This document shows positions 1-64,000 of a stretch of 64,000 bases of DNA, one piece after another. The position numbers were made by a program, and so were the translations under genes. A model generated the notes under the pieces. It had not been told where the DNA came from, did not search any database, and worked only from the letters and a program-made list of their open reading frames with translations. The DNA is taken from NCBI RefSeq assembly GCF_000403135.1, contig NZ_AQPN01000077.1:1-64000 (forward strand), written 5' to 3'. The stretch's first letter is position 1; each line of letters starts with the position of its first letter. This DNA comes from Arcticibacter svalbardensis MN12-7. Lineage in GTDB: Bacteria > Bacteroidota > Bacteroidia > Sphingobacteriales > Sphingobacteriaceae.

Positions 1-99
1 ATTATCTGTTTTTTGATGAACCATTTGTGTATTGGTACTAGTTTGAACTGTATTAGTATTTGAATTAAAATCCAAACAGGTTATTTGTTCAAATAAAGA

Positions 100-552
100 T
101 TAACTGTTTTCTGTTTCAGTAACAGCTGATAGTTCGTTGGCTGGTTCAGCGGTTTTAGCTACAGTCTTTCTTGGTGCACGTTTACGAACAATAGGAGTCG
201 CGGCAACTTCAGCTGCTGCTGATTTGCTTTTTGAAGGAGTTCTTGGCTTTCTTGTGGTTGGTGTCTTTTTTTCTGCAACAGGGGCTACTTCAAAAGAATT
301 AACTTCATCTTTAATTGCTTCTGCATCAGCTTGAACAGTTTTAGTAAGTTCCGCTTTAGAGATACCTTCTTTTTTAGCTAATTTTTTAGCAATAAGGGAA
401 ACTGCTTGTTTAATTTCCTTAGTCACTTTTTTGGGATCTTTTCCCTGACTAATAATGCTTTTAGTAATCTCAGCTGTTAACTGTTCTTCAATAGACTTGC
501 TAATTGATTTTCTTGCTTTTTTTACAAGTGATTTTTGTTTATCTTTTTTCAT
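100..552 (-). CDS. Basic Lys/Ala/Thr-rich protein, function unknown
   Basis: 150 residues, start ATG. Residues 1-85 are Lys-rich with amphipathic helix-like spacing and no Trp or Cys. Residues 95-135 are a Pro/Ala/Lys/Arg/Thr tail with TRKPRTPSK and VRKRAPRKT patches that resemble the AT-hook or histone H1-like tails of bacterial nucleoid proteins. A DNA- or RNA-binding role is inferred from composition only; no catalytic domain is seen. No signal peptide. It is a single gene with about 250 bases of AT-rich intergenic DNA between its start and the MATE gene. The first 99 bases of the window, beyond its stop, hold nothing recognisable. Confidence 0.65.
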   Translation of the reverse strand: MKKDKQKSLVKKARKSISKSIEEQLTAEITKSIISQGKDPKKVTKEIKQAVSLIAKKLAKKEGISKAELTKTVQADAEAIKDEVNSFEVAPVAEKKTPTTRKPRTPSKSKSAAAEVAATPIVRKRAPRKTVAKTAEPANELSAVTETENS

Positions 553-808
553 TGAGTTTAATATTTATAAAACATGAGCACCATGTTATTTATAGATGCT
601 TTTTAGGGGATGATTATAAAGTAATAATTTAATTCTAAATCTGATACAATAATACATGAATAATACCTTAATTTAATATTATCATTATGTTAATTATTTC
701 ACACTTGTAATGTTTGATTAATTATAAATAGATATACAGTTTAATAAGAGATAAACTATTTTTTATAAATCTTACTTACCTTTGCAACCCTTTTAAAGGG
801 GTTGAAAT
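553..808. other. AT-rich divergent intergenic region
   Basis: Separates the basic protein (minus) from the MATE exporter (plus). The only signal supported is the -7 element for the MATE gene at its right end. Confidence 0.5.
777..784 (+). promoter_or_regulatory. Putative -7 promoter element of the MATE gene
   Basis: TACCTTTG matches the Bacteroidetes -7 consensus TAnnTTTG exactly. It ends 24 nt before the ATG at 809. No clear TTTG at -33 is seen. Confidence 0.5.
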
Positions 809-2146
809 ATGAGGTCTGAAGCAACAAAAACAATACGATTAGCATTGCCTATTATCATAGGTGAATTGGCTCAGATGTCACTTCATCTTATTGATGCGGC
901 TATGGTTGGAGCGATCAGCTATAAACAACTCGCCGCGGCGGCTTTAGTGTTGAACACCCTAAATATACCTTTTGTATTTGGAATTGGAATTACCATCTCT
1001 GTTTCGCAAATGGTTTCTATGGCTCATGGAAGAAGAGATGGCCAACTTGTCTCCCATTATTTCTTTAATGGATTTTGCTTATGTGCATTGTCTGCTATTT
1101 TGATCTCCTTATTATTGGTATTTGGTCGCAATATATTGTATCACTTAGGACAAGATCCTGAAGTGGTTGTGTTGGCATTGCCTTTTATGAAGCTGATGGG
1201 ACTGTCTATCATTCCTATGTTGCTATTCATGACCTTAAAGCAGTTTACTGATGGACTAGAATTTACACGCACAGCTATGATGCTCTCCTTAATTGGTTTG
1301 CCCATCAATATATTTCTAAACTGGGTACTGATTTATGGAAATCTAGGGTTTCCAAGACTGGAACTTTTGGGTGCAGGGTGGGCTACATTAATTACACGGT
1401 CGTTGATCTTTATCATTCTGGGACTGGTTATTTTAAAACATTCCACTTTTAAAAGATATGTAATGGTAGCTAAAAGTCAATGGAAAATCAGACCCCAGAC
1501 ACTTAAAGAATTGCTGCATATTGGTATTCCCAGTAGTTTGCAAATGGGTATGGAAGCAGGAGCATTTGCTGTGTCAGGTATAATTATCGGGACATTAGGA
1601 GCCGTTTCTCAAGCATCTCATCAAATCGCATTAAGTTGTGCCTCTTTTACCTTTATGGCGTCAATGGGACTTGCTCAAGCTGGTTCTATTCGTGTAAGTA
1701 ATGCCTTTGGTCGTATGGATTTTAAAATGATTTCCAAAATTGGAAATACCACATTGATTACGGCATTATTTTACGGGATCTTTTGTGCTATAGCTTTTAC
1801 TGTATTCAGGTTTCAGTTGCCTGAATTTTTCAATACCAACAAAGATGTTTTGGAATTAGCATCAACCTTACTGCTTTTTGCAGCCGTATTTCAGATCTCT
1901 GATAGTACACAGGCAATTGGTGCAGGTTTGTTGAGAGGGATAAAAGATGTAAAGGTGCCCACTATTTTGGTGGCCATTTCTTATTGGGTAATCGGCTTGC
2001 CTGTGGGTTATGTCCTGGCATTTCAATTTAAGATGGGCGCTTCAGGTATGTGGTTAGGTTTAATTACCGGACTTACGCTCGCTTCTGTATTTCTTGTTAT
2101 CCGATTTCTGAAGATGTCTAAAAGGAACCTGATAGCTCCAAAATAG
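809..2146 (+). CDS. MATE family multidrug/Na+ efflux transporter
   Basis: 445 residues, the usual NorM/MATE size. About twelve hydrophobic segments lie in two homologous halves. The N-terminal segment IRLALPIIIGELAQMSL followed by DAAMVG is the typical MATE opening, and the second half repeats the pattern (LLHIGIPSSLQMGMEAGAF). It is an inner-membrane exporter, probably driven by H+ or Na+; its substrate cannot be read from sequence. It is a single gene, transcribed towards the cold-shock gene; the hairpin between them has a U-tract only for the opposite strand. Confidence 0.93.
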   Translation: MRSEATKTIRLALPIIIGELAQMSLHLIDAAMVGAISYKQLAAAALVLNTLNIPFVFGIGITISVSQMVSMAHGRRDGQLVSHYFFNGFCLCALSAILISLLLVFGRNILYHLGQDPEVVVLALPFMKLMGLSIIPMLLFMTLKQFTDGLEFTRTAMMLSLIGLPINIFLNWVLIYGNLGFPRLELLGAGWATLITRSLIFIILGLVILKHSTFKRYVMVAKSQWKIRPQTLKELLHIGIPSSLQMGMEAGAFAVSGIIIGTLGAVSQASHQIALSCASFTFMASMGLAQAGSIRVSNAFGRMDFKMISKIGNTTLITALFYGIFCAIAFTVFRFQLPEFFNTNKDVLELASTLLLFAAVFQISDSTQAIGAGLLRGIKDVKVPTILVAISYWVIGLPVGYVLAFQFKMGASGMWLGLITGLTLASVFLVIRFLKMSKRNLIAPK

Positions 2147-2148
2147 GG

Positions 2149-2181
2149 CAAAAAAAAGCATCTGCCGAATGACAGATGCTT
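2149..2181 (-). terminator. Intrinsic terminator of the cold-shock gene
   Basis: Nine-bp stem AAGCATCTG paired with CAGATGCTT. On the minus strand it is followed by a run of T (2149-2157). It lies about 20 nt beyond the csp stop. Confidence 0.8.
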
Positions 2182-2201
2182 GTACAATGATCTATGTGTT
2201 A

Positions 2202-2393
2202 TTAAATAACTTCTACATTCACCGCATTAAGGCCTTTTTTGCCTTTTTCAACTTCATACTTTACACGATCATTCTCACGAATTTCGTCTACAAGTCCTGT
2301 TGAATGAACAAAAATATCAGGTTCACCGCTAGCTGGTACGATAAATCCAAAACCCTTAGTTTCATTAAAAAATTTTACTGTTCCTTCGTTCAT
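2202..2393 (-). CDS. Cold-shock domain protein
   Basis: 63 residues, a single cold-shock domain. RNP1 KGFGFI is at 13-18 and RNP2 IFVH at 27-30. This is an OB-fold single-strand RNA/DNA chaperone that melts mRNA structure. It is a few residues shorter than E. coli CspA (70), as is normal in Bacteroidetes. It is monocistronic with its own terminator and a leader of roughly 30 nt or more. The family includes both cold-induced and constitutive members; which applies here cannot be told from sequence. Confidence 0.95.
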   Translation of the reverse strand: MNEGTVKFFNETKGFGFIVPASGEPDIFVHSTGLVDEIRENDRVKYEVEKGKKGLNAVNVEVI

Positions 2394-2482
2394 TATATTG
2401 AATTTTTATAAAGGCGCAAGATATAACTATTTATCTGATAAATAATCCTTTAATTGTCAAATTAATGTAGAAGAATTTAGAT

Positions 2483-3955
2483 TTAAAGTTCTTTCCTAAG
2501 TCGTGCTACGGGAATATTCATAGCCTCTCTGTACTTTGCTACGGTACGGCGTGCAATATTATACCCCTTTTCTTTGAGTATTTCCGCAAGCTTTTCGTCC
2601 GCTAAAGGATGTCTTTTATTTTCATTGCCAATGCATTCTTCCAGTATACTCTTCACTTCTTTATTGGATACTTCATCTCCATTTTCAGTTTGGATAGCTT
2701 CCGAAAAGAATGACTTAAGTAAAAAAGTGCCAAATTCTGTTTGCACATATTTGGAGTTGGCTACCCTGGATACGGTTGAAATATCCATACCAATGCGGTC
2801 GGCAATATCTTTCAGAATCATTGGTCTGAGGTTCCTGTCATCACCGGTAAGGAAATAGTCATACTGGTAATGCATAATCGCATTCATAGTTTTCAATAAG
2901 GTCTGTTGACGTTGTTTAATCGCGTCAATAAACCACTTTGCCGAATCTAATTTTTGTTTAACGAACTGTACCGCTTCTTTTAACTTTTTATCTTTTTGTG
3001 CAGACTTATCATAATGCTGGAACATCTCCTGGTAGGAGCGGCTCACTTTAAGTTCAGGAGCGTTTTGCGAGTTTAATGTTAAAACCAGGAAACCTTCTTT
3101 ATTACTGATATGGAAATCCGGGATAATCTGAAGCTGTTTGGTAGTTACTGCTTCTGAATCACCCGGTTTAGGGTTAAGTTTTAAAATTTCAGCTATAATT
3201 TCTTTGAGCTCAATCGAATTTACATTTAGCGACTTCTCGAGTTTATCGTAATGTTTACGTGTAAACTCATCCAGATAGTCTTCTACGATCCGGATTGCTT
3301 TTAATATAACGAGATTTTGCTGATCCTTTTTTCGGAGTTGGATGAGTAAACACTCTTGTAAATCGCGGGCACCAATGCCAGGCGGTTCGAAGTTCTGAAT
3401 CACTTTGAGCATTTCTTCCACCTCTTCCTCTTCAGCAAATACATTTTGTGAAAAGGCAAGGTCATCAATAAGTGAGGTAACCGAACGACGTAAGTAACCA
3501 TCGTCATCCAGACTTCCTATCAGTTGTTGGCCAATCTGGAAGTCCTTATCTGATAAAGGAATGAGGTCCAATTGTTCCTGAAGGTTTTCGTAAAAAGAGC
3601 TTTGAACAGCAAAAGGAATCTCTTTTTTATCCTCTTCGTCATCACTGTTTTTGTCGTATTTAGAACTGAAGTCGTTTAAATTATCATCTTGAAGGTAGTC
3701 GTCTATGTTAAATTCATCATAGTCTTCCGATTTCTCTTCATGGTCGAAAGTATCATCCGGGTCTTTATCCGGATATTCTTCAACAGGATCATTCTGATTC
3801 GCAAGACTTAAATCTTCCAATGCAGGATTTTCTTCCAGCTCTTCTTTAATACGAGCATCTAAAGATACAGTTGGCACCTGTAAAAGCTTGATGAACTGGA
3901 TCTGCTGAGGAGATAGCTTTTGAAGTAGTTTCTGTTGTAGATTTTGTCTTAACAT
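2483..3955 (-). CDS. rpoN: RNA polymerase sigma-54 factor
   Basis: 490 residues. Region I at the N-terminus is Gln/Leu-rich (LQQKLLQKLSPQQIQFIKLL), followed by an acidic Asp/Glu/Asn linker at about 55-115. The core-binding domain follows, then the RpoN box ARRTVAKYRE at 468-477, which reads the -24 element. Sigma-54 needs an AAA+ activator; a sigma-54 response regulator lies in this window at 59.7-61.0 kb. Divergent from ribE. A minus-strand CAAAATTA complement (TAATTTTG, 3967-3974) is a candidate -7 element giving a very short leader. Confidence 0.97.
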   Translation of the reverse strand: MLRQNLQQKLLQKLSPQQIQFIKLLQVPTVSLDARIKEELEENPALEDLSLANQNDPVEEYPDKDPDDTFDHEEKSEDYDEFNIDDYLQDDNLNDFSSKYDKNSDDEEDKKEIPFAVQSSFYENLQEQLDLIPLSDKDFQIGQQLIGSLDDDGYLRRSVTSLIDDLAFSQNVFAEEEEVEEMLKVIQNFEPPGIGARDLQECLLIQLRKKDQQNLVILKAIRIVEDYLDEFTRKHYDKLEKSLNVNSIELKEIIAEILKLNPKPGDSEAVTTKQLQIIPDFHISNKEGFLVLTLNSQNAPELKVSRSYQEMFQHYDKSAQKDKKLKEAVQFVKQKLDSAKWFIDAIKQRQQTLLKTMNAIMHYQYDYFLTGDDRNLRPMILKDIADRIGMDISTVSRVANSKYVQTEFGTFLLKSFFSEAIQTENGDEVSNKEVKSILEECIGNENKRHPLADEKLAEILKEKGYNIARRTVAKYREAMNIPVARLRKEL

Positions 3956-3966
3956 AAATAGTGTGC

Positions 3967-3974
3967 CAAAATTA
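3967..3974 (-). promoter_or_regulatory. Putative -7 element of rpoN
   Basis: Reads TAATTTTG on the minus strand, matching TAnnTTTG. It ends 11 nt upstream of the rpoN start codon. Confidence 0.4.
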
Positions 3975-4032
3975 CGTATTTTATTTAAATCATAAATAAT
4001 TTTGATTCTAAATATACGAAGACAATTCGCAA

Positions 4033-4063
4033 TTTGAGCAGAATCAGCTTTTGTTTATCTTTA
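4033..4063 (+). promoter_or_regulatory. Putative promoter of ribE, probably leaderless
   Basis: TTTG at 4033-4036, then 19 nt, then TATCTTTA at 4056-4063 (one mismatch to TAnnTTTG). The -7 element ends exactly 4 nt before the ATG, so transcription would start at or next to the start codon. Confidence 0.5.
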
Positions 4064-4067
4064 CAAC

Positions 4068-4652
4068 ATGTTTACAGGTATTGTTGAATTCACAGGTCAG
4101 GTTACTGCCTTACAAGAGGATAAGGGGAATTTGAATATTACAGCTTCTTCGCCTTTCTCTGATGAGCTTAGAATTGACCAGTCAGTTGCTCATAATGGAG
4201 TTTGTTTAACTATTGTTTCATTGGATGAACATACACATACCGTGACAGCAGTAGAAGAGACCTTACAAAAATCTAATCTGGGTGCTTTGGCTATAGGCGA
4301 TTTTATCAACCTGGAAAGATGTATGCAGATGAATGGCAGGCTTGATGGACATATCGTACAGGGACATGTTGATCAAACTGCAATTTGTATAGCTGTCAAT
4401 GAATTGGAAGGGAGTTGGTTTTATACTTTCGAATATGATTCCTCAACCGGAAACGTTACGGTAGAAAAAGGTTCAATTTGCGTAAATGGTGTTAGTCTCA
4501 CTGTTGTCAATTCGGAAGAAAATCAATTTTCTATTGCAATAATTCCCTATACGCATGAACATACCAACTTCAAACAACTTAAGCAGGGTGATACTGTTAA
4601 CTTAGAATTTGATATTATAGGCAAGTACGTGGCCAGATTGTTAAATAAATAA
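4068..4652 (+). CDS. ribE: Riboflavin synthase, alpha subunit
   Basis: 194 residues made of two tandem lumazine-binding beta-barrel repeats (about 1-95 and 97-190). It begins with the family signature MFTGIVE; the second repeat has GHIVQGHVDQ and CVNGVSLTV. It converts two 6,7-dimethyl-8-ribityllumazine molecules to riboflavin plus a pyrimidine in the cytosol. It stands alone without other rib genes. It is convergent with the methyltransferase gene, 28 nt apart. No FMN riboswitch is visible: the space upstream is only about 110 nt, shared with rpoN, and the promoter looks leaderless. Confidence 0.96.
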   Translation: MFTGIVEFTGQVTALQEDKGNLNITASSPFSDELRIDQSVAHNGVCLTIVSLDEHTHTVTAVEETLQKSNLGALAIGDFINLERCMQMNGRLDGHIVQGHVDQTAICIAVNELEGSWFYTFEYDSSTGNVTVEKGSICVNGVSLTVVNSEENQFSIAIIPYTHEHTNFKQLKQGDTVNLEFDIIGKYVARLLNK

Positions 4653-4680
4653 TGCAGGGATCCAACTTTAAATAACTTAA

Positions 4681-5382
4681 TCAGGAATTATAAATAATCA
4701 CCTGCCATCTGAACGCCCATTTCCATTCAATTTTATATTTGTTCACTCCTGCTTTTGCCAGCAGCGACTTCAATTCATCTTTTTTAAAGCTCCGTCTTAC
4801 GGATAATGGGCCGTCATTGCGCATCATCTTATTGGGAATGACGACAGTGAAAATAGCAATCAGGGAGTAATACAAAAGCCAGTGACGGTGTAAGTCTGTG
4901 ACTATAACCCCTCGTTTAGCCGTTTTTACCATTTTCTTAATTAGTTGAACCCAGGCATCATCTTCAAAATGATGTGTAAACAGACTCGATAAGATGATAT
5001 CAAACTGATTATCCTTTAAATCAGTACTCATTACATCAGTCTGGATGTATTTGATGTTCAGATAATTGCTAGTTGCTGTGTGTGCAAAAGACAGAACTCC
5101 TGCTGAGGCATCCACTCCAGTTAACTTTAAAGGTAATTTTCTTTTTTTTGCCCAGTCAGCTATTGCTTTCAAAGCATCTCCACCTCCGCATCCCCAGTCA
5201 CTAATATGATTCTCTGATTGTACCGGAAATTCCTTCAATGCTTTAATTAAACTAGCATGACCGCCAAACCATGCATTTAGGTTACCCAAGCCTTTAAGTA
5301 CAGGATCAAGCTCAGTTTTAGGTAAATCAAAGTCATCCATAATTTCGTCAACACCACGAATACGCTTGCTAAAGTCAACCAT
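4681..5382 (-). CDS. SAM-dependent methyltransferase of the type III PKS operon
   Basis: 233 residues, class I methyltransferase fold. Motif I SDWGCGGGDA is at 61-70, the acidic residue of motif II is GVDAS at about 90, and IILSSLFTHHF lies near 135. Third gene of a tight operon (PKS, FAD enzyme, methyltransferase), starting 6 nt after the FAD gene. By analogy with SrsB of Streptomyces griseus, which acts after SrsA (type III PKS), it may O- or C-methylate a phenolic polyketide lipid. The substrate is inferred. Residues 160-185 are hydrophobic (HWLLYYSLIAIFTVVIP), possibly membrane-associating, which fits a lipid substrate. Confidence 0.85.
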   Translation of the reverse strand: MVDFSKRIRGVDEIMDDFDLPKTELDPVLKGLGNLNAWFGGHASLIKALKEFPVQSENHISDWGCGGGDALKAIADWAKKRKLPLKLTGVDASAGVLSFAHTATSNYLNIKYIQTDVMSTDLKDNQFDIILSSLFTHHFEDDAWVQLIKKMVKTAKRGVIVTDLHRHWLLYYSLIAIFTVVIPNKMMRNDGPLSVRRSFKKDELKSLLAKAGVNKYKIEWKWAFRWQVIIYNS

Positions 5383-5388
5383 ATATTT

Positions 5389-6525
5389 TTATTTTAAGAG
5401 TCCAAAAGGTTTACCATGAGTGCGTTTTATTAAGTAGGCGGCCATCGCTGGCGAACCATTCATTAGATGTATAGCCAGGTTCATCAAGGTGTTATTTCCA
5501 AACATAGATTGCAATTTGCGCCCGGTCCATAATCGCTTTGCAAATTGCTTATTCCAAGCCTCAATATAAGATTGCTCCATTTTGTTTCGCCGCTCTAAAG
5601 AAAATGCAGATCCATCTTTATAGCTGCGTATAATTATTTCAGAGAGGATTTTAGCTGAATGAATGGCCATCGTCATCCCGTTGCCACATAAAGGGGCAAT
5701 CATTCCGGCTGTATCGCCACTCATCAAAATATGCTGTTCTACCGGTTGCTTTTTCTCAAAGGATATTTCGTTAATCACCTCGGGTTTATCCATGAGCATC
5801 TCTGCGTTTTTAAATAGAGCCTTCTGATAAGGGTTTTTGTTTATGAGTCCTTCCTGCAAATCTTGCAGGTTGCCATATTGACGTAAATCATCGCGATGGG
5901 CTAATGAGCAGATGCAATAACGGTCATCCTCAATTTTTGATACCCCACAATATCCATTTTTAAAACTATTCAGCTGAATTAAATTATCCGGAAAATCAAT
6001 TTTAGCATGGATCTTTATGCCGATATACGGACTGCGATGATGAAAAAAACTTCGGTTTAGCTTGCTATCCAGGTTAGAGCGTTTGCCAAATGAACCAATA
6101 ACCAATGGGGCAGTAAGGATCCGATCAGGCAAAGTAACCTCAAAGCTGTTTTGAATGAATTGAATATTCTCCACACGTGTATCAAGCATAAAGGTTACAC
6201 CCATGGCTTTGCACTTATGATAGAGATACTGATCAAAGGTATATCGACTTAATCCAAAACCACCCAGATCAAGTTGTTGTGCAAATTTAGCTCCTGAAGT
6301 GGCAGTCACTTCCAGTCGTGTAATATTCGATGCATGAAGAGTAGTGACATCAATATCCAGTTCCTTAAAAAAGGGGAGGACTTCATTGGAAATATACTCA
6401 CCGCAAACCCGGTGGAAGGGATACGACTTTTTTTCTATAACGGTAACTTGTAAGCCAGCTTTGTTCAGTAATAGCGCATTAAATAAACCTGCTAGTCCAC
6501 CGCCTGCAATAATTACGTCGCACAT
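5389..6525 (-). CDS. FAD-dependent oxidoreductase of the type III PKS operon
   Basis: 378 residues of the geranylgeranyl-reductase/aromatic-hydroxylase superfamily. The dinucleotide-binding GGGLAG is at 8-13, an acidic strand end at EKK near 36, the second FAD motif GDTAG followed by PLCGNGMTMA near 270. It lies between the type III PKS (3-nt gap) and the methyltransferase. The same enzyme types form the srs operon of Streptomyces griseus, where the flavoprotein hydroxylates an alkylresorcinol to a quinol. Hydroxylation or reduction of the polyketide product is the inferred job here. Confidence 0.85.
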   Translation of the reverse strand: MCDVIIAGGGLAGLFNALLLNKAGLQVTVIEKKSYPFHRVCGEYISNEVLPFFKELDIDVTTLHASNITRLEVTATSGAKFAQQLDLGGFGLSRYTFDQYLYHKCKAMGVTFMLDTRVENIQFIQNSFEVTLPDRILTAPLVIGSFGKRSNLDSKLNRSFFHHRSPYIGIKIHAKIDFPDNLIQLNSFKNGYCGVSKIEDDRYCICSLAHRDDLRQYGNLQDLQEGLINKNPYQKALFKNAEMLMDKPEVINEISFEKKQPVEQHILMSGDTAGMIAPLCGNGMTMAIHSAKILSEIIIRSYKDGSAFSLERRNKMEQSYIEAWNKQFAKRLWTGRKLQSMFGNNTLMNLAIHLMNGSPAMAAYLIKRTHGKPFGLLK

Positions 6526-6528
6526 CCT

Positions 6529-7635
6529 TTAACAAACCTTAAGAACCATACCTTCAACAGTTAAACCTGGCCCAAATGCAAAGCTCAAAACACGTTGGTT
6601 GGATAACATTCCGGCATTTAAGATCTTTTGCAACACAAATAAGATGGTGGCTGATGACATATTACCATATTTACGCAAAACCTCATAAGCAAAAGTGTTG
6701 CTTTCTTCAGGTAGTTCTAAAGATTCCTCCACAGCTTCCAGGATCTTTTTACCTCCCGGATGAATAGCATACAATTCAATTTGCTCTTTTGTGAGTCCAG
6801 CCTTTTGAAGTAAGCGGTCTGTAACCCCTTTTATATTTTTCCTGATCTGCTTGGATACTTTAGAAGTAAGTTTCATTTCGAAACCCGTGTTGCCAACAAA
6901 CCAGCCCATTTCATGACGACTTTCGGGTAAAAACTCAGAGTAAAAATTTTCAATCATGAGGCCTGTCCCGTTACCTGATTGATTATCAGAATGCTCAATG
7001 AGTGCAGCAGCAGAGCCATCAGAAAAAAGAGAATTAGCAACCCAGTTATCTAAGGTGTTCGTCTTTTGGAAGTGAAGTGTGCATAGCTCAACAGAAACCA
7101 GCAATACCTTGGCCTTTGGATCAGCTCTACAAATATAATCGGCCGCTTTCAATCCGTTAATCGCACCATAGCAACCCATGAAATTAATACAAGTGCGTTC
7201 GGTGGTGCGTTTAAGTCCCAGCTGTTCCACCAGATCAACATCAATTCCCGGGGCATACATTCCGGTACAGCTAACCGTGATCAAATGGGTTATTTGCTCT
7301 GTTATTTGATCGTCAAAATGAGAAAGACATTTTTGAGACGCTTGTAAAGCTATTTTAATGGCTTTTTCCTGATAGATTTGAAGTCGCTTGTGGGTAGTTA
7401 CAAATGGTTCGAGATCAGCAGAAGGTTCAAAAAATGTAAAATCAACCGGTTGAGCATCGAAATCATCAATCACTGAATAGCGGTAATTAATACCGGAATT
7501 ATCATAAATGCTTTTTAACCGGGCGGCATGGTCCGGACTAAGAGCAAAAGCATTTACCATAAAAGAGTATATATTTTGTTGAGAAAGCCGGTTTTCCGGA
7601 TTAGCAATTCCTATTGCGCTGATTAAACTACTCAT
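6529..7635 (-). CDS. Type III polyketide synthase (chalcone/alkylresorcinol synthase family)
   Basis: 368 residues, thiolase fold. The catalytic triad is visible: Cys155 in NFMGCYGA, His292 in IHPGGKK and Asn325 in YGNMSSA. An additional CTGMYAPGID at 123-132 matches the conserved strand of the family. It extends an acyl-CoA starter with malonyl-CoA and cyclises the chain to a resorcinol or pyrone; in bacteria with this operon layout the starter is often a long-chain fatty acyl. First gene of the operon; about 400 bases of upstream DNA carry no other gene. Product identity cannot be read from sequence. Confidence 0.93.
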   Translation of the reverse strand: MSSLISAIGIANPENRLSQQNIYSFMVNAFALSPDHAARLKSIYDNSGINYRYSVIDDFDAQPVDFTFFEPSADLEPFVTTHKRLQIYQEKAIKIALQASQKCLSHFDDQITEQITHLITVSCTGMYAPGIDVDLVEQLGLKRTTERTCINFMGCYGAINGLKAADYICRADPKAKVLLVSVELCTLHFQKTNTLDNWVANSLFSDGSAAALIEHSDNQSGNGTGLMIENFYSEFLPESRHEMGWFVGNTGFEMKLTSKVSKQIRKNIKGVTDRLLQKAGLTKEQIELYAIHPGGKKILEAVEESLELPEESNTFAYEVLRKYGNMSSATILFVLQKILNAGMLSNQRVLSFAFGPGLTVEGMVLKVC

Positions 7636-8029
7636 CTGCTATATTTAGTTTATTGATTGACCTACATATAGTATTGTGAAGTAGTATTCATATCATCAAT
7701 ATTATAAGTGTGTGTATCCGATAAAGCATCAGAACTGTGATTTGTTTTTCAATAAATTGTCATTTAAAACTGTAGCAAATTTGATTTTGCATATTCAGAA
7801 CAGTAAAGTACTATTGATTTTTATATTACGTTATTATAAATAGTGCTAGTAATGGAAGAGTAATACTTAGGTATTAGAAGAAATTACTTGGTGAGTTTTG
7901 GAATTTGTAGTAGAATTGCTTTTTAAGCTATGAAATTGATAATAAATGTTAAAATGTGTTAAAATATTTGCAATTGTCAATATTATAACGATATTTGTAT
8001 CAACAAGTTCTTAAAGGCTTTTAAAATAC
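7636..8029. other. Intergenic region upstream of the PKS operon and first tRNA-like gene
   Basis: 394 bases of strongly AT-rich DNA without an ORF. The left part should hold the PKS operon promoter, although no good TAnnTTTG is seen on the minus strand. The right part (7967-7997) holds the probable promoter of the first tRNA-like gene. Nothing else is recognised. Confidence 0.5.
7967..7997 (+). promoter_or_regulatory. Putative promoter of tRNA-like gene 1
   Basis: TTTG at 7967-7970 and GATATTTG at 7990-7997 (one mismatch to TAnnTTTG). Spacing is nearly the same as in the better-conserved promoter of copy 2. The tRNA-like 5' end lies 33 nt downstream. Confidence 0.45.
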
Positions 8030-8139
8030 TGTAGGGTGGTGAAATTGGCAGACACTCCTCCTTGTCCCGGTGGCGGAGATCATGGGAAATCCGGAAACGG
8101 TTTAACCACTCTTTGAAGGTTCGATTCCTTCCCTTACAG
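8030..8139 (+). tRNA. Type II tRNA-like gene, copy 1 (Leu-type body, GUC at anticodon position)
   Basis: 110 nt that fold as a tRNA. The acceptor stem TGTAGGG pairs with CCTTACA (one G-U), discriminator G8139, no encoded CCA. T8 and a D-arm GTG/CAC with the loop AAATTGGCAGA follow. The anticodon stem CCTCC/GGTGG has a central T-T mismatch, and the 7-nt loop TTGTCCC puts GTC at 34-36. The variable region is 41 nt with a nested hairpin closed by a GAAA loop, and the T arm GAAGG-TTCGATT-CCTTC is canonical. The D arm is Leu-like, but G73, pyrimidine 37, the Asp anticodon and the oversized variable region are abnormal. It could be a specialised tRNA, a tRNA-derived regulatory RNA or a decaying copy. 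Confidence 0.6.
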
Positions 8140-8177
8140 CTCCTTTCAATAATTTAGGTTTATAATTGGTTAGTTTG

Positions 8178-8207
8178 AGCTCTCGCCCATCGAGAGCTTA
8201 TTTTTTT
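8178..8207 (+). terminator. Intrinsic terminator of tRNA-like gene 1
   Basis: Perfect 8-bp stem AGCTCTCG paired with CGAGAGCT, CCCAT loop, then TATTTTTTT. It starts 38 nt after the tRNA-like 3' end. Confidence 0.88.
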
Positions 8208-8292
8208 GCCTAAATTTTCGGTTTATATAATTTTCATAAAAGCGAATTCCCTATTACTTTATTTACATATAATTACATTTTATTTTTAAATA

Positions 8293-8324
8293 TTTGCAAC
8301 GTATTGGTTATGTTATTATCTTTG
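8293..8324 (+). promoter_or_regulatory. Putative promoter of tRNA-like gene 2
   Basis: TTTG at 8293-8296, 20 nt, then a perfect TATCTTTG at 8317-8324. This is the clearest Bacteroidetes-type promoter in the window. The predicted start lies roughly 28 nt before the tRNA-like 5' end. Confidence 0.65.
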
Positions 8325-8358
8325 AGTCAACAAATGGTTATCAGTTTGTTAATTATAC

Positions 8359-8468
8359 TGTAGGGTGGTGAAACTGGCAGACACACCTCCTTGTCTCGGT
8401 GGCGGAGATCATGGGAAAACCGGAAACGGTCTAACTACTCCTTGGAGGTTCGATTCCTTCCCCTACAG
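8359..8468 (+). tRNA. Type II tRNA-like gene, copy 2 (Leu-type body, GUC at anticodon position)
   Basis: 110 nt, differing from copy 1 at nine positions. The acceptor TGTAGGG/CCCTACA is now fully Watson-Crick, discriminator G8468. The D arm is GTG/CAC with AAACTGGCAGA. The anticodon stem CCTCC/GGTGG keeps the T-T mismatch, and the loop TTGTCTC keeps GTC. The 41-nt variable region (8403-8443) keeps the CCG-GAAA-CGG hairpin, and the T arm is GGAGG-TTCGATT-CCTTC. Most changes between copies preserve pairing, which argues for selection on the RNA. The anticodon meaning is uncertain, as for copy 1. Confidence 0.6.
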
Positions 8469-8506
8469 CTCCTTTCAATAATTTAGGTTTATAATTGGTT
8501 AGTTTG

Positions 8507-8536
8507 AGCTTCCGCCCATCGGGAGCTTATTTTTTT
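8507..8536 (+). terminator. Intrinsic terminator of tRNA-like gene 2
   Basis: Stem AGCTTCCG paired with CGGGAGCT, CCCAT loop, then TATTTTTTT. Relative to copy 1 one pair changed T-A to C-G and one C-G to T-G, so the stem is kept. Confidence 0.88.
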
Positions 8537-8843
8537 GCCCAATTTTCCTGATAGATAAAATCCTCAACAGTTTGAATTTCAGATATATAAAATAGGAGAT
8601 AACTCCGAATGGGAAACGTAATGCGTAGGGCTGAGGTACACTGTTTACTTTTGTCTCGTTCCTTGGTGTTCCTTTGTAGCTTCGTCTGGAGTCGAACAAG
8701 CAAGGGAGCGCCAAGGGTTAACCAACGAACAACCATCAAAGCATGTATAAAACAGAGTCGTTCACTTCCCATTCTATAATGGAGGTTAATCTTGTTCGAT
8801 ACCGCAAGTGATTTTGGAAGCCGATAAGTTGAGTTTAAAATCT
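8537..8843. other. Non-coding stretch after tRNA-like gene 2
   Basis: Two overlapping minus-strand reading frames occur here, but neither looks like a protein: both are rich in Arg/Leu/Ser, without a domain, and cross the tRNA-like terminator. The stretch is less AT-rich than its surroundings and may be decayed DNA. I see no repeat or RNA signal in it. Confidence 0.35.
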
Positions 8844-8845
8844 GC

Positions 8846-8879
8846 TTTAAAAAAGCAAAGACCGGCATTCGCCGGTCTT
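8846..8879 (-). terminator. Intrinsic terminator of the universal stress protein gene
   Basis: Nine-bp perfect stem AAGACCGGC/GCCGGTCTT with a 4-nt loop. On the minus strand it is followed by TTTGCTTTTTT. Confidence 0.88.
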
Positions 8880-8937
8880 CCACTACTTAAACTCCAACCC
8901 CTTGGTTCTTTTATGCAGAGGGATTCTGCATTATAAT

Positions 8938-9771
8938 TTAGTTCTTTCCAAATGGAATAGATAATAGAGGAACTTTACTACGTGAGGCCATTGCACAGGT
9001 TTTGCTTCTGTGAAGCAAGGAATCCCATAAGCCATGTTTTTGTGGTACCATCACAAGCAAATCTGCATTAAATTCTTTTATGCCTTTTTCAATGCCTTCA
9101 ATGATGCTACAGCCATCAATATCTCTGTAGGTGTGATTTAATCCGCTGAAGCTTTCGTCGTGAGGATGTAAGCCTGCAAGTTCTTCTACTAAAACAAGAT
9201 CAGCTTTTTTTAATAATTTTTGTACATGAAGTACCTGTACTTCTGCGCTCATTTCAGCTGCAATCTCTTTTAGCTTAACTAAAGTTTTGCTGGCTGAGTG
9301 ACAGTTATCATCACAAGCAAATAGTATTTTACTCATGCCTTTGAATTTCGCGTCTATGGGTACTACCAGTACGGGGTATTTGGCATGATGAATGATTGAT
9401 GTCGTGGTATTTCCAAATAATCTTTGGTCTAACGTTTCTCCCCTCATTCCCATAACAACCAAATCGGCGTCGTATTCAACAACTAAGCGATCTAATTCGG
9501 ACTGGATTTCAGAAAGTTTACTTATACATTCAACTGGTACATCGTATGTGCATTTGGTTTTCAAAGCAATGTATTCTAATGATGCTTTGTTTGATGCGAT
9601 AATTTTTTCAATTTCTGATGCTGGCAATAACGTGTTTGCAGCATGTGGAGGAATGACAAAAGAGTTATATAAAACTAACTTAGCGTTTGTGCATCTGGCA
9701 AGAGCAGCTGCATATTCAAGCGCATTGTTTGCATCTTTAGAGAGGTCGGTGGCTACGATTATAGTTTTCAT
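8938..9771 (-). CDS. Tandem universal stress protein (two UspA domains)
   Basis: 277 residues from the ATG at 9771. The open frame extends to 9831, but the extra 20 residues are not Usp-like and MKTIIVATDLS is the normal family start. Domain 1 spans about 1-140 and ends with the nucleotide-binding GMRGETLDQRLFGNTTTSII. Domain 2 (about 148-277) is degenerate in the G-x2-G-x9-G motif, ending in MVPQKHGLWDSLLHRSKT. Double-domain Usp proteins of this type are cytosolic and linked to stress survival; the partner is unknown. Monocistronic with a strong terminator. Confidence 0.9.
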   Translation of the reverse strand: MKTIIVATDLSKDANNALEYAAALARCTNAKLVLYNSFVIPPHAANTLLPASEIEKIIASNKASLEYIALKTKCTYDVPVECISKLSEIQSELDRLVVEYDADLVVMGMRGETLDQRLFGNTTTSIIHHAKYPVLVVPIDAKFKGMSKILFACDDNCHSASKTLVKLKEIAAEMSAEVQVLHVQKLLKKADLVLVEELAGLHPHDESFSGLNHTYRDIDGCSIIEGIEKGIKEFNADLLVMVPQKHGLWDSLLHRSKTCAMASRSKVPLLSIPFGKN

Positions 9772-9881
9772 AATCTTCGGGGTTTTTGTTGATGTAAAGT
9801 TAGGCAGGTTGCACTGAAGAAAAAATGACAATGATTACTAAATAAGGTAATATAAGTCGTTTGATTGGCTTAAATCAAGCA

Positions 9882-9947
9882 AAATGCTCCTTTTAGAGCG
9901 AAGATTTAGGAATATTTATTCCAAAATCTATTCTAAAAGGAGCATTT
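9882..9947. repeat. 66-nt near-perfect palindrome
   Basis: Outer arms AAATGCTCCTTTTAGA and its exact complement (16 bp). The inner part folds further as GATTT/AAATC and GGAAT/ATTCC around a 4-nt loop. No T-run follows on either strand, so it is not a typical intrinsic terminator. It lies between yajQ and the usp gene. Confidence 0.85.
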
Positions 9948-10010
9948 AATAGGTGATCTGCATAATGATTTGGTATGCTAAACTATTATGCTAAACATAT
10001 AAGGAGGATT

Positions 10011-10502
10011 TTAATTCCTCATATTGATATATTGAAGAGGTTGGCCAAAGTTTTCCATACGGCATAAGGTAATGACAGCCTGCAGGTCATCGATCTTTTT
10101 AGCCTGAACTCTAACTTGTTCATCCATGATGGAAGCTTGAACTTTTAGTCCACTGTCTTTTATTTTTTTAATGATTTTTTTTGAGGTTTCCTTATCAATG
10201 CCTTCTTTAATTTTGATCTCTTTCCTGATCATATTACCGGATGCGTATTGTTCTTTTCCGGTTTCAAGCGCATTGGGGTCCAGTCCTTGTTTAACCATTC
10301 TTGAGATAATGGAATCCAGAATGGCTTTCAGGCGCATATCGTTCTCGGTCACTACTGTAATTTCATTGGTCTTCTTATCCAGATCCACTGTGCTCTTTGA
10401 ATCATTAAAGTCAAATCTGTTTAAGATCTCTTTTTTTGCGGTATTAATCGCATTATCAAGAGTTTGAGCATCTATCTTACTTACAATATCAAATGAAGGC
10501 AT
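10011..10502 (-). CDS. yajQ: YajQ family nucleotide-binding protein
   Basis: 163 residues, the normal length, starting MPSFDIVSKID as in E. coli YajQ and containing the two ferredoxin-like halves of the family. In Xanthomonas and Pseudomonas homologues bind cyclic di-GMP and act with a transcription factor. Whether that holds in Bacteroidetes is not shown here. It is cytosolic and monocistronic; the palindrome at 9882-9947 follows its stop. Confidence 0.95.
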   Translation of the reverse strand: MPSFDIVSKIDAQTLDNAINTAKKEILNRFDFNDSKSTVDLDKKTNEITVVTENDMRLKAILDSIISRMVKQGLDPNALETGKEQYASGNMIRKEIKIKEGIDKETSKKIIKKIKDSGLKVQASIMDEQVRVQAKKIDDLQAVITLCRMENFGQPLQYINMRN

Positions 10503-10832
10503 ATTATGTGATTTAAAAAGACGAAATTACAGATTTTAAGCTCAATTACTAGTTTGTGAGCGATTAATTGTCAGGCATGTTTTATAAAATGACTCTATAT
10601 GGCAATTAAACAGTATGCAAGGTGTTAGGTTTTTTTATTATTGAATTATAGTTTAAATAGCTATTTACTACGAAGCAAGTTTTTTCAGAATGCGTTAAAA
10701 CACTAAACGCGCTTTTATGCTTACTAATTAAGACGCCTGACAACATACAAGGCAATTATTTAATATTAAATTAACACTAATATGCGCAGATTTGCGTCAT
10801 TCGGTAGCAATACCGGAATCTTATTTATATAA
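10503..10832. other. Divergent intergenic region yajQ/ppk1
   Basis: 330 AT-rich bases. It contains an inverted TTGTCAGGC ... GCCTGACAA pair (about 10567 and 10735), about 160 nt apart, and a short hairpin at 10799-10819 (ATTCGGTA with TACCGGAAT, one bulge) in the ppk1 leader. Either could be regulatory. No gene is seen. Confidence 0.4.
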
Positions 10833-12896
10833 ATGGCTAAGGTAAAAATTCAACTTACTAATCGGGAAATCAGTTGGTTATACTTCAATGAGCGTGTATT
10901 GCAGGAAGCTGCAGATATCTCGGTTCCTTTAATTGAAAGAATTCGTTTTCTGGCAATCTTTTCCTCAAACCTGGATGAGTTTTACCGGGTTAGAGTTCCT
11001 ACATTGAGTAAGTTGTCCAATATAAATGAGAAGGCTAAGGAACTTTTGGGTTATAACCCCAAAAAGATCATTAAAGAAATAAAAGAAATTGTTGTCAACC
11101 AGGAGCGTCGCTTTGATGATCTGTATGAGAATGGCATTATAAAAGAACTGGAAGAAGAACGGATCTTTATTATCAATGAACGACAGCTAAACGTGAAAAG
11201 AGGGGAGTTTTTAAGAAGCTACTTTAGAGATAAGCTTTTGTCTACTCTGGTACCGATTATGCTGAATGAAAATAAACCTTTTCCGGAGTTGAGGGACAGA
11301 GCCATTTATTTCTTCGTACGCCTCAGTAAAAAGGATAAAAAGGAAAAATCACAATATAGTTTAATTGAAATTCCGCTTAAGAGTCTGGAGCGATTTATTG
11401 TACTGCCTGAAACGAATAATTTGAAGTATATCATCCTGCTGGATGATATTATCCGTTATTGTCTGGACGATATCTATTTTATTTTTGAATATTCTTCCAT
11501 AGAGGCTTATTCCATACAGCTAACGCGTGATGCGGAGTTAACATTGGATACGAGTATCAGCGAGAAGTTTATTGACACCCTAACAAAGAGTTTGCAGAAA
11601 AGGAAAAAGGGCAAGCCCATGCGTTTGTTATATGATAATAATATGCCTCTGACTATGTTAAACTATCTTGTTGCCAAACTTGATCTGACGGCAGATGGTT
11701 TAATTCCTGGAAGCAGATATCATAATTTCAGGAACTTCATTAGTTTTCCTAATGTTGGCCGGGCTGAACTGGAATATCATAAAGATGCACCTCTTCCGGT
11801 TAAGGACCTTGATCTTGGTAAAAGTATTTTTAGCCAGATTGCTAAGCGGGATTACCTGATTAATTTACCTTATCAGTCTTTTGATTACATTATTCACTTT
11901 TTGCGTGAGGCGGCCATAGATCCTAAGGTTACGGAAATCAATATTACGTTGTACCGTCTTGCCGCTAATTCAAGAGTCATTAATGCCTTGATTAACGCGG
12001 CAAAAAATGGCAAAAAGGTAAATTGTCTGGTTGAATTGAAGGCCCGTTTTGATGAGCAGAATAATATTTACTGGATGAATAAACTCGAGGAAGAGGGGGT
12101 TAATGTGAGCTATGGTTTGCAGGACTATAAGGTGCACTCCAAAATCTGTTTGGTTACCCGTATGGAAAAGGGTAAGGCAGTTTATTATGCTAGTCTGGCT
12201 ACGGGTAACTTCAACGAAAAAACTTCTAAGTTATATGCAGATCATAGCATTTTTACGACACATCAGGGTATTGGCAATGAATTAAAGCGCCTGTTTAGAG
12301 GGTTGGATAAAAAGGTGTTTTATGATGATTATAAATTCCTTGTGGTATCGCCATTGGAAACCCGGAATAAGGTGTATGGGCTTATTGCTGATGAAATAAA
12401 AAATCAGGCACAAGGGAAGCCTGCCTTTATTATTTTAAAGATGAATAGTTTGGCCGACGAGGCGATGATAGGGAAGTTGTATGAAGCCAGTAATGCAGGG
12501 GTTAAAATACAGTTAATTGTTCGGGGCATGTGTTGCCTGATTCCCGGCATTGCGGAAATGAGTAAAAATATTGAAGTAATTAGTATCGTGGATAAATACC
12601 TGGAGCATGCACGGGTATGGGTATTCGGCAATGGGGGGAATGAGAAGGTCTTTTTATCATCTGCCGACTTTATGACCCGTAATCTGGATCAGCGTGTGGA
12701 AGTAGGGTTCCCCATATTGGATGCCGAAATAAAGAAGGAGTTGCTGGACATCATTCACATCCAGCTGCTCGATAATACCAAGGCCAGAGAAATTAATGCA
12801 TCAAATACAAATCGGTATCACCGGACGGATGAGGGAGTAAAACACCGCGCCCAGATTGATATATATACATATTTAAAAAACAAATTATTATCGTGA
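10833..12896 (+). CDS. ppk1: Polyphosphate kinase 1
   Basis: 687 residues, the normal PPK1 size. It starts with the N-terminal helical domain (LTNREISWLYFNERVLQEA). The autophosphorylated His is His435 in DYKVHSKIC; the second essential His is His592 in LEHARVW. It makes inorganic polyphosphate from ATP and runs in reverse. It overlaps the downstream ppx gene by 4 nt (GTGA), so synthesis and breakdown of polyP are translationally coupled. The leader carries a small hairpin. Confidence 0.97.
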   Translation: MAKVKIQLTNREISWLYFNERVLQEAADISVPLIERIRFLAIFSSNLDEFYRVRVPTLSKLSNINEKAKELLGYNPKKIIKEIKEIVVNQERRFDDLYENGIIKELEEERIFIINERQLNVKRGEFLRSYFRDKLLSTLVPIMLNENKPFPELRDRAIYFFVRLSKKDKKEKSQYSLIEIPLKSLERFIVLPETNNLKYIILLDDIIRYCLDDIYFIFEYSSIEAYSIQLTRDAELTLDTSISEKFIDTLTKSLQKRKKGKPMRLLYDNNMPLTMLNYLVAKLDLTADGLIPGSRYHNFRNFISFPNVGRAELEYHKDAPLPVKDLDLGKSIFSQIAKRDYLINLPYQSFDYIIHFLREAAIDPKVTEINITLYRLAANSRVINALINAAKNGKKVNCLVELKARFDEQNNIYWMNKLEEEGVNVSYGLQDYKVHSKICLVTRMEKGKAVYYASLATGNFNEKTSKLYADHSIFTTHQGIGNELKRLFRGLDKKVFYDDYKFLVVSPLETRNKVYGLIADEIKNQAQGKPAFIILKMNSLADEAMIGKLYEASNAGVKIQLIVRGMCCLIPGIAEMSKNIEVISIVDKYLEHARVWVFGNGGNEKVFLSSADFMTRNLDQRVEVGFPILDAEIKKELLDIIHIQLLDNTKAREINASNTNRYHRTDEGVKHRAQIDIYTYLKNKLLS

Positions 12897-13774
12897 GATA
12901 TGCAGCCATTGATGTTGGATCAAACGCCGTTCGTTTGCTCATTGCAGACATAATAGAAAACGGATCAGAAATAACTTTTAAAAAAAATACATTTATACGA
13001 GTGCCATTGCGCTTGGGAGACGATGCTTTCCTTGATAAAAAGATTGGGGAAAAGAAGTCTGACGATCTTGTCAAGACCATGTCCGCATTCAAATTATTAA
13101 TGGATGTGTATAAGGTTAAAGAATACATGGCATGTGCTACATCGGCAATGCGAGAAGCAGAGAATGGTGCGGAGCTTATCAAGCGGATTAAAACAGAAGG
13201 TGACCTGATTCTTAAAATTGTAGAAGGAGCGGAGGAAGCTAATATTATTTATTCAACACATATTGCAGAGCGTTTAGACCTCAATAAAAATTATCTCTAT
13301 ATTGATGTAGGTGGAGGTAGTACAGAGCTGTCCATCTTTGTTCAGGGTAAAGTAGAAGATTCAAAGTCCTTTCCTATCGGAACGGTGCGGATGCTTGACA
13401 ATGCAGATATTCCGGAAACATGGGATGAGATGCACACCTGGATTAAAAACCATACCCGCATTTATAAAAACCTGGTTGGGATTGGTACCGGGGGAAACAT
13501 CAACAAGTTATTCCGCCTATCGGATGAAAAAGATGGTAAACCACTTAGTATTTCCAAATTAAATGAGATCTATTCGCAATTAAATGCGTACTCCTTGAAA
13601 GAGCGTATCAGTGTACTGGGCTTAAATCATGACCGTGCGGATGTAATTATTCCCGCCTCAGAGATTTATCTTACTGTCATGAAATGGGCATCAATTAAAC
13701 AGATCTATGTGCCTAAAGTAGGTATGGCAGATGGTATTATTCAAGTTTTAATAGATAAATATTTAAAAGCCTAG
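12893..13774 (+). CDS. Ppx/GppA-type exopolyphosphatase
   Basis: 293 residues starting at GTG, overlapping the ppk1 stop (GTGA). Actin-like ATPase fold: phosphate-1 loop DVGSNAVRLL near 4-13, phosphate-2 DVGGGSTEL near 140-148, and adenosine-site GIGTGGN near 198. It is the short form without the C-terminal HD domain. It should degrade polyphosphate or pppGpp; coupling to ppk1 favours polyP. Cytosolic. Confidence 0.93.
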   Translation: MRYAAIDVGSNAVRLLIADIIENGSEITFKKNTFIRVPLRLGDDAFLDKKIGEKKSDDLVKTMSAFKLLMDVYKVKEYMACATSAMREAENGAELIKRIKTEGDLILKIVEGAEEANIIYSTHIAERLDLNKNYLYIDVGGGSTELSIFVQGKVEDSKSFPIGTVRMLDNADIPETWDEMHTWIKNHTRIYKNLVGIGTGGNINKLFRLSDEKDGKPLSISKLNEIYSQLNAYSLKERISVLGLNHDRADVIIPASEIYLTVMKWASIKQIYVPKVGMADGIIQVLIDKYLKA

Positions 13775-13784
13775 TTGGTATGTC

Positions 13785-13792
13785 TATTTTTG
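13785..13792 (+). promoter_or_regulatory. Possible -7 element upstream of the TauE-like gene
   Basis: TATTTTTG matches TAnnTTTG and ends 13 nt before the ATG at 13806. No -33 element is seen, so it is weak. Confidence 0.3.
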
Positions 13793-13805
13793 GGCATATA
13801 AAAAT

Positions 13806-14642
13806 ATGACGATACTTATTTTTACGTTAATTCTTCTTGTCGGAGCATTTGCGGCAGGGCTTTTAGGATCTTTAACCGGACTTGGAGGTGGAGTGGTTCT
13901 GATTCCTCTTCTTACGCTGATATTTAATGTGGATATAAGGTATGCTATAGGCTGTGCTTTGGTAGCTTCTATAGCGACATCCTCTGGTTCGGCTGCTGCT
14001 TACATTAAAGAGGGGATTACGAATATCAGGATAGGTATGTTTCTTGAAATTGCAACCACAACAGGCGCAATTATCGGAGCTCTTATCGCTATTTATACGC
14101 CTACAAATCTGGTCGCAGTGATTTTCGGTGTCGTGCTCTTATTCTCGGCACTCATGGCGCTACGAAAGAAAAATGAGGATGCGCAAACCGAAGATAAAAG
14201 TATCCTGGCTTCCAGGCTCAAATTGAACGGAACATACCCTACTCCAAATGGTATAGTTACTTACAAAGTAAGCCGGGTGATTGGGGGCTATTCCCTGATG
14301 ACGATTGCAGGTATTACCTCAGGTCTGCTGGGGATTGGTTCAGGCGCTTTAAAGGTTCTGGCAATGGATACTGTGATGCGGATTCCCTTTAAAGTGAGCA
14401 CAACGACGAGTAATTTTATGATTGGTGTAACTGCTGCAGCTAGTGCGGTGGTATATTTGCAAAGGGGTTATATTGATCCAGGTTTGGCTATGCCAGTAGT
14501 TATCGGTGTTTTATTCGGATCGTTTGCAGGCTCGAGAATTTTGGTTAAAGCAGATGTGAAAAAGTTGAGGTTACTTTTTAGTGTGGTAATTGGCTTCCTT
14601 GCTTTGGAAATGATATATAATGGCTTAATGGGTAAGTTATGA
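13806..14642 (+). CDS. TauE/SafE family permease (sulfite/organosulfur exporter-like)
   Basis: 278 residues, about eight TM segments in two related halves. The family signature GLLGSLTGLGGGVVLIPLL is near 17-36, repeated as GLLGIGSGALKV near 172. The family exports sulfite, sulfoacetate or other small anions; the substrate is not predictable. Its 3' end overlaps the DUF1634 gene by 4 nt (ATGA), a pairing common for this permease type, so the two probably form one transporter. Confidence 0.9.
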   Translation: MTILIFTLILLVGAFAAGLLGSLTGLGGGVVLIPLLTLIFNVDIRYAIGCALVASIATSSGSAAAYIKEGITNIRIGMFLEIATTTGAIIGALIAIYTPTNLVAVIFGVVLLFSALMALRKKNEDAQTEDKSILASRLKLNGTYPTPNGIVTYKVSRVIGGYSLMTIAGITSGLLGIGSGALKVLAMDTVMRIPFKVSTTTSNFMIGVTAAASAVVYLQRGYIDPGLAMPVVIGVLFGSFAGSRILVKADVKKLRLLFSVVIGFLALEMIYNGLMGKL

Positions 14643-15025
14643 AGAGTTTATTTCAAACCGATAAAGATGTTGCTTCAGTAGTAGGTCAGTTATTACGGGT
14701 GGGTGTAGTCACATCCAGTGTGATTGCTTTGATTGGGGGAATTATTTATTTATTCGCCCATGGTGCTGATACGCCTCATTATACCGAATTTATAGGTGCA
14801 CCAAAAAATCTAAGACATATTAATGGAATTATAGATGGTCTGTTGGTATTGGATGCAAAGGCAATTATTCAAACTGGTATATTGGTCTTGATAGCCACCC
14901 CAATACTGCGGGTGTTGCTTTCTGCAATAGCCTTTGCGATAGAAAAAGACTATCTGTATGTGGTTATTACCTTAATTGTTCTTTCCATCATTGCTATTGG
15001 TATGTTTGGAGGGCTGGCAGGATAA
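14639..15025 (+). CDS. DUF1634 membrane protein, partner of the TauE-like permease
   Basis: 128 residues with three hydrophobic segments (about 18-42, 75-95, 103-125). It matches the DUF1634 pattern of a short soluble N-terminus, then RVGVVTSSVIALIGG. DUF1634 genes usually lie next to TauE/SafE permeases, so an accessory-subunit role is inferred. Overlaps the permease by 4 nt and murI by 1 nt (TAATG). Confidence 0.85.
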   Translation: MKSLFQTDKDVASVVGQLLRVGVVTSSVIALIGGIIYLFAHGADTPHYTEFIGAPKNLRHINGIIDGLLVLDAKAIIQTGILVLIATPILRVLLSAIAFAIEKDYLYVVITLIVLSIIAIGMFGGLAG

Positions 15026-15846
15026 TGAAAAAGGGACCTATAGGGATATTTGATTCAGGATACGGAGGATTGACCGTATTTCAAGAAATTGAAAGCCGTC
15101 TACCTCAGTATGATTTTGTTTATTTGGGTGATAATGCACGTGTACCCTACGGTACGCGATCGTTTGAAACCGTGTATCAATATACATGGGAATGTGTGCA
15201 GCATTTGTTTGCAATGGACTGTAATCTGGTAGTTCTTGCCTGTAATACAGCATCAGCAAAGGCCTTACGTTCTATCCAGCAAAATAATCTTCCTTTGTTT
15301 GATCTCGATAAACGAGTATTAGGGGTGATCAGACCGACGGCTGAAGTAGTTGGCGCTTATACGAAAACAAGGAAGATTGGCATTTTGGCTACACAGGGTA
15401 CGGTTAGTTCCCTGTCATATGTAATTGAAATCAATAAGTTTTTTCCGGATATACAAGTCTTTCAGGAAGCCTGTCCCTTATGGGTTCCCCTGGTAGAAAG
15501 CAATGAGTTCAATACGCCGGGTGCTGATTATTTTATTGAGAAAAATCTAGATAACCTGTTTAAGCAATCTCCGGATATTGATACTGTGGTATTGGCGTGT
15601 ACGCATTATCCATTACTCATTAATTCGATCAAAAAGTTTTTACCTGACGGGGTTCGCCTGGTTTCCCAGGGTAAACTTGTGGCAGAAAGTCTGGAAGATT
15701 ATCTGGAAAGACATACCCAGTTGAGGGATTTTTGCTCTTTGGGAACCCGCCGTGATTTCTATACTACTGGTGCTGCAGATGACTTCAATGAAAAGGCTAC
15801 CCTATTTTTAGGCCATGGGGTAGAGTCAAAACATCTGCCACTTTAA
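15025..15846 (+). CDS. murI: Glutamate racemase
   Basis: 273 residues. The two catalytic cysteines are visible: Cys73 in LACNTASAKA and Cys192 in LACTHYPLL. GIFDSGYGGLTV is the usual N-terminus. It makes D-glutamate for peptidoglycan in the cytosol. It shares the A of TAATG with the preceding DUF1634 gene, so it is co-transcribed with the transporter pair, a linkage without an obvious functional reason. Confidence 0.96.
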   Translation: MKKGPIGIFDSGYGGLTVFQEIESRLPQYDFVYLGDNARVPYGTRSFETVYQYTWECVQHLFAMDCNLVVLACNTASAKALRSIQQNNLPLFDLDKRVLGVIRPTAEVVGAYTKTRKIGILATQGTVSSLSYVIEINKFFPDIQVFQEACPLWVPLVESNEFNTPGADYFIEKNLDNLFKQSPDIDTVVLACTHYPLLINSIKKFLPDGVRLVSQGKLVAESLEDYLERHTQLRDFCSLGTRRDFYTTGAADDFNEKATLFLGHGVESKHLPL

Positions 15847-15924
15847 GCCATTTCTGTTTTTTTATGCTGCAAATTGGTTATTTTTGCAAAAACTTAATCT
15901 CGACTTCCCTTTAATTTCTTTAAA

Positions 15925-18564
15925 ATGAATATCTCTACAACATATAGTCCTATTGAAACAGAAGACAAGTGGTACAGCTACTGGTTAGAAAAAGGTTTTT
16001 TCCATTCTGAACCTGATGAACGTGAGGCCTACACGATTGTGATTCCTCCGCCAAATGTTACCGGTGTTTTACATATGGGGCATATGCTGAACAATACCAT
16101 TCAGGATGTGCTGGTAAGAAGAGCGCGGATGCAGGGTAAAAATGCATGTTGGGTTCCGGGTACAGACCATGCTTCGATAGCTACTGAAGCTAAGGTAGTT
16201 GCCATGCTGAAAGAACGGGGTATTGCCAAGAAAGATCTGAGCAGGGAAGAGTTTTTGAAATATGCCTGGGAGTGGAAAGAGAAATACGGTGGTATTATCC
16301 TGAAGCAACTGGAGAAACTGGGAGCTTCCTGTGATTGGGAAAGGACTCGTTTTACGATGGATGCCGATCTATCGGTAGCTGTTACGGATACGTTTATTCA
16401 TTTATACAATAAGGGATTAATCTATCGTGGGATCCGGATGGTAAACTGGGATCCACAAGGGAAAACAGCGGTTTCGGACGAAGAGGTTATCCGTAAGGAA
16501 GTAAATCAGAAGCTTTATTATATCAAGTATCCGGTTGTGGGTACAGCTGATTTTATTGTCATCGCTACTACGCGGCCGGAAACCATCATGGCAGATAGTG
16601 CAATATGTGTGAATCCTCTTGATGAAAGGTATACGTATTTGAAAGGTAAAAAGGTTATAATTCCTCTGGTGAACAGAGAAATACCTGTTATTGAGGATGA
16701 ATATGTAGAAATGGAATTTGGTACGGGGTGTTTAAAGGTGACTCCGGCGCATGACTTGAATGACTATGAGCTGGGTGTTAAACATAAACTTCCTGTTATT
16801 GATATTTTGAATGATGATGGTACTTTGAATGAAAAGGCCGTTATTCTGGTTGGTGAAGATCGTTTTATAGCACGTAAAAAAATTGCTAAGCTACTTGATG
16901 AAGCTGGCTTACTGGAGAAGGTGGAAGATTATAAATCGCAGGTTGGTTTTTCTGAACGAACTGATGCGGTTATTGAGCCCCGCCTTTCCTTACAGTGGTT
17001 TTGTAAAATGGCCGATATGGCTAAACCGGCACTGGATTATGTGCAGGATGGTGAGGTGAAACTAATTCCGGAAAAGTTTGGTAATACCTACCGTCATTGG
17101 ATGGAAAATGTGAAAGACTGGTGTATTAGTCGCCAGCTTTGGTGGGGACAACGGATTCCTGCCTGGTATAATACGAGCGGGGAATGGGTGGTTGCTGCAA
17201 CAGAGGAAGATGCTGTTTTAGCCTTTAATAAGTTGGGTCAGGTTAGTGAAAACCTGGTTCAGGATGAAGATGTGGTAGACACCTGGTTCTCTTCATGGTT
17301 GTGGCCAATGTCTGTTTTTGACCCATCGGTTTGCGGACACCCGGATGCAAAGGGTAATGCTGATATCAATTATTATTATCCTACAAATGACTTGGTTACT
17401 GCCCCTGAAATCTTGTTTTTCTGGGTAGCACGCATGATCATTGCAGGTCATGAGTTCAGAGGTAAAGCGCCTTTTGAAAACGTATATCTGACTGGTATTG
17501 TACGGGATAAGCTGGGTAGAAAGATGTCTAAATCATTGGGTAATTCTCCTGATCCGATTGAGCTTATCAACCAATATGGCGCAGATGGTGTGCGTGTGGG
17601 GATGCTTCTTTGCTCTCCTGCAGGTAATGACCTGATGTTTGATGTTTCGTATTGTGAACAGGGGCGCAATTTTGCCAACAAGATTTGGAATGCATTTAAG
17701 TTGCTCAAAGGCTGGTCTGAAAATACAGTAACTGTTGAGAATGCGGACAATAAGGTAGCCATCGCCTGGTTTGAGAGTCGTTTTGATGAAGCTTTGGTAG
17801 AAATTGAGAGTCATTTCGCTTCGTATCGTTTGTCTGAGGCTTTAATGGCTATTTATAAATTGGTATGGGATGATTTCTGTTCCTGGTACCTGGAAATGGT
17901 TAAACCTCCTTATCAGCACCCTGCTGATCTTGAAACAGTGGAGGCTACTACTGTTTTCTTCGAGAAAATATTAAAACTGCTTCATCCTTTTATGCCTTTT
18001 CTTACTGAGGAGCTGTGGCATGACGAGATTTTTGGTGCACGTGAGGAAATGGATTGTTGCATCGTGGCAGCGTATCCTAAAACAGCAGCAACAGATGAGA
18101 AGCTTTTGAAGGAGTTTGACGCAATTAAAAAGGTGGTTTCTGAGATTCGTAATATTCGGAACAGTAAACAGATTTCTCCTAAGGACCCTTTGCCTTTAGC
18201 GATTAAATTGAATTCAGAGATTGACTATACCAGTTACCTGTTTATTTTAAATAAACTGGCTAATTTAAGTGAGATCGTTTTTGTTGATGATCAGCCCAAA
18301 GGTGGGGCATCATTTATGACTGGGCGTGATGAGTTTTTTATCAGCCTGGACGGTAATGTTGATCCATTGGTTGAGTTTGACAGGATGTCTAAGGAATTGG
18401 TTTACCTGGAAGGCTTTTTGAATGTAGTGAATAAAAAACTTTCTAATGAACGGTTTGTTCAAAATGCAAAACCTGAAATAGTAGCGAATGAGCAAGCAAA
18501 ACAAGCGGATGCAGAGGCTAAAATTTCTATATTGCGAGAAAGTATTAAAACACTGCAAATTTAA
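15925..18564 (+). CDS. valS: Valyl-tRNA synthetase
   Basis: 879 residues, class I synthetase. The HIGH-type motif HMGH is at 50-53, the KMSKS motif at 533-537, the CP1 editing domain lies between, and a tRNA-binding C-terminal coiled coil spans about 810-879. It charges tRNA-Val and edits Thr-tRNA-Val. The length is normal for the bacterial enzyme. A lipoprotein gene starts 8 nt after its stop and may be co-transcribed. Confidence 0.98.
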   Translation: MNISTTYSPIETEDKWYSYWLEKGFFHSEPDEREAYTIVIPPPNVTGVLHMGHMLNNTIQDVLVRRARMQGKNACWVPGTDHASIATEAKVVAMLKERGIAKKDLSREEFLKYAWEWKEKYGGIILKQLEKLGASCDWERTRFTMDADLSVAVTDTFIHLYNKGLIYRGIRMVNWDPQGKTAVSDEEVIRKEVNQKLYYIKYPVVGTADFIVIATTRPETIMADSAICVNPLDERYTYLKGKKVIIPLVNREIPVIEDEYVEMEFGTGCLKVTPAHDLNDYELGVKHKLPVIDILNDDGTLNEKAVILVGEDRFIARKKIAKLLDEAGLLEKVEDYKSQVGFSERTDAVIEPRLSLQWFCKMADMAKPALDYVQDGEVKLIPEKFGNTYRHWMENVKDWCISRQLWWGQRIPAWYNTSGEWVVAATEEDAVLAFNKLGQVSENLVQDEDVVDTWFSSWLWPMSVFDPSVCGHPDAKGNADINYYYPTNDLVTAPEILFFWVARMIIAGHEFRGKAPFENVYLTGIVRDKLGRKMSKSLGNSPDPIELINQYGADGVRVGMLLCSPAGNDLMFDVSYCEQGRNFANKIWNAFKLLKGWSENTVTVENADNKVAIAWFESRFDEALVEIESHFASYRLSEALMAIYKLVWDDFCSWYLEMVKPPYQHPADLETVEATTVFFEKILKLLHPFMPFLTEELWHDEIFGAREEMDCCIVAAYPKTAATDEKLLKEFDAIKKVVSEIRNIRNSKQISPKDPLPLAIKLNSEIDYTSYLFILNKLANLSEIVFVDDQPKGGASFMTGRDEFFISLDGNVDPLVEFDRMSKELVYLEGFLNVVNKKLSNERFVQNAKPEIVANEQAKQADAEAKISILRESIKTLQI

Positions 18565-18571
18565 TCTGTAT

Positions 18572-19219
18572 ATGAAGCATTCCGTATATTTAGTCGTATT
18601 AGTTGTTCTTTTTGGTTGTCAGCAACAGGGAAAAAATGTGCAGACAAAGAAGAAAGTAAAAGAGGTTGTGGTGGATTCTGCTGTTCTCATTTCATGTGAG
18701 GGGGTAGGGGAGATCAAAATGAATTTTTCTTATGCAGACCTGAAAAATAAAGTAGGAGCCAAGGCCTTAACGGAACATGAAAATTCAGTTTATGGAAAGT
18801 ATACCACAATCTGGGAGAATACGGCTAAACAGTTGAATGTGTATTGGAAACAAAAAAGCCAACCTTTTAAAGCCATTAAATATTTAGAAGTGAGTAGTCC
18901 GGATTCCCCTTATGAAACTCAGGATTCCTTGCGGATTGGTTTAGACTTGCGGAGTCTGGTGAATAAGAATGGGAATATGCCATTGACTTTCAGGAACTTT
19001 TATGCGCAGGAAAATAGCGGACTTGTAACTAGTTTTAATGGAGGAACACTCGAGAAAAATAATCCTTGTGTAGCGGGTGTATTAGAGTGGACCAGTCAGG
19101 AGAATGTATATAAAGCAGATTACGATGCTTTTAAAAAGCAGGAAATAGTTGAATCTTACGAAAAGATCCTGGATCATATTGAAGTACGTCTGAGTAGTAT
19201 CAGAGTATTAAGTAAATGA
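18572..19219 (+). CDS. Lipoprotein, paralogue 1 of a tandem pair
   Basis: 215 residues from the ATG at 18572. The frame is open from 18488, but that extension overlaps valS and would bury the signal peptide. It has a type II signal peptide MKHSVYLVVLVVLFGC with lipobox LFGC. The mature part has no known domain; it shares a run of motifs with the next gene: CxGxGEI, VGAKxL, IWxxxAK, WKxKxxPF and a conserved NNPCVAGVL/DLPCFNGVL near the end. Function unknown; it is periplasm-facing or surface-exposed. Confidence 0.8.
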   Translation: MKHSVYLVVLVVLFGCQQQGKNVQTKKKVKEVVVDSAVLISCEGVGEIKMNFSYADLKNKVGAKALTEHENSVYGKYTTIWENTAKQLNVYWKQKSQPFKAIKYLEVSSPDSPYETQDSLRIGLDLRSLVNKNGNMPLTFRNFYAQENSGLVTSFNGGTLEKNNPCVAGVLEWTSQENVYKADYDAFKKQEIVESYEKILDHIEVRLSSIRVLSK

Positions 19220-19240
19220 TGAATTTTAAATTAAGATTTT

Positions 19241-19888
19241 ATGAAACGATTGTTATACCTGCCTCTATTGTTTCTTTTTTCATGTACAAATAATTCGACT
19301 CAGAAGTTACCTTCAATTGCAGGATTGGGTGAATCAGACTTAAAGAATTCTTCCGAAATAACATGTTGGGGAATTGGTGAAATTGAATTGGAGGACTCAT
19401 ATGCCATTCTGGTTGAAAAGGTTGGAGCGAAAAATTTAAAACAAGATTCCCTTTTTGAAGAAGGGGTCTTCCAAGGGATGGTGACCTCTATTTGGAAAGG
19501 TAATGCTAAAGAGATTGTTGTGCATTGGAAAGAGAAAAAAGCACCTTTTATAACAATTGAGGCATTGGAGATTGCTCATCCTTCGTCTGTGTATCACTTT
19601 ATAAATGGCATCAGGATAGGTACAACACTTTCTGAACTAGTTAAGCTAAACGGAGGAAAGGATTTTTCTTTATGGGGCTTCGGTTGGGATCACGGGGGAA
19701 GAATTAAAGATTTCGATAATGGCTCACTTTCAGGTGATCTGCCCTGTTTTAATGGGGTGTTAGCATTGCCAGATGCTGCTATAAAAGAAAAAGAGTTAAT
19801 GGGTGACCGGTTAATTCAAGCCTCTACTATTTTGTTAACTACATATGATCCGGCTCTAGTTAACATCCAGGTTAAAAATGTTGGCTAA
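19241..19888 (+). CDS. Lipoprotein, paralogue 2 of a tandem pair
   Basis: 215 residues, the same length as its neighbour. Type II signal peptide MKRLLYLPLLFLFSC. Shared motifs with paralogue 1 are spaced alike, indicating a tandem duplication; identity is low to moderate, so the duplication is old. No enzymatic motif is seen. Its 3' end overlaps the convergent HsdR-N gene by 4 nt. Confidence 0.8.
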   Translation: MKRLLYLPLLFLFSCTNNSTQKLPSIAGLGESDLKNSSEITCWGIGEIELEDSYAILVEKVGAKNLKQDSLFEEGVFQGMVTSIWKGNAKEIVVHWKEKKAPFITIEALEIAHPSSVYHFINGIRIGTTLSELVKLNGGKDFSLWGFGWDHGGRIKDFDNGSLSGDLPCFNGVLALPDAAIKEKELMGDRLIQASTILLTTYDPALVNIQVKNVG

Positions 19889-20349
19889 TTGAGATCCGTA
19901 TAGTGCGGAAGACTCTCAAGAAAAGTATAACTCTTATGCTCAAAGTCGATCTGACAATAGTAATGGTTTAATCCATTGGTTACTGCTAATAATGGAATAC
20001 GATGTATGATATTATATCTTGCAATCTGATCAAAAACCTTTTGATCTATCTTAACTCCAGGAGCTTTACATTCGATTAATAGTATTTTCTGTCCCGATGA
20101 ATTATAGGCAATAAGGTCTGTCCTTTTTTGTAACGTATTCAATTTTAGTCCCCCTTCTAATTTAATAAGTGATTTGGGATAGCCTTTTTCCTGAATGATA
20201 TACTGAACGATATGTTGCCTTACCCATTCTTCAGGTGTTAATACCAGGAACTTTTTCCTTATATCATCGAAAATATAGTTGGTGTCTTTTATCTGTTTTA
20301 TTTTAAACGGATATACAGGTAGATTGAGTTTAACAGGATCAAATTGCAC
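19885..20349 (-). CDS. Stand-alone HsdR N-terminal (PD-(D/E)xK nuclease-like) domain protein
   Basis: 154 residues, GTG start at 20349. It carries the type I restriction HsdR N-terminal fold with nuclease residues in order: Asp78 in KRTDLIAY and Glu93/Lys95 in LIECKAP. It lacks the helicase and any HsdM or HsdS partner. Similar solo proteins occur widely in Bacteroidetes beside holA, so a housekeeping DNA-processing role is more likely than restriction, but none is known. Upstream, CAATTTTG ends 4 nt before the GTG, suggesting a leaderless mRNA. Confidence 0.8.
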   Translation of the reverse strand: MQFDPVKLNLPVYPFKIKQIKDTNYIFDDIRKKFLVLTPEEWVRQHIVQYIIQEKGYPKSLIKLEGGLKLNTLQKRTDLIAYNSSGQKILLIECKAPGVKIDQKVFDQIARYNIIHRIPLLAVTNGLNHYYCQIDFEHKSYTFLESLPHYTDLN

Positions 20350-20417
20350 GTTTCAAAATTGGTAAAAAAAAATGATTTTTCAGCTTTGCCAATTCTGATG
20401 TATCTTAGCCTTATTCT

Positions 20418-21446
20418 ATGACGGCTTCCGCATTATTAAATGATCTTAAGGCACGCAAGTTTAAGCCTGTTTATCTTTTCCATGGAGAGGAAGCGTATTA
20501 TATTGATCTTTTTAGTGATTATATAGAGAAGAACTTGCTTTCCGACGCAGAAAAGGGGTTTAACCAGACTGTTTTTTATGGAAGGGATGTCGACATGATG
20601 ACGGTATTGAACTCTGCAAAGCGTTATCCGATGATGAGTGAGTTTCAACTTGTGTTGATTAAAGAAGCACAGGATATGAAATGGGGCAAGGATACGGATG
20701 ATAAGAAAAGTCAGGACCCGTTACTAGCTTATCTGGAGCGTCCGCTGGCGAGTACTATTCTGGTATTTTGTTATAAACACGATAAGTTCGATAAGAGACG
20801 GAAGTCCTATAAAGCTTTTGAAAAGGCGGGTGTGGCTTTTGAATCTGCCTCTATTTACGACAATAAAGTACCAGGCTGGGTAGAAGATTATGTAAGGGAA
20901 AAGGCGTACAGAATGAATCCTCGCGCCTCTGCGATGATCGCAGATTATTTAGGAACCGACCTTTCCAAGATTTCCAATGAGCTGGATAAATTAATGCTCA
21001 ATATTCCCAAGGGAAATGAAATTACTGCAGAAGATGTACAGGATAATATTGGGATTAGTAAGGAGTATAATGTTTTTGAGCTACAGACTGCTTTAGCGAA
21101 AAGGAATGTAATTAAGGCCAGTCAGATTATTACTTATTTTGCTTCGAATCCAAAGTCTAACCCTATACAATTGATTATAGGTGCATTGAATACCTGGTTT
21201 ACCCGGATTTTGAAGTTCCATTATATAACGGATAAGAGTCAGCAAAATGTGGCTAAAGTGCTGAGTGTAAATCCATACTTTGTAAAAGACTTTGAAATGG
21301 CGGCTAAAAACTATGAGTTGGGTAAAGTATTTGATATCATTAGCTTGTTGCGGGAATACGACTTGAAGACCAAAGGAGTGGATTCTACAGGTAATACAGA
21401 TAATGGTGAGTTAATGAAGGAATTGGTTTACAAAATCATTCATTAA
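20418..21446 (+). CDS. holA: DNA polymerase III delta subunit
   Basis: 342 residues, the normal HolA size. N-terminal PVYLFHGEEAYYIDLF and central DLSKISNELDKLMLN are family hallmarks. It is the clamp-loader wrench subunit that opens the beta clamp. Divergent from the HsdR-N gene. No intrinsic terminator was identified in the 160-nt gap after it. Confidence 0.95.
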   Translation: MTASALLNDLKARKFKPVYLFHGEEAYYIDLFSDYIEKNLLSDAEKGFNQTVFYGRDVDMMTVLNSAKRYPMMSEFQLVLIKEAQDMKWGKDTDDKKSQDPLLAYLERPLASTILVFCYKHDKFDKRRKSYKAFEKAGVAFESASIYDNKVPGWVEDYVREKAYRMNPRASAMIADYLGTDLSKISNELDKLMLNIPKGNEITAEDVQDNIGISKEYNVFELQTALAKRNVIKASQIITYFASNPKSNPIQLIIGALNTWFTRILKFHYITDKSQQNVAKVLSVNPYFVKDFEMAAKNYELGKVFDIISLLREYDLKTKGVDSTGNTDNGELMKELVYKIIH

Positions 21447-21606
21447 ACTAGTTCTGCACTAAGACTATCTTTATGTTCATGAATCTGCAAAAAGACTGCT
21501 CCTAATTTCTTTAGGTAAATAAGAGGATCAATGCGTATGTATTACTCTTGCAATCTTAAGAATTTTTTTTTGAACCAGTTTTGTAAAAATTAAAGCTAAC
21601 TAAGGC

Positions 21607-22938
21607 CTAATTGAAGAGTAGTCTTTCTCCCATTTTTAGTTCATTGAAGTTGCCCTGATCATAAGCTAAATGTCCGGATACGATAGTATGAGTGACAGAT
21701 GATCCGAAAGTATGTCCCTCGAAAGGACTCCACTGACATTGAGAAAGGAGATTTGATTTTGTTACCTGATTGCTTTTATTCAGGTCAACGAGTACCAGAT
21801 CGGCCCAATAGCCTTCCCTAATAAATCCTCTTTTTTTTACATTAAAACAAATGGCAGGATGATGTGCCATTTTCTCCACGACTTTCTCTAATTGAATTTT
21901 TCCTTCCTTGACCAGATCAAGCATGGCTGTAAGTGCATGCTGCACTAATGGGCCACCTGAAGGTGCATGGGAATAGTCCTGGCTTTTTTCTTCAATGGTA
22001 TGCGGTGCATGGTCCGTAGCAATGATATCTATTCTATTATCCAGGACCGCTTGCAGAATAGCATCCCGATCGGTTACCGTTTTAATAGCAGGGTTCCATT
22101 TTATCCAGTTTCCTTTTGCTGCGTAATCCTGATCAGAGAACCAGAGATGATGAATACAGGCTTCCGCAGTGATGCGTTTTTCATGAAGAGGCAAGGTGTT
22201 TTCGAAAAGGCTGGTTTCAATTGCAGTCGAGATATGCAGTACATGCAAACGGGTGTTGTGTTTTTTTGCAAGTGTTACTGCGCGTGAGGATGATTTGTAA
22301 CAAGCTTCAGCACTACGGATCAAAGGGTGCATCCATGGTTCTAAATGCTCACCATACTTTGCTTTAAATATCTCCAGGTTATTCCTGATGGTACCTTCAT
22401 CTTCGCAATGTGTTGCTATCAGCATAGGAGTGGAAGAGAATAAGGCTTCCAATGTTTTTTCGTCATCAACAAGCATATTTCCTGTAGAAGAACCCATGAA
22501 TACTTTGATGCCACATACATCTCTTGCATTGGTAACCAGCACTTCTTCCAGATTCGTATTGGTAGCACCCATGAAAAAGGAGTAGTTTGCCAGGGAATGT
22601 TTTGCACCAATGGCATATTTATCGGCTAGCAGTTGTTGGGTAACGGTATTGGGCACGGTATTGGGCATCTCCATAAAGGAGGTGATGCCACCTGCAACAG
22701 CAGCCCTGCTTTCGGAGTAGATGGTCGCTTTATGGGTTAAACCAGGTTCACGGAAGTGGACCTGATCGTCTATACAACCGGGTAAAAGATGTAATCCTTC
22801 TGCATTAATTTCAAGATCTGCTTTACGTTCTATTGCTTCATTGATTTGTTCAATGAAGCCGTTTTTGATAAAAACATCGGCTTGAAAGGTCTTGCCTTCA
22901 TTGACGAGGGTAGCAGATTTGATGAGAATAGATGACAT
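21607..22938 (-). CDS. pyrC: Dihydroorotase
   Basis: 443 residues, amidohydrolase family. The metal-binding motif reads DDQVHFREPG at 57-66: the first His of the usual HxH is Gln59, a variant I recall as common in Bacteroidetes. KVFMGSSTGNMLVD and the catalytic Asp in ATDHAPHT are present. It cyclises carbamoyl-aspartate to dihydroorotate in pyrimidine synthesis. An allantoinase or hydantoinase activity is the main alternative. Monocistronic, divergent from the DEAD-box gene. Confidence 0.9.
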   Translation of the reverse strand: MSSILIKSATLVNEGKTFQADVFIKNGFIEQINEAIERKADLEINAEGLHLLPGCIDDQVHFREPGLTHKATIYSESRAAVAGGITSFMEMPNTVPNTVTQQLLADKYAIGAKHSLANYSFFMGATNTNLEEVLVTNARDVCGIKVFMGSSTGNMLVDDEKTLEALFSSTPMLIATHCEDEGTIRNNLEIFKAKYGEHLEPWMHPLIRSAEACYKSSSRAVTLAKKHNTRLHVLHISTAIETSLFENTLPLHEKRITAEACIHHLWFSDQDYAAKGNWIKWNPAIKTVTDRDAILQAVLDNRIDIIATDHAPHTIEEKSQDYSHAPSGGPLVQHALTAMLDLVKEGKIQLEKVVEKMAHHPAICFNVKKRGFIREGYWADLVLVDLNKSNQVTKSNLLSQCQWSPFEGHTFGSSVTHTIVSGHLAYDQGNFNELKMGERLLFN

Positions 22939-23007
22939 ATATAGAAAGATTATTAAAAGCGAAGTTAAGCAATTATCAATCAGTGGGCATTGGTCGTAAC
23001 TAAATAG

Positions 23008-23015
23008 TATCTTTG
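23008..23015 (+). promoter_or_regulatory. -7 element of the DEAD-box gene, probably leaderless
   Basis: Perfect TATCTTTG ending exactly 4 nt before the ATG at 23020. TTGG at 22990 may serve as the upstream element. Confidence 0.55.
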
Positions 23016-23019
23016 CTGA

Positions 23020-24378
23020 ATGCCTTCTTTCGAAGATTTTAAATTAAACCGGCAAATTTTGAATGCAATTGCCGATGCTGGGTATACGGAACCAACGCCA
23101 ATACAACAGAAAGCAATCATGCCAATTCTTTCTGGTCAGGATATTATGGGTATTGCACAGACTGGTACCGGTAAAACGGCAGCCTATGTTTTGCCTATTC
23201 TCATGAAGCTTAAATATGCTCAGGGAACAGATGCTCGCGCCTTAATACTTGCTCCTACCCGGGAGTTAGCGATGCAGATTGAACAAAATATAAAAGAATT
23301 TGCGAAATATACCGATCTGCGTACGGTAGTGATTTATGGTGGATTGGGACCAAAGACTCAGATTGAGCAAATTGCTGCCGGACTGGATATTTTAGTAGCA
23401 AGTCCCGGTCGTTTTCTTGATCTCTATCTGGAAGGACATATTTCTACCAAGTTTTTGCAGTTTCTGGTTATAGATGAAGCGGATAAAATGATGGATATGG
23501 GATTTATAGGATCTATCCACCGGATCCTGGAAGTCGTTCCCCGCAAACGTCAGAACCTATTGTTCTCTGCAACTATGAGTGAACTGGTACATAAGATCTC
23601 GGGTGACTTTTTGAAGTTTCCTACTATCGTAGCGGTTGATCAATCAGCTACTCCAGCGGAAACAGTGAGGCAGTTGATCTATTATGTGCCCAACTTAAAA
23701 ACAAAAATCAATTTACTGCAGCATCTGCTTAAGAATGTGGAGGAGTTTCATAAGATCATGATCTTTTGTAAAACCAAAACTGTAGCAGATAATATCTTTA
23801 GCTACCTGAAGAGGAGACATGGGGAAGATCAGGTTAAAGTTATTCATGCCAATAAGGGACAGAATACACGGATAAACTCTATTAATGCATTCAAGGAAGG
23901 TGAAATTAGAATTCTGGTTGCAACAGATGTGGCTTCCAGGGGGATTGATGTAACGAATGTGAGTCATGTAATTAATTTTGATGTGCCGATCATTATTGAA
24001 GACTATGTGCATCGGATTGGTCGTACCGGTCGTGCTTTGAGTACCGGAGATGCGATCACTTTTTGTAATGAAGCTGAGCATTATTATGTGCGGAAGATTG
24101 AAAAGCTAATCAGGCAGCAAATTCCTAAGGCGGAGATTCCTGAAGGTGTTTTTATCGAAGAGACCCCTTATGAGGAAAAGCAGTTTATTGCCAAGGAGAT
24201 AGATTTACAGAAAAGAAAGGATGATCCTGATTTTAAGGGTGCCTTTCATGAAAAGAAGTTCGCTATAGCCGCTAAGCTAAAAGCTGAAAGAGGTTATCAG
24301 GGAGGCGGCTCAGGTGGTAAGAGTTCGGGAGGAAAGTCACCTAAACATCACTCTTCTCGAGGGGGTAAAAAAAGATAA
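23020..24378 (+). CDS. DEAD-box RNA helicase (RhlE-like)
   Basis: 452 residues. Motifs in order: Q motif PTPIQQKAI, Walker A AQTGTGKTAA, PTREL, DEAD in VIDEADKMMD, SAT, and motif VI HRIGRTGR. The C-terminal tail is basic and Gly/Ser/Lys-rich (about 425-452), as in RhlE/CsdA-type helicases that bind structured RNA. Likely role: ribosome assembly or RNA turnover, often cold-related. Its stop overlaps the next start (TAATG). Confidence 0.95.
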   Translation: MPSFEDFKLNRQILNAIADAGYTEPTPIQQKAIMPILSGQDIMGIAQTGTGKTAAYVLPILMKLKYAQGTDARALILAPTRELAMQIEQNIKEFAKYTDLRTVVIYGGLGPKTQIEQIAAGLDILVASPGRFLDLYLEGHISTKFLQFLVIDEADKMMDMGFIGSIHRILEVVPRKRQNLLFSATMSELVHKISGDFLKFPTIVAVDQSATPAETVRQLIYYVPNLKTKINLLQHLLKNVEEFHKIMIFCKTKTVADNIFSYLKRRHGEDQVKVIHANKGQNTRINSINAFKEGEIRILVATDVASRGIDVTNVSHVINFDVPIIIEDYVHRIGRTGRALSTGDAITFCNEAEHYYVRKIEKLIRQQIPKAEIPEGVFIEETPYEEKQFIAKEIDLQKRKDDPDFKGAFHEKKFAIAAKLKAERGYQGGGSGGKSSGGKSPKHHSSRGGKKR

Positions 24379-24632
24379 TGGCTATAAGGTTAACCCCTTT
24401 AAATATTACTTCTTCTGCTTTGCTGGTTACCATTGGATACACCTTTTTAGATGCTGAGCAAACCACTGGATATAGCCTCAGCATCTGGTTATTGTTCAGC
24501 CTTTTTTTTCTCAGCACCTGCTCTGATATTCTTTTTAGGGGAACAATTAAAGATTTAAAACGTATTTGGTTGATAGAACTGCTCTTTGTTGTTCTGATTG
24601 CAGCATTAACGCTTTTGTTAAAGCGTATTTAA
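24378..24632 (+). CDS. Small membrane protein, function unknown
   Basis: 84 residues, ATG overlapping the helicase stop by 1 nt. Hydrophobic segments at about 10-24, 33-50 and 63-80 with a basic loop KDLKRIW between the last two. No family recognised. Translationally coupled to the DEAD-box gene. Confidence 0.65.
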   Translation: MAIRLTPLNITSSALLVTIGYTFLDAEQTTGYSLSIWLLFSLFFLSTCSDILFRGTIKDLKRIWLIELLFVVLIAALTLLLKRI

Positions 24633-24682
24633 GGAAAAACAGTCATGGGTATGTTCTCCTGATTGTAATGTAAAATATAGAG

Positions 24683-25012
24683 ATGAAAAAAGCAGAAATC
24701 AAAATTACGGTAGAGTTAGACGACAATAATGTGCCTGAAAATATAACCTGGGAATCTACAGATGCAGAGACTCAGGAACGGTTAGCAGCAAAAGCGATGA
24801 TGCTTTCCTTATGGGATCATAATTATAAAAATGCGTTGCGGATTGATCTATGGACGAAAGAGATGCCAGTAGATGAGATGAAGCGCTTTTTCTATGAGAC
24901 CTTGCAGACGATGGCCGACAGCTTTCTCAGGGCTACAGGAGAGACAAATATTGTGGAAGATCTCCGCGATTATTGTGCGCATTTTGCAGAGAAAATGGAG
25001 ATTAAACAATAG
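24683..25012 (+). CDS. gldC: Gliding motility protein GldC
   Basis: 109 residues. The opening MKKAEIKITVELDDNNVPENI, followed by WDHNYKNALRIDLWTKEMPVDEMK, matches GldC of Flavobacterium johnsoniae. GldC is a small cytosolic protein whose loss reduces spreading. It is conserved in many non-gliding Bacteroidetes, so its presence here is not proof of gliding. The short upstream gap suggests cotranscription with the helicase and the small membrane protein. Confidence 0.92.
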   Translation: MKKAEIKITVELDDNNVPENITWESTDAETQERLAAKAMMLSLWDHNYKNALRIDLWTKEMPVDEMKRFFYETLQTMADSFLRATGETNIVEDLRDYCAHFAEKMEIKQ

Positions 25013-25017
25013 GTTTG
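25010..25017 (+). promoter_or_regulatory. Possible -7 element of the 134-residue membrane protein
   Basis: TAGGTTTG, matching TAnnTTTG, overlaps the gldC stop. TTTG lies at 24983-24986. ATG follows 19 nt downstream. Confidence 0.4.
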
Positions 25018-25036
25018 TCCTGTTTTAAACGTTATC

Positions 25037-25441
25037 ATGAAATCAAAAAATTATTTCGGTCTTTGTGGTTCATTCCTGGTAATTTCAGGAGCGTTGAGCC
25101 CTTTAATTCATATTCCAGTAATAGGAAACTGGAATTACCTGGATTTGCATACTGGTTTAGCAACCGTCGTATTAATTATTGCTGCTATTGGAGTATTTGC
25201 TTCCTTATCCGGACGTAGTGGATTATTAAAGTTTTTAGGCTGGGCAGAATTGGTTCTGGTGCTTTTAACCCTTTCCGCTGTATATTTTAAAGTAAATGAC
25301 TCATTCAGTTTCATTCCACTTAAGAGCTTAACCCGGGTAGCCGTAGGCCTTGTGCATTATAAATGGTTGGGATGGGCACTATTAGCCCTTGGTTCGGTTG
25401 TAATGATTGCCTCTGGATCATCAGGAAAGAAGAAAATTTAG
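25037..25441 (+). CDS. Four-TM membrane protein, function unknown
   Basis: 134 residues with about four hydrophobic segments (8-28, 40-60, 66-86, 108-128) and short loops. No conserved catalytic residue. Its 3' end overlaps the convergent alkyltransferase gene by 4 nt. No family recognised. Confidence 0.7.
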   Translation: MKSKNYFGLCGSFLVISGALSPLIHIPVIGNWNYLDLHTGLATVVLIIAAIGVFASLSGRSGLLKFLGWAELVLVLLTLSAVYFKVNDSFSFIPLKSLTRVAVGLVHYKWLGWALLALGSVVMIASGSSGKKKI

Positions 25442-26220
25442 AATAACAGTTTTTGTCCTTGTTTGGTGACTTTAGCTTCATGTTTAAGAAGCCATTTTTT
25501 GCGCCATAGTCCTCCGGCATAACCAACAAGATCACCCGAACTTCCAATAACACGATGGCAAGGAATGACTATAGCTAGTTTATTCCTTGCATTTGCATTT
25601 GCTATCGCCCTGATGGCTAATGGTTGTTTCATGAGTGTTGATAGTCGGGCATAGCTGATAGGAGTTCCTGCAGGTATCTCGCAAAGATTCGTCCAAACCC
25701 GTTGTTGGAAGGGAGTGCCCTGAGGTAACATAGGAAAGTCAAAAGTTAGGCAGTCGCCCTTGAAATAGGCGTTCAACTGTGATTTACAAAGTTCTATTAC
25801 AGCATTAGTGTTTTCTGGAATTGGGTTACGATCTGTTGACGCAGCACTATTACTGTTAAAGATTTCAATTATCAGTTTATTATCTTTTCCATTGTTAATG
25901 TTTTTTGATACTGCTTGCCTGTCATCAATGGATCCTAATTCTTTTTTGGAACATTCTGTTACTCCTTTATTATCTTCAAGAGAATGAATTTCATTAGTAG
26001 CCTTTTTATGTATTGCCTTAGTATTATCCAAAATATATACATCATCCTTTTTAATTTCTTGTGCTGTTATACTGTGTTCAAATGAACCAGGGTTAGCGCT
26101 GTTTTTAAGAATTAATTCACTCTTCTCCAAAAATTTGATTTCATAAACAGCCGTTTCAGTAGCATAAATACCGATATCTCCCAGTGGACTTTTTATTGTT
26201 GATGAAAACTGTGGCTCCAT
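25438..26220 (-). CDS. Methylated-DNA--[protein]-cysteine methyltransferase with a large N-domain insertion
   Basis: 260 residues against about 165-185 for typical Ogt. The C-terminal catalytic domain is intact: active Cys221 in IPCHRVIG, followed by the Asn-hinge region and GYAGGLWRKKWLLKHE. Residues 1-31 are the normal first strands (SPLGDIGIYAT). About 105 residues (32-138) rich in Asn, Lys, Ser and Glu then interrupt the domain before ELCKSQLNAYFKG resumes. It repairs O6-alkylguanine by suicide transfer. The insert looks disordered and has codon use like a low-complexity sequence. Confidence 0.88.
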   Translation of the reverse strand: MEPQFSSTIKSPLGDIGIYATETAVYEIKFLEKSELILKNSANPGSFEHSITAQEIKKDDVYILDNTKAIHKKATNEIHSLEDNKGVTECSKKELGSIDDRQAVSKNINNGKDNKLIIEIFNSNSAASTDRNPIPENTNAVIELCKSQLNAYFKGDCLTFDFPMLPQGTPFQQRVWTNLCEIPAGTPISYARLSTLMKQPLAIRAIANANARNKLAIVIPCHRVIGSSGDLVGYAGGLWRKKWLLKHEAKVTKQGQKLLF

Positions 26221-26253
26221 ACACGAATATAAGTATTTCAGAAGGAAGAAGGT

Positions 26254-26261
26254 TATCTTTG
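26254..26261 (+). promoter_or_regulatory. -7 element of ccmB, probably leaderless
   Basis: Perfect TATCTTTG ending exactly 4 nt before the ATG at 26266. No clear -33 element. Confidence 0.5.
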
Positions 26262-26265
26262 TGTT

Positions 26266-26925
26266 ATGGATTTAATGGGACAGGTGGGGTTTCTTATCAG
26301 GAAAGAGATCGTATTGGAATGGCGTTCAAAATATGCATTGAATGGGATACTGTTATATGTAGTATCAACCATATTTGTCTGTTACCTGTCATTCAAGCAA
26401 ATTAATCCGGTAACGTGGAATGCTTTATTCTGGATCATTATGTTGTTTGCTTCGGTGAATGCTATTTCAAAGAGTTTTTCCCAAGAGAATTCAGGAAGGC
26501 AATTGTATTATTACACCATAACGAGTGCCAGGGCGGTAATTCTATCCAAAATTATTTATAATATTCTGCTGATGTTAGTGCTGTCCTTGATAGCTATCAT
26601 CTTTTATACCCTGGTTTTTAGTAACCCTATTGGTGACCCCTGGTATTATCTCTTGTCCGTCGTTATCGGCAGTATAAGTTTCGCTTCAGTTTTTACTATG
26701 ATATCAGGAATATCCTCAAAAACAGGTAACAGCAGCGCATTAATGGCCATATTGAGTTTCCCTATAATTATACCCTTGCTGATGGTATTAATTAAGTTTT
26801 CAAAGAATGCGATGGATGGATTGGATAGGAGTATGAGTTATAATGAAATGGGTGTTCTGGCTGCTATAAATATTATTATAATTACGGTGTCGTTGTTGCT
26901 TTTCCCTTTTCTTTGGAAGGACTAA
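26266..26925 (+). CDS. ccmB: Heme exporter protein B
   Basis: 219 residues, six hydrophobic segments, with the family opening LIRKEIVLEWRSKYALNGILLY. CcmB is the permease of the CcmAB(C) ABC complex of cytochrome c maturation. No ccmA, ccmC or other ccm gene is adjacent: the next gene is an L,D-transpeptidase. Partners must be elsewhere. The start at 26266 agrees with a promoter element 4 nt upstream; MGQVGF at 26275 is an alternative start. Confidence 0.9.
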   Translation: MDLMGQVGFLIRKEIVLEWRSKYALNGILLYVVSTIFVCYLSFKQINPVTWNALFWIIMLFASVNAISKSFSQENSGRQLYYYTITSARAVILSKIIYNILLMLVLSLIAIIFYTLVFSNPIGDPWYYLLSVVIGSISFASVFTMISGISSKTGNSSALMAILSFPIIIPLLMVLIKFSKNAMDGLDRSMSYNEMGVLAAINIIIITVSLLLFPFLWKD

Positions 26926-26996
26926 TAAGCGCTTTGAATTCCTTGCAGAATGTCAAACTAAGCATTGCTTTTGTGGTTACTACTAAAACACATGAT

Positions 26997-28652
26997 ATGA
27001 TGAAAATTTTCTTTATAACAAGATCAAATGTTTTTTATTTGGCTTCATTGTTATTGTTTTTCTTTTTAGCAACAGGGTGTAATAATCGTAAAACTGCTGA
27101 AAAGACTGCTCTGGATAGCGCCTATATTGTTTCCTATATGAATGCAGAACCCCAGTTTAAAGATCAAATAGGCTGGGCTAAGTCATTTTATAAAGCGAGG
27201 TCTTATCAGCTTGGCTGGTTTAAAAATAATGAATTGGTGCCTCAAGCATCTAAATTGATTCAAATTATAGATAAATCTGCTGAGGAAGGACTTGATCCTA
27301 AGGATTATCAGGTGGTAGACTTACGTGGATTGATAAACCAATTTAAGGGATCTGCAAAGAATGAGGATTTAAGAGACTCATTGGAAAAGAAAATTGATCT
27401 TGCTTTGTCTGCTACATACTTCAATTGGGCAGCCGATTATTATCGAGGTTTACTAGGCCCAAGAGAAAGCAAGAAAGCGGATTGGGATATTAAGCTGAAT
27501 AAAATGAAACTTGATCTATCCCTTAAATCAATACTAGATGAAAACAAGGATGACGATTATTATTTTAAGCCGAATCATGTTGAATATGCTAATTTAAAAA
27601 AGGCCCTTGCTAATTACCGTGAGGTACAAAGTACTGGTGGATGGCCCATAATACCTGTTGGTTCAACTGTTCAGGAAGGAAAATCTTCTGCAGTTGTTCC
27701 TCTTTTAAATAAACGGCTTGCGGGGTATTTAGTAAAGGATAGTACAATGCTGTCCAGTGACAGTACCACATTTTCAAAGAATTTAAAGTCAGCGTTAAAG
27801 CAATTTCAGAGTTTTAATGGAATTGCCGTTACTGGAAGGTTAGATAAAAAGACCATACAGATCTTGAATATTCCGGTTGAAGATCGGATTAAACAGATTA
27901 TCATCAACATGGAACGATGGAGATGGATTCCTCAAAGCTTTGAGCCTGATTATCTGATTGTTAATATACCTGAGTTCAGACTTCATGTATATGAAAAGGG
28001 GCAGGATAAGATGACCATGAAAGTGATTGTGGGCAAAGCGCTTCATTCTACGCCTATATTTAACGATAAAATGGAAGATGTTGTACTTGCGCCTTATTGG
28101 AATATTCCTCCTGGAATCCTGAAGCGTGAAGTGGCGCCTCAAGCAGCAAGGGATCCTGGTTATCTGGCATCAAAGGATATGGAAGTGGTTATTAGAGGAA
28201 GCAATACTGTAGTAGATCCCAAAAATGTAAACTGGGCTGCTGCAGGTACATCAAGCTTTAAGTACTTGGTGCGTCGTAAACCTGGTCCTCAAAATGACTT
28301 GGGTAATGTGAAATTTATCTTTCCAAATTCCATGAATATCTATCTTCATGATACTCCTGGCGATCAGCTGTTTAATCAATCAAAGCGTGACTTTAGTCAT
28401 GGCTGTGTGCGGGTAGAGCGACCAATAGATCTGGCTGTTTACCTGTTGCGGGATGTGAAAGGATGGGATAAAACCAGAATTGAGGAACAGATTAAAAAGG
28501 GTAAAGAAAGGTATGTGGCTTTAAATGAAAAGCTACCTGTTTACCTGGTTTATTTTACAGCTTCAGCTGATGCAAATGGTCGGGTACGTTTTTTTGAAGA
28601 CATATATAATCACGATAAAACATTGAAATCATTGTATTTTAGTAAGCTATAA
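26997..28652 (+). CDS. L,D-transpeptidase lipoprotein (YcbB/LdtD-like)
   Basis: 551 residues from the ATG at 26997. The longer frame from 26913 overlaps ccmB and hides the signal peptide. Lipobox LATGC follows a hydrophobic stretch. A scaffold domain (about 30-200) precedes a peptidoglycan-binding domain (LKQFQSFNGIAVTGRLD) and a YkuD catalytic domain with SHGCVRVE, Cys470. It forms 3-3 crosslinks in peptidoglycan. E. coli LdtD has the same domain order. Anchored in a membrane facing the periplasm. Confidence 0.92.
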   Translation: MMKIFFITRSNVFYLASLLLFFFLATGCNNRKTAEKTALDSAYIVSYMNAEPQFKDQIGWAKSFYKARSYQLGWFKNNELVPQASKLIQIIDKSAEEGLDPKDYQVVDLRGLINQFKGSAKNEDLRDSLEKKIDLALSATYFNWAADYYRGLLGPRESKKADWDIKLNKMKLDLSLKSILDENKDDDYYFKPNHVEYANLKKALANYREVQSTGGWPIIPVGSTVQEGKSSAVVPLLNKRLAGYLVKDSTMLSSDSTTFSKNLKSALKQFQSFNGIAVTGRLDKKTIQILNIPVEDRIKQIIINMERWRWIPQSFEPDYLIVNIPEFRLHVYEKGQDKMTMKVIVGKALHSTPIFNDKMEDVVLAPYWNIPPGILKREVAPQAARDPGYLASKDMEVVIRGSNTVVDPKNVNWAAAGTSSFKYLVRRKPGPQNDLGNVKFIFPNSMNIYLHDTPGDQLFNQSKRDFSHGCVRVERPIDLAVYLLRDVKGWDKTRIEEQIKKGKERYVALNEKLPVYLVYFTASADANGRVRFFEDIYNHDKTLKSLYFSKL

Positions 28653-28776
28653 GAAGTGTTTTTTAACATCAGCAATACATAAGGCTTTATTGCCAATGTG
28701 CTTTAGTAAAGGTACTATTAAGAATAGTAGTAGATTCGAATGATTGTGCTTTTTTAGGAATTGTTATTACTAAAGA

Positions 28777-28862
28777 GAAAGCATAACTGTCTTTTGCTAG
28801 ATAGACAATAGGGTGTTTATTAAGAATTTGGAGAGCATAATCGTCTTTTATTAGATAAACAA
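28777..28862. repeat. Two imperfect direct repeats between the L,D-transpeptidase and KAS III genes
   Basis: Units at 28777-28808 and 28831-28862 share about 26 of 32 bases at an offset of 54 (AGCATAA, GTCTTTT, TAGATA and ACAA conserved). Unit 1 can form a small TGTCT/AGACA hairpin. Unit 2 sits inside a different inverted repeat (ATAATCGT with ACGATTAT, flanked by GGAGA/TCTCC). They may be transcription-end structures for the two convergent genes. Confidence 0.5.
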
Positions 28863-28894
28863 CACGATTATTCTTTCTCCAATGTTGTTCTTTT

Positions 28895-29866
28895 TTAGAG
28901 TGTTATTAAAGTGCCTGCAAAACTAAAGCCTCCTCCAAATCCAACAAGTAAAATACGGTCGCCTTTATTTAATAATCCTTTTAAATAGGCTTGGTGCATG
29001 GCAATGGGTATTGAGGCTGAAGAGGTGTTGCCAAAGTATTCAATACTGTGTGGCATCTTTTCCAGGGGGTAATCAATCTGTCTGGCTACCGCCTCTATGA
29101 TGCGTAAATTTGCACTATGAAGAATGATGCGGTCTATTTGATCTAGTGTTGTTTTATTCTTAATCAGTAACCTGGAAATGGTATTTGAGGCAGTCTGAAC
29201 AGCCCATTTAAATACAATCCTGCCACTTTGATGACTTTTACTGTCAGCTAATATTGTCGTTTCATTGATCATGGAGGACAGGGAAGATCGATACAGGTGT
29301 TGTCCTCCACTTCCATCAGTTCCGAATATAGATTCCTTTACGTTTTCTTCTGTTGATGCATCCATGAGCGCTACTCCTGCACCATCGCCAAATAGAATGC
29401 AGGTACTCCTGTCTTTAAAATCAATTATTTTTGATAAGGTGTCTGCTCCAAACACCAGGACTTTCTTACAGGTGCCTGAACTAATCAAGCTTTTTGCTAC
29501 TATTAATCCGTAAACAAAACCTGCGCAAGCGGATGAAAGGTCTACTGCACCAGCATCAGTAATTTGGAGCTTATGTTGCAATTTGCTGGCTACACTAGGT
29601 ATGGTATGATCGGGTGTTGTGGTGGCTACGATGATGAAATCCACATCGTTTAGCGTAACGGATGGATTTTCCTTGATTAAATTGAGGGCAGCCTGAACAC
29701 ATAAATCGCTGGTAAACTCATTTGCAGAAGCAAAGCGTCTTTGAATAACTCCGGTTCTGGATTGAATCCATTCATCAGAAGTGTCCACAATGGTTTCAAA
29801 ATAGTCGTTGTGGATAATATTATCCGGAGCGTAAGAACTGAAGGAACTAATCTTTGCTTTTATCAT
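28895..29866 (-). CDS. 3-oxoacyl-ACP synthase III family protein (FabH-like)
   Basis: 323 residues. The KAS III triad is present: Cys114 in SSACAGF, His250 in IILHSAN, Asn280 in YFGNTSS. The expected GGGFSFAG glycine motif is at the C-terminus. It condenses an acyl-CoA starter with malonyl-ACP. It sits alone, without plsX or other fab genes, so it may be a second FabH with a specialised starter rather than the housekeeping copy. Monocistronic; a TACCTTTG element lies 11 nt upstream. Confidence 0.9.
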   Translation of the reverse strand: MIKAKISSFSSYAPDNIIHNDYFETIVDTSDEWIQSRTGVIQRRFASANEFTSDLCVQAALNLIKENPSVTLNDVDFIIVATTTPDHTIPSVASKLQHKLQITDAGAVDLSSACAGFVYGLIVAKSLISSGTCKKVLVFGADTLSKIIDFKDRSTCILFGDGAGVALMDASTEENVKESIFGTDGSGGQHLYRSSLSSMINETTILADSKSHQSGRIVFKWAVQTASNTISRLLIKNKTTLDQIDRIILHSANLRIIEAVARQIDYPLEKMPHSIEYFGNTSSASIPIAMHQAYLKGLLNKGDRILLVGFGGGFSFAGTLITL

Positions 29867-29877
29867 ATTTCAAAAGG

Positions 29878-29885
29878 CAAAGGTA
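29878..29885 (-). promoter_or_regulatory. -7 element of the KAS III gene
   Basis: Reads TACCTTTG on the minus strand, matching TAnnTTTG, 11 nt before the start codon. Confidence 0.45.
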
Positions 29886-30241
29886 ACTGGCAATTGTCAA
29901 AATTGGAATTATCTCAACGTTTATATTTGGTACTAGCCATTTTTAGAACCCTAATTCGCTTTATGGAGTTCTAATATGCTTTGGGAGAGATTATTAAACG
30001 CTCTTAATTTGCCTTGTTCTAGTCTTTAAATTAGATTAAATAGCATTGGTATCGGAAAGCAATCTAGCAAACCCAAAAATCCTCTATTCTTAAGTTGAAT
30101 TGAGGATTTATATTAATTGTTTGTCAGTTAGATGAATGTGGATCCTTTTATTGTGTATCTATATGTAGACAGAATTTCCCTTTCAGATTGATGCACTTTA
30201 ATTAGAGGGTTTAAACTGAGGTGCTACTTTCGGAAGATATA
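29886..30241. other. Intergenic region between the KAS III and AI-2E-family genes
   Basis: About 350 AT-rich bases. Apart from a hairpin near 30077-30105 it holds nothing recognisable. Confidence 0.4.
30074..30105 (-). terminator. Possible terminator of the AI-2E-family transporter gene
   Basis: AAATCCTC pairs with GAGGATTT across a loop of about 17 nt. On the minus strand TTTTTGGG follows. It lies about 135 nt past the stop, so it is only a candidate. Confidence 0.4.
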
Positions 30242-31393
30242 TTAAGTTGTACGACCTTCTTCGAGCACAATATCATTTCCAACTTCCAATTCATTGCGTA
30301 CATTATCCGATCTCCTGCGCAATCGCGAACTGTTCATCGGGCTTTCTTTAGGGTTTTCATCTCCCAATAAAACACCCCATGGTTTAAATATTTCTGATCG
30401 GTCAAATATTATCTTCATCACAGCAATAATTGGGAGTGAAAGAAACATGCCTGATATGCCTGCAATGGCTCCACCTGCTAGTACCCCCACAATAGTAGCC
30501 ATTGCGTTGATTTTTACCTTTGAGCCCACAATTCTGGGCATCAATATATTGTTATCTAAGAACTGAACAAAAGCAATCACACATAATACAATCAGAACCG
30601 GGGTTAGCTCCTGAGATGAAGCTAGTGTTAATACTACCCCAACCAGGTTTCCTATTAAAGCTCCTACATAAGGTATCAGATTAAGAAAGGCAAATAGTAC
30701 ACCAATTAAAAGTGCATGTTTAATCCCTAAAAGCATTAATATCCCGCCTAACAGAATGGTCATATAGGTAATCTGTATCAATAATCCAATCAAATAGCTC
30801 TTAATAATAGATTCACTTTCGCCTAATACGTCCTCTACTTTTGTATGTTGTTCTGGAGGGAACCACATGAAAATAAAGCGGAGAAGAAGGTTTTTGTAGG
30901 TAAGCATTAGAAACACATAAATGGGCAATAGGGCAATAAAGACCAGTGTGGAGGATAATGAGGTCGCCGCACCTGTTAATAATGCGCCTGCATACGTAAG
31001 TAGTTTATTGCTTTGCTCATTAATGAAAGTGAGTTGCTCGGTAGTTGAAAAGTGACTTATGGAATTAATCCACAGGCTTATAGATTTAAGATGTAAGGAA
31101 ACGTTCTTTTGTATTTGAGGAAAATCAGATACTAATCGGCCAACCTGCGAGGAGAAAAACCAACCTATTAATACCACGAGCGTGGCCATAATCAGGATGG
31201 GAAGAAAGATGGCTAGTGAATTGGGAAACCGTATTCTTCTGAAAAAACGATAAAGGGGAAGCAACACAATACTGATGAAAAATGCCATCACTAAGGGCAT
31301 CACTATGTTGTTAGCTAAAATAATAAGTGCTACAATTAAAAAGACTCCAAGTAGCTCAATTGATCTTTTAACTGTAATAGGCATTTCCTTCAT
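30242..31393 (-). CDS. AI-2E family transporter (PerM/UPF0118)
   Basis: 383 residues, about eight TM segments, with the family signature PIYVFLMLTYKNLLLRF and the conserved LLGIKHALLIGVLFAFLNLIPYVG. The C-terminal 40 residues are charged and presumably cytosolic. Family members export diverse solutes; one subgroup acts in Na+/H+ antiport and only TqsA is linked to AI-2. The substrate is therefore left open. The start MKEMPITVKRSIELLG is the usual one. Confidence 0.88.
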   Translation of the reverse strand: MKEMPITVKRSIELLGVFLIVALIILANNIVMPLVMAFFISIVLLPLYRFFRRIRFPNSLAIFLPILIMATLVVLIGWFFSSQVGRLVSDFPQIQKNVSLHLKSISLWINSISHFSTTEQLTFINEQSNKLLTYAGALLTGAATSLSSTLVFIALLPIYVFLMLTYKNLLLRFIFMWFPPEQHTKVEDVLGESESIIKSYLIGLLIQITYMTILLGGILMLLGIKHALLIGVLFAFLNLIPYVGALIGNLVGVVLTLASSQELTPVLIVLCVIAFVQFLDNNILMPRIVGSKVKINAMATIVGVLAGGAIAGISGMFLSLPIIAVMKIIFDRSEIFKPWGVLLGDENPKESPMNSSRLRRRSDNVRNELEVGNDIVLEEGRTT

Positions 31394-31762
31394 GGTTCCG
31401 ATTTATAAGCATAACACAAAATAGGTAATTAGGTTGTGATTTTCTGTATTTTTAGATTCCAGTAAAGAATTAAGACACTATAATCTGATATGTAATTAAA
31501 CTGCACTTTACATCCACCTTATACGCACCTTACTCGCACTTGCTCCGCTCGGGATCAAAGTAAGCTGCAAATTATATGCGAATTAAGTCCCTTCTTTTTA
31601 ATAGCAATGCTATTCGCTGTTCGGTTTTATATATAAGGTCAGGACTCATGATGCTTTTCTTCTCATGTTACTACCCAACCAGCAATGGAGTTTAAACTTC
31701 TGTATTTTGGGTTAAGTGATTAAATTTGGTCTTTATTGAAATCTTATTGGTATACTTAAAAC
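31394..31762. other. Divergent intergenic region
   Basis: 369 bases between the AI-2E-family gene and the MutS-like gene. The middle (about 31500-31650) is less AT-rich and contains no ORF or RNA gene that I can recognise. TATACTTA ends 4 nt before the MutS-like ATG and may be its -7 element (two mismatches). Confidence 0.35.
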
Positions 31763-33592
31763 ATGAACAAAGAGGTCGCGGCTTATTATAGTGAGATGGT
31801 GGAATTGGCACAAAAAGAGATTGCCAGATTGGATAAACGTATTAATTTTTACTCTTTTTTACGCGTCTTGGTCCTTTTAGCTGGCATACTTTTGATATGG
31901 CAAAGTGTAAAATTGGAGATCATCTGGACTGTTTATTTTTCCATTTTTTTAGGGATACTAGCGTTTGCTTATTTAGTAAATAAACAAAGTAAATTTACAG
32001 CACTGAAACAATTTAACCAGTCTTTAAAAAAAGTAAACCAAAATGAATTAGGAAGTCTGAAAGATAGAAGCACGATCTATGATGATGGTACTGAATGGAT
32101 CGATGACAATCATAACTATACCTCTGACCTTGATATCTTCGGAAAATTGTCCTTGTACAGCTTAATGAACCGCTGTGCTACCTCATTTGGTAAGTTCGAA
32201 ATGGCAGAATGGCTCAAAGACAGCACTACCAAATTTAATGTAGGGTTAAGACAAAAGGCAGCTATTGAACTGGCTGCAAAGAAGAACTGGAAGATGCACT
32301 TTCAGGCCAGCCTATTGTTTGCACATGAAGAACAAGGTAAATCTAATATCAATGGATTGTTTAATTATCTGGAATCGAGTGTTGATATGCATAAATCCTG
32401 GATAACCTACTATGTTCAATTTATTCCATATGTCTTTTATGGAGCCGCAGCTGGCGCTTACTTTTATCCGCCATTTTTATTGTTGATGTTGTTGGCCGGA
32501 CTTATGAATATAGTTCTTGTTTTAGCTTATCAAGGTAAGGTAAATCAGGCGGAGAGTATGACAGGAAAGGCAGGACAGATCTTGTCAAAGTATTCCGAGG
32601 CATTCAGCATGATAGAAGATGAAAAATGGGAATCTCCTCTCTGCATTACGTTATCAAAAACATTAAATCCTTCCGACTCTGCCCAGTATTCTTTATCGCA
32701 TCAGGTTAGAGAATTATCAGAAATCTTAGGAAAGCTGGAATACAGGCTTAATATGTTTGTTGGGCCTATTTTGGATATCAGTATGGCATGGGAGGTGAAA
32801 CAATATGTTCAGATCCAGAAATGGAGACTCAACAATAAAGAACATATTAAGAACGCATTTTATAGTGTCGGATCATTTGAATGTTTGTTGAGCATTGCCG
32901 GTTTGCATATTAATTACCCTGATTGGTGCTTTCCTGTTATTCAGGAAGATGAACACTATACACTTACGGCTCAAAATATAGGACATCCGTTAATTCAGGA
33001 GAATGTCCGGATTTTAAACGATTTTCATCTTCAGGATGAACTTAAAATAGATATCATTACTGGTTCTAATATGGCTGGTAAAAGTACATTTTTGAGAACC
33101 TTAGGAATTAATGCAGTTTTAGCTTTCTGTGGAGCACCTGTTTGCGCAAAAGAAATGCGGCTTACAAACATGAAGATCTTCACCTATATGCGAATAAAAG
33201 ATTCGTTGAATGAAAGCATCTCTACCTTCAAAGCGGAATTAAATAGGCTTCAGCTTCTTCTGGATGTATTAAACAGCGGTGAAAAAGTTTACTTCCTTAT
33301 TGATGAAATGCTAAGGGGCACTAACTCAGTTGATAAATATTTAGGTTCTAAAGCAATCATAGAACGGTTAATTGAGCAAAAATCAGTAGGCATTGTAGCC
33401 ACACATGATCTCCAGATTGCTAACCTTGAAGACGAGTATCCTGCATACATCAGAAACTTCTACTTTGACATAAAAGTAATCGATGAGGAGATGATGTTCG
33501 ACTACAAGTTAAAAAATGGAGCATGCAAAACATTTAATGCTTCCTTATTATTAAGGAAATTGGGAATTTTGGTGCATAAAGAGGAGCTATAA
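31763..33592 (+). CDS. Membrane-anchored MutS-family ATPase
   Basis: 609 residues. The C-terminal MutS ATPase domain is intact: Walker A GSNMAGKST near 434-442, Walker B FLIDEMLRGTNS, and ATHD. The N-terminal mismatch-reading domain is absent. Instead two hydrophobic segments lie at about 28-70 and two more at about 215-255, predicting a four-TM anchor. This matches a Bacteroidetes MutS-like subfamily of unknown role; it is unlikely to replace MutS in mismatch repair. It overlaps the convergent fmt by 6 nt. Confidence 0.85.
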   Translation: MNKEVAAYYSEMVELAQKEIARLDKRINFYSFLRVLVLLAGILLIWQSVKLEIIWTVYFSIFLGILAFAYLVNKQSKFTALKQFNQSLKKVNQNELGSLKDRSTIYDDGTEWIDDNHNYTSDLDIFGKLSLYSLMNRCATSFGKFEMAEWLKDSTTKFNVGLRQKAAIELAAKKNWKMHFQASLLFAHEEQGKSNINGLFNYLESSVDMHKSWITYYVQFIPYVFYGAAAGAYFYPPFLLLMLLAGLMNIVLVLAYQGKVNQAESMTGKAGQILSKYSEAFSMIEDEKWESPLCITLSKTLNPSDSAQYSLSHQVRELSEILGKLEYRLNMFVGPILDISMAWEVKQYVQIQKWRLNNKEHIKNAFYSVGSFECLLSIAGLHINYPDWCFPVIQEDEHYTLTAQNIGHPLIQENVRILNDFHLQDELKIDIITGSNMAGKSTFLRTLGINAVLAFCGAPVCAKEMRLTNMKIFTYMRIKDSLNESISTFKAELNRLQLLLDVLNSGEKVYFLIDEMLRGTNSVDKYLGSKAIIERLIEQKSVGIVATHDLQIANLEDEYPAYIRNFYFDIKVIDEEMMFDYKLKNGACKTFNASLLLRKLGILVHKEEL

Positions 33593-34516
33593 CCGATAGC
33601 CCCTTAAAAAGTCAGTGATATCTATTCTCTTTTTGCCTTCCATCTGGATGTTCTCCAATAGGATAAACCCATCTGGACAGGCAAATTTTAAGTAAGTTTT
33701 CCCATCACTTAAATGTGTTCCAGGCTGCACTTCGTGGTTTGTTAATTCATATTTAGCGGCAAATATCTTAACCGTCTTTCCATCTAATGAAGTAAAGGCG
33801 GTAGGGTAGGGACTCAGACCTCTTATCAGGTTATAAACATCTTTAACAGACTTATTCCAATCGATTGAACAGGTATCTTTGAAGATCTTTGGTGCATGTT
33901 TAGGTTCATCAGTCAACCCATTTTGGGCAATAACTTCCTGCTGTGAAATTTCATCATACTTGTTTTCTTTCACCGCTTTCACTGTCTTTACTAAAAGGTC
34001 AGCACCTACATTCATCAATACATCGTGTAATTCACCAGCTGTTTCATCTTCATGGATCTCCACACGCTGAGAGAATAGAATATTTCCGGTGTCAATTTCA
34101 TGCTGAAGGGAAAAGGTAGATACACCAGTTTGTTTTTCGCCATTGATGATAGCCCAGTTTATTGGAGCGGCTCCCCGATATTGTGGAAGTAAAGAGCCAT
34201 GGAGATTGATGGTTCCCTTTGCAGGCATATCCCAAACCACCACTGGAAGCATTCGGAAGGCCACAACAATCTGAAGATCGGCATTGAATTCTTTTAGCTC
34301 TTTCAAAAAAGCTTCATCTTTCAGTTTTAAAGGCTGTAGTACTGGTATATTGTGTTCAACAGCATAACGCTTAACAGCAGATTCCTGAAGTTTCTGGCCT
34401 CTTCCAGCTGGCTTATCTGGTGCCGTCACCACTGCCACTATGTTCTGACCATCTTTTATTAAAGCATCTAAAGATGCAACTGCAAAATCGGGCGTACCCA
34501 TAAAAATTATCTTCAT
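33587..34516 (-). CDS. fmt: Methionyl-tRNA formyltransferase
   Basis: 309 residues. The formyl-transfer domain carries Asn104, His106 and the following SLLPQYRG, with Asp142 in EIDTGNIL. A C-terminal OB-fold tRNA-binding domain spans about 205-309. It formylates Met-tRNA-fMet for initiation. It is not next to def here. Confidence 0.97.
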   Translation of the reverse strand: MKIIFMGTPDFAVASLDALIKDGQNIVAVVTAPDKPAGRGQKLQESAVKRYAVEHNIPVLQPLKLKDEAFLKELKEFNADLQIVVAFRMLPVVVWDMPAKGTINLHGSLLPQYRGAAPINWAIINGEKQTGVSTFSLQHEIDTGNILFSQRVEIHEDETAGELHDVLMNVGADLLVKTVKAVKENKYDEISQQEVIAQNGLTDEPKHAPKIFKDTCSIDWNKSVKDVYNLIRGLSPYPTAFTSLDGKTVKIFAAKYELTNHEVQPGTHLSDGKTYLKFACPDGFILLENIQMEGKKRIDITDFLRGYRL

Positions 34517-34654
34517 TACACGAATTATTATTAATTAGGCCCTTTGACATATACTAAAAGCGGAGGGATACTAAATGCAAGATTAAAGATATTCTGCTTA
34601 TATATGACTCAGAAAAATGTGCATCTTTGCTAAAATACAAAAATTATTTAAAGC

Positions 34655-35875
34655 TTGAATTTCTCATCTTTTGTTGCTAACAGGATAACCTTTCAGTCAC
34701 AGCGAACTTTTTCAAAGTTAAGTGTGCGTATTGCCATCATTGGTATTATACTTGGTTTGGCAGTCATGATACTTTCTGTAGCTGTCGTAAAAGGGTTTAA
34801 ATCTGAGATACGGGAAAAGGTAAGAGGATTTTCCGGAGATATCATCGTCATGAAGTATGATTTAAATGCATCATACGAAAACTCACCCTTCATTATCAAA
34901 GCCGATTCACTTCAAATTATGGGTAAGGTACCCAATGTGGACTATTATCAGCCTTATGCTTTAAAGCCCGGAATCATAAATGCCAATAATGAAATGGAAG
35001 GGGTGATATTAAAAGGGGTAGATAAAAACTTTCATTGGGATTATTTTAAGAATATTTTAATATCCGGACATGTAATTGACTTTAGCGACAGTGTTAAAGC
35101 AAAAGGGCAGATCCTGATCTCTAAGGTCATTGCGGATAGATTGCAATTGAAGACAGGGGACGATTTCCTGATGTATTTTGTTCAGGAACCTCTTCGTAAA
35201 AGGAAATTCAGTATTGTTGGTATCTACGATCTTGGGATAGAAGAAGTAGACCGGACCTACGTCATCGGCGACCTATCTGTGATACAAAGATTGAATAACT
35301 GGAAACAGAATGAGGTAGGAGGTTATGAGATAAGAGTTAAGAATTTTGATCGGATAGATCAAACCTCATTAAACGTTAGTGATGCACTCAGCTTTGGCTT
35401 GCAAGCCTTTTCAATTAAGGAGTATTATACCACAATCTTTCAGTGGTTATCTTTATTAGATGTAAACACACAGGTAATTCTGGTTCTGATGCTCGCCGTA
35501 GCTACGATCAATATGATTTCTGCCTTACTCATCATTATTCTTGAACGAACAAATATGATTGGTATTTTGAAAGCTTTAGGCTGTACCAATTGGGCGATAC
35601 AAAAGATATTTTTAAGGAATGCAGCCTATTTGATTGGAATAGGCTTGTTACTTGGAAATATAGTAGGCATAGGATTAGGGCTATTTCAATCCTATACCCA
35701 TTTTTTTAAGCTGGATCAAGCCTCGTACTATATGTCATTTGTCCCGGTTGAACTTGACTTCCCCGATATTATTATGTTAAATTTAGGTACCCTCTTGATC
35801 TGTTTACTTGTACTGATCATTCCTTCTACCTTAGTGAGTAAAATTTCACCAACAAAAGCGATCACATTCAAATAA
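34655..35875 (+). CDS. FtsX-like ABC transporter permease (LolC/E type)
   Basis: 406 residues. TTG start at 34655, chosen because the family opening NFSSFVANRI-TF...SFSKLSVRIAI begins there and no ATG lies upstream in frame. One TM at about 27-50, then a large periplasmic domain (50-265), then three TMs at about 270-295, 320-350 and 370-395: the MacB/LolE topology. The ATP-binding partner is not adjacent. A lipoprotein-release role is plausible but not certain. Confidence 0.85.
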   Translation: MNFSSFVANRITFQSQRTFSKLSVRIAIIGIILGLAVMILSVAVVKGFKSEIREKVRGFSGDIIVMKYDLNASYENSPFIIKADSLQIMGKVPNVDYYQPYALKPGIINANNEMEGVILKGVDKNFHWDYFKNILISGHVIDFSDSVKAKGQILISKVIADRLQLKTGDDFLMYFVQEPLRKRKFSIVGIYDLGIEEVDRTYVIGDLSVIQRLNNWKQNEVGGYEIRVKNFDRIDQTSLNVSDALSFGLQAFSIKEYYTTIFQWLSLLDVNTQVILVLMLAVATINMISALLIIILERTNMIGILKALGCTNWAIQKIFLRNAAYLIGIGLLLGNIVGIGLGLFQSYTHFFKLDQASYYMSFVPVELDFPDIIMLNLGTLLICLLVLIIPSTLVSKISPTKAITFK

Positions 35876-37201
35876 TTATCGCGTAGTAAAGCTCCATTTG
35901 AGGTTAAGACCTGCAGCTCCAAAACGTAAATTTTGAGCTCCCAAGCCAGCTAATGGATATTTTAAAAATGGTTCAAGAGATAACTTGCTCTGTTTGCCAA
36001 TTGGGTATCCGTATCCTACTGATAGGTTAAGCATTCTTGCAAAGTCGAAAGTGCTTGAATTAGTAGTAGTTGTTTCATCAGGATGTTCCTGAAATGCGTT
36101 TGCTTCCAAAGAATTGTAACCGTAAGCATACGTATACGTTTCATCAAAAAAGAAGTTAGAACTTAAGCCTGCAACAATATAGAGCTCATTCTCTTTCCTA
36201 AATACCGTATATTTTAGATTGATCGGCACATCCAATCCAAGCAAAGAAGCATCATAGCCGTTAATAGAATAATTAACAGCTGATGTTTTTGTTTCAGCAC
36301 TGGAAACCATTAAATTACTGACTCTTGATGTGGAAGAGGTTATAAAAGACGATGCTACCTGTTCAGGTATTCTTTTATTGTATTTAAGGGTATTCTGAGC
36401 GAGAGATAAACCAGTTGTAAACTTCAAATTACGTGTTATGCCTAATTCCGATGAAACCCCTACACCTGTATTCATGCTTGATTTACTACCCTCAGCATAA
36501 GAAACATGACTACCAGCGAAAAGACTAAATGATAATCTGGAGTCTTTTTTAACCTTTACAATTGGTGCTTTATCGTTAGTCAGCATAGCATTTTTTGCTC
36601 GTTGTAACTCATCATAATCATTTGCTACAGCAGATAACTGTCTCTGGGGCTCCTTATATGTTTCAGTATCTTCTGTGCGTTCCTGCAAGGTAGCAAGCTC
36701 TTTATTCAAAGGAATGCTAAGGTTAGTACTTGTAATTAAAGTATCCAAAATAGCGTATTCTTTAGAAATTGATTCAGGTATGTTTTTTATACTTGAATAC
36801 ACAACTGCAGATTCAGTAAACTTGGGTTGTTTTATACGTGAATAAGTTGCTTGAACAGGTTGGGGAACTGTTTTTTTAGCTTGTAAATTTGAATCACTTA
36901 TCACTACAGGATTAGCATTTTTTAAATTTTGATCAATACTATTTTTAGAAATAGTATGAACCTTATCCTTATTATTAATATTCTGATCATTAATAGTTTG
37001 ATTAAAGAGCGCCCAAGTACCCGCAACAAGTAATAATACCGCAGCAGCCGATCCTAACCAATAAATAAAAGGAGAACGTACCTTCTTTTCAGGGAATTTT
37101 TTACGCAACTCCTTCCATCCTAAATCAGCAGAATCATCTTCGTAAAGATTAAAAACCTGCTGGATTCTTTCTGAAAGCTTTTTATCAAAGTTATCCTGCA
37201 T
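35876..37201 (-). CDS. Membrane-anchored protein with C-terminal beta-barrel, coupled to an ECF sigma factor
   Basis: 441 residues. A cytosolic N-terminus (1-45, charged) is followed by one TM at about 46-66, a long Ser/Thr/Asn-rich linker (70-210), then a C-terminal region of alternating hydrophobic strands ending in aromatic residues (LSFSLFAGSHVSY... to LKWSFTTR), like an outer-membrane beta-barrel. The gene overlaps the upstream sigma factor by 11 nt. The layout suggests an anti-sigma-like sensor, although no ZAS zinc motif is present. Confidence 0.75.
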   Translation of the reverse strand: MQDNFDKKLSERIQQVFNLYEDDSADLGWKELRKKFPEKKVRSPFIYWLGSAAAVLLLVAGTWALFNQTINDQNINNKDKVHTISKNSIDQNLKNANPVVISDSNLQAKKTVPQPVQATYSRIKQPKFTESAVVYSSIKNIPESISKEYAILDTLITSTNLSIPLNKELATLQERTEDTETYKEPQRQLSAVANDYDELQRAKNAMLTNDKAPIVKVKKDSRLSFSLFAGSHVSYAEGSKSSMNTGVGVSSELGITRNLKFTTGLSLAQNTLKYNKRIPEQVASSFITSSTSRVSNLMVSSAETKTSAVNYSINGYDASLLGLDVPINLKYTVFRKENELYIVAGLSSNFFFDETYTYAYGYNSLEANAFQEHPDETTTTNSSTFDFARMLNLSVGYGYPIGKQSKLSLEPFLKYPLAGLGAQNLRFGAAGLNLKWSFTTR

Positions 37202-37772
37202 AGCTACCCTCCTGTTGAATCCAGTGTTTCCTAAGCTTCTCTTTAGCCCTGCTTAAATAAACCCTCGAAGAGCTTACCGGTATAGATAGCATCTCACCAA
37301 TTTCATCGTGACTGTAACCATCTATTTCATATAAGTTAAACACCAGTTTTTGTGTTTCAGGTAAAATATCTAATAATTTTAAAATATCCTTAGCATTAAT
37401 ATTTTCAATGATATCAGGTGCTTTTCCAATATAGATTGCTTCATCTATATCTGCCTGATTCATATGTTTTAAATTTCTTCTTCTGTGATCTATTGATGTA
37501 TTCACAATAATTCGTCGTAACCAAGCTTTAAAAGGCTGATGCTCATTATAAGATTGAATGGACTTAAATACCTTAATAAATGAATCATTAACAACTTCTA
37601 AAACATCATCCCTATTTTTTAAGTATCGCATTCCAACTCCCATAGCATATCCATAGAAATGTTTATAAAGCTTTTCCTGAAACTTTAATTCTCCCGACTT
37701 GCATTTCGAAATCAGTTCATCTTCAGAAAAGCTCTGAGTAACATGCATGGAGTTGGATTCGTTTTTAATCAA
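37191..37772 (-). CDS. ECF RNA polymerase sigma factor
   Basis: 193 residues. Region 2: LYKHFYGYAMGVGMRYLKNRDDVLEVVNDSFIKVFK, with the -10-reading DxFxKV. Region 4: LPETQKLVFNLYEIDGYSHDEIGEMLSIPVSSSRVYLSRAKEKLR, a helix-turn-helix. The start could be Met1 (37772) or Met9 (37748). It pairs with the overlapping transmembrane gene downstream, as ECF sigma factors pair with their regulators; the signal is unknown. Confidence 0.9.
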   Translation of the reverse strand: MIKNESNSMHVTQSFSEDELISKCKSGELKFQEKLYKHFYGYAMGVGMRYLKNRDDVLEVVNDSFIKVFKSIQSYNEHQPFKAWLRRIIVNTSIDHRRRNLKHMNQADIDEAIYIGKAPDIIENINAKDILKLLDILPETQKLVFNLYEIDGYSHDEIGEMLSIPVSSSRVYLSRAKEKLRKHWIQQEGSYAG

Positions 37773-37875
37773 TAAACATTTAAATACTTTGATGATATAA
37801 AACGATCTGCTGTACTTTATAATGTATACGCAGACCTTTTTAATATTGCGACAACGGAAGTATTATTTTTTTGAC

Positions 37876-38682
37876 TTAGATCGTTTTAGCTTCATTCCAA
37901 AAAATATCCATTTCTGCAAGAGTCATATCCTGGAGCGCCTTGCCTTTTTCAGTAGCCTTTAGTTCCAGGTACTGAAACCGCTTAATGAATTTTCTATTGG
38001 TTTTTTCAAGAGCATTTTCAGGGTTGATCTTAATAAACCGGGCATAATTAATTAAGGAGAATAAAAGATCGCCAAACTCTCCCTCCGCTTTATCCATGTC
38101 AATCGGTGTGTCATCTGTGGTGTTAAACTCCTGCTTAAATTCCTCCATCTCCTCTTCCACTTTCTCCCATACCTGAGATTTCTTTTCCCAATCAAAGCCC
38201 ACACCTTTCACTTTTTCCTGAATACGAGAGGCTTTAACCAGTGCAGGCAGGGAAGGAGGAACTCCACTAAGAACCGACTTATTTCCCTCTCTTAATTTAA
38301 TCTGTTCCCAGTTGCGTTTTACATCTTCCTCATTTTCAACTACTACATCGCCATAAATATGAGGATGTCTGACGATGAGCTTTTCACAAATGCTATTCAA
38401 TACATCAACTATATCAAAATCACCCTTCTCTGATGCAATCTTTGCATAGAAGACTAAATGAAGCATGATGTCTCCAATTTCTTTTTTTATTTCCTGACTA
38501 TCACCCTCAAGAATTGCATCTGATAATTCATATGTTTCTTCAATAGTAAGATGCCTTAAACTTTCAATCGTTTGTTTTTTATCCCAGGGACATTGCGCAC
38601 GAAGCGTATTCATGATAGTTAAAAGACGTTCAAATGCGGATGCAGGGTTATTTCCCTCTGCGGGAATGATGTTTTGAGGCAT
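37876..38682 (-). CDS. mazG: Nucleoside triphosphate pyrophosphohydrolase
   Basis: 268 residues with two tandem MazG domains. Metal-binding EExxE-type motifs are visible (TIEETYELSDAI, EKVEEEMEEFKQEF). It hydrolyses dNTPs and damaged nucleotides to monophosphates and, in E. coli, lowers ppGpp. No toxin-antitoxin partner is adjacent. A TATTTTTG (minus) element lies 16 nt upstream. Confidence 0.95.
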   Translation of the reverse strand: MPQNIIPAEGNNPASAFERLLTIMNTLRAQCPWDKKQTIESLRHLTIEETYELSDAILEGDSQEIKKEIGDIMLHLVFYAKIASEKGDFDIVDVLNSICEKLIVRHPHIYGDVVVENEEDVKRNWEQIKLREGNKSVLSGVPPSLPALVKASRIQEKVKGVGFDWEKKSQVWEKVEEEMEEFKQEFNTTDDTPIDMDKAEGEFGDLLFSLINYARFIKINPENALEKTNRKFIKRFQYLELKATEKGKALQDMTLAEMDIFWNEAKTI

Positions 38683-38698
38683 AGAAATATAGTTTAAG

Positions 38699-38706
38699 CA
38701 AAAATA
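38699..38706 (-). promoter_or_regulatory. Possible -7 element of mazG
   Basis: Reads TATTTTTG on the minus strand, 16 nt before the mazG start codon. Confidence 0.4.
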
Positions 38707-38801
38707 AGTAAAATCAACTTACTAATTAGGCGACCAGTTTTATTGAAAGTTTATATGTTCAACTATTTACTTACTATCCTGGCAACTACTAGCCGTAAAC
38801 A

Positions 38802-38843
38802 AACAAAGGGCTGTAAGTGATTATTCGCCTACAGCCCTTTGTT
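38802..38843 (-). terminator. Bidirectional-looking terminator hairpin after the C1 peptidase gene
   Basis: 14-bp perfect stem AACAAAGGGCTGTA/TACAGCCCTTTGTT with a 14-nt loop. The minus strand ends in TTTGTTT inside the stem. It lies about 130 nt past the peptidase stop. Confidence 0.7.
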
Positions 38844-38973
38844 TTAACTATTGTGTTTGAAATTTATAAAAAGCAACTTAAAACTATAGATATTCCCCAA
38901 GAAAAGGGGACGTGGAAATAAATCACCTTAGGTGTAATGAAGGAATGTAATTTCCCTATTTTTCCTGCGTGAT

Positions 38974-40161
38974 TTATTCTCCTATTTCTTTCCTGATACC
39001 TGATGGGATACCATTTTTGTTAAGCAAAAAAGCAGTGGTTTTAAACTTAACAAAGTTTTTGGTTACATATAAATATCCTTTATAATCGTTAGTTAATCCC
39101 CATGAATTCTTTACAATGTAATATTCTTTACCATTTTGATCTTTGGCAAGCCCAACAATGTGCATACCGTGATCATCAGTCGTCGTGTAATTGTCAAAAT
39201 CCTGTTGTCTCATTTCCGGAGTGATCGTCATTTCTGGTTTCGGACCATCAAATAGTTCATTCTTCTGCTGATCCGTCATGTCGTCATATTTAGTTTCCGG
39301 TACATAAGCAACTCCATTCTTCCAGCTGAAGCTTTTTTCACTTACATCAGTCGCCCAGGCTACTGTAAATCCCTTTTTCAATGCATTATCAATGATTGTC
39401 GTAATATCATCCATTTTTACATTATAAACCTGGTCAAATGACCAGTTGTCTGGAACTAATAAGGTGAATTTCTTGTAATAAGGGTAATCCGTAAAAGAGG
39501 ATATTTCCACATAATCATCCGGATTTATACCAACTCGTTCTTTTGCAAAACTCTGGGGTGTATACGTTTTACCTTCATAGGTAAAAGACTGTGGTACCTT
39601 TCCTAAATAAGCGTCAATTGCTCCGCTATAGGCATTAATCCAGTTTGGCGTTAATGTCTCATTGGGATTTTTAACTACTGCTTCAAGAATTCCGGTCGTA
39701 ATACTTGCCATTTCAGCAAACTTATTCTTTGTCGTTCCATAGTTTAAACCAGTATAAACACTCTGTGGAACAGTGCCATATTTACGGTACATATTAATTA
39801 CATCATGCAATGCACCTCCATCACCAAGCCCAACTGCGCCATGCATCCTTACATAATTCTTGCCTTTTTCAACATAAACATAGCGAGCAGTGAAAATTGG
39901 AGAGAGCTCAACAGGCTTACGTCCTTGTTTAATCATTTCTGATTCAAGGAATGAATTGGTAGAATAACTCCAGCAGGTACCTGATGATCCCTGGCTTTTG
40001 ATCGAAGTGTTTTCTAAATTAATGATTTCGGTGAATTTAAATTTTTCTTTACTATTGATGCTTTGATTGGAGTCTAATGATTTTACCAGATTATCCTGAG
40101 CAAAAGTTAAGTTTGTCGCTACAAATAATACAGCAACTAAAATAGAGAATGTGTACTTCAT
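38974..40161 (-). CDS. C1 family peptidase (aminopeptidase C/bleomycin hydrolase-like)
   Basis: 395 residues. A Sec signal peptide (MKYTFSILVAVLFVATNLTFA) directs it to the periplasm. Papain-type catalytic residues: Gln in KSQGSSGTCW with Cys63, His in DDHGMHIVG near 338, Asn in IVKNSWG near 357. Secreted Bacteroidetes C1A enzymes of this size resemble PepC but carry a signal peptide, whereas classic PepC is cytosolic. Monocistronic. Confidence 0.92.
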   Translation of the reverse strand: MKYTFSILVAVLFVATNLTFAQDNLVKSLDSNQSINSKEKFKFTEIINLENTSIKSQGSSGTCWSYSTNSFLESEMIKQGRKPVELSPIFTARYVYVEKGKNYVRMHGAVGLGDGGALHDVINMYRKYGTVPQSVYTGLNYGTTKNKFAEMASITTGILEAVVKNPNETLTPNWINAYSGAIDAYLGKVPQSFTYEGKTYTPQSFAKERVGINPDDYVEISSFTDYPYYKKFTLLVPDNWSFDQVYNVKMDDITTIIDNALKKGFTVAWATDVSEKSFSWKNGVAYVPETKYDDMTDQQKNELFDGPKPEMTITPEMRQQDFDNYTTTDDHGMHIVGLAKDQNGKEYYIVKNSWGLTNDYKGYLYVTKNFVKFKTTAFLLNKNGIPSGIRKEIGE

Positions 40162-40290
40162 TAGTTTGTTAAAGTAATTATATGGGATAAAATTTTAAGA
40201 ATTAGTGATACTAAATCACGTCTCTCTTATTAGATTGCAAAAATAGGCGATCTATCCTTAAAAAAAGCAATCAATTCTTAAATTAAAGTA

Positions 40291-43200
40291 TTAATCGCAT
40301 TCAGGATGGGTGAAAATAAACGTATCTGAGGTCCCTTCTGCACCCATTGTGTCTCCTTTTAGGTATTGCCACCAGAATTTAGGATGTTCCTTGGGACGAT
40401 TCCCCTCTTCATTCATGGTTTGAGCATCATAAAGCCTTCCATTAATCATTACAGATCTTATTTTTTCTGAATTCCTGATGTCTATAAGCGGATTAGCGTC
40501 CAACACAATCAGGTCGGCTAATTTGCCAGGTTCAAGGGATCCAATTTCTTTCGACATGCCTAAATACGCTGCCCCGTTTATAGTTGCAGCTCGTATTGCC
40601 TCCAAAGAACTCATCCCCCCCTGCGCAAGCATCCACATTTCCCAATGCGCTCCAATACCTTGAATCTGACCATGAGAACCCAGGTTTATTTTAGTCCCTC
40701 CATCTGAAATGTATTTAACAGCCTTTGAAACCTCAATATGTCCATAGTCTCCAAATTCTGATGTTGTCCTTCTTCTGGATTTAACATCAATTATAGATCT
40801 TGGGGTAAAAGTTAAGAGTTTCTCATTTTCCCATACGTTAGTCCGGTCATACCAAAAGTTTTCTCCTGATTGCGAACCATAACTTACGATAAGGGTAGGG
40901 GTGTATCCAGTCTTGCTCGCATTCCATAGTGATTTTACATCTTTATAAACCGGAACTACCGGAATATTATGTTCTATACCTGTGTGTCCATCCAGAATCA
41001 TAGACATGTTCGTAAAAAACGTAGATCCTCCTTCAGGAAAAACGTCCATTTTCAATTCACGCGCTGCCTGTATAATCTGCTGCCTTTGTTCTCTTCTTGG
41101 TTGATTGTATGATTTTACAGAAATAGCCCCTGCCATCTTTAATCGCCTTAAGTTGGAACGGGCATCATCCAGACTGTTAATAACTGCCTTGAAGTCACCA
41201 TCAGCACCATATAATATCGTTCCTGTAGAAAATATCCTGGGGCCTATAATGGTACCTGCCCGAACCATTTCAGCCTGACTAAATACCATTTCAGTATTGC
41301 TTGATGGATCATGAGATGTGGTTACACCATAAGCCAGGTTTGCAAAATAACTCCAGTCCTGTTGTGGCGATATTCCATCAGGACTAGTTGGTAAATGCGC
41401 ATGAACATCTACTATCCCTGGCATAATGGTTTGATTGTCTGCACTTATCACCTTTGCGTCATCAGGTATTTTAACCTGGTCGGCCGGACCTACAGCAAGA
41501 ATGCGGTTCTGATCAATTACAATAGTTCCATTTTCAATTACCTCATCACCTTTCATGGTAATGATCCGGGCATTTGTAATTGCAATCTTGCCTTCAGGGA
41601 CATCAGATTTTATTCTTAATCCAATCTCAATACCCGAAGTATCAATAGGAGGTATAGTAGCCGGTGCTCCTTCAGCAAAGCTAAATGAATTCTTAAGTTC
41701 TCTGCTGAAATACTGAGAACCCAGTGTCCAGTTTAGTTTTTTACTGTCCCTGCTCCAGTGAATATAAATTCCCGCATCCCTTGTTACCCGTGTTAGAGGC
41801 AAAGATTTATTCGTAGCGGAAAGATCAATCCCATTAGCTGTATTAATCAAAGGAGTGATGTAGGCATTGAATAACTCAGTAAAGGCGAGCCATTTACCAT
41901 CAGGACTCGGTACAAATTGACTAGCATAAGTAGATACATAATGAATACGTTCATTACCACCATTCAAATCCACACTCATGTATGCCTTTTTATCATCCTT
42001 GTTGCTCTGAAAGAAAACGCGGGAATCATTGGCATTGAATGAAGGGCTAACCCCTTTGGAAGAAATCTTAACAGGTGTTCCTCCATTTACTCCGGTAATA
42101 TAAATGCCCGCACCAGTGCCAAAAGTATAACCCAGCATCGTATTTCCCACTCCTTTTGTATAAACAATTTTATCACTTTTATTTGAAAAGTGAGGGGTAT
42201 AATAATAACCTTTCTCCGTTGTTATAATGGTAGATTGTGAATTTTTCAGATCTAAACGTTTTATAGATCCCTTGTTCTCATCATTCCAATTTACATATAC
42301 CAGCCATTTACCATCGGGACTAAATTCAGGATCATATTCAAAGTCAACTCCTTGGGTAATCCGTTTAGGTTTGCCATCAGGAAGAGTCTTCAGGTAAATG
42401 AACCCACCCGAATTAAAAGCTACTGTTTTCCCATCCGGCGATGTAGTCAATTCTCTGATCATCTTCGAATCAAATTCATCACTGAACACCTGGTGCTCAA
42501 AGTTTAAAGCCTCAGCTATCGTCTGAGTAGACTTGACCTCAAAAGGAATATCGGTTACCGTTTGAGAAAGTATATCCAGATTCCTGATCTTTCCTTTTGC
42601 ATAGAATATGATATTCCTACTATCAGGGCTCCATGCAAAGTTCGGATACACACCAAAAATAGCCCAGGTCTCTTGCTGATCACGTGATAGATCTGTATAA
42701 ACAGGCCATTCTTCACCAGTAGCAAGATCATGTAAATAGAGAACCGATTTCAGCCTTACCCTTTTTACAAACGCAAGCAGTTTTCCATCCGGAGATACCT
42801 GTGGTCTTACCGCACCACCCGGTCCACCAGCAATTTGTATCGTTTCACCTGTTTCCCTATCTAATCGCTTAATCGCATATATCTCTTTATTCGGATCTTT
42901 ATTGTATTGAAAATAAGGACCCGGACTCACATCTTCACTGTAATACAAATATTTTCCGTCAGGAGATACCTCAGGCTCCCCAGCATCCTGCTGATCATTT
43001 TTGCGTTTTGTCAGCTGAACACCTTCCCCTCCAGAGATATGATACATCCACATTTCACCAGCACCCAGTGAACGTGTATTGGTAAAATGCTTACGGGCAA
43101 TTAAATATTGACTATCAGAAGTCCACACTGCATTATTCAGCAAGCGAAAAGTTTCTTTAGTAACCGAATGTTTATTCGTCCCATCCGTTTTCATGATCCA

Positions 43201-43542
43201 TATATTGTCACCGCCTTCACGATCACTGGTATAGGAGATGAATTTGCCATCAGGACTAAATCTAGGCTGCACATCAAAAGCCAGTCCGCCGGAAAGCAAA
43301 GTGGCTGTTCCTCCTTCAAAAGGCATTTTATATATATCACCTAAAAGATCAAAAACGATTTCTTTACCGTCAGGACTCAGGTCCAGATTCATCCAGGTAC
43401 CTTCATTTGTATTAAATGAAACTACCTTAGAAGGACCTCCTGGTTTTTCAACATTCCATGCCTTTGTATCTGTTTTTTGCTGAGCAAAGGTCTGCTGACA
43501 TAGCATTAAAGCTAATAAAATGAGTGCGTGTATCTTCATCAT
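40291..43542 (-). CDS. Secreted amidohydrolase with N-terminal PD40/TolB-like propeller
   Basis: 1083 residues, with signal peptide ILLALMLCQQTFAQ. The first about 650 residues carry repeated S-PDG-K propeller motifs (LSPDGKEIVF, FSPDGKFISY, VSPDGKYLYY and more). The C-terminal 400 residues are an amidohydrolase with HAHLPTSPDG in place of a strict HxH, GHTGIEHNI and the usual GSLEPGKLADLIVLDANP end. The reaction is probably hydrolysis of an imide, amide or peptide in the periplasm; the substrate is not known. The fusion is common in Bacteroidetes. Confidence 0.88.
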   Translation of the reverse strand: MMKIHALILLALMLCQQTFAQQKTDTKAWNVEKPGGPSKVVSFNTNEGTWMNLDLSPDGKEIVFDLLGDIYKMPFEGGTATLLSGGLAFDVQPRFSPDGKFISYTSDREGGDNIWIMKTDGTNKHSVTKETFRLLNNAVWTSDSQYLIARKHFTNTRSLGAGEMWMYHISGGEGVQLTKRKNDQQDAGEPEVSPDGKYLYYSEDVSPGPYFQYNKDPNKEIYAIKRLDRETGETIQIAGGPGGAVRPQVSPDGKLLAFVKRVRLKSVLYLHDLATGEEWPVYTDLSRDQQETWAIFGVYPNFAWSPDSRNIIFYAKGKIRNLDILSQTVTDIPFEVKSTQTIAEALNFEHQVFSDEFDSKMIRELTTSPDGKTVAFNSGGFIYLKTLPDGKPKRITQGVDFEYDPEFSPDGKWLVYVNWNDENKGSIKRLDLKNSQSTIITTEKGYYYTPHFSNKSDKIVYTKGVGNTMLGYTFGTGAGIYITGVNGGTPVKISSKGVSPSFNANDSRVFFQSNKDDKKAYMSVDLNGGNERIHYVSTYASQFVPSPDGKWLAFTELFNAYITPLINTANGIDLSATNKSLPLTRVTRDAGIYIHWSRDSKKLNWTLGSQYFSRELKNSFSFAEGAPATIPPIDTSGIEIGLRIKSDVPEGKIAITNARIITMKGDEVIENGTIVIDQNRILAVGPADQVKIPDDAKVISADNQTIMPGIVDVHAHLPTSPDGISPQQDWSYFANLAYGVTTSHDPSSNTEMVFSQAEMVRAGTIIGPRIFSTGTILYGADGDFKAVINSLDDARSNLRRLKMAGAISVKSYNQPRREQRQQIIQAARELKMDVFPEGGSTFFTNMSMILDGHTGIEHNIPVVPVYKDVKSLWNASKTGYTPTLIVSYGSQSGENFWYDRTNVWENEKLLTFTPRSIIDVKSRRRTTSEFGDYGHIEVSKAVKYISDGGTKINLGSHGQIQGIGAHWEMWMLAQGGMSSLEAIRAATINGAAYLGMSKEIGSLEPGKLADLIVLDANPLIDIRNSEKIRSVMINGRLYDAQTMNEEGNRPKEHPKFWWQYLKGDTMGAEGTSDTFIFTHPECD

Positions 43543-43559
43543 ATCAATTTAAAGGTACG

Positions 43560-43567
43560 CAAAAATA
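43560..43567 (-). promoter_or_regulatory. Possible -7 element of the amidohydrolase gene
   Basis: Reads TATTTTTG on the minus strand, about 17 nt before the start codon. Confidence 0.4.
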
Positions 43568-43663
43568 GACCTTCTGATCAGAAAGTTGTTAAAAAACTAA
43601 TACAAATGGTAACGATTATGCGGCATTAATTGTTATTTTCATAAATTCGGAAAGATAATTAGG

Positions 43664-43671
43664 TATGTTTG
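43664..43671 (+). promoter_or_regulatory. -7 element of recQ that selects the internal start
   Basis: TATGTTTG matches TAnnTTTG. It overlaps the upstream candidate ATG (43665) and ends 5 nt before the ATG at 43677, favouring the latter as the real start. Confidence 0.5.
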
Positions 43672-43676
43672 ATTCG

Positions 43677-45569
43677 ATGACAATCTACGAGATCCTGAAA
43701 AAATATTGGAACTACGACTCTTTCAGGCCGTTACAGGAAGATATTATCCAATCTGTTCTCGAGAAAAAAGATTCTTTGGCTTTAATGCCAACCGGAGGAG
43801 GGAAGTCTATCTGTTTCCAAGTACCAGCAATGTTGCAATCCGGGATCTGTATTGTGGTGTCGCCTCTTATTGCACTGATGAAAGATCAGGTAGAAAATTT
43901 AAAAGCAAGAGGAATAAATGCTGTATCAATCGTATCTGGAATGTCTAAACGGGAAATAGATATTCTTTTGGACAATTGCATATATGGGAAAATTAAATTC
44001 CTTTACCTCTCTCCGGAACGTCTTTTATCCCCAATAGTAAAAGAACGCATCCGTCACATGAACGTGAATCTCATTGCTGTTGATGAAGCGCATTGTATTT
44101 CACAATGGGGGTATGATTTTCGTCCTCCCTACTTGAGAATAACTGAACTAAGGGAATTACATCCACTCGTACCTATTCTTGCACTCACAGCAACAGCAAC
44201 AGTACGAGTTATTGAAGATATCCAAAACAAGCTCGCCTTTAGATCACCTAATGTATTTTCAAAAAGTTTCAAAAGGAACAACCTGAGTTATGTGGTGTCT
44301 CATGAAGAAAATAAGATCCGCAAATTGCTTTCAGTCGCCAAAAATATAGAAGGAACAGGCATCGTTTACGTTCGCAACCGCCGTCAAACACAAGAAATTT
44401 CTAAAATACTGAATAGCGCCGGTATCGAATCTGATTATTACCATGCTGGTTTAGAAACTCCCGAAAGGAGTATGAAACAACAAGCCTGGATGAAAAATCA
44501 GAAACGGGTTATCGTAGCTACCAATGCTTTTGGGATGGGAATAGATAAACCGGATGTCCGTTTTGTGGTACATATGGATATTCCTGAAAGTATGGAGGCC
44601 TATTATCAGGAAGCTGGAAGAGCCGGCAGAGATGATAAAAAATCTTACGCTGTCATGTTATATCATGTAAGTGATCGCGATCTACTGGAAAAAAGACTAG
44701 AACTCAGCTTTCCAACCGTTCAGGAAATCAGGAATGTATACCAGTGTCTGGGCAATTATTATCAGATCGCACATGGCTCAGGTGAAGGATTAGTGCTTGA
44801 ATTTGATATTGGTGACTTTTGTTCCCGGTTTAAGCTTGATGCCATAAAAACCATTAATGCCTTGAAGTATCTCGAGCACGATGAGTATGTAACGGTCTCA
44901 GAAAGCGTTTATCTCCCTTCCCGAGTTCAGATTATTGTTCCTCCTGAAGATCTTTACCGCTTTCAAATTCAAAACGCGTTTTATGACTCGTTTATTAAGA
45001 CCTTACTCCGTTCCTATGGGGGCATGTTTGATATATTTACTTCCATCCAGGAGTATGATGTAGCTAAGCGAGTAGGAAAAACCCGTCAGGAAGTAACCGA
45101 TATCCTCAATAAACTACAGGATTATAAGTTAATAAGCTACCTCCCTCAAACCGATAAACCGCAGCTTCAGTTTATAAAAGCAAGGGCGGTTACTGATAAC
45201 ATGTATCTCGATGTTAAGTATATGAATGAACGCAAAGTCATCATGGAAGAACACATTCGGTCTATACTGCATTATGCTGAAACTAAAGTATGTCGCAATA
45301 TTATGTTACTCCAATATTTCAATGAGCTGAATGCCACGAAGTGTGGAATCTGTGATGTTTGCCTGGAAGAAAAAAGACAAGCTAATTCAGCAGGTTTAAC
45401 AGACCGCATCACCTACGAATTGATCGATGTCCTGGCCGGTCAGCATCTCAACCTCGAAGACTTAATTTCTTCCATTCAGTCAGGTAATGAAAAAGAGCGT
45501 ATTGAAGTGCTCCGTAACCTCATGGACGCAGGCAAGGTTAAAACCGATAGTGATAAATATTATTTATGA
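43677..45569 (+). CDS. recQ: RecQ family ATP-dependent DNA helicase
   Basis: 630 residues from the ATG at 43677. MTIYEILKKYWNYDSFRPLQEDII is the family opening; an upstream ATG at 43665 would add MFDS. Walker A MPTGGGKS, DEAH in VDEAHCISQWG, ARxT in LALTATAT, and the RQC zinc motif CRNIM...CGICDVC are present. It ends after a short extension without an HRDC domain. 3'-5' helicase of recombination and fork repair. Its 3' end overlaps the convergent ATPase gene by 10 nt. Confidence 0.93.
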   Translation: MTIYEILKKYWNYDSFRPLQEDIIQSVLEKKDSLALMPTGGGKSICFQVPAMLQSGICIVVSPLIALMKDQVENLKARGINAVSIVSGMSKREIDILLDNCIYGKIKFLYLSPERLLSPIVKERIRHMNVNLIAVDEAHCISQWGYDFRPPYLRITELRELHPLVPILALTATATVRVIEDIQNKLAFRSPNVFSKSFKRNNLSYVVSHEENKIRKLLSVAKNIEGTGIVYVRNRRQTQEISKILNSAGIESDYYHAGLETPERSMKQQAWMKNQKRVIVATNAFGMGIDKPDVRFVVHMDIPESMEAYYQEAGRAGRDDKKSYAVMLYHVSDRDLLEKRLELSFPTVQEIRNVYQCLGNYYQIAHGSGEGLVLEFDIGDFCSRFKLDAIKTINALKYLEHDEYVTVSESVYLPSRVQIIVPPEDLYRFQIQNAFYDSFIKTLLRSYGGMFDIFTSIQEYDVAKRVGKTRQEVTDILNKLQDYKLISYLPQTDKPQLQFIKARAVTDNMYLDVKYMNERKVIMEEHIRSILHYAETKVCRNIMLLQYFNELNATKCGICDVCLEEKRQANSAGLTDRITYELIDVLAGQHLNLEDLISSIQSGNEKERIEVLRNLMDAGKVKTDSDKYYL

Positions 45570-48127
45570 GTTACGGTCGACTTTACCTTTGTCAGGTACT
45601 TAATCACTTCAATAGCAAGAGCAGATCCCAAAGTAACCAGTAGCACAATTTTCATCGCATTCCAATCCAGAACCCGCGTCTTAAAAATGGAATTAAAAGC
45701 AGGAACATAGATCACTAACAACTGCAGTATTATAGTCAGCAGGATAGCTCCCCACATTCCAAGGTTAGAGAAAATGCGGGACGAAAACATAGAATGATTC
45801 ACAAATCGAACCGACAAGGCATTCACCATCTGTACAAAACATAGCACAGTAAAAACCATGGTTTGCTGAGTTCGGGTATCATATCCATGATGTACCGCAA
45901 AATATTGAGTAAATAAAGCCGCTATTGCTAATACTATTCCAGTAGTGACGATTTTTACAGTAAGTCCACCAGCAAATAAGTTTTCCTTCGGGGGACGGGG
46001 AGGCCGTTGCATAATATCTTTCTCTGCAGGTTCAGCCGCAAGAGCAAGACCCGGTAATCCATCCGTAACCAGGTTAATCCAAAGAATATGAATAGGAAGC
46101 AGGGGAATGGCCAAGCCTAAAAAGGGCGCAAGGAAAATTGTTAAGATCTCCCCTAAGTTGCAGGACAAAATATACAAAACGAACTTTCGGATATTATCAT
46201 AGATCCGCCGACCCTCTTTAACTGCTTTAACAATAGTCGCGAAATTATCATCAAGCAAAATCATATCTGCAGCCTCCTTCGATACATCCGTACCGGTAAT
46301 GCCCATGGCCACACCAATATCGGCCTGTTTTAATGAAGGCGCGTCATTTACACCATCACCAGTCATGGCTACAAATTCACCATTTGCCTGTAAAGCCTTC
46401 ACAATGTTTAACTTCTGTTCTGGAGACACCCTTGCAAAAACTGCAATATGTTCAATCTCACGAATCAGTTCCTCCTGAGAGAGATGGGTTAAATCCGCAC
46501 CAGTTTTACTTTCCGCACCTTTCTCAATGATCTGCAAACGTTCCGCTATCGCAGAAGCAGTAAGTGGCTGATCTCCTGTAATCATGACAGACTTTATTCC
46601 AGCCGTTTTACACTCCTGTATCGCCGCAATAACTTCCTCACGGGGAGGATCAATCATCGCAATCATGCCCAGAAATTCTAAATCCTTTTCCAGTTCTTTA
46701 GTCATCTCTGGTTGCCGATCGAAAACCTTATAAGCAAAAAACAAAACACGTAAGCCTTCAGCAGCCCATTTATGATTCATCTCCAGCCATTCTGGAATTT
46801 GCTCTTTATATTTTTGATCCAGCACCTCAACAATCTTCACTGGAGCACCCTTCACAAAAAGCAGCCATTGATCCTGATGCACATGTAAAGTACTCATGCG
46901 CATGCGTACCGAGTCAAAAGGTACTTTTGAAATAAGTGGATATTTGTCTTCAGAACTTTCTACAGAAAGACCCTTATCCTGAGCATAGCTTACCATGGCA
47001 GTCTCCGTCGAATCTCCTAAAAGCTCCTCATCTTCTGAAAGTCGCACTTCATTATTCAAAATCATGGCATGTCGAAGCAGCTCTTCCTTTCCTTTAACAG
47101 CCCATGTATTTTCAACCGTCATCACATTTTGAGTCAGCGTTCCCGTTTTATCACTGCAGATATACGTAACAGAACCCAAAGTTTCCACTGCAGGTAACAT
47201 GCGTACCAAAGCCTTTTGCCTCACCATTCTGCGAGCACCACCAGCAAGCGCAATAGTAATCACAGCAGGCAATGCTTCGGGCAAAGCGGCTACTGCCAGG
47301 GAAAGTGCTGTTAAAAACATCGCGAAAGGAGGTTCACCGCGCCAAAGTCCAAAGCCAAATACAACCAGACAAATTACCACCACAATGACCGCCAGTTGTT
47401 TACTGAATACTTCCAGCCGTTTTTGAAGGGGAGTCTTTTGATCTTTAACATCGAGCAAACCGGCAATTTTACCCAGCTCAGTATGCATTCCAGTAGTGGT
47501 TACCACTGCTTTTGCGGTACCATTACTAATAATAGTACCCTTAAAAATCATATTATGCTGATCACCGGGAAGCAAATCAGGCTTTTTAATTGCGGATGTT
47601 ATTTTATCAATCGTATGGCTTTCTCCCGTTAAAGCAGCTTCCTCTGTTTTAAATGAACTTACTTCCAACAATCGCGCATCAGCAGGAACAATATCTCCAG
47701 CCTCCAGTAAAAGCAAATCTCCTGGAACAAGTTCCGTTGTCTCCACTTTCACAGGATGTCCTTCACGCAACACCAATGCATGTTGTGACGACATCTTTTG
47801 CAACATGCGTACCGATTCTTCCGCATTGTTCTCCTGCGTATAACCGATTATCGCATTTCCGATAATGATGGCGAGAATAACATAGGCGTCCGTATGTTCG
47901 CCTACAAGAAAGGAAATTACCGCTGCAACAATCAGGATGATGATCATTATATCCTTAAACTGATTCAGTAAAATAATAAATTTACTTTTTTGCTTAACAG
48001 CCTTTAAGCTGTTATCTCCGAATTCTTTACGAAGGTCTGCGATGGTCGCATTCTTTAACCCGGATGATGTTGATGATTTAAGTTGTTTTAAAACTTCTTC
48101 TTTACTGAGCTGATACCAGTCTGACAT
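45560..48127 (-). CDS. Calcium-type P-type cation ATPase
   Basis: 855 residues, type IIA/B layout: N-terminal cation-ATPase domain, TGES motif (ALTGESHTI), TM4 PEALPAVITIALAGG, phosphorylated Asp326 in SDKTGTLT, TGDGVNDAP hinge, and ten TM segments. The PEALP motif in TM4 is near the PEGLP of SERCA/PMCA pumps and favours Ca2+ transport over Na+/K+. Inner membrane. Preceded on the same strand by the trp operon terminator, so it is likely an independent transcript. Confidence 0.92.
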   Translation of the reverse strand: MSDWYQLSKEEVLKQLKSSTSSGLKNATIADLRKEFGDNSLKAVKQKSKFIILLNQFKDIMIIILIVAAVISFLVGEHTDAYVILAIIIGNAIIGYTQENNAEESVRMLQKMSSQHALVLREGHPVKVETTELVPGDLLLLEAGDIVPADARLLEVSSFKTEEAALTGESHTIDKITSAIKKPDLLPGDQHNMIFKGTIISNGTAKAVVTTTGMHTELGKIAGLLDVKDQKTPLQKRLEVFSKQLAVIVVVICLVVFGFGLWRGEPPFAMFLTALSLAVAALPEALPAVITIALAGGARRMVRQKALVRMLPAVETLGSVTYICSDKTGTLTQNVMTVENTWAVKGKEELLRHAMILNNEVRLSEDEELLGDSTETAMVSYAQDKGLSVESSEDKYPLISKVPFDSVRMRMSTLHVHQDQWLLFVKGAPVKIVEVLDQKYKEQIPEWLEMNHKWAAEGLRVLFFAYKVFDRQPEMTKELEKDLEFLGMIAMIDPPREEVIAAIQECKTAGIKSVMITGDQPLTASAIAERLQIIEKGAESKTGADLTHLSQEELIREIEHIAVFARVSPEQKLNIVKALQANGEFVAMTGDGVNDAPSLKQADIGVAMGITGTDVSKEAADMILLDDNFATIVKAVKEGRRIYDNIRKFVLYILSCNLGEILTIFLAPFLGLAIPLLPIHILWINLVTDGLPGLALAAEPAEKDIMQRPPRPPKENLFAGGLTVKIVTTGIVLAIAALFTQYFAVHHGYDTRTQQTMVFTVLCFVQMVNALSVRFVNHSMFSSRIFSNLGMWGAILLTIILQLLVIYVPAFNSIFKTRVLDWNAMKIVLLVTLGSALAIEVIKYLTKVKSTVTHK

Positions 48128-48194
48128 TTTACTATTTCAAGGATGTACTATACTAAGTCAATCCATTAGTTGTCTTTTTGTTTGGCAATAAAGG

Positions 48195-48231
48195 GAATAA
48201 AAGCAAAACAGAGCCATATTCGGCTCTGTTT
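48195..48231 (-). terminator. Terminator of the trp operon
   Basis: 10-bp stem AAACAGAGCC/GGCTCTGTTT with a 6-nt loop. Minus-strand reading continues TTTTGCTTTTATT. It lies about 110 nt past the trpA stop. Confidence 0.8.
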
Positions 48232-48262
48232 AAACGTTTGCGATCTTATGTGATTAACAAAA

Positions 48263-48293
48263 TCAATTAGTCAACATTTTGTTAACTAATTGA
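48263..48293. repeat. 31-nt palindrome after trpA
   Basis: TCAATTAGT pairs with ACTAATTGA, continued by AAC/GTT after one mismatch, around ATTTT. It sits between the trpA stop and the terminator and may be an operator or an mRNA 3' stabiliser. Confidence 0.55.
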
Positions 48294-48341
48294 AAATGGC
48301 ATGACCAACGAATGAATTACCATCAGCCAGATATGATTTTA

Positions 48342-49112
48342 TTACCCCTTTAAACCCTTAATAAATTCAGGAATCTGCTCCATAAAACCATCCTTTTCCA
48401 GCAATTTTACAAAAGCCGTTCCTACAATAGCCCCATCTGCATATTCGCTTGCCTTCGCAAAACTAGTATGATCCGAAATACCAAAGCCAATCATGGTCGG
48501 GTTTTTAAGCTGCATGTTCTTGATCCTTGAAAAATAGTTTTCCGTCTGATCAGATACATTCAAATCCTTTCCCGTTGTAGATGAAGAAGATAAAAGATAA
48601 ATGAACCCATTACTCAGCTCATCAATTTTATGTATGCGCTCATCAGATGTTTGAGGGGTAATCAGAAACACATTCCTGATTTCATTCAAACTAAAATATT
48701 CCTCGTACAGATCCTCATATTCATACATCGGCAGATCAGGAATAATCATCCCATCAACACCTACTTCCTTACAAGATGAACAAAAATGTTCCACCCCATA
48801 TTGCAATAACGGATTAAAATAACCCATTAAAAGTACGGGTATCGTTACCCTGCTTCTCAGTTCTTTCAATTGCTCAAACAGCACCTTAATGGTCATCCCA
48901 TTATTTATGGCTGTAAGCGAACTGTGCTGAATAACCGGTCCGTCTGCCAAAGGGTCGGAATAAGGAATGCCAATCTCAAGAAAATCTGCACCTGCCTTTT
49001 CAAGCGCTTCAGCAATATCGAGTGTGCTGTTTAAATCCGGATATCCGGCAGTAAAATATATAGAAAGTAAAGACTGTTTCTTCTGTTCAAAAAGCTGATT
49101 AATTCTATTCAT
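48342..49112 (-). CDS. trpA: Tryptophan synthase alpha chain
   Basis: 256 residues from the ATG at 49112. A longer frame into trpB is open but [26 protein letters not shown] is the family start, and TAATG couples it to trpB. Catalytic Glu46 (FLEIGIPYSDP) and Asp57 (PLADGP) are present. It cleaves indole-3-glycerol phosphate to indole, channelled to TrpB. Last gene of the trp cluster. Confidence 0.97.
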   Translation of the reverse strand: MNRINQLFEQKKQSLLSIYFTAGYPDLNSTLDIAEALEKAGADFLEIGIPYSDPLADGPVIQHSSLTAINNGMTIKVLFEQLKELRSRVTIPVLLMGYFNPLLQYGVEHFCSSCKEVGVDGMIIPDLPMYEYEDLYEEYFSLNEIRNVFLITPQTSDERIHKIDELSNGFIYLLSSSSTTGKDLNVSDQTENYFSRIKNMQLKNPTMIGFGISDHTSFAKASEYADGAIVGTAFVKLLEKDGFMEQIPEFIKGLKG

Positions 49113-50293
49113 TATAGTCCGAAATATTTCATGTAGGTATCCAAATCTTTGTCTCCACGTCCTGAAAGACAAACCACAACAACATCATCTTCTTTAAACT
49201 TCATCTTATCCAGATAAGCTAAAGCGTGAGCCGTTTCAATAGCAGGGATAATGCCTTCCAGTTTAGAAAGTTCCATTCCTGCCTGCATAGCCTCATCATC
49301 AGTAATACTCACGTATAATGCTCTTCTTGATGTAAAAAGATGAGCATGTTGGGGACCAATTCCAGGATAGTCCAGACCAGCAGAAATTGAATAAGGTTCA
49401 ACCACTTGTCCATCTTCGGTCTGCATCACGAGCGAGCGACTTCCATGAAGCACCCCTTCTTTTCCCAATAATGTAGTCGCTGCTGATTCACCGGAATCAA
49501 CTCCCTTTCCTGCTGCTTCCACAGCGATCAGTTTCACATCCTCATCATTTAGAAAATGATAAAACATACCCATCGCATTACTGCCACCACCTACACAAGC
49601 CAGTACATAATCAGGAGTCGACTTACCTGTCTTCTCCTGCAACTGCCATTTCGTTTCCTCAGAGATAATCGATTGAAAACGGGCAACCATATCCGGATAA
49701 GGATGAGGTCCAACCACTGATCCTAATATATAATGCGTATCGGTAGGATGATTGATCCAGTCGCGCAACGCTTCATTGGTCGCATCTTTTAAAGTCTGAC
49801 TTCCCGAAGTAGCCGGAATAACAGTAGCACCCATCATTTTCATACGGGCTACGTTAGGCGCCTGACGCTCAATATCAACAGCACCCATGTAAACAATACA
49901 TTCCAGACCCTTTAATGCACAAACAGTTGCAGTAGCCACACCATGCTGACCAGCTCCGGTTTCTGCTATGATCCGCTTTTTACCCAGACGCTCAGCTACC
50001 AGAATTTGTCCTACCGTATTATTTATCTTATGTGCTCCGGTATGATTTAAATCTTCACGTTTTAAATAAATCTTAGCACCATATTTTTTAGAGAGACGTT
50101 CTGCCAGAAACAGGGGCGAAGGACGTCCCACATAATCTTTAAGCAGCATCACATATTCTTCCTGAAATTTAGGATCTTCTATAAACTCGAGGTATTTTTC
50201 TCTGAGCTCTTTGATATTGGGATACAACATCTCCGGAATATACGCACCCCCGAAAACTCCGTAATATCCTTTTTCATCTACTTGATAATTCAT
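49112..50293 (-). CDS. trpB: Tryptophan synthase beta chain
   Basis: 393 residues. The PLP-binding Lys89 lies in [10 protein letters not shown], and the phosphate loop GGGSNAMG is near 230. It joins indole and serine. It overlaps trpF by 4 nt at its start and trpA by 1 nt at its end. Confidence 0.98.
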
Positions 50294-50931
50294 AACCTTC
50301 CTTTAAATATCTTTTTTAACTTACTATAATCTTTTATGCCGGGGGATAATTCAAACTTGCTGTTTAAATCAACCGCATATAACCGGCTGTCATTTATTTG
50401 GGCAATAGTATCCAATTGCTCCAGATCGATCCCCCCACTTAAAAAGAATGGAATATCGGTATTGTTTTGAAGAAGTAGTTCCCAATCAAAAACTTTACCT
50501 GATCCCCCATGTTGAGCCGTACTGGTGTCGAATAAGAAATAATCGACCACTTGCAGGTAATTTTCAAGAGATTTAAACTCAAAATCTGCATGAATGCCAA
50601 ACGCTTTGATTACTTCAATACCATTTTCTTTTAATTTCAGGCAAAATTCAGGCGATTCATTTCCATGCAGTTGTACAGCATCCAATTGTAATACTGTACC
50701 CCATTTAGCAATAGTAGCCAGATCTGCATTTACAAATACCCCTGTTTTTTTTATAGAGGAGGGGAGTTCTCTAACTATTTCTGCATCTACTTCTCCAGCA
50801 TATCTCGAAGATAAAGGATAGAAAATAAAGCCCATATAATCAGGCTCCAGTGCAGCAATCTCCAGAATGTTTGCCGTGTCTCTCATTCCGCAAACCTTAA
50901 TCTTCCTAGCTCTATTATTTAATATATCCAC
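50290..50931 (-). CDS. trpF: Phosphoribosylanthranilate isomerase
   Basis: 213 residues, TIM barrel. KVCGMRD at 12-18 holds the catalytic Cys, and [11 protein letters not shown] near 166 the phosphate-binding loop. It isomerises phosphoribosylanthranilate to CdRP. It is separated from trpD by about 150 nt of AT-rich DNA without a gene. trpC (IGP synthase), which usually lies between trpD and trpF in Bacteroidetes, is missing from this window. Confidence 0.95.
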
Positions 50932-51079
50932 AAACCCTATTTTTTATAGCCCTTACGCTAGTATTTCTACGCTTAAAGTTTTTTACCTATTTCGTTAAAA
51001 GCACCGCTTTTAAACTTCCTTAACCTACGCTTCTAACACATATGGCACAATCATACTTCGACATCTTATCTTACAGACC

Positions 51080-52071
51080 TTATTTAACAGCCAATAAATT
51101 AGTGAAGCTTTTGAGTGCCTTTTTCGAAAGAAGCGATTCCTCTGCCTCGTAAAAGCAATCTGAAAACGACTTTTCATGATGAATCGTCTTAATCGCTAAA
51201 GCGGCATTTGTCAGCACCACATTATTCTGCGCTGTCGTACCATTTCCCTGCAGCACCTCTTTAAATATCGTTGCCGATTGTTCTACAGTACTTCCACCTG
51301 AAATATCCTGTGGATTTACTTTTTCAAAGCCCAGTTGATCTAGTGTATATAGCTTTTCGCCAAAATTGGAGTACGTTTTAAAGCTCCCTGTTAATGAAAT
51401 TTCATCGTAACCATCCAAAGCATGTACAATGGTATACTTTTATCCGTTTTCTGATAGAGGTATCCATATAATCGTGCCAGCTCTAAACTAAATACCCCTA
51501 CAACCTGGTATTTAGGGTTAGCCGGATTAACCATAGGTCCCAACATATTAAAGAACGTTTTGACACCCAGCTCCTTACGGATAGGGGCAACGTTTTTCAT
51601 CGCGGAATGAAATAGAGGAGCATGCAGAAAGCAGATTCCCGCCTGCTCGACACTTTTTTGAAGTAAGCCAGGATCGTTTGTAAACTGATATCCCAAATAT
51701 TCCATCACGTTAGATGAACCACAACCGGATGATACCCCATAATTTCCATGTTTGGCAACCAGATATCCGCCCCCTGCCACTACAAAAGAAGCCAATGTAG
51801 AGATATTAAAGGTGTCTTTCCCATCCCCTCCCGTTCCACATAAATCTATCAGACTATATTGTTCAAGTCCGGGATCCAGACAAAGCTCCAGCATCGCATC
51901 GCGAAAGCCCTCCAGTTCCTCCAAAGTGATGCTTCTCATGCAATATGCAGTCATAAAAGCAGCCATTTGAGATTGGTTGTACTTTCCTTTCGTAATGTTT
52001 TTCAAAATTCCTTTAGCTTCCTCAGAATTAAAGGTCTTGCGTTCGAATAATCGGTTTAATATCTCTTTCAT
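51080..52071 (-). pseudogene. trpD: Anthranilate phosphoribosyltransferase, interrupted by a frameshift
   Basis: Two frames together give a full-length TrpD of about 330 residues. Frame 1 (52071 to about 51430) covers the start, the PRPP loop CGTGGDGKDTFNIST and KHGNYGVSSGCGSSNV, up to LYQKTDKS. It then runs off into a short tail ending at 51391. Frame 2 resumes at YTIVHALDGYDEISLTG and ends at 51080. Restoring one base in GATAAAAGTATACC (near 51430-51445), most simply one A in the AAAA run, rejoins them. It is therefore a one-base deletion, either real or an assembly error. It is the first structural gene after the trp attenuator. Confidence 0.9.
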
Positions 52072-52097
52072 TTGATCGTTTCTTTGCCCGGCAGGAC

Positions 52098-52128
52098 AAA
52101 AAAAAAGGTTGTCTTGCCGGACAACCTT
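52098..52128 (-). promoter_or_regulatory. trp attenuator: intrinsic terminator before trpD
   Basis: On the minus strand, AAGGTTGTC pairs with GACAACCTT around CGGCAA and is followed by nine T, ending 26 nt before the trpD ATG. A strong terminator inside a leader after a Trp-codon peptide is the layout of transcription attenuation. A competing pairing of the Trp-codon segment (GGTTA) with TAACC downstream of the trpL stop is possible. Confidence 0.8.
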
Positions 52129-52164
52129 TTGAATGTTATTTGAAAATATACATTGTGGTTAGCC

Positions 52165-52218
52165 CTACGATTGCTCGCGTTGCCATAACCAACTAAATTG
52201 TATATTGTTTGTGTTCAT
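52165..52218 (-). CDS. trpL: trp operon leader peptide
   Basis: 17 codons: MNTNNIQFSWLWQREQS then TAG. Two Trp codons (positions 10 and 12) frame a Leu. The reading ends 37 nt before the terminator hairpin at 52128, placing a stalled ribosome in the right zone. A CATATTTG (one mismatch to TAnnTTTG; minus, 52229-52236) lies just upstream, so the transcript would begin a few nt before the ATG. Trp scarcity should stall ribosomes here and allow readthrough into trpD-F-B-A. Confidence 0.75.
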   Translation of the reverse strand: MNTNNIQFSWLWQREQS

Positions 52219-52292
52219 GATTTGATTACAAATATGAACATTTCTTTGCTAAAAAGGAAAATTAATTTTAAGGTATTGTTGTAACCCATTCT

Positions 52293-52484
52293 ATGGTTTT
52301 TGGCATTGATGATGACATTATCACACAAGCTATTCAAATAAGAAAAGTGTACAAGTTGAAATTACCTGATGCGCTCATTGCTGCAACTGCTTTAACTTAT
52401 AGTTTGACTTTGATCTCTGATAATGATTAGGATTTTCTTAAAGTGAAAGAGTTGAAATATGTAAATCCGAAAGTTATCGGATAG
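52293..52484 (+). pseudogene. Remnant of a VapC-type PIN-domain toxin
   Basis: The frame reads IDDDIITQAIQIRK, then KLKLPDALIAATALTYSLTLI-SDND, an in-frame TAG (52428-52430), then DFLKVKELKYVNP and a stop. This is the C-terminal half of a PIN toxin, with the conserved LPDALIAATA helix and Asp. The N-terminal half with the first catalytic Asp is missing, and no antitoxin is adjacent. It is dead DNA. Confidence 0.8.
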
Positions 52485-52682
52485 GCATCTTTAAATAAAA
52501 ATAAACCATTTCACCCTACATTTATTAGAATCATCCTGTAATATCTGGTACTAAATTTCGATTTTACGTATCTATTGTCCAGTCCGTTTGTTTTAATAAA
52601 GTCTGCTTTAACTGCGTTCCTTTCCTGACATGCTGAATAATATCTATCCAGCAACTCTGCTATTAATAATTCCAAGTTGAAT

Positions 52683-52750
52683 CTATGTTGAGTCCATGAT
52701 AAGTCCATGTTTTAATGCCAAAACACGGACTTATCATGGACTCAACATAG
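52683..52750. repeat. 68-nt near-perfect palindrome (31-bp stem)
   Basis: Position 52683 pairs with 52750 inward to 52713/52720 with one mismatch (A52707/C52726), around AATGCC. The arm begins CTATGTTGAGTCCATGAT. No T-run on either strand. No target-site duplication obvious. Sits between the vapC remnant and the SDR gene. Confidence 0.88.
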
Positions 52751-52824
52751 TATCATTATGCATTCATTAATTCAAAGGGTACAGGCAGCCCTTAATCAAT
52801 TCAAGTAAATTAACCAATCAACCC

Positions 52825-53640
52825 TTACTTAATCAAAGGATCTTTCTCTCTCGTAAACAGCTCGTATACTTTTTTATCTACCCAGGCAGGGATCAACTTA
52901 TTCAACAGCACAGCCAGTTTACCCTGACCGGTTAAAATTAAAGTCCGCTTTTTATCAATAATAGCCTGTACAATATGTTTTGCCACCTCATCCGAAGACA
53001 TCATCTTTCCTTCATCCATACTCGTTTCTCCCTGCGAACGGCCGTCTTTAGCCAGTGCTGTATTCCTGATATTTGATGCCGTAAAACCTGGAGCAGCAAT
53101 CATGACATGCAGACCGGTTTTTAAGTTCTCCACCCTTAGTGCTTCAAGAAATCCATTCATGGCAAATTTCGAAGCTGAATATCCTGTTCGGCCGGGAAGT
53201 CCCCTGTATCCAGCTATGGAAGAAATTCCAACTACTGATCCCTTGGCTTTCAATAGCTCAGGCATTGCATATTTTGTGCAATATACCGTTCCCCAGAAAT
53301 TAACGTCCATCAGGTTGCGGATTACCACCAGGTCAAGGTCTTTAAACAAGGCCCGCATACTTATGCCCGCATTGTTAATAAGGATGTCAATACTTCCGAA
53401 GGTAGTCAGACTTTGCTGGATCAGCTGTTTACAGTCCTCTTCCTTCGATACATCACATTGCACAGCGATTGCTTTTACCGCATATTTCTGTTCAATCTCC
53501 TGGGCAATTTCGCAAAGTGTGACGTATTGCCGGGCGCCTAACACGAGGTTGGCTCCCTGTCGTGCGAATTCTTCCGCACATGATTTACCTATTCCGGATG
53601 AAGCTCCGGTTATAATGACTGTTTTATTTTTAAGATTCAA
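52825..53640 (-). CDS. Short-chain dehydrogenase/reductase
   Basis: 271 residues if it starts at the TTG at 53640 (MNLKNKTVIITGASSGIG). The frame is open to 53712, but that adds a non-homologous 24-residue leader made of repeat DNA. Cofactor loop TGASSGIG is at 11-18, NNAG near 90, Ser then YSASK catalytic residues follow. The C-terminal hydrophobic stretch LAVLLNKLIPAWV suggests membrane association, as in the DltE-like SDR group. Substrate unknown. It sits behind a 22-bp-phased repeat array. Confidence 0.85.
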   Translation of the reverse strand: MNLKNKTVIITGASSGIGKSCAEEFARQGANLVLGARQYVTLCEIAQEIEQKYAVKAIAVQCDVSKEEDCKQLIQQSLTTFGSIDILINNAGISMRALFKDLDLVVIRNLMDVNFWGTVYCTKYAMPELLKAKGSVVGISSIAGYRGLPGRTGYSASKFAMNGFLEALRVENLKTGLHVMIAAPGFTASNIRNTALAKDGRSQGETSMDEGKMMSSDEVAKHIVQAIIDKKRTLILTGQGKLAVLLNKLIPAWVDKKVYELFTREKDPLIK

Positions 53641-53656
53641 AGCAAGATTCTTTAAA

Positions 53657-53744
53657 TTGAGATAACAAAGGTTCAAACTTGATATTTCAATGATTATGAA
53701 TTGATATTCCAATGGTTGTAATTTGATATTTCAAAAACTGCAAA
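53657..53744. promoter_or_regulatory. Four-copy 22-bp-phased repeat array upstream of the SDR gene
   Basis: Copies start at 53657, 53679, 53701 and 53723, exactly 22 bp apart. The core is TTGATATTTCAA (53679, 53723), TTGATATTCCAA (53701) and a weaker TTGAGATAACAA (53657). The core is itself an inverted TTGA-N4-TCAA. Two helical turns between centres would put all sites on one face of the DNA. It lies between the SDR and recR genes on the same strand. Confidence 0.65.
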
Positions 53745-53781
53745 ATGATTTACCATAGATGATAAACGTATATTCTAATGA

Positions 53782-54387
53782 TTAAACCCCATAAGGGACG
53801 CGTGTGGCAATGGAGCGGGCTAGTGTAATTTCATCAGCATACTCTATTTCTCCGCCAAAGGCTATTCCACGCGCAATGGTACTGATTTTACAAGGGAAAT
53901 CTTTTAGTTTTTTATAGATATAAAAGATCGTGGTATCGCCTTCCATGGTCGCACTCAAGGCAAGGATCACTTCCTGTACCGGGGAAGTTCGCGCCCGTTC
54001 CACCAATGGTTCAATGTTTAACTCCGATGGTCCCACACCATCCATAGGAGAAATCAATCCCCCTAAAACGTGATAGACGCCGAAATACTGGTTCGTGTTT
54101 TCTATAGCCATCACATCACGGGTATCTTCCACGATACAAATCAGCGTTTTATCCCTTTTGGGCGATGTACATATTTCGCATACCTCTGCATCGGAAATAT
54201 TGCCGCAGATTTTACAGAAGCGAATTTCTTTTTTTAAGCGGACGATGGATTCACTGAAACGACCGACATCTTCGGAGGGCTGACTGAGCAGATGCAGAAC
54301 GAGTCGTAATGCTGTTTTTTGACCTATACCGGGAAGCTTAGAAAATTCATTAACTGCATTTTCCAGGAGACGTGATGAAAAATTCAT
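53782..54387 (-). CDS. recR: Recombination mediator RecR
   Basis: 201 residues. Helix-hairpin-helix LPGIGQKTA near 18-26, zinc cysteines 58, 61, 70 and 73, then a Toprim domain with [10 protein letters not shown] and [12 protein letters not shown]. It works with RecF/RecO in gap repair. A perfect minus-strand TAACTTTG ends 4 nt before the ATG, so the mRNA is probably leaderless. Confidence 0.96.
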
Positions 54388-54391
54388 TTTG

Positions 54392-54399
54392 CAAAGTTA
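54392..54399 (-). promoter_or_regulatory. -7 element of recR, probably leaderless
   Basis: Reads TAACTTTG on the minus strand, then CAAA, then ATG. No clear -33 element. Confidence 0.5.
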
Positions 54400-54459
54400 A
54401 TGATGGTTATGAATTAATAAGAATGGATGTATATTTAGACTTTAATATTATATTCTAAC

Positions 54460-55164
54460 ATGATTAGCGACGACAAGATTAGAAGTGCATTCGAGAATAA
54501 GAACTGGCAGGATATTAAGGTAACTGATTCCTGGCAGATATTTAAAATCATGGCCGAGTTTGTAGATGGCTTTGATAAACTGGCCAAAATAGGCCCCTGT
54601 GTTTCTGTGTTTGGTTCGGCAAGAACTCCGCAGGATAGTAAATATTATAAACTGGCGGAAACGATAGGACGTTTACTTACCGAAAGGGGATATGGTGTGA
54701 TTTCGGGTGGAGGACCTGGAATTATGGAGGCAGCGAATAAAGGTGCTTATGAAGCAGGAGGAAAATCCGTAGGATTGAATATTGATTTGCCTTTTGAACA
54801 GTTTCATAATAAGTATATAGACCGGGACAAACTGCTTGAGTTTGATTATTTCTTTGTCCGCAAGGTGATGTTCATGAAGTATTCTCAGGGATACATCGTT
54901 TTGCCGGGAGGCTTTGGTACTATGGATGAGCTGTTTGAGGCAATCACTTTAATTCAGACCGGAAAGATAGCCCGGTTTCCAATTGTGTTAGTAGGTAAGG
55001 ATTATTGGGAGCCCCTGATGAGTTGGTTTGAAAATCACATGCTGGAGGCAAAAAATATTAGTTCTGATGATTTAAATTTATACAGATTGGTGGATACAGC
55101 AGAAGAAGCAGCAGAACATATTTTCAGGTTTTATGAGAAATATGTATTAAAACCTAATTTTTAG
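54460..55164 (+). CDS. LOG family protein (TIGR00730 Rossmann fold)
   Basis: 234 residues. The PGGGTxxE-like motif of LOG enzymes reads LPGGFGTMDELFE at 148-160, and the phosphate loop SGGGPGIMEAA is at 82-92. Homologues hydrolyse nucleotide 5'-monophosphates (cytokinin riboside monophosphate in plants, AMP/IMP in PpnN). Bacterial members act in purine nucleotide turnover. Cytosolic. Confidence 0.9.
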   Translation: MISDDKIRSAFENKNWQDIKVTDSWQIFKIMAEFVDGFDKLAKIGPCVSVFGSARTPQDSKYYKLAETIGRLLTERGYGVISGGGPGIMEAANKGAYEAGGKSVGLNIDLPFEQFHNKYIDRDKLLEFDYFFVRKVMFMKYSQGYIVLPGGFGTMDELFEAITLIQTGKIARFPIVLVGKDYWEPLMSWFENHMLEAKNISSDDLNLYRLVDTAEEAAEHIFRFYEKYVLKPNF

Positions 55165-55373
55165 CCTGATTTTCTCACTTTAACGTGTTAATCTGCTAAT
55201 AGTTGTCTTTTTGTGAAATAAATGGGCAAATTTGAAAAAAAAATTCATTTAATTAAAATTCTTCCTATATTGTAACACGAAAACAAGTAAAAATAGAAGA
55301 GCATTAAATTAACAATTCCCCTTATACTAATTAACAAATTACCTACTCCGGTTAACTCAAATACTAAATTACG

Positions 55374-55712
55374 ATGAAAATTTTTGTGGCAAGCCTACCC
55401 TTCAAACTTGAAGAAAGTGATATCAAGGAAACCTTTGAAGAATATGGTGAAGTATCTTCTGTAAAACTTGTCCTGGACAAAGAAACGGGAAGAAAAAAAG
55501 GCTTTGGATTTGTGGAAATGCCTGATGATGAACAGGCAAAGAAAGCAATTGAAGATCTAAATGGACTTGAAATTTTTGGCAGAGCAATTGCCGTTACCCA
55601 GGCGGAAGAAAAACCTAATGGTGGACGTAAAGGTGGCTTTGGCGGAGGCGATCGCGGTTCATACAATAAAGGAGGATACCAGAAAGGCGGTCGCGATTCT
55701 GGGTCTTACTAG
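55374..55712 (+). CDS. RRM RNA-binding protein with Gly-rich tail
   Basis: 112 residues. One RRM: RNP2 IFVASLP at 3-9 and RNP1 KGFGFVEM at about 42-49. The C-terminal 35 residues are Gly/Arg/Lys/Tyr-rich, like small eukaryotic and cyanobacterial glycine-rich proteins. It binds RNA, possibly in cold response. The leader of about 200 nt is AT-rich and may be structured, as with cold-shock genes. It has a strong terminator. Confidence 0.93.
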   Translation: MKIFVASLPFKLEESDIKETFEEYGEVSSVKLVLDKETGRKKGFGFVEMPDDEQAKKAIEDLNGLEIFGRAIAVTQAEEKPNGGRKGGFGGGDRGSYNKGGYQKGGRDSGSY

Positions 55713-55725
55713 GTCATATAATAAA

Positions 55726-55770
55726 GATGCGACTTTTACTTCTTGGTAAGAGCCGCATCCTTATTGTATT
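55726..55770 (+). terminator. Intrinsic terminator of the RRM gene
   Basis: GATGCG...CTTTTAC pairs with GTAAGAG...CGCATC (two single-base interior changes) around TTCTTG, then TTATTGTATTTT. Confidence 0.8.
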
Positions 55771-55799
55771 TTAATATAGCTAAATATGTTAGTATTTAG

Positions 55800-55807
55800 T
55801 AAGTTTG
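55800..55807 (+). promoter_or_regulatory. -7 element of the exonuclease/GIY-YIG gene, probably leaderless
   Basis: TAAGTTTG, perfect match, ending 4 nt before the ATG at 55812. No -33 element. Confidence 0.5.
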
Positions 55808-55811
55808 TACT

Positions 55812-57185
55812 ATGTATGCAATTGTCGATATCGAAACAACGGGTGGCCATGCTTCAGCAAATGGCATTACCGATATCGCAATCCTCATTCATGATGGTAT
55901 CTGTATAACCAAAAGGTTTCAATCACTTGTAAATCCTGGTGTTTCTATACCTTATTTTATTCAATCGTTAACCGGCATTAATGATGAAATGGTTAAGGAT
56001 GCTCCCTCTTTTAATGAAATAGCAGGAGAAGTTTTTCGGTTGCTTAGTTCAGCAGTTTTTGTGGCGCACAACGTCAACTTTGATTACTCTTTTATAAAAC
56101 ATCATTTAGCTGCATCAGGGTACGAACTGAATTGTAAAAAGTTGTGTACCATTCGTCTGGGAAGAAGAATCTTTCCCGGTCTTCCTTCATATAGTCTGGG
56201 TAAGCTATGTACCAGCTTAAAGATCCCGAATTTAAACCGTCACCGTGCGGCAGGAGATGCTGAAGCTACCGCAGTACTGTTTTCTTTGTTATTAAAAAAT
56301 GACCTCAACGGTCATATAGATCAGTTTATCAATAAAAAAACTAGCGAGCAGCAGCTTCCTCCTCATCTGCAAAAATCAGACATTGATCGATTACCCAAAC
56401 ATCCGGGTGTTTATTATTTTCATGATCAAAGGGGGAAAGTGATCTATGTAGGTAAAGCGATCAATATCAAAAAAAGGGTATGTTCCCATTTTTCAGGTAA
56501 TAATGCAGGGAAACAGCGTCAGGAGTTTTTGAAAAATGTATGTTCCATCAGCCATCGGGTCTGTGGAACAGAACTCATGGCCTTCATCCTCGAAGCTGTT
56601 GAAATAAAAAGGTTATGGCCTGCAAATAACCGTTCCATGAAACGGTTTGAAGCCGCCTATGGTTTATATACCTATGAGGATCAGAAAGGTTTAATACGTT
56701 TAGTCATTGATAAAAAGCGCAAAAATTCAACTCCGCTTCACAGTTTTAATACTATTTCTGAAGGTTATAGCCTGCTTCATACGCTTATTGAAAAGTTTGA
56801 ATTATGTCCGCGCCTATGTTTTGTTCAAAAAACAGGGCAGGTATGTGAGGTTCATTCTTCTGATTCGGTTTGCCATGGTGCTTGCTGTGGAAAAGAGGAT
56901 GCTGGCGTTTATAATATCAGGGTGAATGATGCAGTTTCAGATTTAAAAACAATACTGCCTTCTTTTTTGCTTATAGGTAACGGACGCACGGATGAAGAAA
57001 AAAGTATTATCATGATGGAGAAGGGAAACTTACACGGAATGGGATATGTTTCCAACAAAATGGACTCCTCAAGTTTTGCTACTATAAAACCATATTTGGA
57101 GTTATACCCCTCCAATGATTATATTAGGAATATCATCATGAAACATGCTTCAAAATATCCTGAACGTGTGTCGGCTGGATTTTAA
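55812..57185 (+). CDS. DEDDh exonuclease fused to a GIY-YIG nuclease domain
   Basis: 457 residues. Residues 1-165 are an epsilon-type 3'-5' exonuclease with VDIETTG at 5-11 and the late HRAAGDAEAT (DEDDh His/Asp). Residues 190-280 form a UvrC-like GIY-YIG domain: GVYYFHDQRGKVIYVGKA at 199-216. The C-terminal 170 residues have no known domain but contain several Cys (LCPRLCFVQKT, CHGACCG) that could bind metal. The exo-Cho architecture suggests excision repair. It overlaps nothing and is followed closely by the hybrid kinase. Confidence 0.88.
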   Translation: MYAIVDIETTGGHASANGITDIAILIHDGICITKRFQSLVNPGVSIPYFIQSLTGINDEMVKDAPSFNEIAGEVFRLLSSAVFVAHNVNFDYSFIKHHLAASGYELNCKKLCTIRLGRRIFPGLPSYSLGKLCTSLKIPNLNRHRAAGDAEATAVLFSLLLKNDLNGHIDQFINKKTSEQQLPPHLQKSDIDRLPKHPGVYYFHDQRGKVIYVGKAINIKKRVCSHFSGNNAGKQRQEFLKNVCSISHRVCGTELMAFILEAVEIKRLWPANNRSMKRFEAAYGLYTYEDQKGLIRLVIDKKRKNSTPLHSFNTISEGYSLLHTLIEKFELCPRLCFVQKTGQVCEVHSSDSVCHGACCGKEDAGVYNIRVNDAVSDLKTILPSFLLIGNGRTDEEKSIIMMEKGNLHGMGYVSNKMDSSSFATIKPYLELYPSNDYIRNIIMKHASKYPERVSAGF

Positions 57186-57193
57186 ACGTATAC

Positions 57194-59680
57194 ATGAGCT
57201 ATTTAAGGAAAAGTTCCTTTACAAATTCATTAAAGGGAAAGGTGATTATTGCCTTTTCAATCGGATTTATTGCCTTTATTTTAGCCTGGACGGTTAGTAA
57301 GGTTGCCTTTAAGGAAATGCTTACGACAGTTGTGACTATTGCTGCTCCCGATGAAAAACTGCTTATTGTCAATCAGTTATTCCGCGATATCACCAAGCTG
57401 GATCAGTTTCAGCGGAGTCAGAATATGCAGAAGACCCCTGTATCTTACAAGTCCTTTATCAGCGAATCTGATTCGATTCGCTGGAAGATGAATATTTTAA
57501 AAAAACTTTATCGTGATCAAAAACTTCAGATCGGACAGGTAGATAAAATGCAGGATCTGTTGAAGAAAAGGGATAGTTTATTTCTAAGTTATCTGCGTGT
57601 TCGGGAAGGGTTGATTAATGACCGGGTATTTTCGAGTCAGATCAATTCGCTTACCGGTTTGATCAACCGAAGTTCATCAGAGATGGACAGCACGATTGTA
57701 AAAACGGAACAAACACAATCTACCACCACTACACCTTCATCAAAAGTAGTGAGAGACCGTGGTTTTTTTAATCGCTTATTTGGTAAAAAGAAAGGGGATA
57801 CCATTTCTCCTGAAGTAAAAAAAGAAATTAACATTACGATTGATACTGTAGCCCGTTCTAACACCGATAGTGTGATTCAGGAGATGGAAGACGCAGTTAA
57901 AGATTTAGCAATCAGGCAAAAACAAAGAAGTAATCGGTTTATTAATCAGGAAATAGAACTTGCTAATGCTGGAAATATTCTAATCAATCAGATTCTGGAC
58001 GTGCTTCAGCAAGTAGAGAAGGACGTGCTGAAACAGGTTGAAGTGAATACGAGTAAAGCGAGGGGATTGGTGAATCATAGTGCAGACCGGATCCAGCTTA
58101 TTATGCTGACATTCATGTTTATTACTGCGTTTCTCGCTTACTTGATATTAACGGATATCAGTAGAAGTAATACGTATAGGGAAGAACTGGAAGCCGCCAG
58201 GGATGAAGCAGAGTATCATGGACAGGCCAAACAACGGTTTTTATCCAGCATGAGTCATGAGATCCGAACGCCACTTCAATCTATCATTGGTTATGCAGAA
58301 CAACTAAAGGACCAGGAAAAGATTGACAAGAAAAACCTGGATGCTATATATAGTTCATCGATCCATCTGTTGCATATTGTAAATGAGGTGCTGGACTATA
58401 GTCGCATTGTATCCGGGAAATTTAAGTTTACAAGGAGTTTGTTTGACGTTTCGGTTGTTATGGAAGAGGTTGTGACCATCATGGCCCCTCAGGCGGAGAA
58501 GAAATCCCTTGGTTTAAGATTCAATAATCTTATTACTGGCTCGTCCTTATTAATAGGAGATCCTTTTAGATTGAAGCAAATTTTATTCAATTTAATTGGG
58601 AATGCGGTTAAATTCACGGATGCAGGAGACGTTATTGTGAATTTAAAAAGTCGTATTATCAAGAGGAAGTCTTACCTGACCATTGAAGTGATTGATTCGG
58701 GAGCTGGGATCCCGGAAGAAGATCTTCTACGCATATTCGCTGAATTTGAACAAGCCGGAAACAATGCTTTTAGCAATGAAAACGGTACGGGTTTAGGTTT
58801 AAGTATTGTAAAGGCATTGGTGGAAGGACAGGGCGGCCGCATAGAGGTTCAAAGTAAACCGGCAATAGGAACCTGTTTTACCCTCCATCTAAAGTATACG
58901 GTGCCAAGGGGAAATATGAAGATCATGAAAGCTTTACCAGAAAATACGGATGGCTATCCGGGGCTGGTTTGGTTAGTTGATGACGATGCTTTTATACTTC
59001 AGCTGTGTTGTACTTTATTGGATAAACATGGCATTCGATATAAGTCCTTTAATCTGCCATCGCTAATGTTGGAGGAATCTGTACCTGATGATCTGGTGAT
59101 GATCATGATGGATATCAGGATGCCTGAAATGACTGGGTTAGAGCTTTGTCGCCGTATGAGGGAAATATTACCGGCTACAGTAAAGATAATTGCTTTAACG
59201 GCACAGGCACTTCCGGAAGAACGTGTTTCGATCCTTAATCAAGGTTTTGATGCGGTATTGATGAAGCCTTTCAAAGAAAGTGATCTGGTAGATGTATTGT
59301 ATGGTCATTCTGTTACGAAAGTAAATGTGCCTTTAGTAATTGCGCATGAAAGGCTGGATTTGACGGCGATTGGGAAAATGGCAATGGGTGATGAAGCTGT
59401 CATTAAGAAGATTCTGGAGCGCTTTTGTGATGATTCGCGTGATGATGTAAAAGAATTAAAAGCGAGTGTGGAGAGCAAAGAGAATGAAACGGTTGCTCTG
59501 TTGCTGCATCGTATTGCAGGGCGTACGGCTCAGGTAGGTGCAAAAGATCTGGGAAGAAAATTCAGAGAGGAGGAACTCCTCCTTTATGCGCACCCCGTTG
59601 TAGAAGATGCACAGAAAGAAAGAATTGATGGATTGATTAATGAGCTTGAGCAGTTAACGTCAGAAGTTTATTCAATCTGA
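57194..59680 (+). CDS. Hybrid sensor histidine kinase with receiver and HPt domains
   Basis: 828 residues. TM1 at about 16-38, a periplasmic domain with a Ser/Thr-rich stretch, TM2 at about 303-323. HisKA has His355 (SMSHEIRTP), an HATPase_c domain follows, then a receiver with Asp640 (MMDIRMPEM) and an HPt with His772 (LLLHRIAG). The full phosphorelay is thus in one chain. Its 3' end overlaps the convergent sigma-54 response regulator by 13 nt, suggesting that it feeds that regulator. The signal is unknown. Confidence 0.93.
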   Translation: MSYLRKSSFTNSLKGKVIIAFSIGFIAFILAWTVSKVAFKEMLTTVVTIAAPDEKLLIVNQLFRDITKLDQFQRSQNMQKTPVSYKSFISESDSIRWKMNILKKLYRDQKLQIGQVDKMQDLLKKRDSLFLSYLRVREGLINDRVFSSQINSLTGLINRSSSEMDSTIVKTEQTQSTTTTPSSKVVRDRGFFNRLFGKKKGDTISPEVKKEINITIDTVARSNTDSVIQEMEDAVKDLAIRQKQRSNRFINQEIELANAGNILINQILDVLQQVEKDVLKQVEVNTSKARGLVNHSADRIQLIMLTFMFITAFLAYLILTDISRSNTYREELEAARDEAEYHGQAKQRFLSSMSHEIRTPLQSIIGYAEQLKDQEKIDKKNLDAIYSSSIHLLHIVNEVLDYSRIVSGKFKFTRSLFDVSVVMEEVVTIMAPQAEKKSLGLRFNNLITGSSLLIGDPFRLKQILFNLIGNAVKFTDAGDVIVNLKSRIIKRKSYLTIEVIDSGAGIPEEDLLRIFAEFEQAGNNAFSNENGTGLGLSIVKALVEGQGGRIEVQSKPAIGTCFTLHLKYTVPRGNMKIMKALPENTDGYPGLVWLVDDDAFILQLCCTLLDKHGIRYKSFNLPSLMLEESVPDDLVMIMMDIRMPEMTGLELCRRMREILPATVKIIALTAQALPEERVSILNQGFDAVLMKPFKESDLVDVLYGHSVTKVNVPLVIAHERLDLTAIGKMAMGDEAVIKKILERFCDDSRDDVKELKASVESKENETVALLLHRIAGRTAQVGAKDLGRKFREEELLLYAHPVVEDAQKERIDGLINELEQLTSEVYSI

Positions 59681-60996
59681 TATTTTTCCATCTTATTATA
59701 AAGCGTTGTGCGGTCTATGTTTAATAGTTTTGCCGCCTGCGTTTTATTGTACTTTACTTTGCGAAGTGTTTCCTGTATGAGCTCTCTTTCGTTTGCTTCA
59801 TTAAGTGCTTTGAGATCAGTGCCTGTTGGTTTTGGAGCCTGATGAAGCGAGTCTATCATTTCATCGGGTAATGATTCAATTCCAGCTTCTTCGCCCCGGG
59901 TTAATAATACCATGCGCCTGATTACATTTTTTAATTCCCTTAAATTTCCCGGCCAGTCATACTGTTCGAAAACATGAGTCACTTCCGGAGATAAGGTCTT
60001 TACATTCCTGTCCAGTTCGGCATTAGCAAGTTCAATAAAATGATAAAGAAATACTTTTAAATCGCCGTCACGACTTCTTAAAGCGGGAACATGGATTTTA
60101 AATTCATTTAAGCGGTGATAGAGGTCTTCGCGGAACTCCCCTTTTGCTACACTGTTTAACAGATCATCGTTAGTCGCTGCAACTATTCGCACATCTATTT
60201 TAATCTGCTTGTTACTTCCCAGGGGTTGTATAACACGTTCCTGAACGGCTCTTAATAATTGAACCTGAACTTCATAGCTGAGATTGCCTACTTCGTCCAG
60301 AAAAAGAGTTCCGCCGTCAGCTACCTCAAATTGTCCTTTTTTATCGGATAATGCACCAGTAAAAGCACCCTTAACATGACCAAATAATTCACTTGAAGCG
60401 AGTTCTTTCGATATGGAGCCGCAATCTATTGCTACGAAAGGTCGCTGAGCACGCTTACTGGCTTTATGAATGGAGTTAGCGACATATTCTTTCCCTGTTC
60501 CACTTTCCCCCTGTATAATGATAGACATATCAGTAGGGCCAACCAGTTCAATGTAGTTATGTAGTTTTTTTGATTCTGTGCTTTCCCCTTCAATAAATGT
60601 AGAGGGTTCATTTTGCTTGATTTCAGGAGCGACTTGTTTTCTGTTTAAGGCATCATTGAGGATCATCTCAAGTTCATCCGGGTTTACAGGTTTAGTGATA
60701 AAGTCGTGTGCTCCTAATCGTATAGCTCTTACAGCTGTCCTGACATCATGAAAGCTGGTCATGATAATAGAAGGAATAGTGGGATTATTATTTCGCGCAG
60801 CAGCCATTACTTCCAGACCATTTCCATCAGGAAGACGGTAATCCAGTAGCAGCAGATCGTATTTGTTTAGTTCCAGTGATTTTAAGCTGGCTTTTAACGT
60901 ATGTGTTACATGAACCTTATGGCCTTTTTTTTGAAGGAAATTATCTAGTATAAGTGAAAAAGTGGTATCATCTTCCACCAATAAAATGTTCGCCAT
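59668..60996 (-). CDS. Sigma-54-dependent response regulator (NtrC/AtoC type)
   Basis: 442 residues. The receiver has Asp52 ([10 protein letters not shown]). The AAA+ domain has Walker A GESGTGKE at 163-170 and the sigma-54 contact GAFTGA at 210-215. The C-terminal Fis-type helix-turn-helix ends in [23 protein letters not shown]. It binds enhancers and activates sigma-54 (rpoN at 2.5-4.0 kb). Its likely partner is the convergent hybrid kinase. Confidence 0.95.
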
Positions 60997-61073
60997 AATG
61001 AGAGCCTTTGATAAGCTATTTACAAAAATAGGTAATTGGTGAGATATTCATACCTATCATTGGTTAGATTGAT

Positions 61074-61101
61074 AAAAAAACGGGTACCAAATAGGTAACC
61101 C
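61074..61101 (-). terminator. Intrinsic terminator of the DUF2383 gene
   Basis: CGGGTACC pairs with GGTAACCCG (one bulge) around AAATA; the minus strand continues in seven T. Confidence 0.75.
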
Positions 61102-61117
61102 GCAATAAATCAAATAA

Positions 61118-61576
61118 TCAATTTGCGTATTGGTCTTTCAGTATTTGAATATTTTTAAGGCAATCCGCTACTCCTGTACGCTGTGTAGCTAGGACGGTCA
61201 TGATTTCGGCATCAATACCTGGATCGGTTATCACCTTATCGTATGCTTCGAGGGCGGACTTCTCACCAGTGACGCAAGCCTCAAGAATTGCCTCATCATC
61301 ATTTTTAGTAAATGCAGTTTTTATATCCATCCATACCCGGTGCAGGGTTCCAATAGGTCCACCTGTTTCATTGTCAGGATTGCCCCCCAGTTGATGTATA
61401 GCCTTTTTTAGTTGCATTTCAAACTCAGCACGCTGGATGGAATACATGGAAAAAAGAGTTTTAAGTTCTGTGGAATCGACGTCCTCTGCTGCAGTTTTAT
61501 ATCCCTCTTTTCCATCATTACAGATAGAGAGCAAATGCATTAAATTGGCAATTGATTGTTCATTAATATTTCTCAT
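61118..61576 (-). CDS. DUF2383/PA2169-family four-helix protein
   Basis: 152 residues, nearly all helical by composition, with a ferritin-like four-helix pattern. The family signature LCNDGKEGYKTAAEDV-like stretch is SICNDGKEGYKTAAEDVDS at 17-35, and the end has AIMTVLATQ-like helix 4. Function unknown; members are often stress-induced. It is monocistronic with its own terminator. It lies between two signalling gene sets, but a link to them is only positional. Confidence 0.85.
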   Translation of the reverse strand: MRNINEQSIANLMHLLSICNDGKEGYKTAAEDVDSTELKTLFSMYSIQRAEFEMQLKKAIHQLGGNPDNETGGPIGTLHRVWMDIKTAFTKNDDEAILEACVTGEKSALEAYDKVITDPGIDAEIMTVLATQRTGVADCLKNIQILKDQYAN

Positions 61577-61703
61577 TATTGACTTTTGTGATGTGTAATA
61601 GATCTAGTTCTAGTAGCACAACAGCATGAGGATTAAAGAGTTTTATAATATGAAGGAGAAATGTTATTTAATGCTATCTTTATTAATATATTGAATGCTA
61701 TAG

Positions 61704-64000
61704 ATGTTTAAAAAATTTTCCTTCCAAAACCAGGTTCTCGCTGGTTTCATGTTAACTTTTCTCATTGTTTTTACAGTTGGTATTGTTTCTTTCTTTAGCA
61801 TTAAAGATCAAGTGAAAGATGCCAGTTGGGTAGATCATACTAAACAAATTGTATTGTTGAACAATGAAATTGAGTCGCATCTGACCACTGCAGAGGCTGA
61901 CCAGCGTGGGTATATGATCACAGGCTTCAAATATTATCTGGATGATTATAAAAAGGAACTCGTGCTGATTAATCCAGCTTTTTTAAAGCTGAGAGCTCTT
62001 GTCATTGATAATGAAAAGCAAAACATAAATATTGATTCATTAAATTATTATGCCACTTTAAAAGTGGAGGTGATGGATAATCTTATTCAGGGATATGTTG
62101 ATGGTAAGGATTTTAAGGATCCCTTCATGCTGCTGATGTTCAGGAAAGCGATTCAATATCGGGGTCATATCAAAGTATATAGTAAGCGTATTTCTGATTT
62201 AGAACATAAACTGCTGTCTGTCCGGGAGGGAATAAGTAATTTTAGTACTAATCGAACTATTGCTATCATCATTGGAGGCTGTTTTCTTATTTCTTGCCTT
62301 TTGCTGGTGCTCTTTATTTATATCAAACGAACGTTCAGAAGACAGAAAGTTACAGAGGGGCGTATTAAGGAAGCGAACGTTCAGCTAAATGAGCTCGCTC
62401 AAGAAAATGAGAAGAAAAATTGGTTCCTGACAGGGGCTAAAAGAATTGATGTTGTGATGCGGGGAGAGCAAAATTTAGAGGAGCTGTCGGGAAACATAAT
62501 CGGATCATTAGCCGAATATGTGGAAGCACAGATTGGTGCCTTTTACCTTTTTGAAGGTAAGATGTTAAAAATTGCTGGTATTTATGCTTATCCTGATGAA
62601 GAAAGTACGCAAAGAGTATTTGGCCCTGGAGAGGGTTTGGTTGGTCAGGTAGCGGTTAATAAAAAGCAAATTTTGATTCAGGATATTCCTGATTACTATA
62701 TTAAGCTGAGCTCCGGATTTGGTGATATAAAATTGAACTCACTTTTAGTTCAGCCTGTGTTTTTTGAAGAGAAATTAATTGGCGTAATTGAATTAGGGTT
62801 TGTTAAAGAAATAACTGATCTGAAACTTGAATTCATTACAGAGAAGATAGATGGGGTTGGCGCCTCTTTGAATTCGGCAGACGTAAGGGCTAAACTTGAA
62901 AAGCTGGTGAATCAGACTCAGCAACAAGCAGAAACTTTAGAGGCTCAGCATGAAGAACTGACCGTAACGAATGAAGTGCTGAAGCAGAAGACGCATCAGT
63001 TGCAGGCCTCAGAAGAAGAGTTAACGGTTCAACAAGAGGAATTACGGCAATCGAATTCAGAACTGGAAGAAAAAGCAGAAATGCTGGAAGAGCGTAATTT
63101 TGCTGTTGAGCAAGCGCGTGAGGCCATAGGTGTTAAGGCCAGGGAACTGGAGCAGTCCAGCAAATATAAATCAGAATTTCTGGCTAATATGAGCCATGAA
63201 CTCCGTACTCCTTTAAATAGTATCCTTATCCTGGCTAAAATTCTTAAAGATGATAAGTTTAAAACCCTGAATGCGGATCAGATTAAATATGCGGGGGTGA
63301 TTCATAATGCAGGGAGTGATTTGCTTAATCTGATCAATGATATTCTGGATTTATCTAAAATTGAATCCGGAAAGATGGATATTGAACTGGAAGATGTTGA
63401 TTTGAGGGAGCTTAGTTCAAATATGCAGCACTTGTTTGACGAAGTTGCAAGGAATAAAAAAATCGATTTTAACTGCCAGATTGAAAAAGGAACACCTATA
63501 AGTGTTCATTCGGACAAACAGCGGATGGAGCAGATTTTGAAGAACCTGTTATCTAACGCTTTCAAATTTACATCAGAAAAAGGAAATGTAACGGTCACTA
63601 TTGGATTGGTTGAAAAAGGAGTGGTGTTTCTAAAAGAGCAATTAAAAGATCTTAAGGAAGATGTTTTGGCGATCCGCGTTAAGGATTCAGGAATTGGAAT
63701 TAGCAAGGATAAACAACAACTGATTTTTGAAGCATTTCAGCAAGCAGATGGTTCTACGAGTAGAAAATACGGTGGTACAGGTTTAGGATTGTCTATTTGC
63801 CGGGAATTATGTAATCTTCTGGGTGGAGAAATTCAGATTGAAAGTGAGTATAATCTAGGAAGTTCCTTTACGCTTTATTTGCCAACAGAAAAAGTCTCCA
63901 AAGTAGAGCTTACATCCTCTTTAGAAGTAATAACAGGGAATGATCCGGTTTATAATTCTTCTTCAACAATGGAAAAGAAAAATTTCATAGATGACCATAT
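61704..64000 (+). CDS. Hybrid/sensor histidine kinase (CHASE3-GAF-HisKA), cut by the window end
   Basis: 765 complete codons visible from the ATG at 61704, no stop before 64000. TM1 at about 10-31, a CHASE3-like domain (33-190), TM2 at about 190-212, a GAF domain (about 240-390), a long Glu/Gln coiled coil (405-485), HisKA with His498 (NMSHELRTP), and HATPase with SGIGISKDKQQLIFEAFQQADGSTSRKYGGTGLGL. The C-terminal part just begins after the HATPase; a receiver is likely beyond the edge but not seen. A TATCTTTA motif lies near 61673. Confidence 0.93.
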   Translation, partial: MFKKFSFQNQVLAGFMLTFLIVFTVGIVSFFSIKDQVKDASWVDHTKQIVLLNNEIESHLTTAEADQRGYMITGFKYYLDDYKKELVLINPAFLKLRALVIDNEKQNINIDSLNYYATLKVEVMDNLIQGYVDGKDFKDPFMLLMFRKAIQYRGHIKVYSKRISDLEHKLLSVREGISNFSTNRTIAIIIGGCFLISCLLLVLFIYIKRTFRRQKVTEGRIKEANVQLNELAQENEKKNWFLTGAKRIDVVMRGEQNLEELSGNIIGSLAEYVEAQIGAFYLFEGKMLKIAGIYAYPDEESTQRVFGPGEGLVGQVAVNKKQILIQDIPDYYIKLSSGFGDIKLNSLLVQPVFFEEKLIGVIELGFVKEITDLKLEFITEKIDGVGASLNSADVRAKLEKLVNQTQQQAETLEAQHEELTVTNEVLKQKTHQLQASEEELTVQQEELRQSNSELEEKAEMLEERNFAVEQAREAIGVKARELEQSSKYKSEFLANMSHELRTPLNSILILAKILKDDKFKTLNADQIKYAGVIHNAGSDLLNLINDILDLSKIESGKMDIELEDVDLRELSSNMQHLFDEVARNKKIDFNCQIEKGTPISVHSDKQRMEQILKNLLSNAFKFTSEKGNVTVTIGLVEKGVVFLKEQLKDLKEDVLAIRVKDSGIGISKDKQQLIFEAFQQADGSTSRKYGGTGLGLSICRELCNLLGGEIQIESEYNLGSSFTLYLPTEKVSKVELTSSLEVITGNDPVYNSSSTMEKKNFIDDH

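Follow-up and report, generated by a model that had tools for sequence, protein, structure and literature searches.

A phylum-wide family of tRNA-like RNAs in Bacteroidota with conserved aspartate identity positions and frequent linkage to asnC

The use of tRNAs outside translation is already known in kind. The peptidoglycan tRNA-Gly set of Staphylococcus aureus consists of tRNA paralogues that work outside the ribosome; these are type I tRNAs that feed Fem enzymes. tRNAs that do decode keep U33 and a purine at position 37. Small RNAs can also be linked to tRNAs, as in 3'ETS-leuZ of E. coli, which lies directly after a tRNA 3' end, or to regulators, as in GcvB of E. coli, whose gene is divergent from gcvA, the gene of an amino-acid-responsive LysR-type regulator. 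Aspartate identity in bacteria is specified by G73, G34, U35, C36, C38 and G10, with G2-C71 as a minor element, and both G1-C72 and G2-C71 are conserved in bacterial tRNA-Asp, G1-C72 strictly (PMC9976931). Allo-tRNAs and tRNA-Sec-like tRNAs, reported from Clostridia, Proteobacteria and Acidobacteria, are type II tRNAs of non-ordinary isotypes with unusual anticodons, including GUC, and some are polycistronic (PMC7609411). In Bacteroides thetaiotaomicron, BatR has been reported near genes with Lrp/AsnC domains (PMC10861873). Here we describe a tRNA-like RNA of Bacteroidota and compare it with these systems.

We analysed a 64-kb window, meaning the whole stretch of DNA studied here, which carries two copies of the tRNA-like gene. 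The features are as follows.

7967-7997, plus strand: putative Bacteroidota-type promoter of copy 1, with TTTG at 7967-7970, 19 bases, and GATATTTG at 7990-7997 (7/8 to TAnnTTTG)
8007-8012, plus strand: boxA-like GTTCTT in the leader of copy 1, from leader enrichment
8030-8139, plus strand: tRNA-like RNA copy 1, 110 nt, from sequence and covariance models; 7-bp acceptor 8030-8036/8132-8138, D arm 8039-8055, anticodon arm 8057-8073, variable arm 8075-8112, T arm 8115-8131, G73 at 8139
8064-8066, plus strand: GUC at the anticodon position of copy 1, in the loop 8062-8068 (TTGTCCC)
8140-8207, plus strand: 3' module of copy 1, CTCCTTTCAATAATTTA, with the motif GGTTTATAATTGGTTAG at 8157-8173, a terminator hairpin with a CCCAT loop at 8178-8198, and a T run
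8293-8324, plus strand: putative promoter of copy 2, with TTTG at 8293-8296, 20 bases, and TATCTTTG at 8317-8324
8359-8468, plus strand: tRNA-like RNA copy 2, 110 nt, from sequence and covariance models; acceptor 8359-8365/8461-8467, anticodon arm 8386-8402, variable arm 8404-8441, T arm 8444-8460, G73 at 8468
8393-8395, plus strand: GUC at the anticodon position of copy 2, in the loop 8391-8397 (TTGTCTC)
8469-8538, plus strand: 3' module of copy 2, starting with CTCCTTTC, with the motif GGTTTATAATTGGTTAG at 8486-8502, a C-loop terminator hairpin and a T run

Both copies have T8-G9, a GTG/CAC D stem, GG in the D loop, an anticodon stem CCTCC/GGTGG with a T29-T41 (U29-U41) mismatch, a 41-nt variable region made of a GGAG/CTCY base and a GAAA-capped hairpin, the T loop TTCGATT, and G73. 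The acceptor is TGTAGGG/CCTTACA, with one G-U pair, in copy 1 and TGTAGGG/CCCTACA in copy 2, and position 37 is C and T, respectively. An earlier description made from the letters alone had proposed two 110-nt genes with these arms, a T-T mismatch in the anticodon stem, GUC, pyrimidine 37 and G73, and it proved exact to the base. In a genome-wide Infernal search with RF00005, the copies scored 31.6 and 32.3 bits, just above the gathering threshold of 29, with exactly the predicted boundaries (8030-8139 and 8359-8468). The same search returned 40 ordinary tRNAs, with isotypes assigned by ARAGORN that include tRNA-Asp(GTC), and a third full copy on contig C76 (35.6 bits); a homologue from another locus (L301) reached 40.3 bits against the same threshold. 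ARAGORN called no tRNA in the 64-kb window, nor any of the family members tested, and cmscan of a 3-kb stretch around the window genes gave no tRNA at E<1. The window copies scored 126.8 and 133.3 bits with our covariance model R1. Minimum-energy folding of these copies did not give a cloverleaf and did no better than with shuffled sequence (z of 0.36 and -0.27). Single-sequence folding is uninformative here, and the structure of the window genes is supported by comparison with homologues.

We searched for such homologues at several scales. In the window genome, BLAST with the unit recovered all three full copies, a truncated one on contig C62 that has only the acceptor and T arm, and two 3' modules without a tRNA part. 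Several unit copies were present in each of six out of six genomes of the window's genus, and the unit was matched at E<=0.001 in 138 of the 151 Sphingobacteriaceae genomes sampled, a figure that includes weak matches. In genera such as g4, g16 and g17, the best matches (1e-6 to 1e-11) probably reflect an ordinary tRNA-Leu or the 3' module, which we suspected because the covariance-search scores were bimodal. One locus (G003/L010) turned out to coincide with a locus of Arcticibacter pallidicorallinus (L134), which makes Arcticibacter the probable genus of the window. An exact-pattern scan of GTDB genomes, using a pattern derived from Sphingobacteriaceae, gave at least 120 stretches; the 80 named loci among the matches listed came from Sphingobacteriaceae or from metagenome bins whose label gave no more than Sphingobacteriales or Bacteroidetes. 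When R1 was run on 198 class genomes, a second group of matches emerged (about 63-96 bits, 107-176 nt), well separated from the tRNA-Leu-like matches of 80-87 nt. A broader model, R2, was built from 76 sequences and matched 67 of 395 class genomes at E<=1e-13, with 19 families counted, and 39 of 396 phylum genomes, which added three f48 genomes from another class and brought the count to 20 families. Both figures include one genome (G415) whose match is an ordinary 77-nt tRNA. The homologues found by the covariance models in these 20 families of the phylum are 107-194 nt long. Stricter filters were used in the many-genome searches, so some homologues may be missed, and the models were trained on related loops, so homologues with very different loops may have escaped. 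Phages, plasmids and viral contigs gave no match at the sensitivity used, and we rejected a mobile element on this ground. An origin of the tRNA part within Sphingobacteriaceae was likewise rejected, because homologues exist in other families. Judged by these comparisons, the RNA is a family conserved across the phylum, neither stray nor strain-specific. Several genomes (L358, L373, L374 and L032) have three to five tRNA-like copies in a tandem row.

The predicted fold is supported by compensatory changes. In an alignment of 26 sequences, all 23 pairs were kept (100% paired), six of them doubly changed, and none of 500 shuffles reached this; compensatory changes were found in all five helices and held up in sequences outside the training set. 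In an independent set of 45 distinct sequences from 35 loci, none used for R2 (A5), 99.8% of cells were paired and 13 pairs were changed on both sides, again with 0 of 500 shuffles; sets A2 and A3 support the fold likewise. The anticodon arm CCTCC-TTGTCNC-GGTGG was constant, T29-T41 included, in 171 distinct Sphingobacteriaceae copies, in two of which position 33 is C, and position 37 is T, C or G in copies of this family. For the pattern-scan loci among the matches listed, this constancy partly reflects how the loci were chosen; 42 copies found by similarity or by model agree with it. Homologues of the second group mostly have the acceptor TGTRGGG/CCCYACA, with the same T arm, G73, and the loop [TC][TG]GTCNC in nearly all. 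The loop departs in 2 of 34 sequences, L326 and L327, which look decayed, L327 having no loop. Anticodon stems in the other families are normal and covary (CCCTC/GGGGG, CCGCC/GGCGG, CCAGC/GCTGG, CCACC/GGTGG and CCCGC/GCGGG), as do the D stems (GTG/CAC, ATG/CAT, TTG/CAA and ACG/CGT), with 12 doubly changed pairs overall. The covariation of the acceptor, D, anticodon and T stems satisfies the cloverleaf criterion of RF00005. The variable region ranges across the family from about 40 to over 100 nt.

The variable arm of the long forms contains a motif, GGGTTGACCAC, in 25 of 45 sequences of at least 133 nt (L308, L309, L311, L315, L318-L320, L322, L328 and others), and a looser form, GGNTTGACC, is in none of the short RNAs. 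In family f57, the RNA is directly followed by a conserved hairpin that resembles a terminator and has a loop around TTTGTGATGGTT (L309, L318, L319 and L327).

We then compared the conserved positions with those of known tRNAs. In A5, U35, C36 and G73 were present in 45/45 sequences, C38 in 44/45 and G34 in 43/45; in A3, U35, C36, C38, G73 and G2-C71 were present in 71/71 and G34 in 70/71. The family therefore meets the tRNA-Asp criterion of G73, G34, U35, C36 and C38. It does not meet the G1-C72 part, as every member has U1-A72, nor does it have the short type I loop, and G10 is kept as a rule only in Sphingobacteriaceae. Position 37 in A5 was U in 44/45 and C in 1/45, while U33 was found in only 29/45, the others having A, G or C, so the elongator criterion of U33 with purine 37 is not met. 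The alignments thus indicate a family that keeps five strong aspartate determinants and G2-C71 while breaking two rules of decoding tRNAs. This suggests selection for recognition by aspartyl-tRNA synthetase (AspRS) without decoding, because the aspartate positions are locked and U33 and purine 37 are not kept; charging and exclusion from the ribosome are both inferred. Base 74 after G73 is an encoded C in 171/171 Sphingobacteriaceae copies and 79/79 others, as in the ordinary tRNAs of the genome, which fits tRNA-type 3' processing, itself an inference.

These results bear on several points of the original prediction. Its statement that no standard isotype fits needs correction, since the conserved G73, G34, U35, C36, C38 and G2-C71 are positions of aspartate identity. 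The two outcomes that it had named as refuting it did not materialise: an unconserved, single-strain sequence is ruled out by homologues across the phylum, and an ordinary tRNA-Leu with a misfolded insertion by the conservation of G73, GUC and C38 across families. The search of Sphingobacteriaceae that it had proposed showed the sequence to be widespread, but the window pair represents only one branch, the usual place of the family being beside asnC, and in Sphingobacteriaceae the genes are also the front portion of a longer predicted transcript that runs on into the conserved 3' module. Among the roles it had offered, a tRNA used outside translation and a tRNA-derived regulatory RNA both fit, while reassigned decoding is disfavoured because U33 is not kept outside Sphingobacteriaceae and most members have pyrimidine 37.

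The tRNA-like RNA likely derives from tRNA-Leu(GAG), as far as similarity can tell. Its 5' half scores 20 against tRNA-Leu(GAG), with the next best at 9, and the anticodon stem of that tRNA is CCACC/GGTGG, in which one A-to-T change yields the mismatch. The two share the D arm and anticodon stem (CACCACCTTGAGGGGGTGGCG versus CACCTCCTTGTCTCGGTGGCG) and the type II shape, whereas the tRNA-like RNA has GUC instead of GAG, C38, a far longer variable arm, and G73 in all sequences, so that the tRNA-Leu criterion of A73 is not met. With bacterial tRNA-Asp(GUC) it shares G73, G34, U35, C36, C38, G2-C71 and the encoded C74 after G73, but differs in its variable arm of about 40 to over 100 nt, U1-A72 in place of G1-C72, the lack of a kept U33, pyrimidine 37, and asnC as divergent neighbour. 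Like the allo-tRNAs and tRNA-Sec-like tRNAs (PMC7609411), it is a type II RNA with an unusual anticodon and no ordinary isotype, but those have 8/4 or 9/3 arms and serine identity, while its acceptor and T arms are 7/5 and its identity is Asp-like. Their criterion (8/4, 9/3 or 8/5 acceptor/T arm) is not met, and pairing of a C at position -1 with G73 is possible in only 91/171 copies. Their reported hosts also differ from Bacteroidota. The likeness to the S. aureus tRNA-Gly set is that of a tRNA paralogue outside the ribosome; that set differs in being type I glycine tRNAs feeding Fem enzymes, and we know of no linkage of the tRNA-like RNA to a Fem-type enzyme. The window genome has an ordinary tRNA-Asp(GTC) and a broad set of ordinary tRNAs, and no second, dedicated AspRS was apparent in it among matches to the asparaginyl-tRNA synthetase (AsnRS) model. 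We also considered tRNA-dependent asparagine synthesis; a need for the RNA as an Asn-tRNA precursor is unlikely, because AsnRS was present in 40 of 40 genomes tested, both with and without the RNA.

Each window copy has its own putative promoter (spacer of 19-20 bases), followed by the RNA, CTCCTTTCAATAATTTAGGTTTATAATTGGTTAGTTTGAGC, a terminator hairpin and a T run. The pattern TTTG-N17-21-TAnnTTTG was found in 109 of 169 Sphingobacteriaceae leaders, compared with 0.4 in shuffled leaders. GTTCTT was found in 84 of these 169 leaders (2.9 shuffled) and in 23 of 79 leaders in other families (2.1 shuffled). It resembles boxA of rRNA leaders, and a role in the tRNA-like leaders is our assumption from this resemblance alone. 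The 16S rRNA 3' end and leader were not found in the window genome assembly.

Clustering of flanking ORFs placed an AsnC/Lrp-type regulator divergent from and immediately upstream of the RNA in 65 of the 80 named loci among the matches listed. In other families, an AsnC orthologue is divergent at 64-217 bp in 19 of 29 loci, and an AsnC gene was found at 20 of 35 further loci, including three from another class. The regulator scored 177 bits with the NCBI AsnC model, under the equivalog cut-off of 227, and its best match of solved structure was E. coli AsnC (2cg4, 2.8e-37). The RNA meets the criterion of a divergent neighbour of an AsnC orthologue for an AsnC-regulated gene, without AsnC binding data. 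In the window genome, the C76 copy (L003) has AsnC at 1351-887 on the minus strand, with the RNA at 1501, while the window copies are flanked by a type III polyketide synthase-like gene on one side and a UspA-like gene on the other, as read by eye, and are thus probably in secondary positions. In some genera, such as the Sphingobacterium-like g17 and g4, asnC is kept, and where the tRNA-like RNA would lie divergently there is only a short RNA carrying the 3' module (L248, L253, L255, L257 and L264), which suggests that the tRNA part can be lost and that the asnC linkage outlives it there. One copy beside asnC (L260, in G017) has D and anticodon arms fused to the 3' module, without a T arm or acceptor. 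The arrangement is similar to GcvB and gcvA in that a noncoding RNA gene is divergent from the gene of an amino-acid-responsive regulator, but GcvB is not tRNA-like and its regulator is LysR-type.

The 17-mer of the 3' module, GGTTTATAATTGGTTRG, was found only in Sphingobacteriaceae among 396 phylum genomes (24 times in 8 genomes), and the reversed 17-mer did not occur in the same genomes. The module follows tRNA-likes, a real tRNA-Cys (L280), an mRNA 3' end or 3'UTR (L030), and acceptor/T-arm minihelix remnants (L004, L025, L029 and L272). Copies without a tRNA part have their own promoter and intrinsic terminator, as sequence patterns only (L268, L269, L271, L278, L281, L285 and L287), and we rejected the idea that the module is always linked to a tRNA, as many copies carry their own promoters. 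The tRNA-likes of other families have ordinary terminators and no such module. The module is, by comparison, a separate small RNA of Sphingobacteriaceae, because its contexts vary and it is absent after the tRNA-likes of other families; its release by the tRNA-like 3' end is inferred. As with 3'ETS-leuZ, maturation of the preceding tRNA 3' end would set free a small RNA that directly adjoins it, but here the small RNA is a conserved multi-copy module behind tRNA-likes, minihelices, tRNA-Cys or mRNA, or alone. In five stand-alone modules (L268, L269, L271, L278 and L287), the near-palindrome TTAGTGT-N7-ACACTA lies over the downstream promoter element; it resembles a repressor or activator site, and sibling copies may answer different signals.

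We lean slightly towards the explanation that the family is an aspartylated, non-decoding type II tRNA-like RNA derived from tRNA-Leu and connected with the Asp/Asn status that AsnC controls. A leucine tRNA, most like tRNA-Leu(GAG), would have become a type II tRNA-like RNA with the aspartate recognition set. Its own promoter would drive it, in most cases in the direction opposite to a divergent asnC-type gene; RNase P, tRNase Z and CCA addition would process it as they do a tRNA, and the ordinary AspRS would attach aspartate. Pyrimidine 37, the dispensable U33 and the swollen variable arm would keep it out of decoding, and the charged or uncharged RNA could then serve in an AsnC circuit as a molecule of Asp/Asn status or as an aspartate donor. 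In Sphingobacteriaceae, the same transcript would carry the 3' small RNA, released by a cut at the end of the tRNA part. Sequence comparison supports the existence of the family, the fold, the conservation of the identity positions, the linkage to asnC, the promoter patterns and the 3' module; processing, charging, exclusion from the ribosome and regulatory output are inferred, as there are no expression, processing or charging data. The replacement of G1-C72 by U1-A72 in every member and the restriction of G10 to Sphingobacteriaceae speak against aspartylation. AspRS is a class II synthetase that approaches the tRNA from the variable-loop side, so the long variable arm might block charging. 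AsnC may merely regulate its neighbour, and the RNA is away from asnC in several lineages. We offer only tentatively, as a possibility short of a favoured view, a phylum-wide control in which a dedicated aspartylated, non-decoding tRNA is the RNA partner of an AsnC-type factor and reports Asp/Asn status, to which Sphingobacteriaceae add the releasable small RNA as a second output.

Other explanations share part of this evidence. The RNA could be an uncharged mimic that titrates AspRS, or another anticodon-loop-binding protein, in an amount set by AsnC, and so tunes Asp-tRNA formation. Such a mimic could explain why the identity positions are kept although U1-A72 replaces G1-C72 and a long arm is added; the asnC linkage agrees with it, and a human non-aminoacylable tRNA-Asp acting on AspRS expression has been reported (PMC8007984). 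However, a mimic does not need G73 and an encoded C74 in every copy, which suggests retained 3' maturation, and we consider this rather unlikely without dismissing it. It is also improbable that the tRNA-like part in Sphingobacteriaceae is only a device for processing or stability, with a tRNase Z cut after G73 freeing the 3' small RNA as the real product. The occurrence of the module behind tRNA-Cys, arm remnants and an mRNA 3' end, or with its own promoter, is consistent with such a device, as is the multi-copy motif confined to Sphingobacteriaceae, with none in the reversed control. Yet homologues elsewhere have ordinary terminators and no module, and a processing signal does not need a locked anticodon loop.

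A working aspartate tRNA specialised for GAC/GAU codons under some condition would account for the complete cloverleaf, GUC at 34-36 and the aspartate identity positions. It is very doubtful given the replacement of U33 in 16 of 45 A5 sequences, U or C at position 37 in that set, the U29-U41 mismatch in 171/171 Sphingobacteriaceae copies (partly chosen for it) and the presence of a normal tRNA-Asp. We give hardly any credence to an anti-Shine-Dalgarno decoy, in which CACCUCCUU of the window copies would imitate the 3' end of 16S rRNA and sequester leaders with a Shine-Dalgarno sequence. ACCTCCTT is indeed present in window copy 2 and in most Sphingobacteriaceae copies, but copy 1 has T26 (CTCCTCC), and the stems of other families, with CCCTC, CCGCC, CCAGC or CCCGC at the same place and pairing kept, largely refute it. 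Decaying tRNA pseudogenes or a dispersed repeat could produce the multi-copy, tandem and truncated relatives and the loopless L327; this reading is scarcely tenable, and for the family as a whole it is already refuted by compensatory changes in all helices across 20 families, by promoters, terminators and asnC synteny, and, within the sensitivity of the search, by the lack of any match in phages, plasmids or viral contigs.

No Rfam family except tRNA scored above its own threshold for the members tested, and in the open-access literature we found no paper on a Bacteroidota tRNA-like RNA or on such an asnC-linked RNA. The RNA is thus a previously uncatalogued family, largely passed over by tRNA finders and Rfam. 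If it is an aspartylated, non-decoding RNA as proposed, it would be a clear example, open to testing, of a tRNA that evolution has turned to a role away from the ribosome, because the positions read by AspRS are locked and two decoding positions are not maintained. The steady asnC partnership, which would be new if functional, hints at a physiological role in amino-acid control. The family also matters for how tRNAs are annotated in common bacteria of soil and water, and Sphingobacteriaceae contribute a small-RNA module present in multiple copies. Elsewhere in the window, methyltransferase-like, FAD-dependent oxidoreductase-like and type III polyketide synthase-like genes lie in a row at 4681-7635 on the minus strand; they were recognised by eye from their translations and may form a small polyketide cluster. 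A long intergenic inverted repeat at 9872-9957, GCTCCTTTTAGA...TCTAAAAGGAGC, is weakly matched on both strands by an unrelated microRNA model and is probably a two-way terminator.
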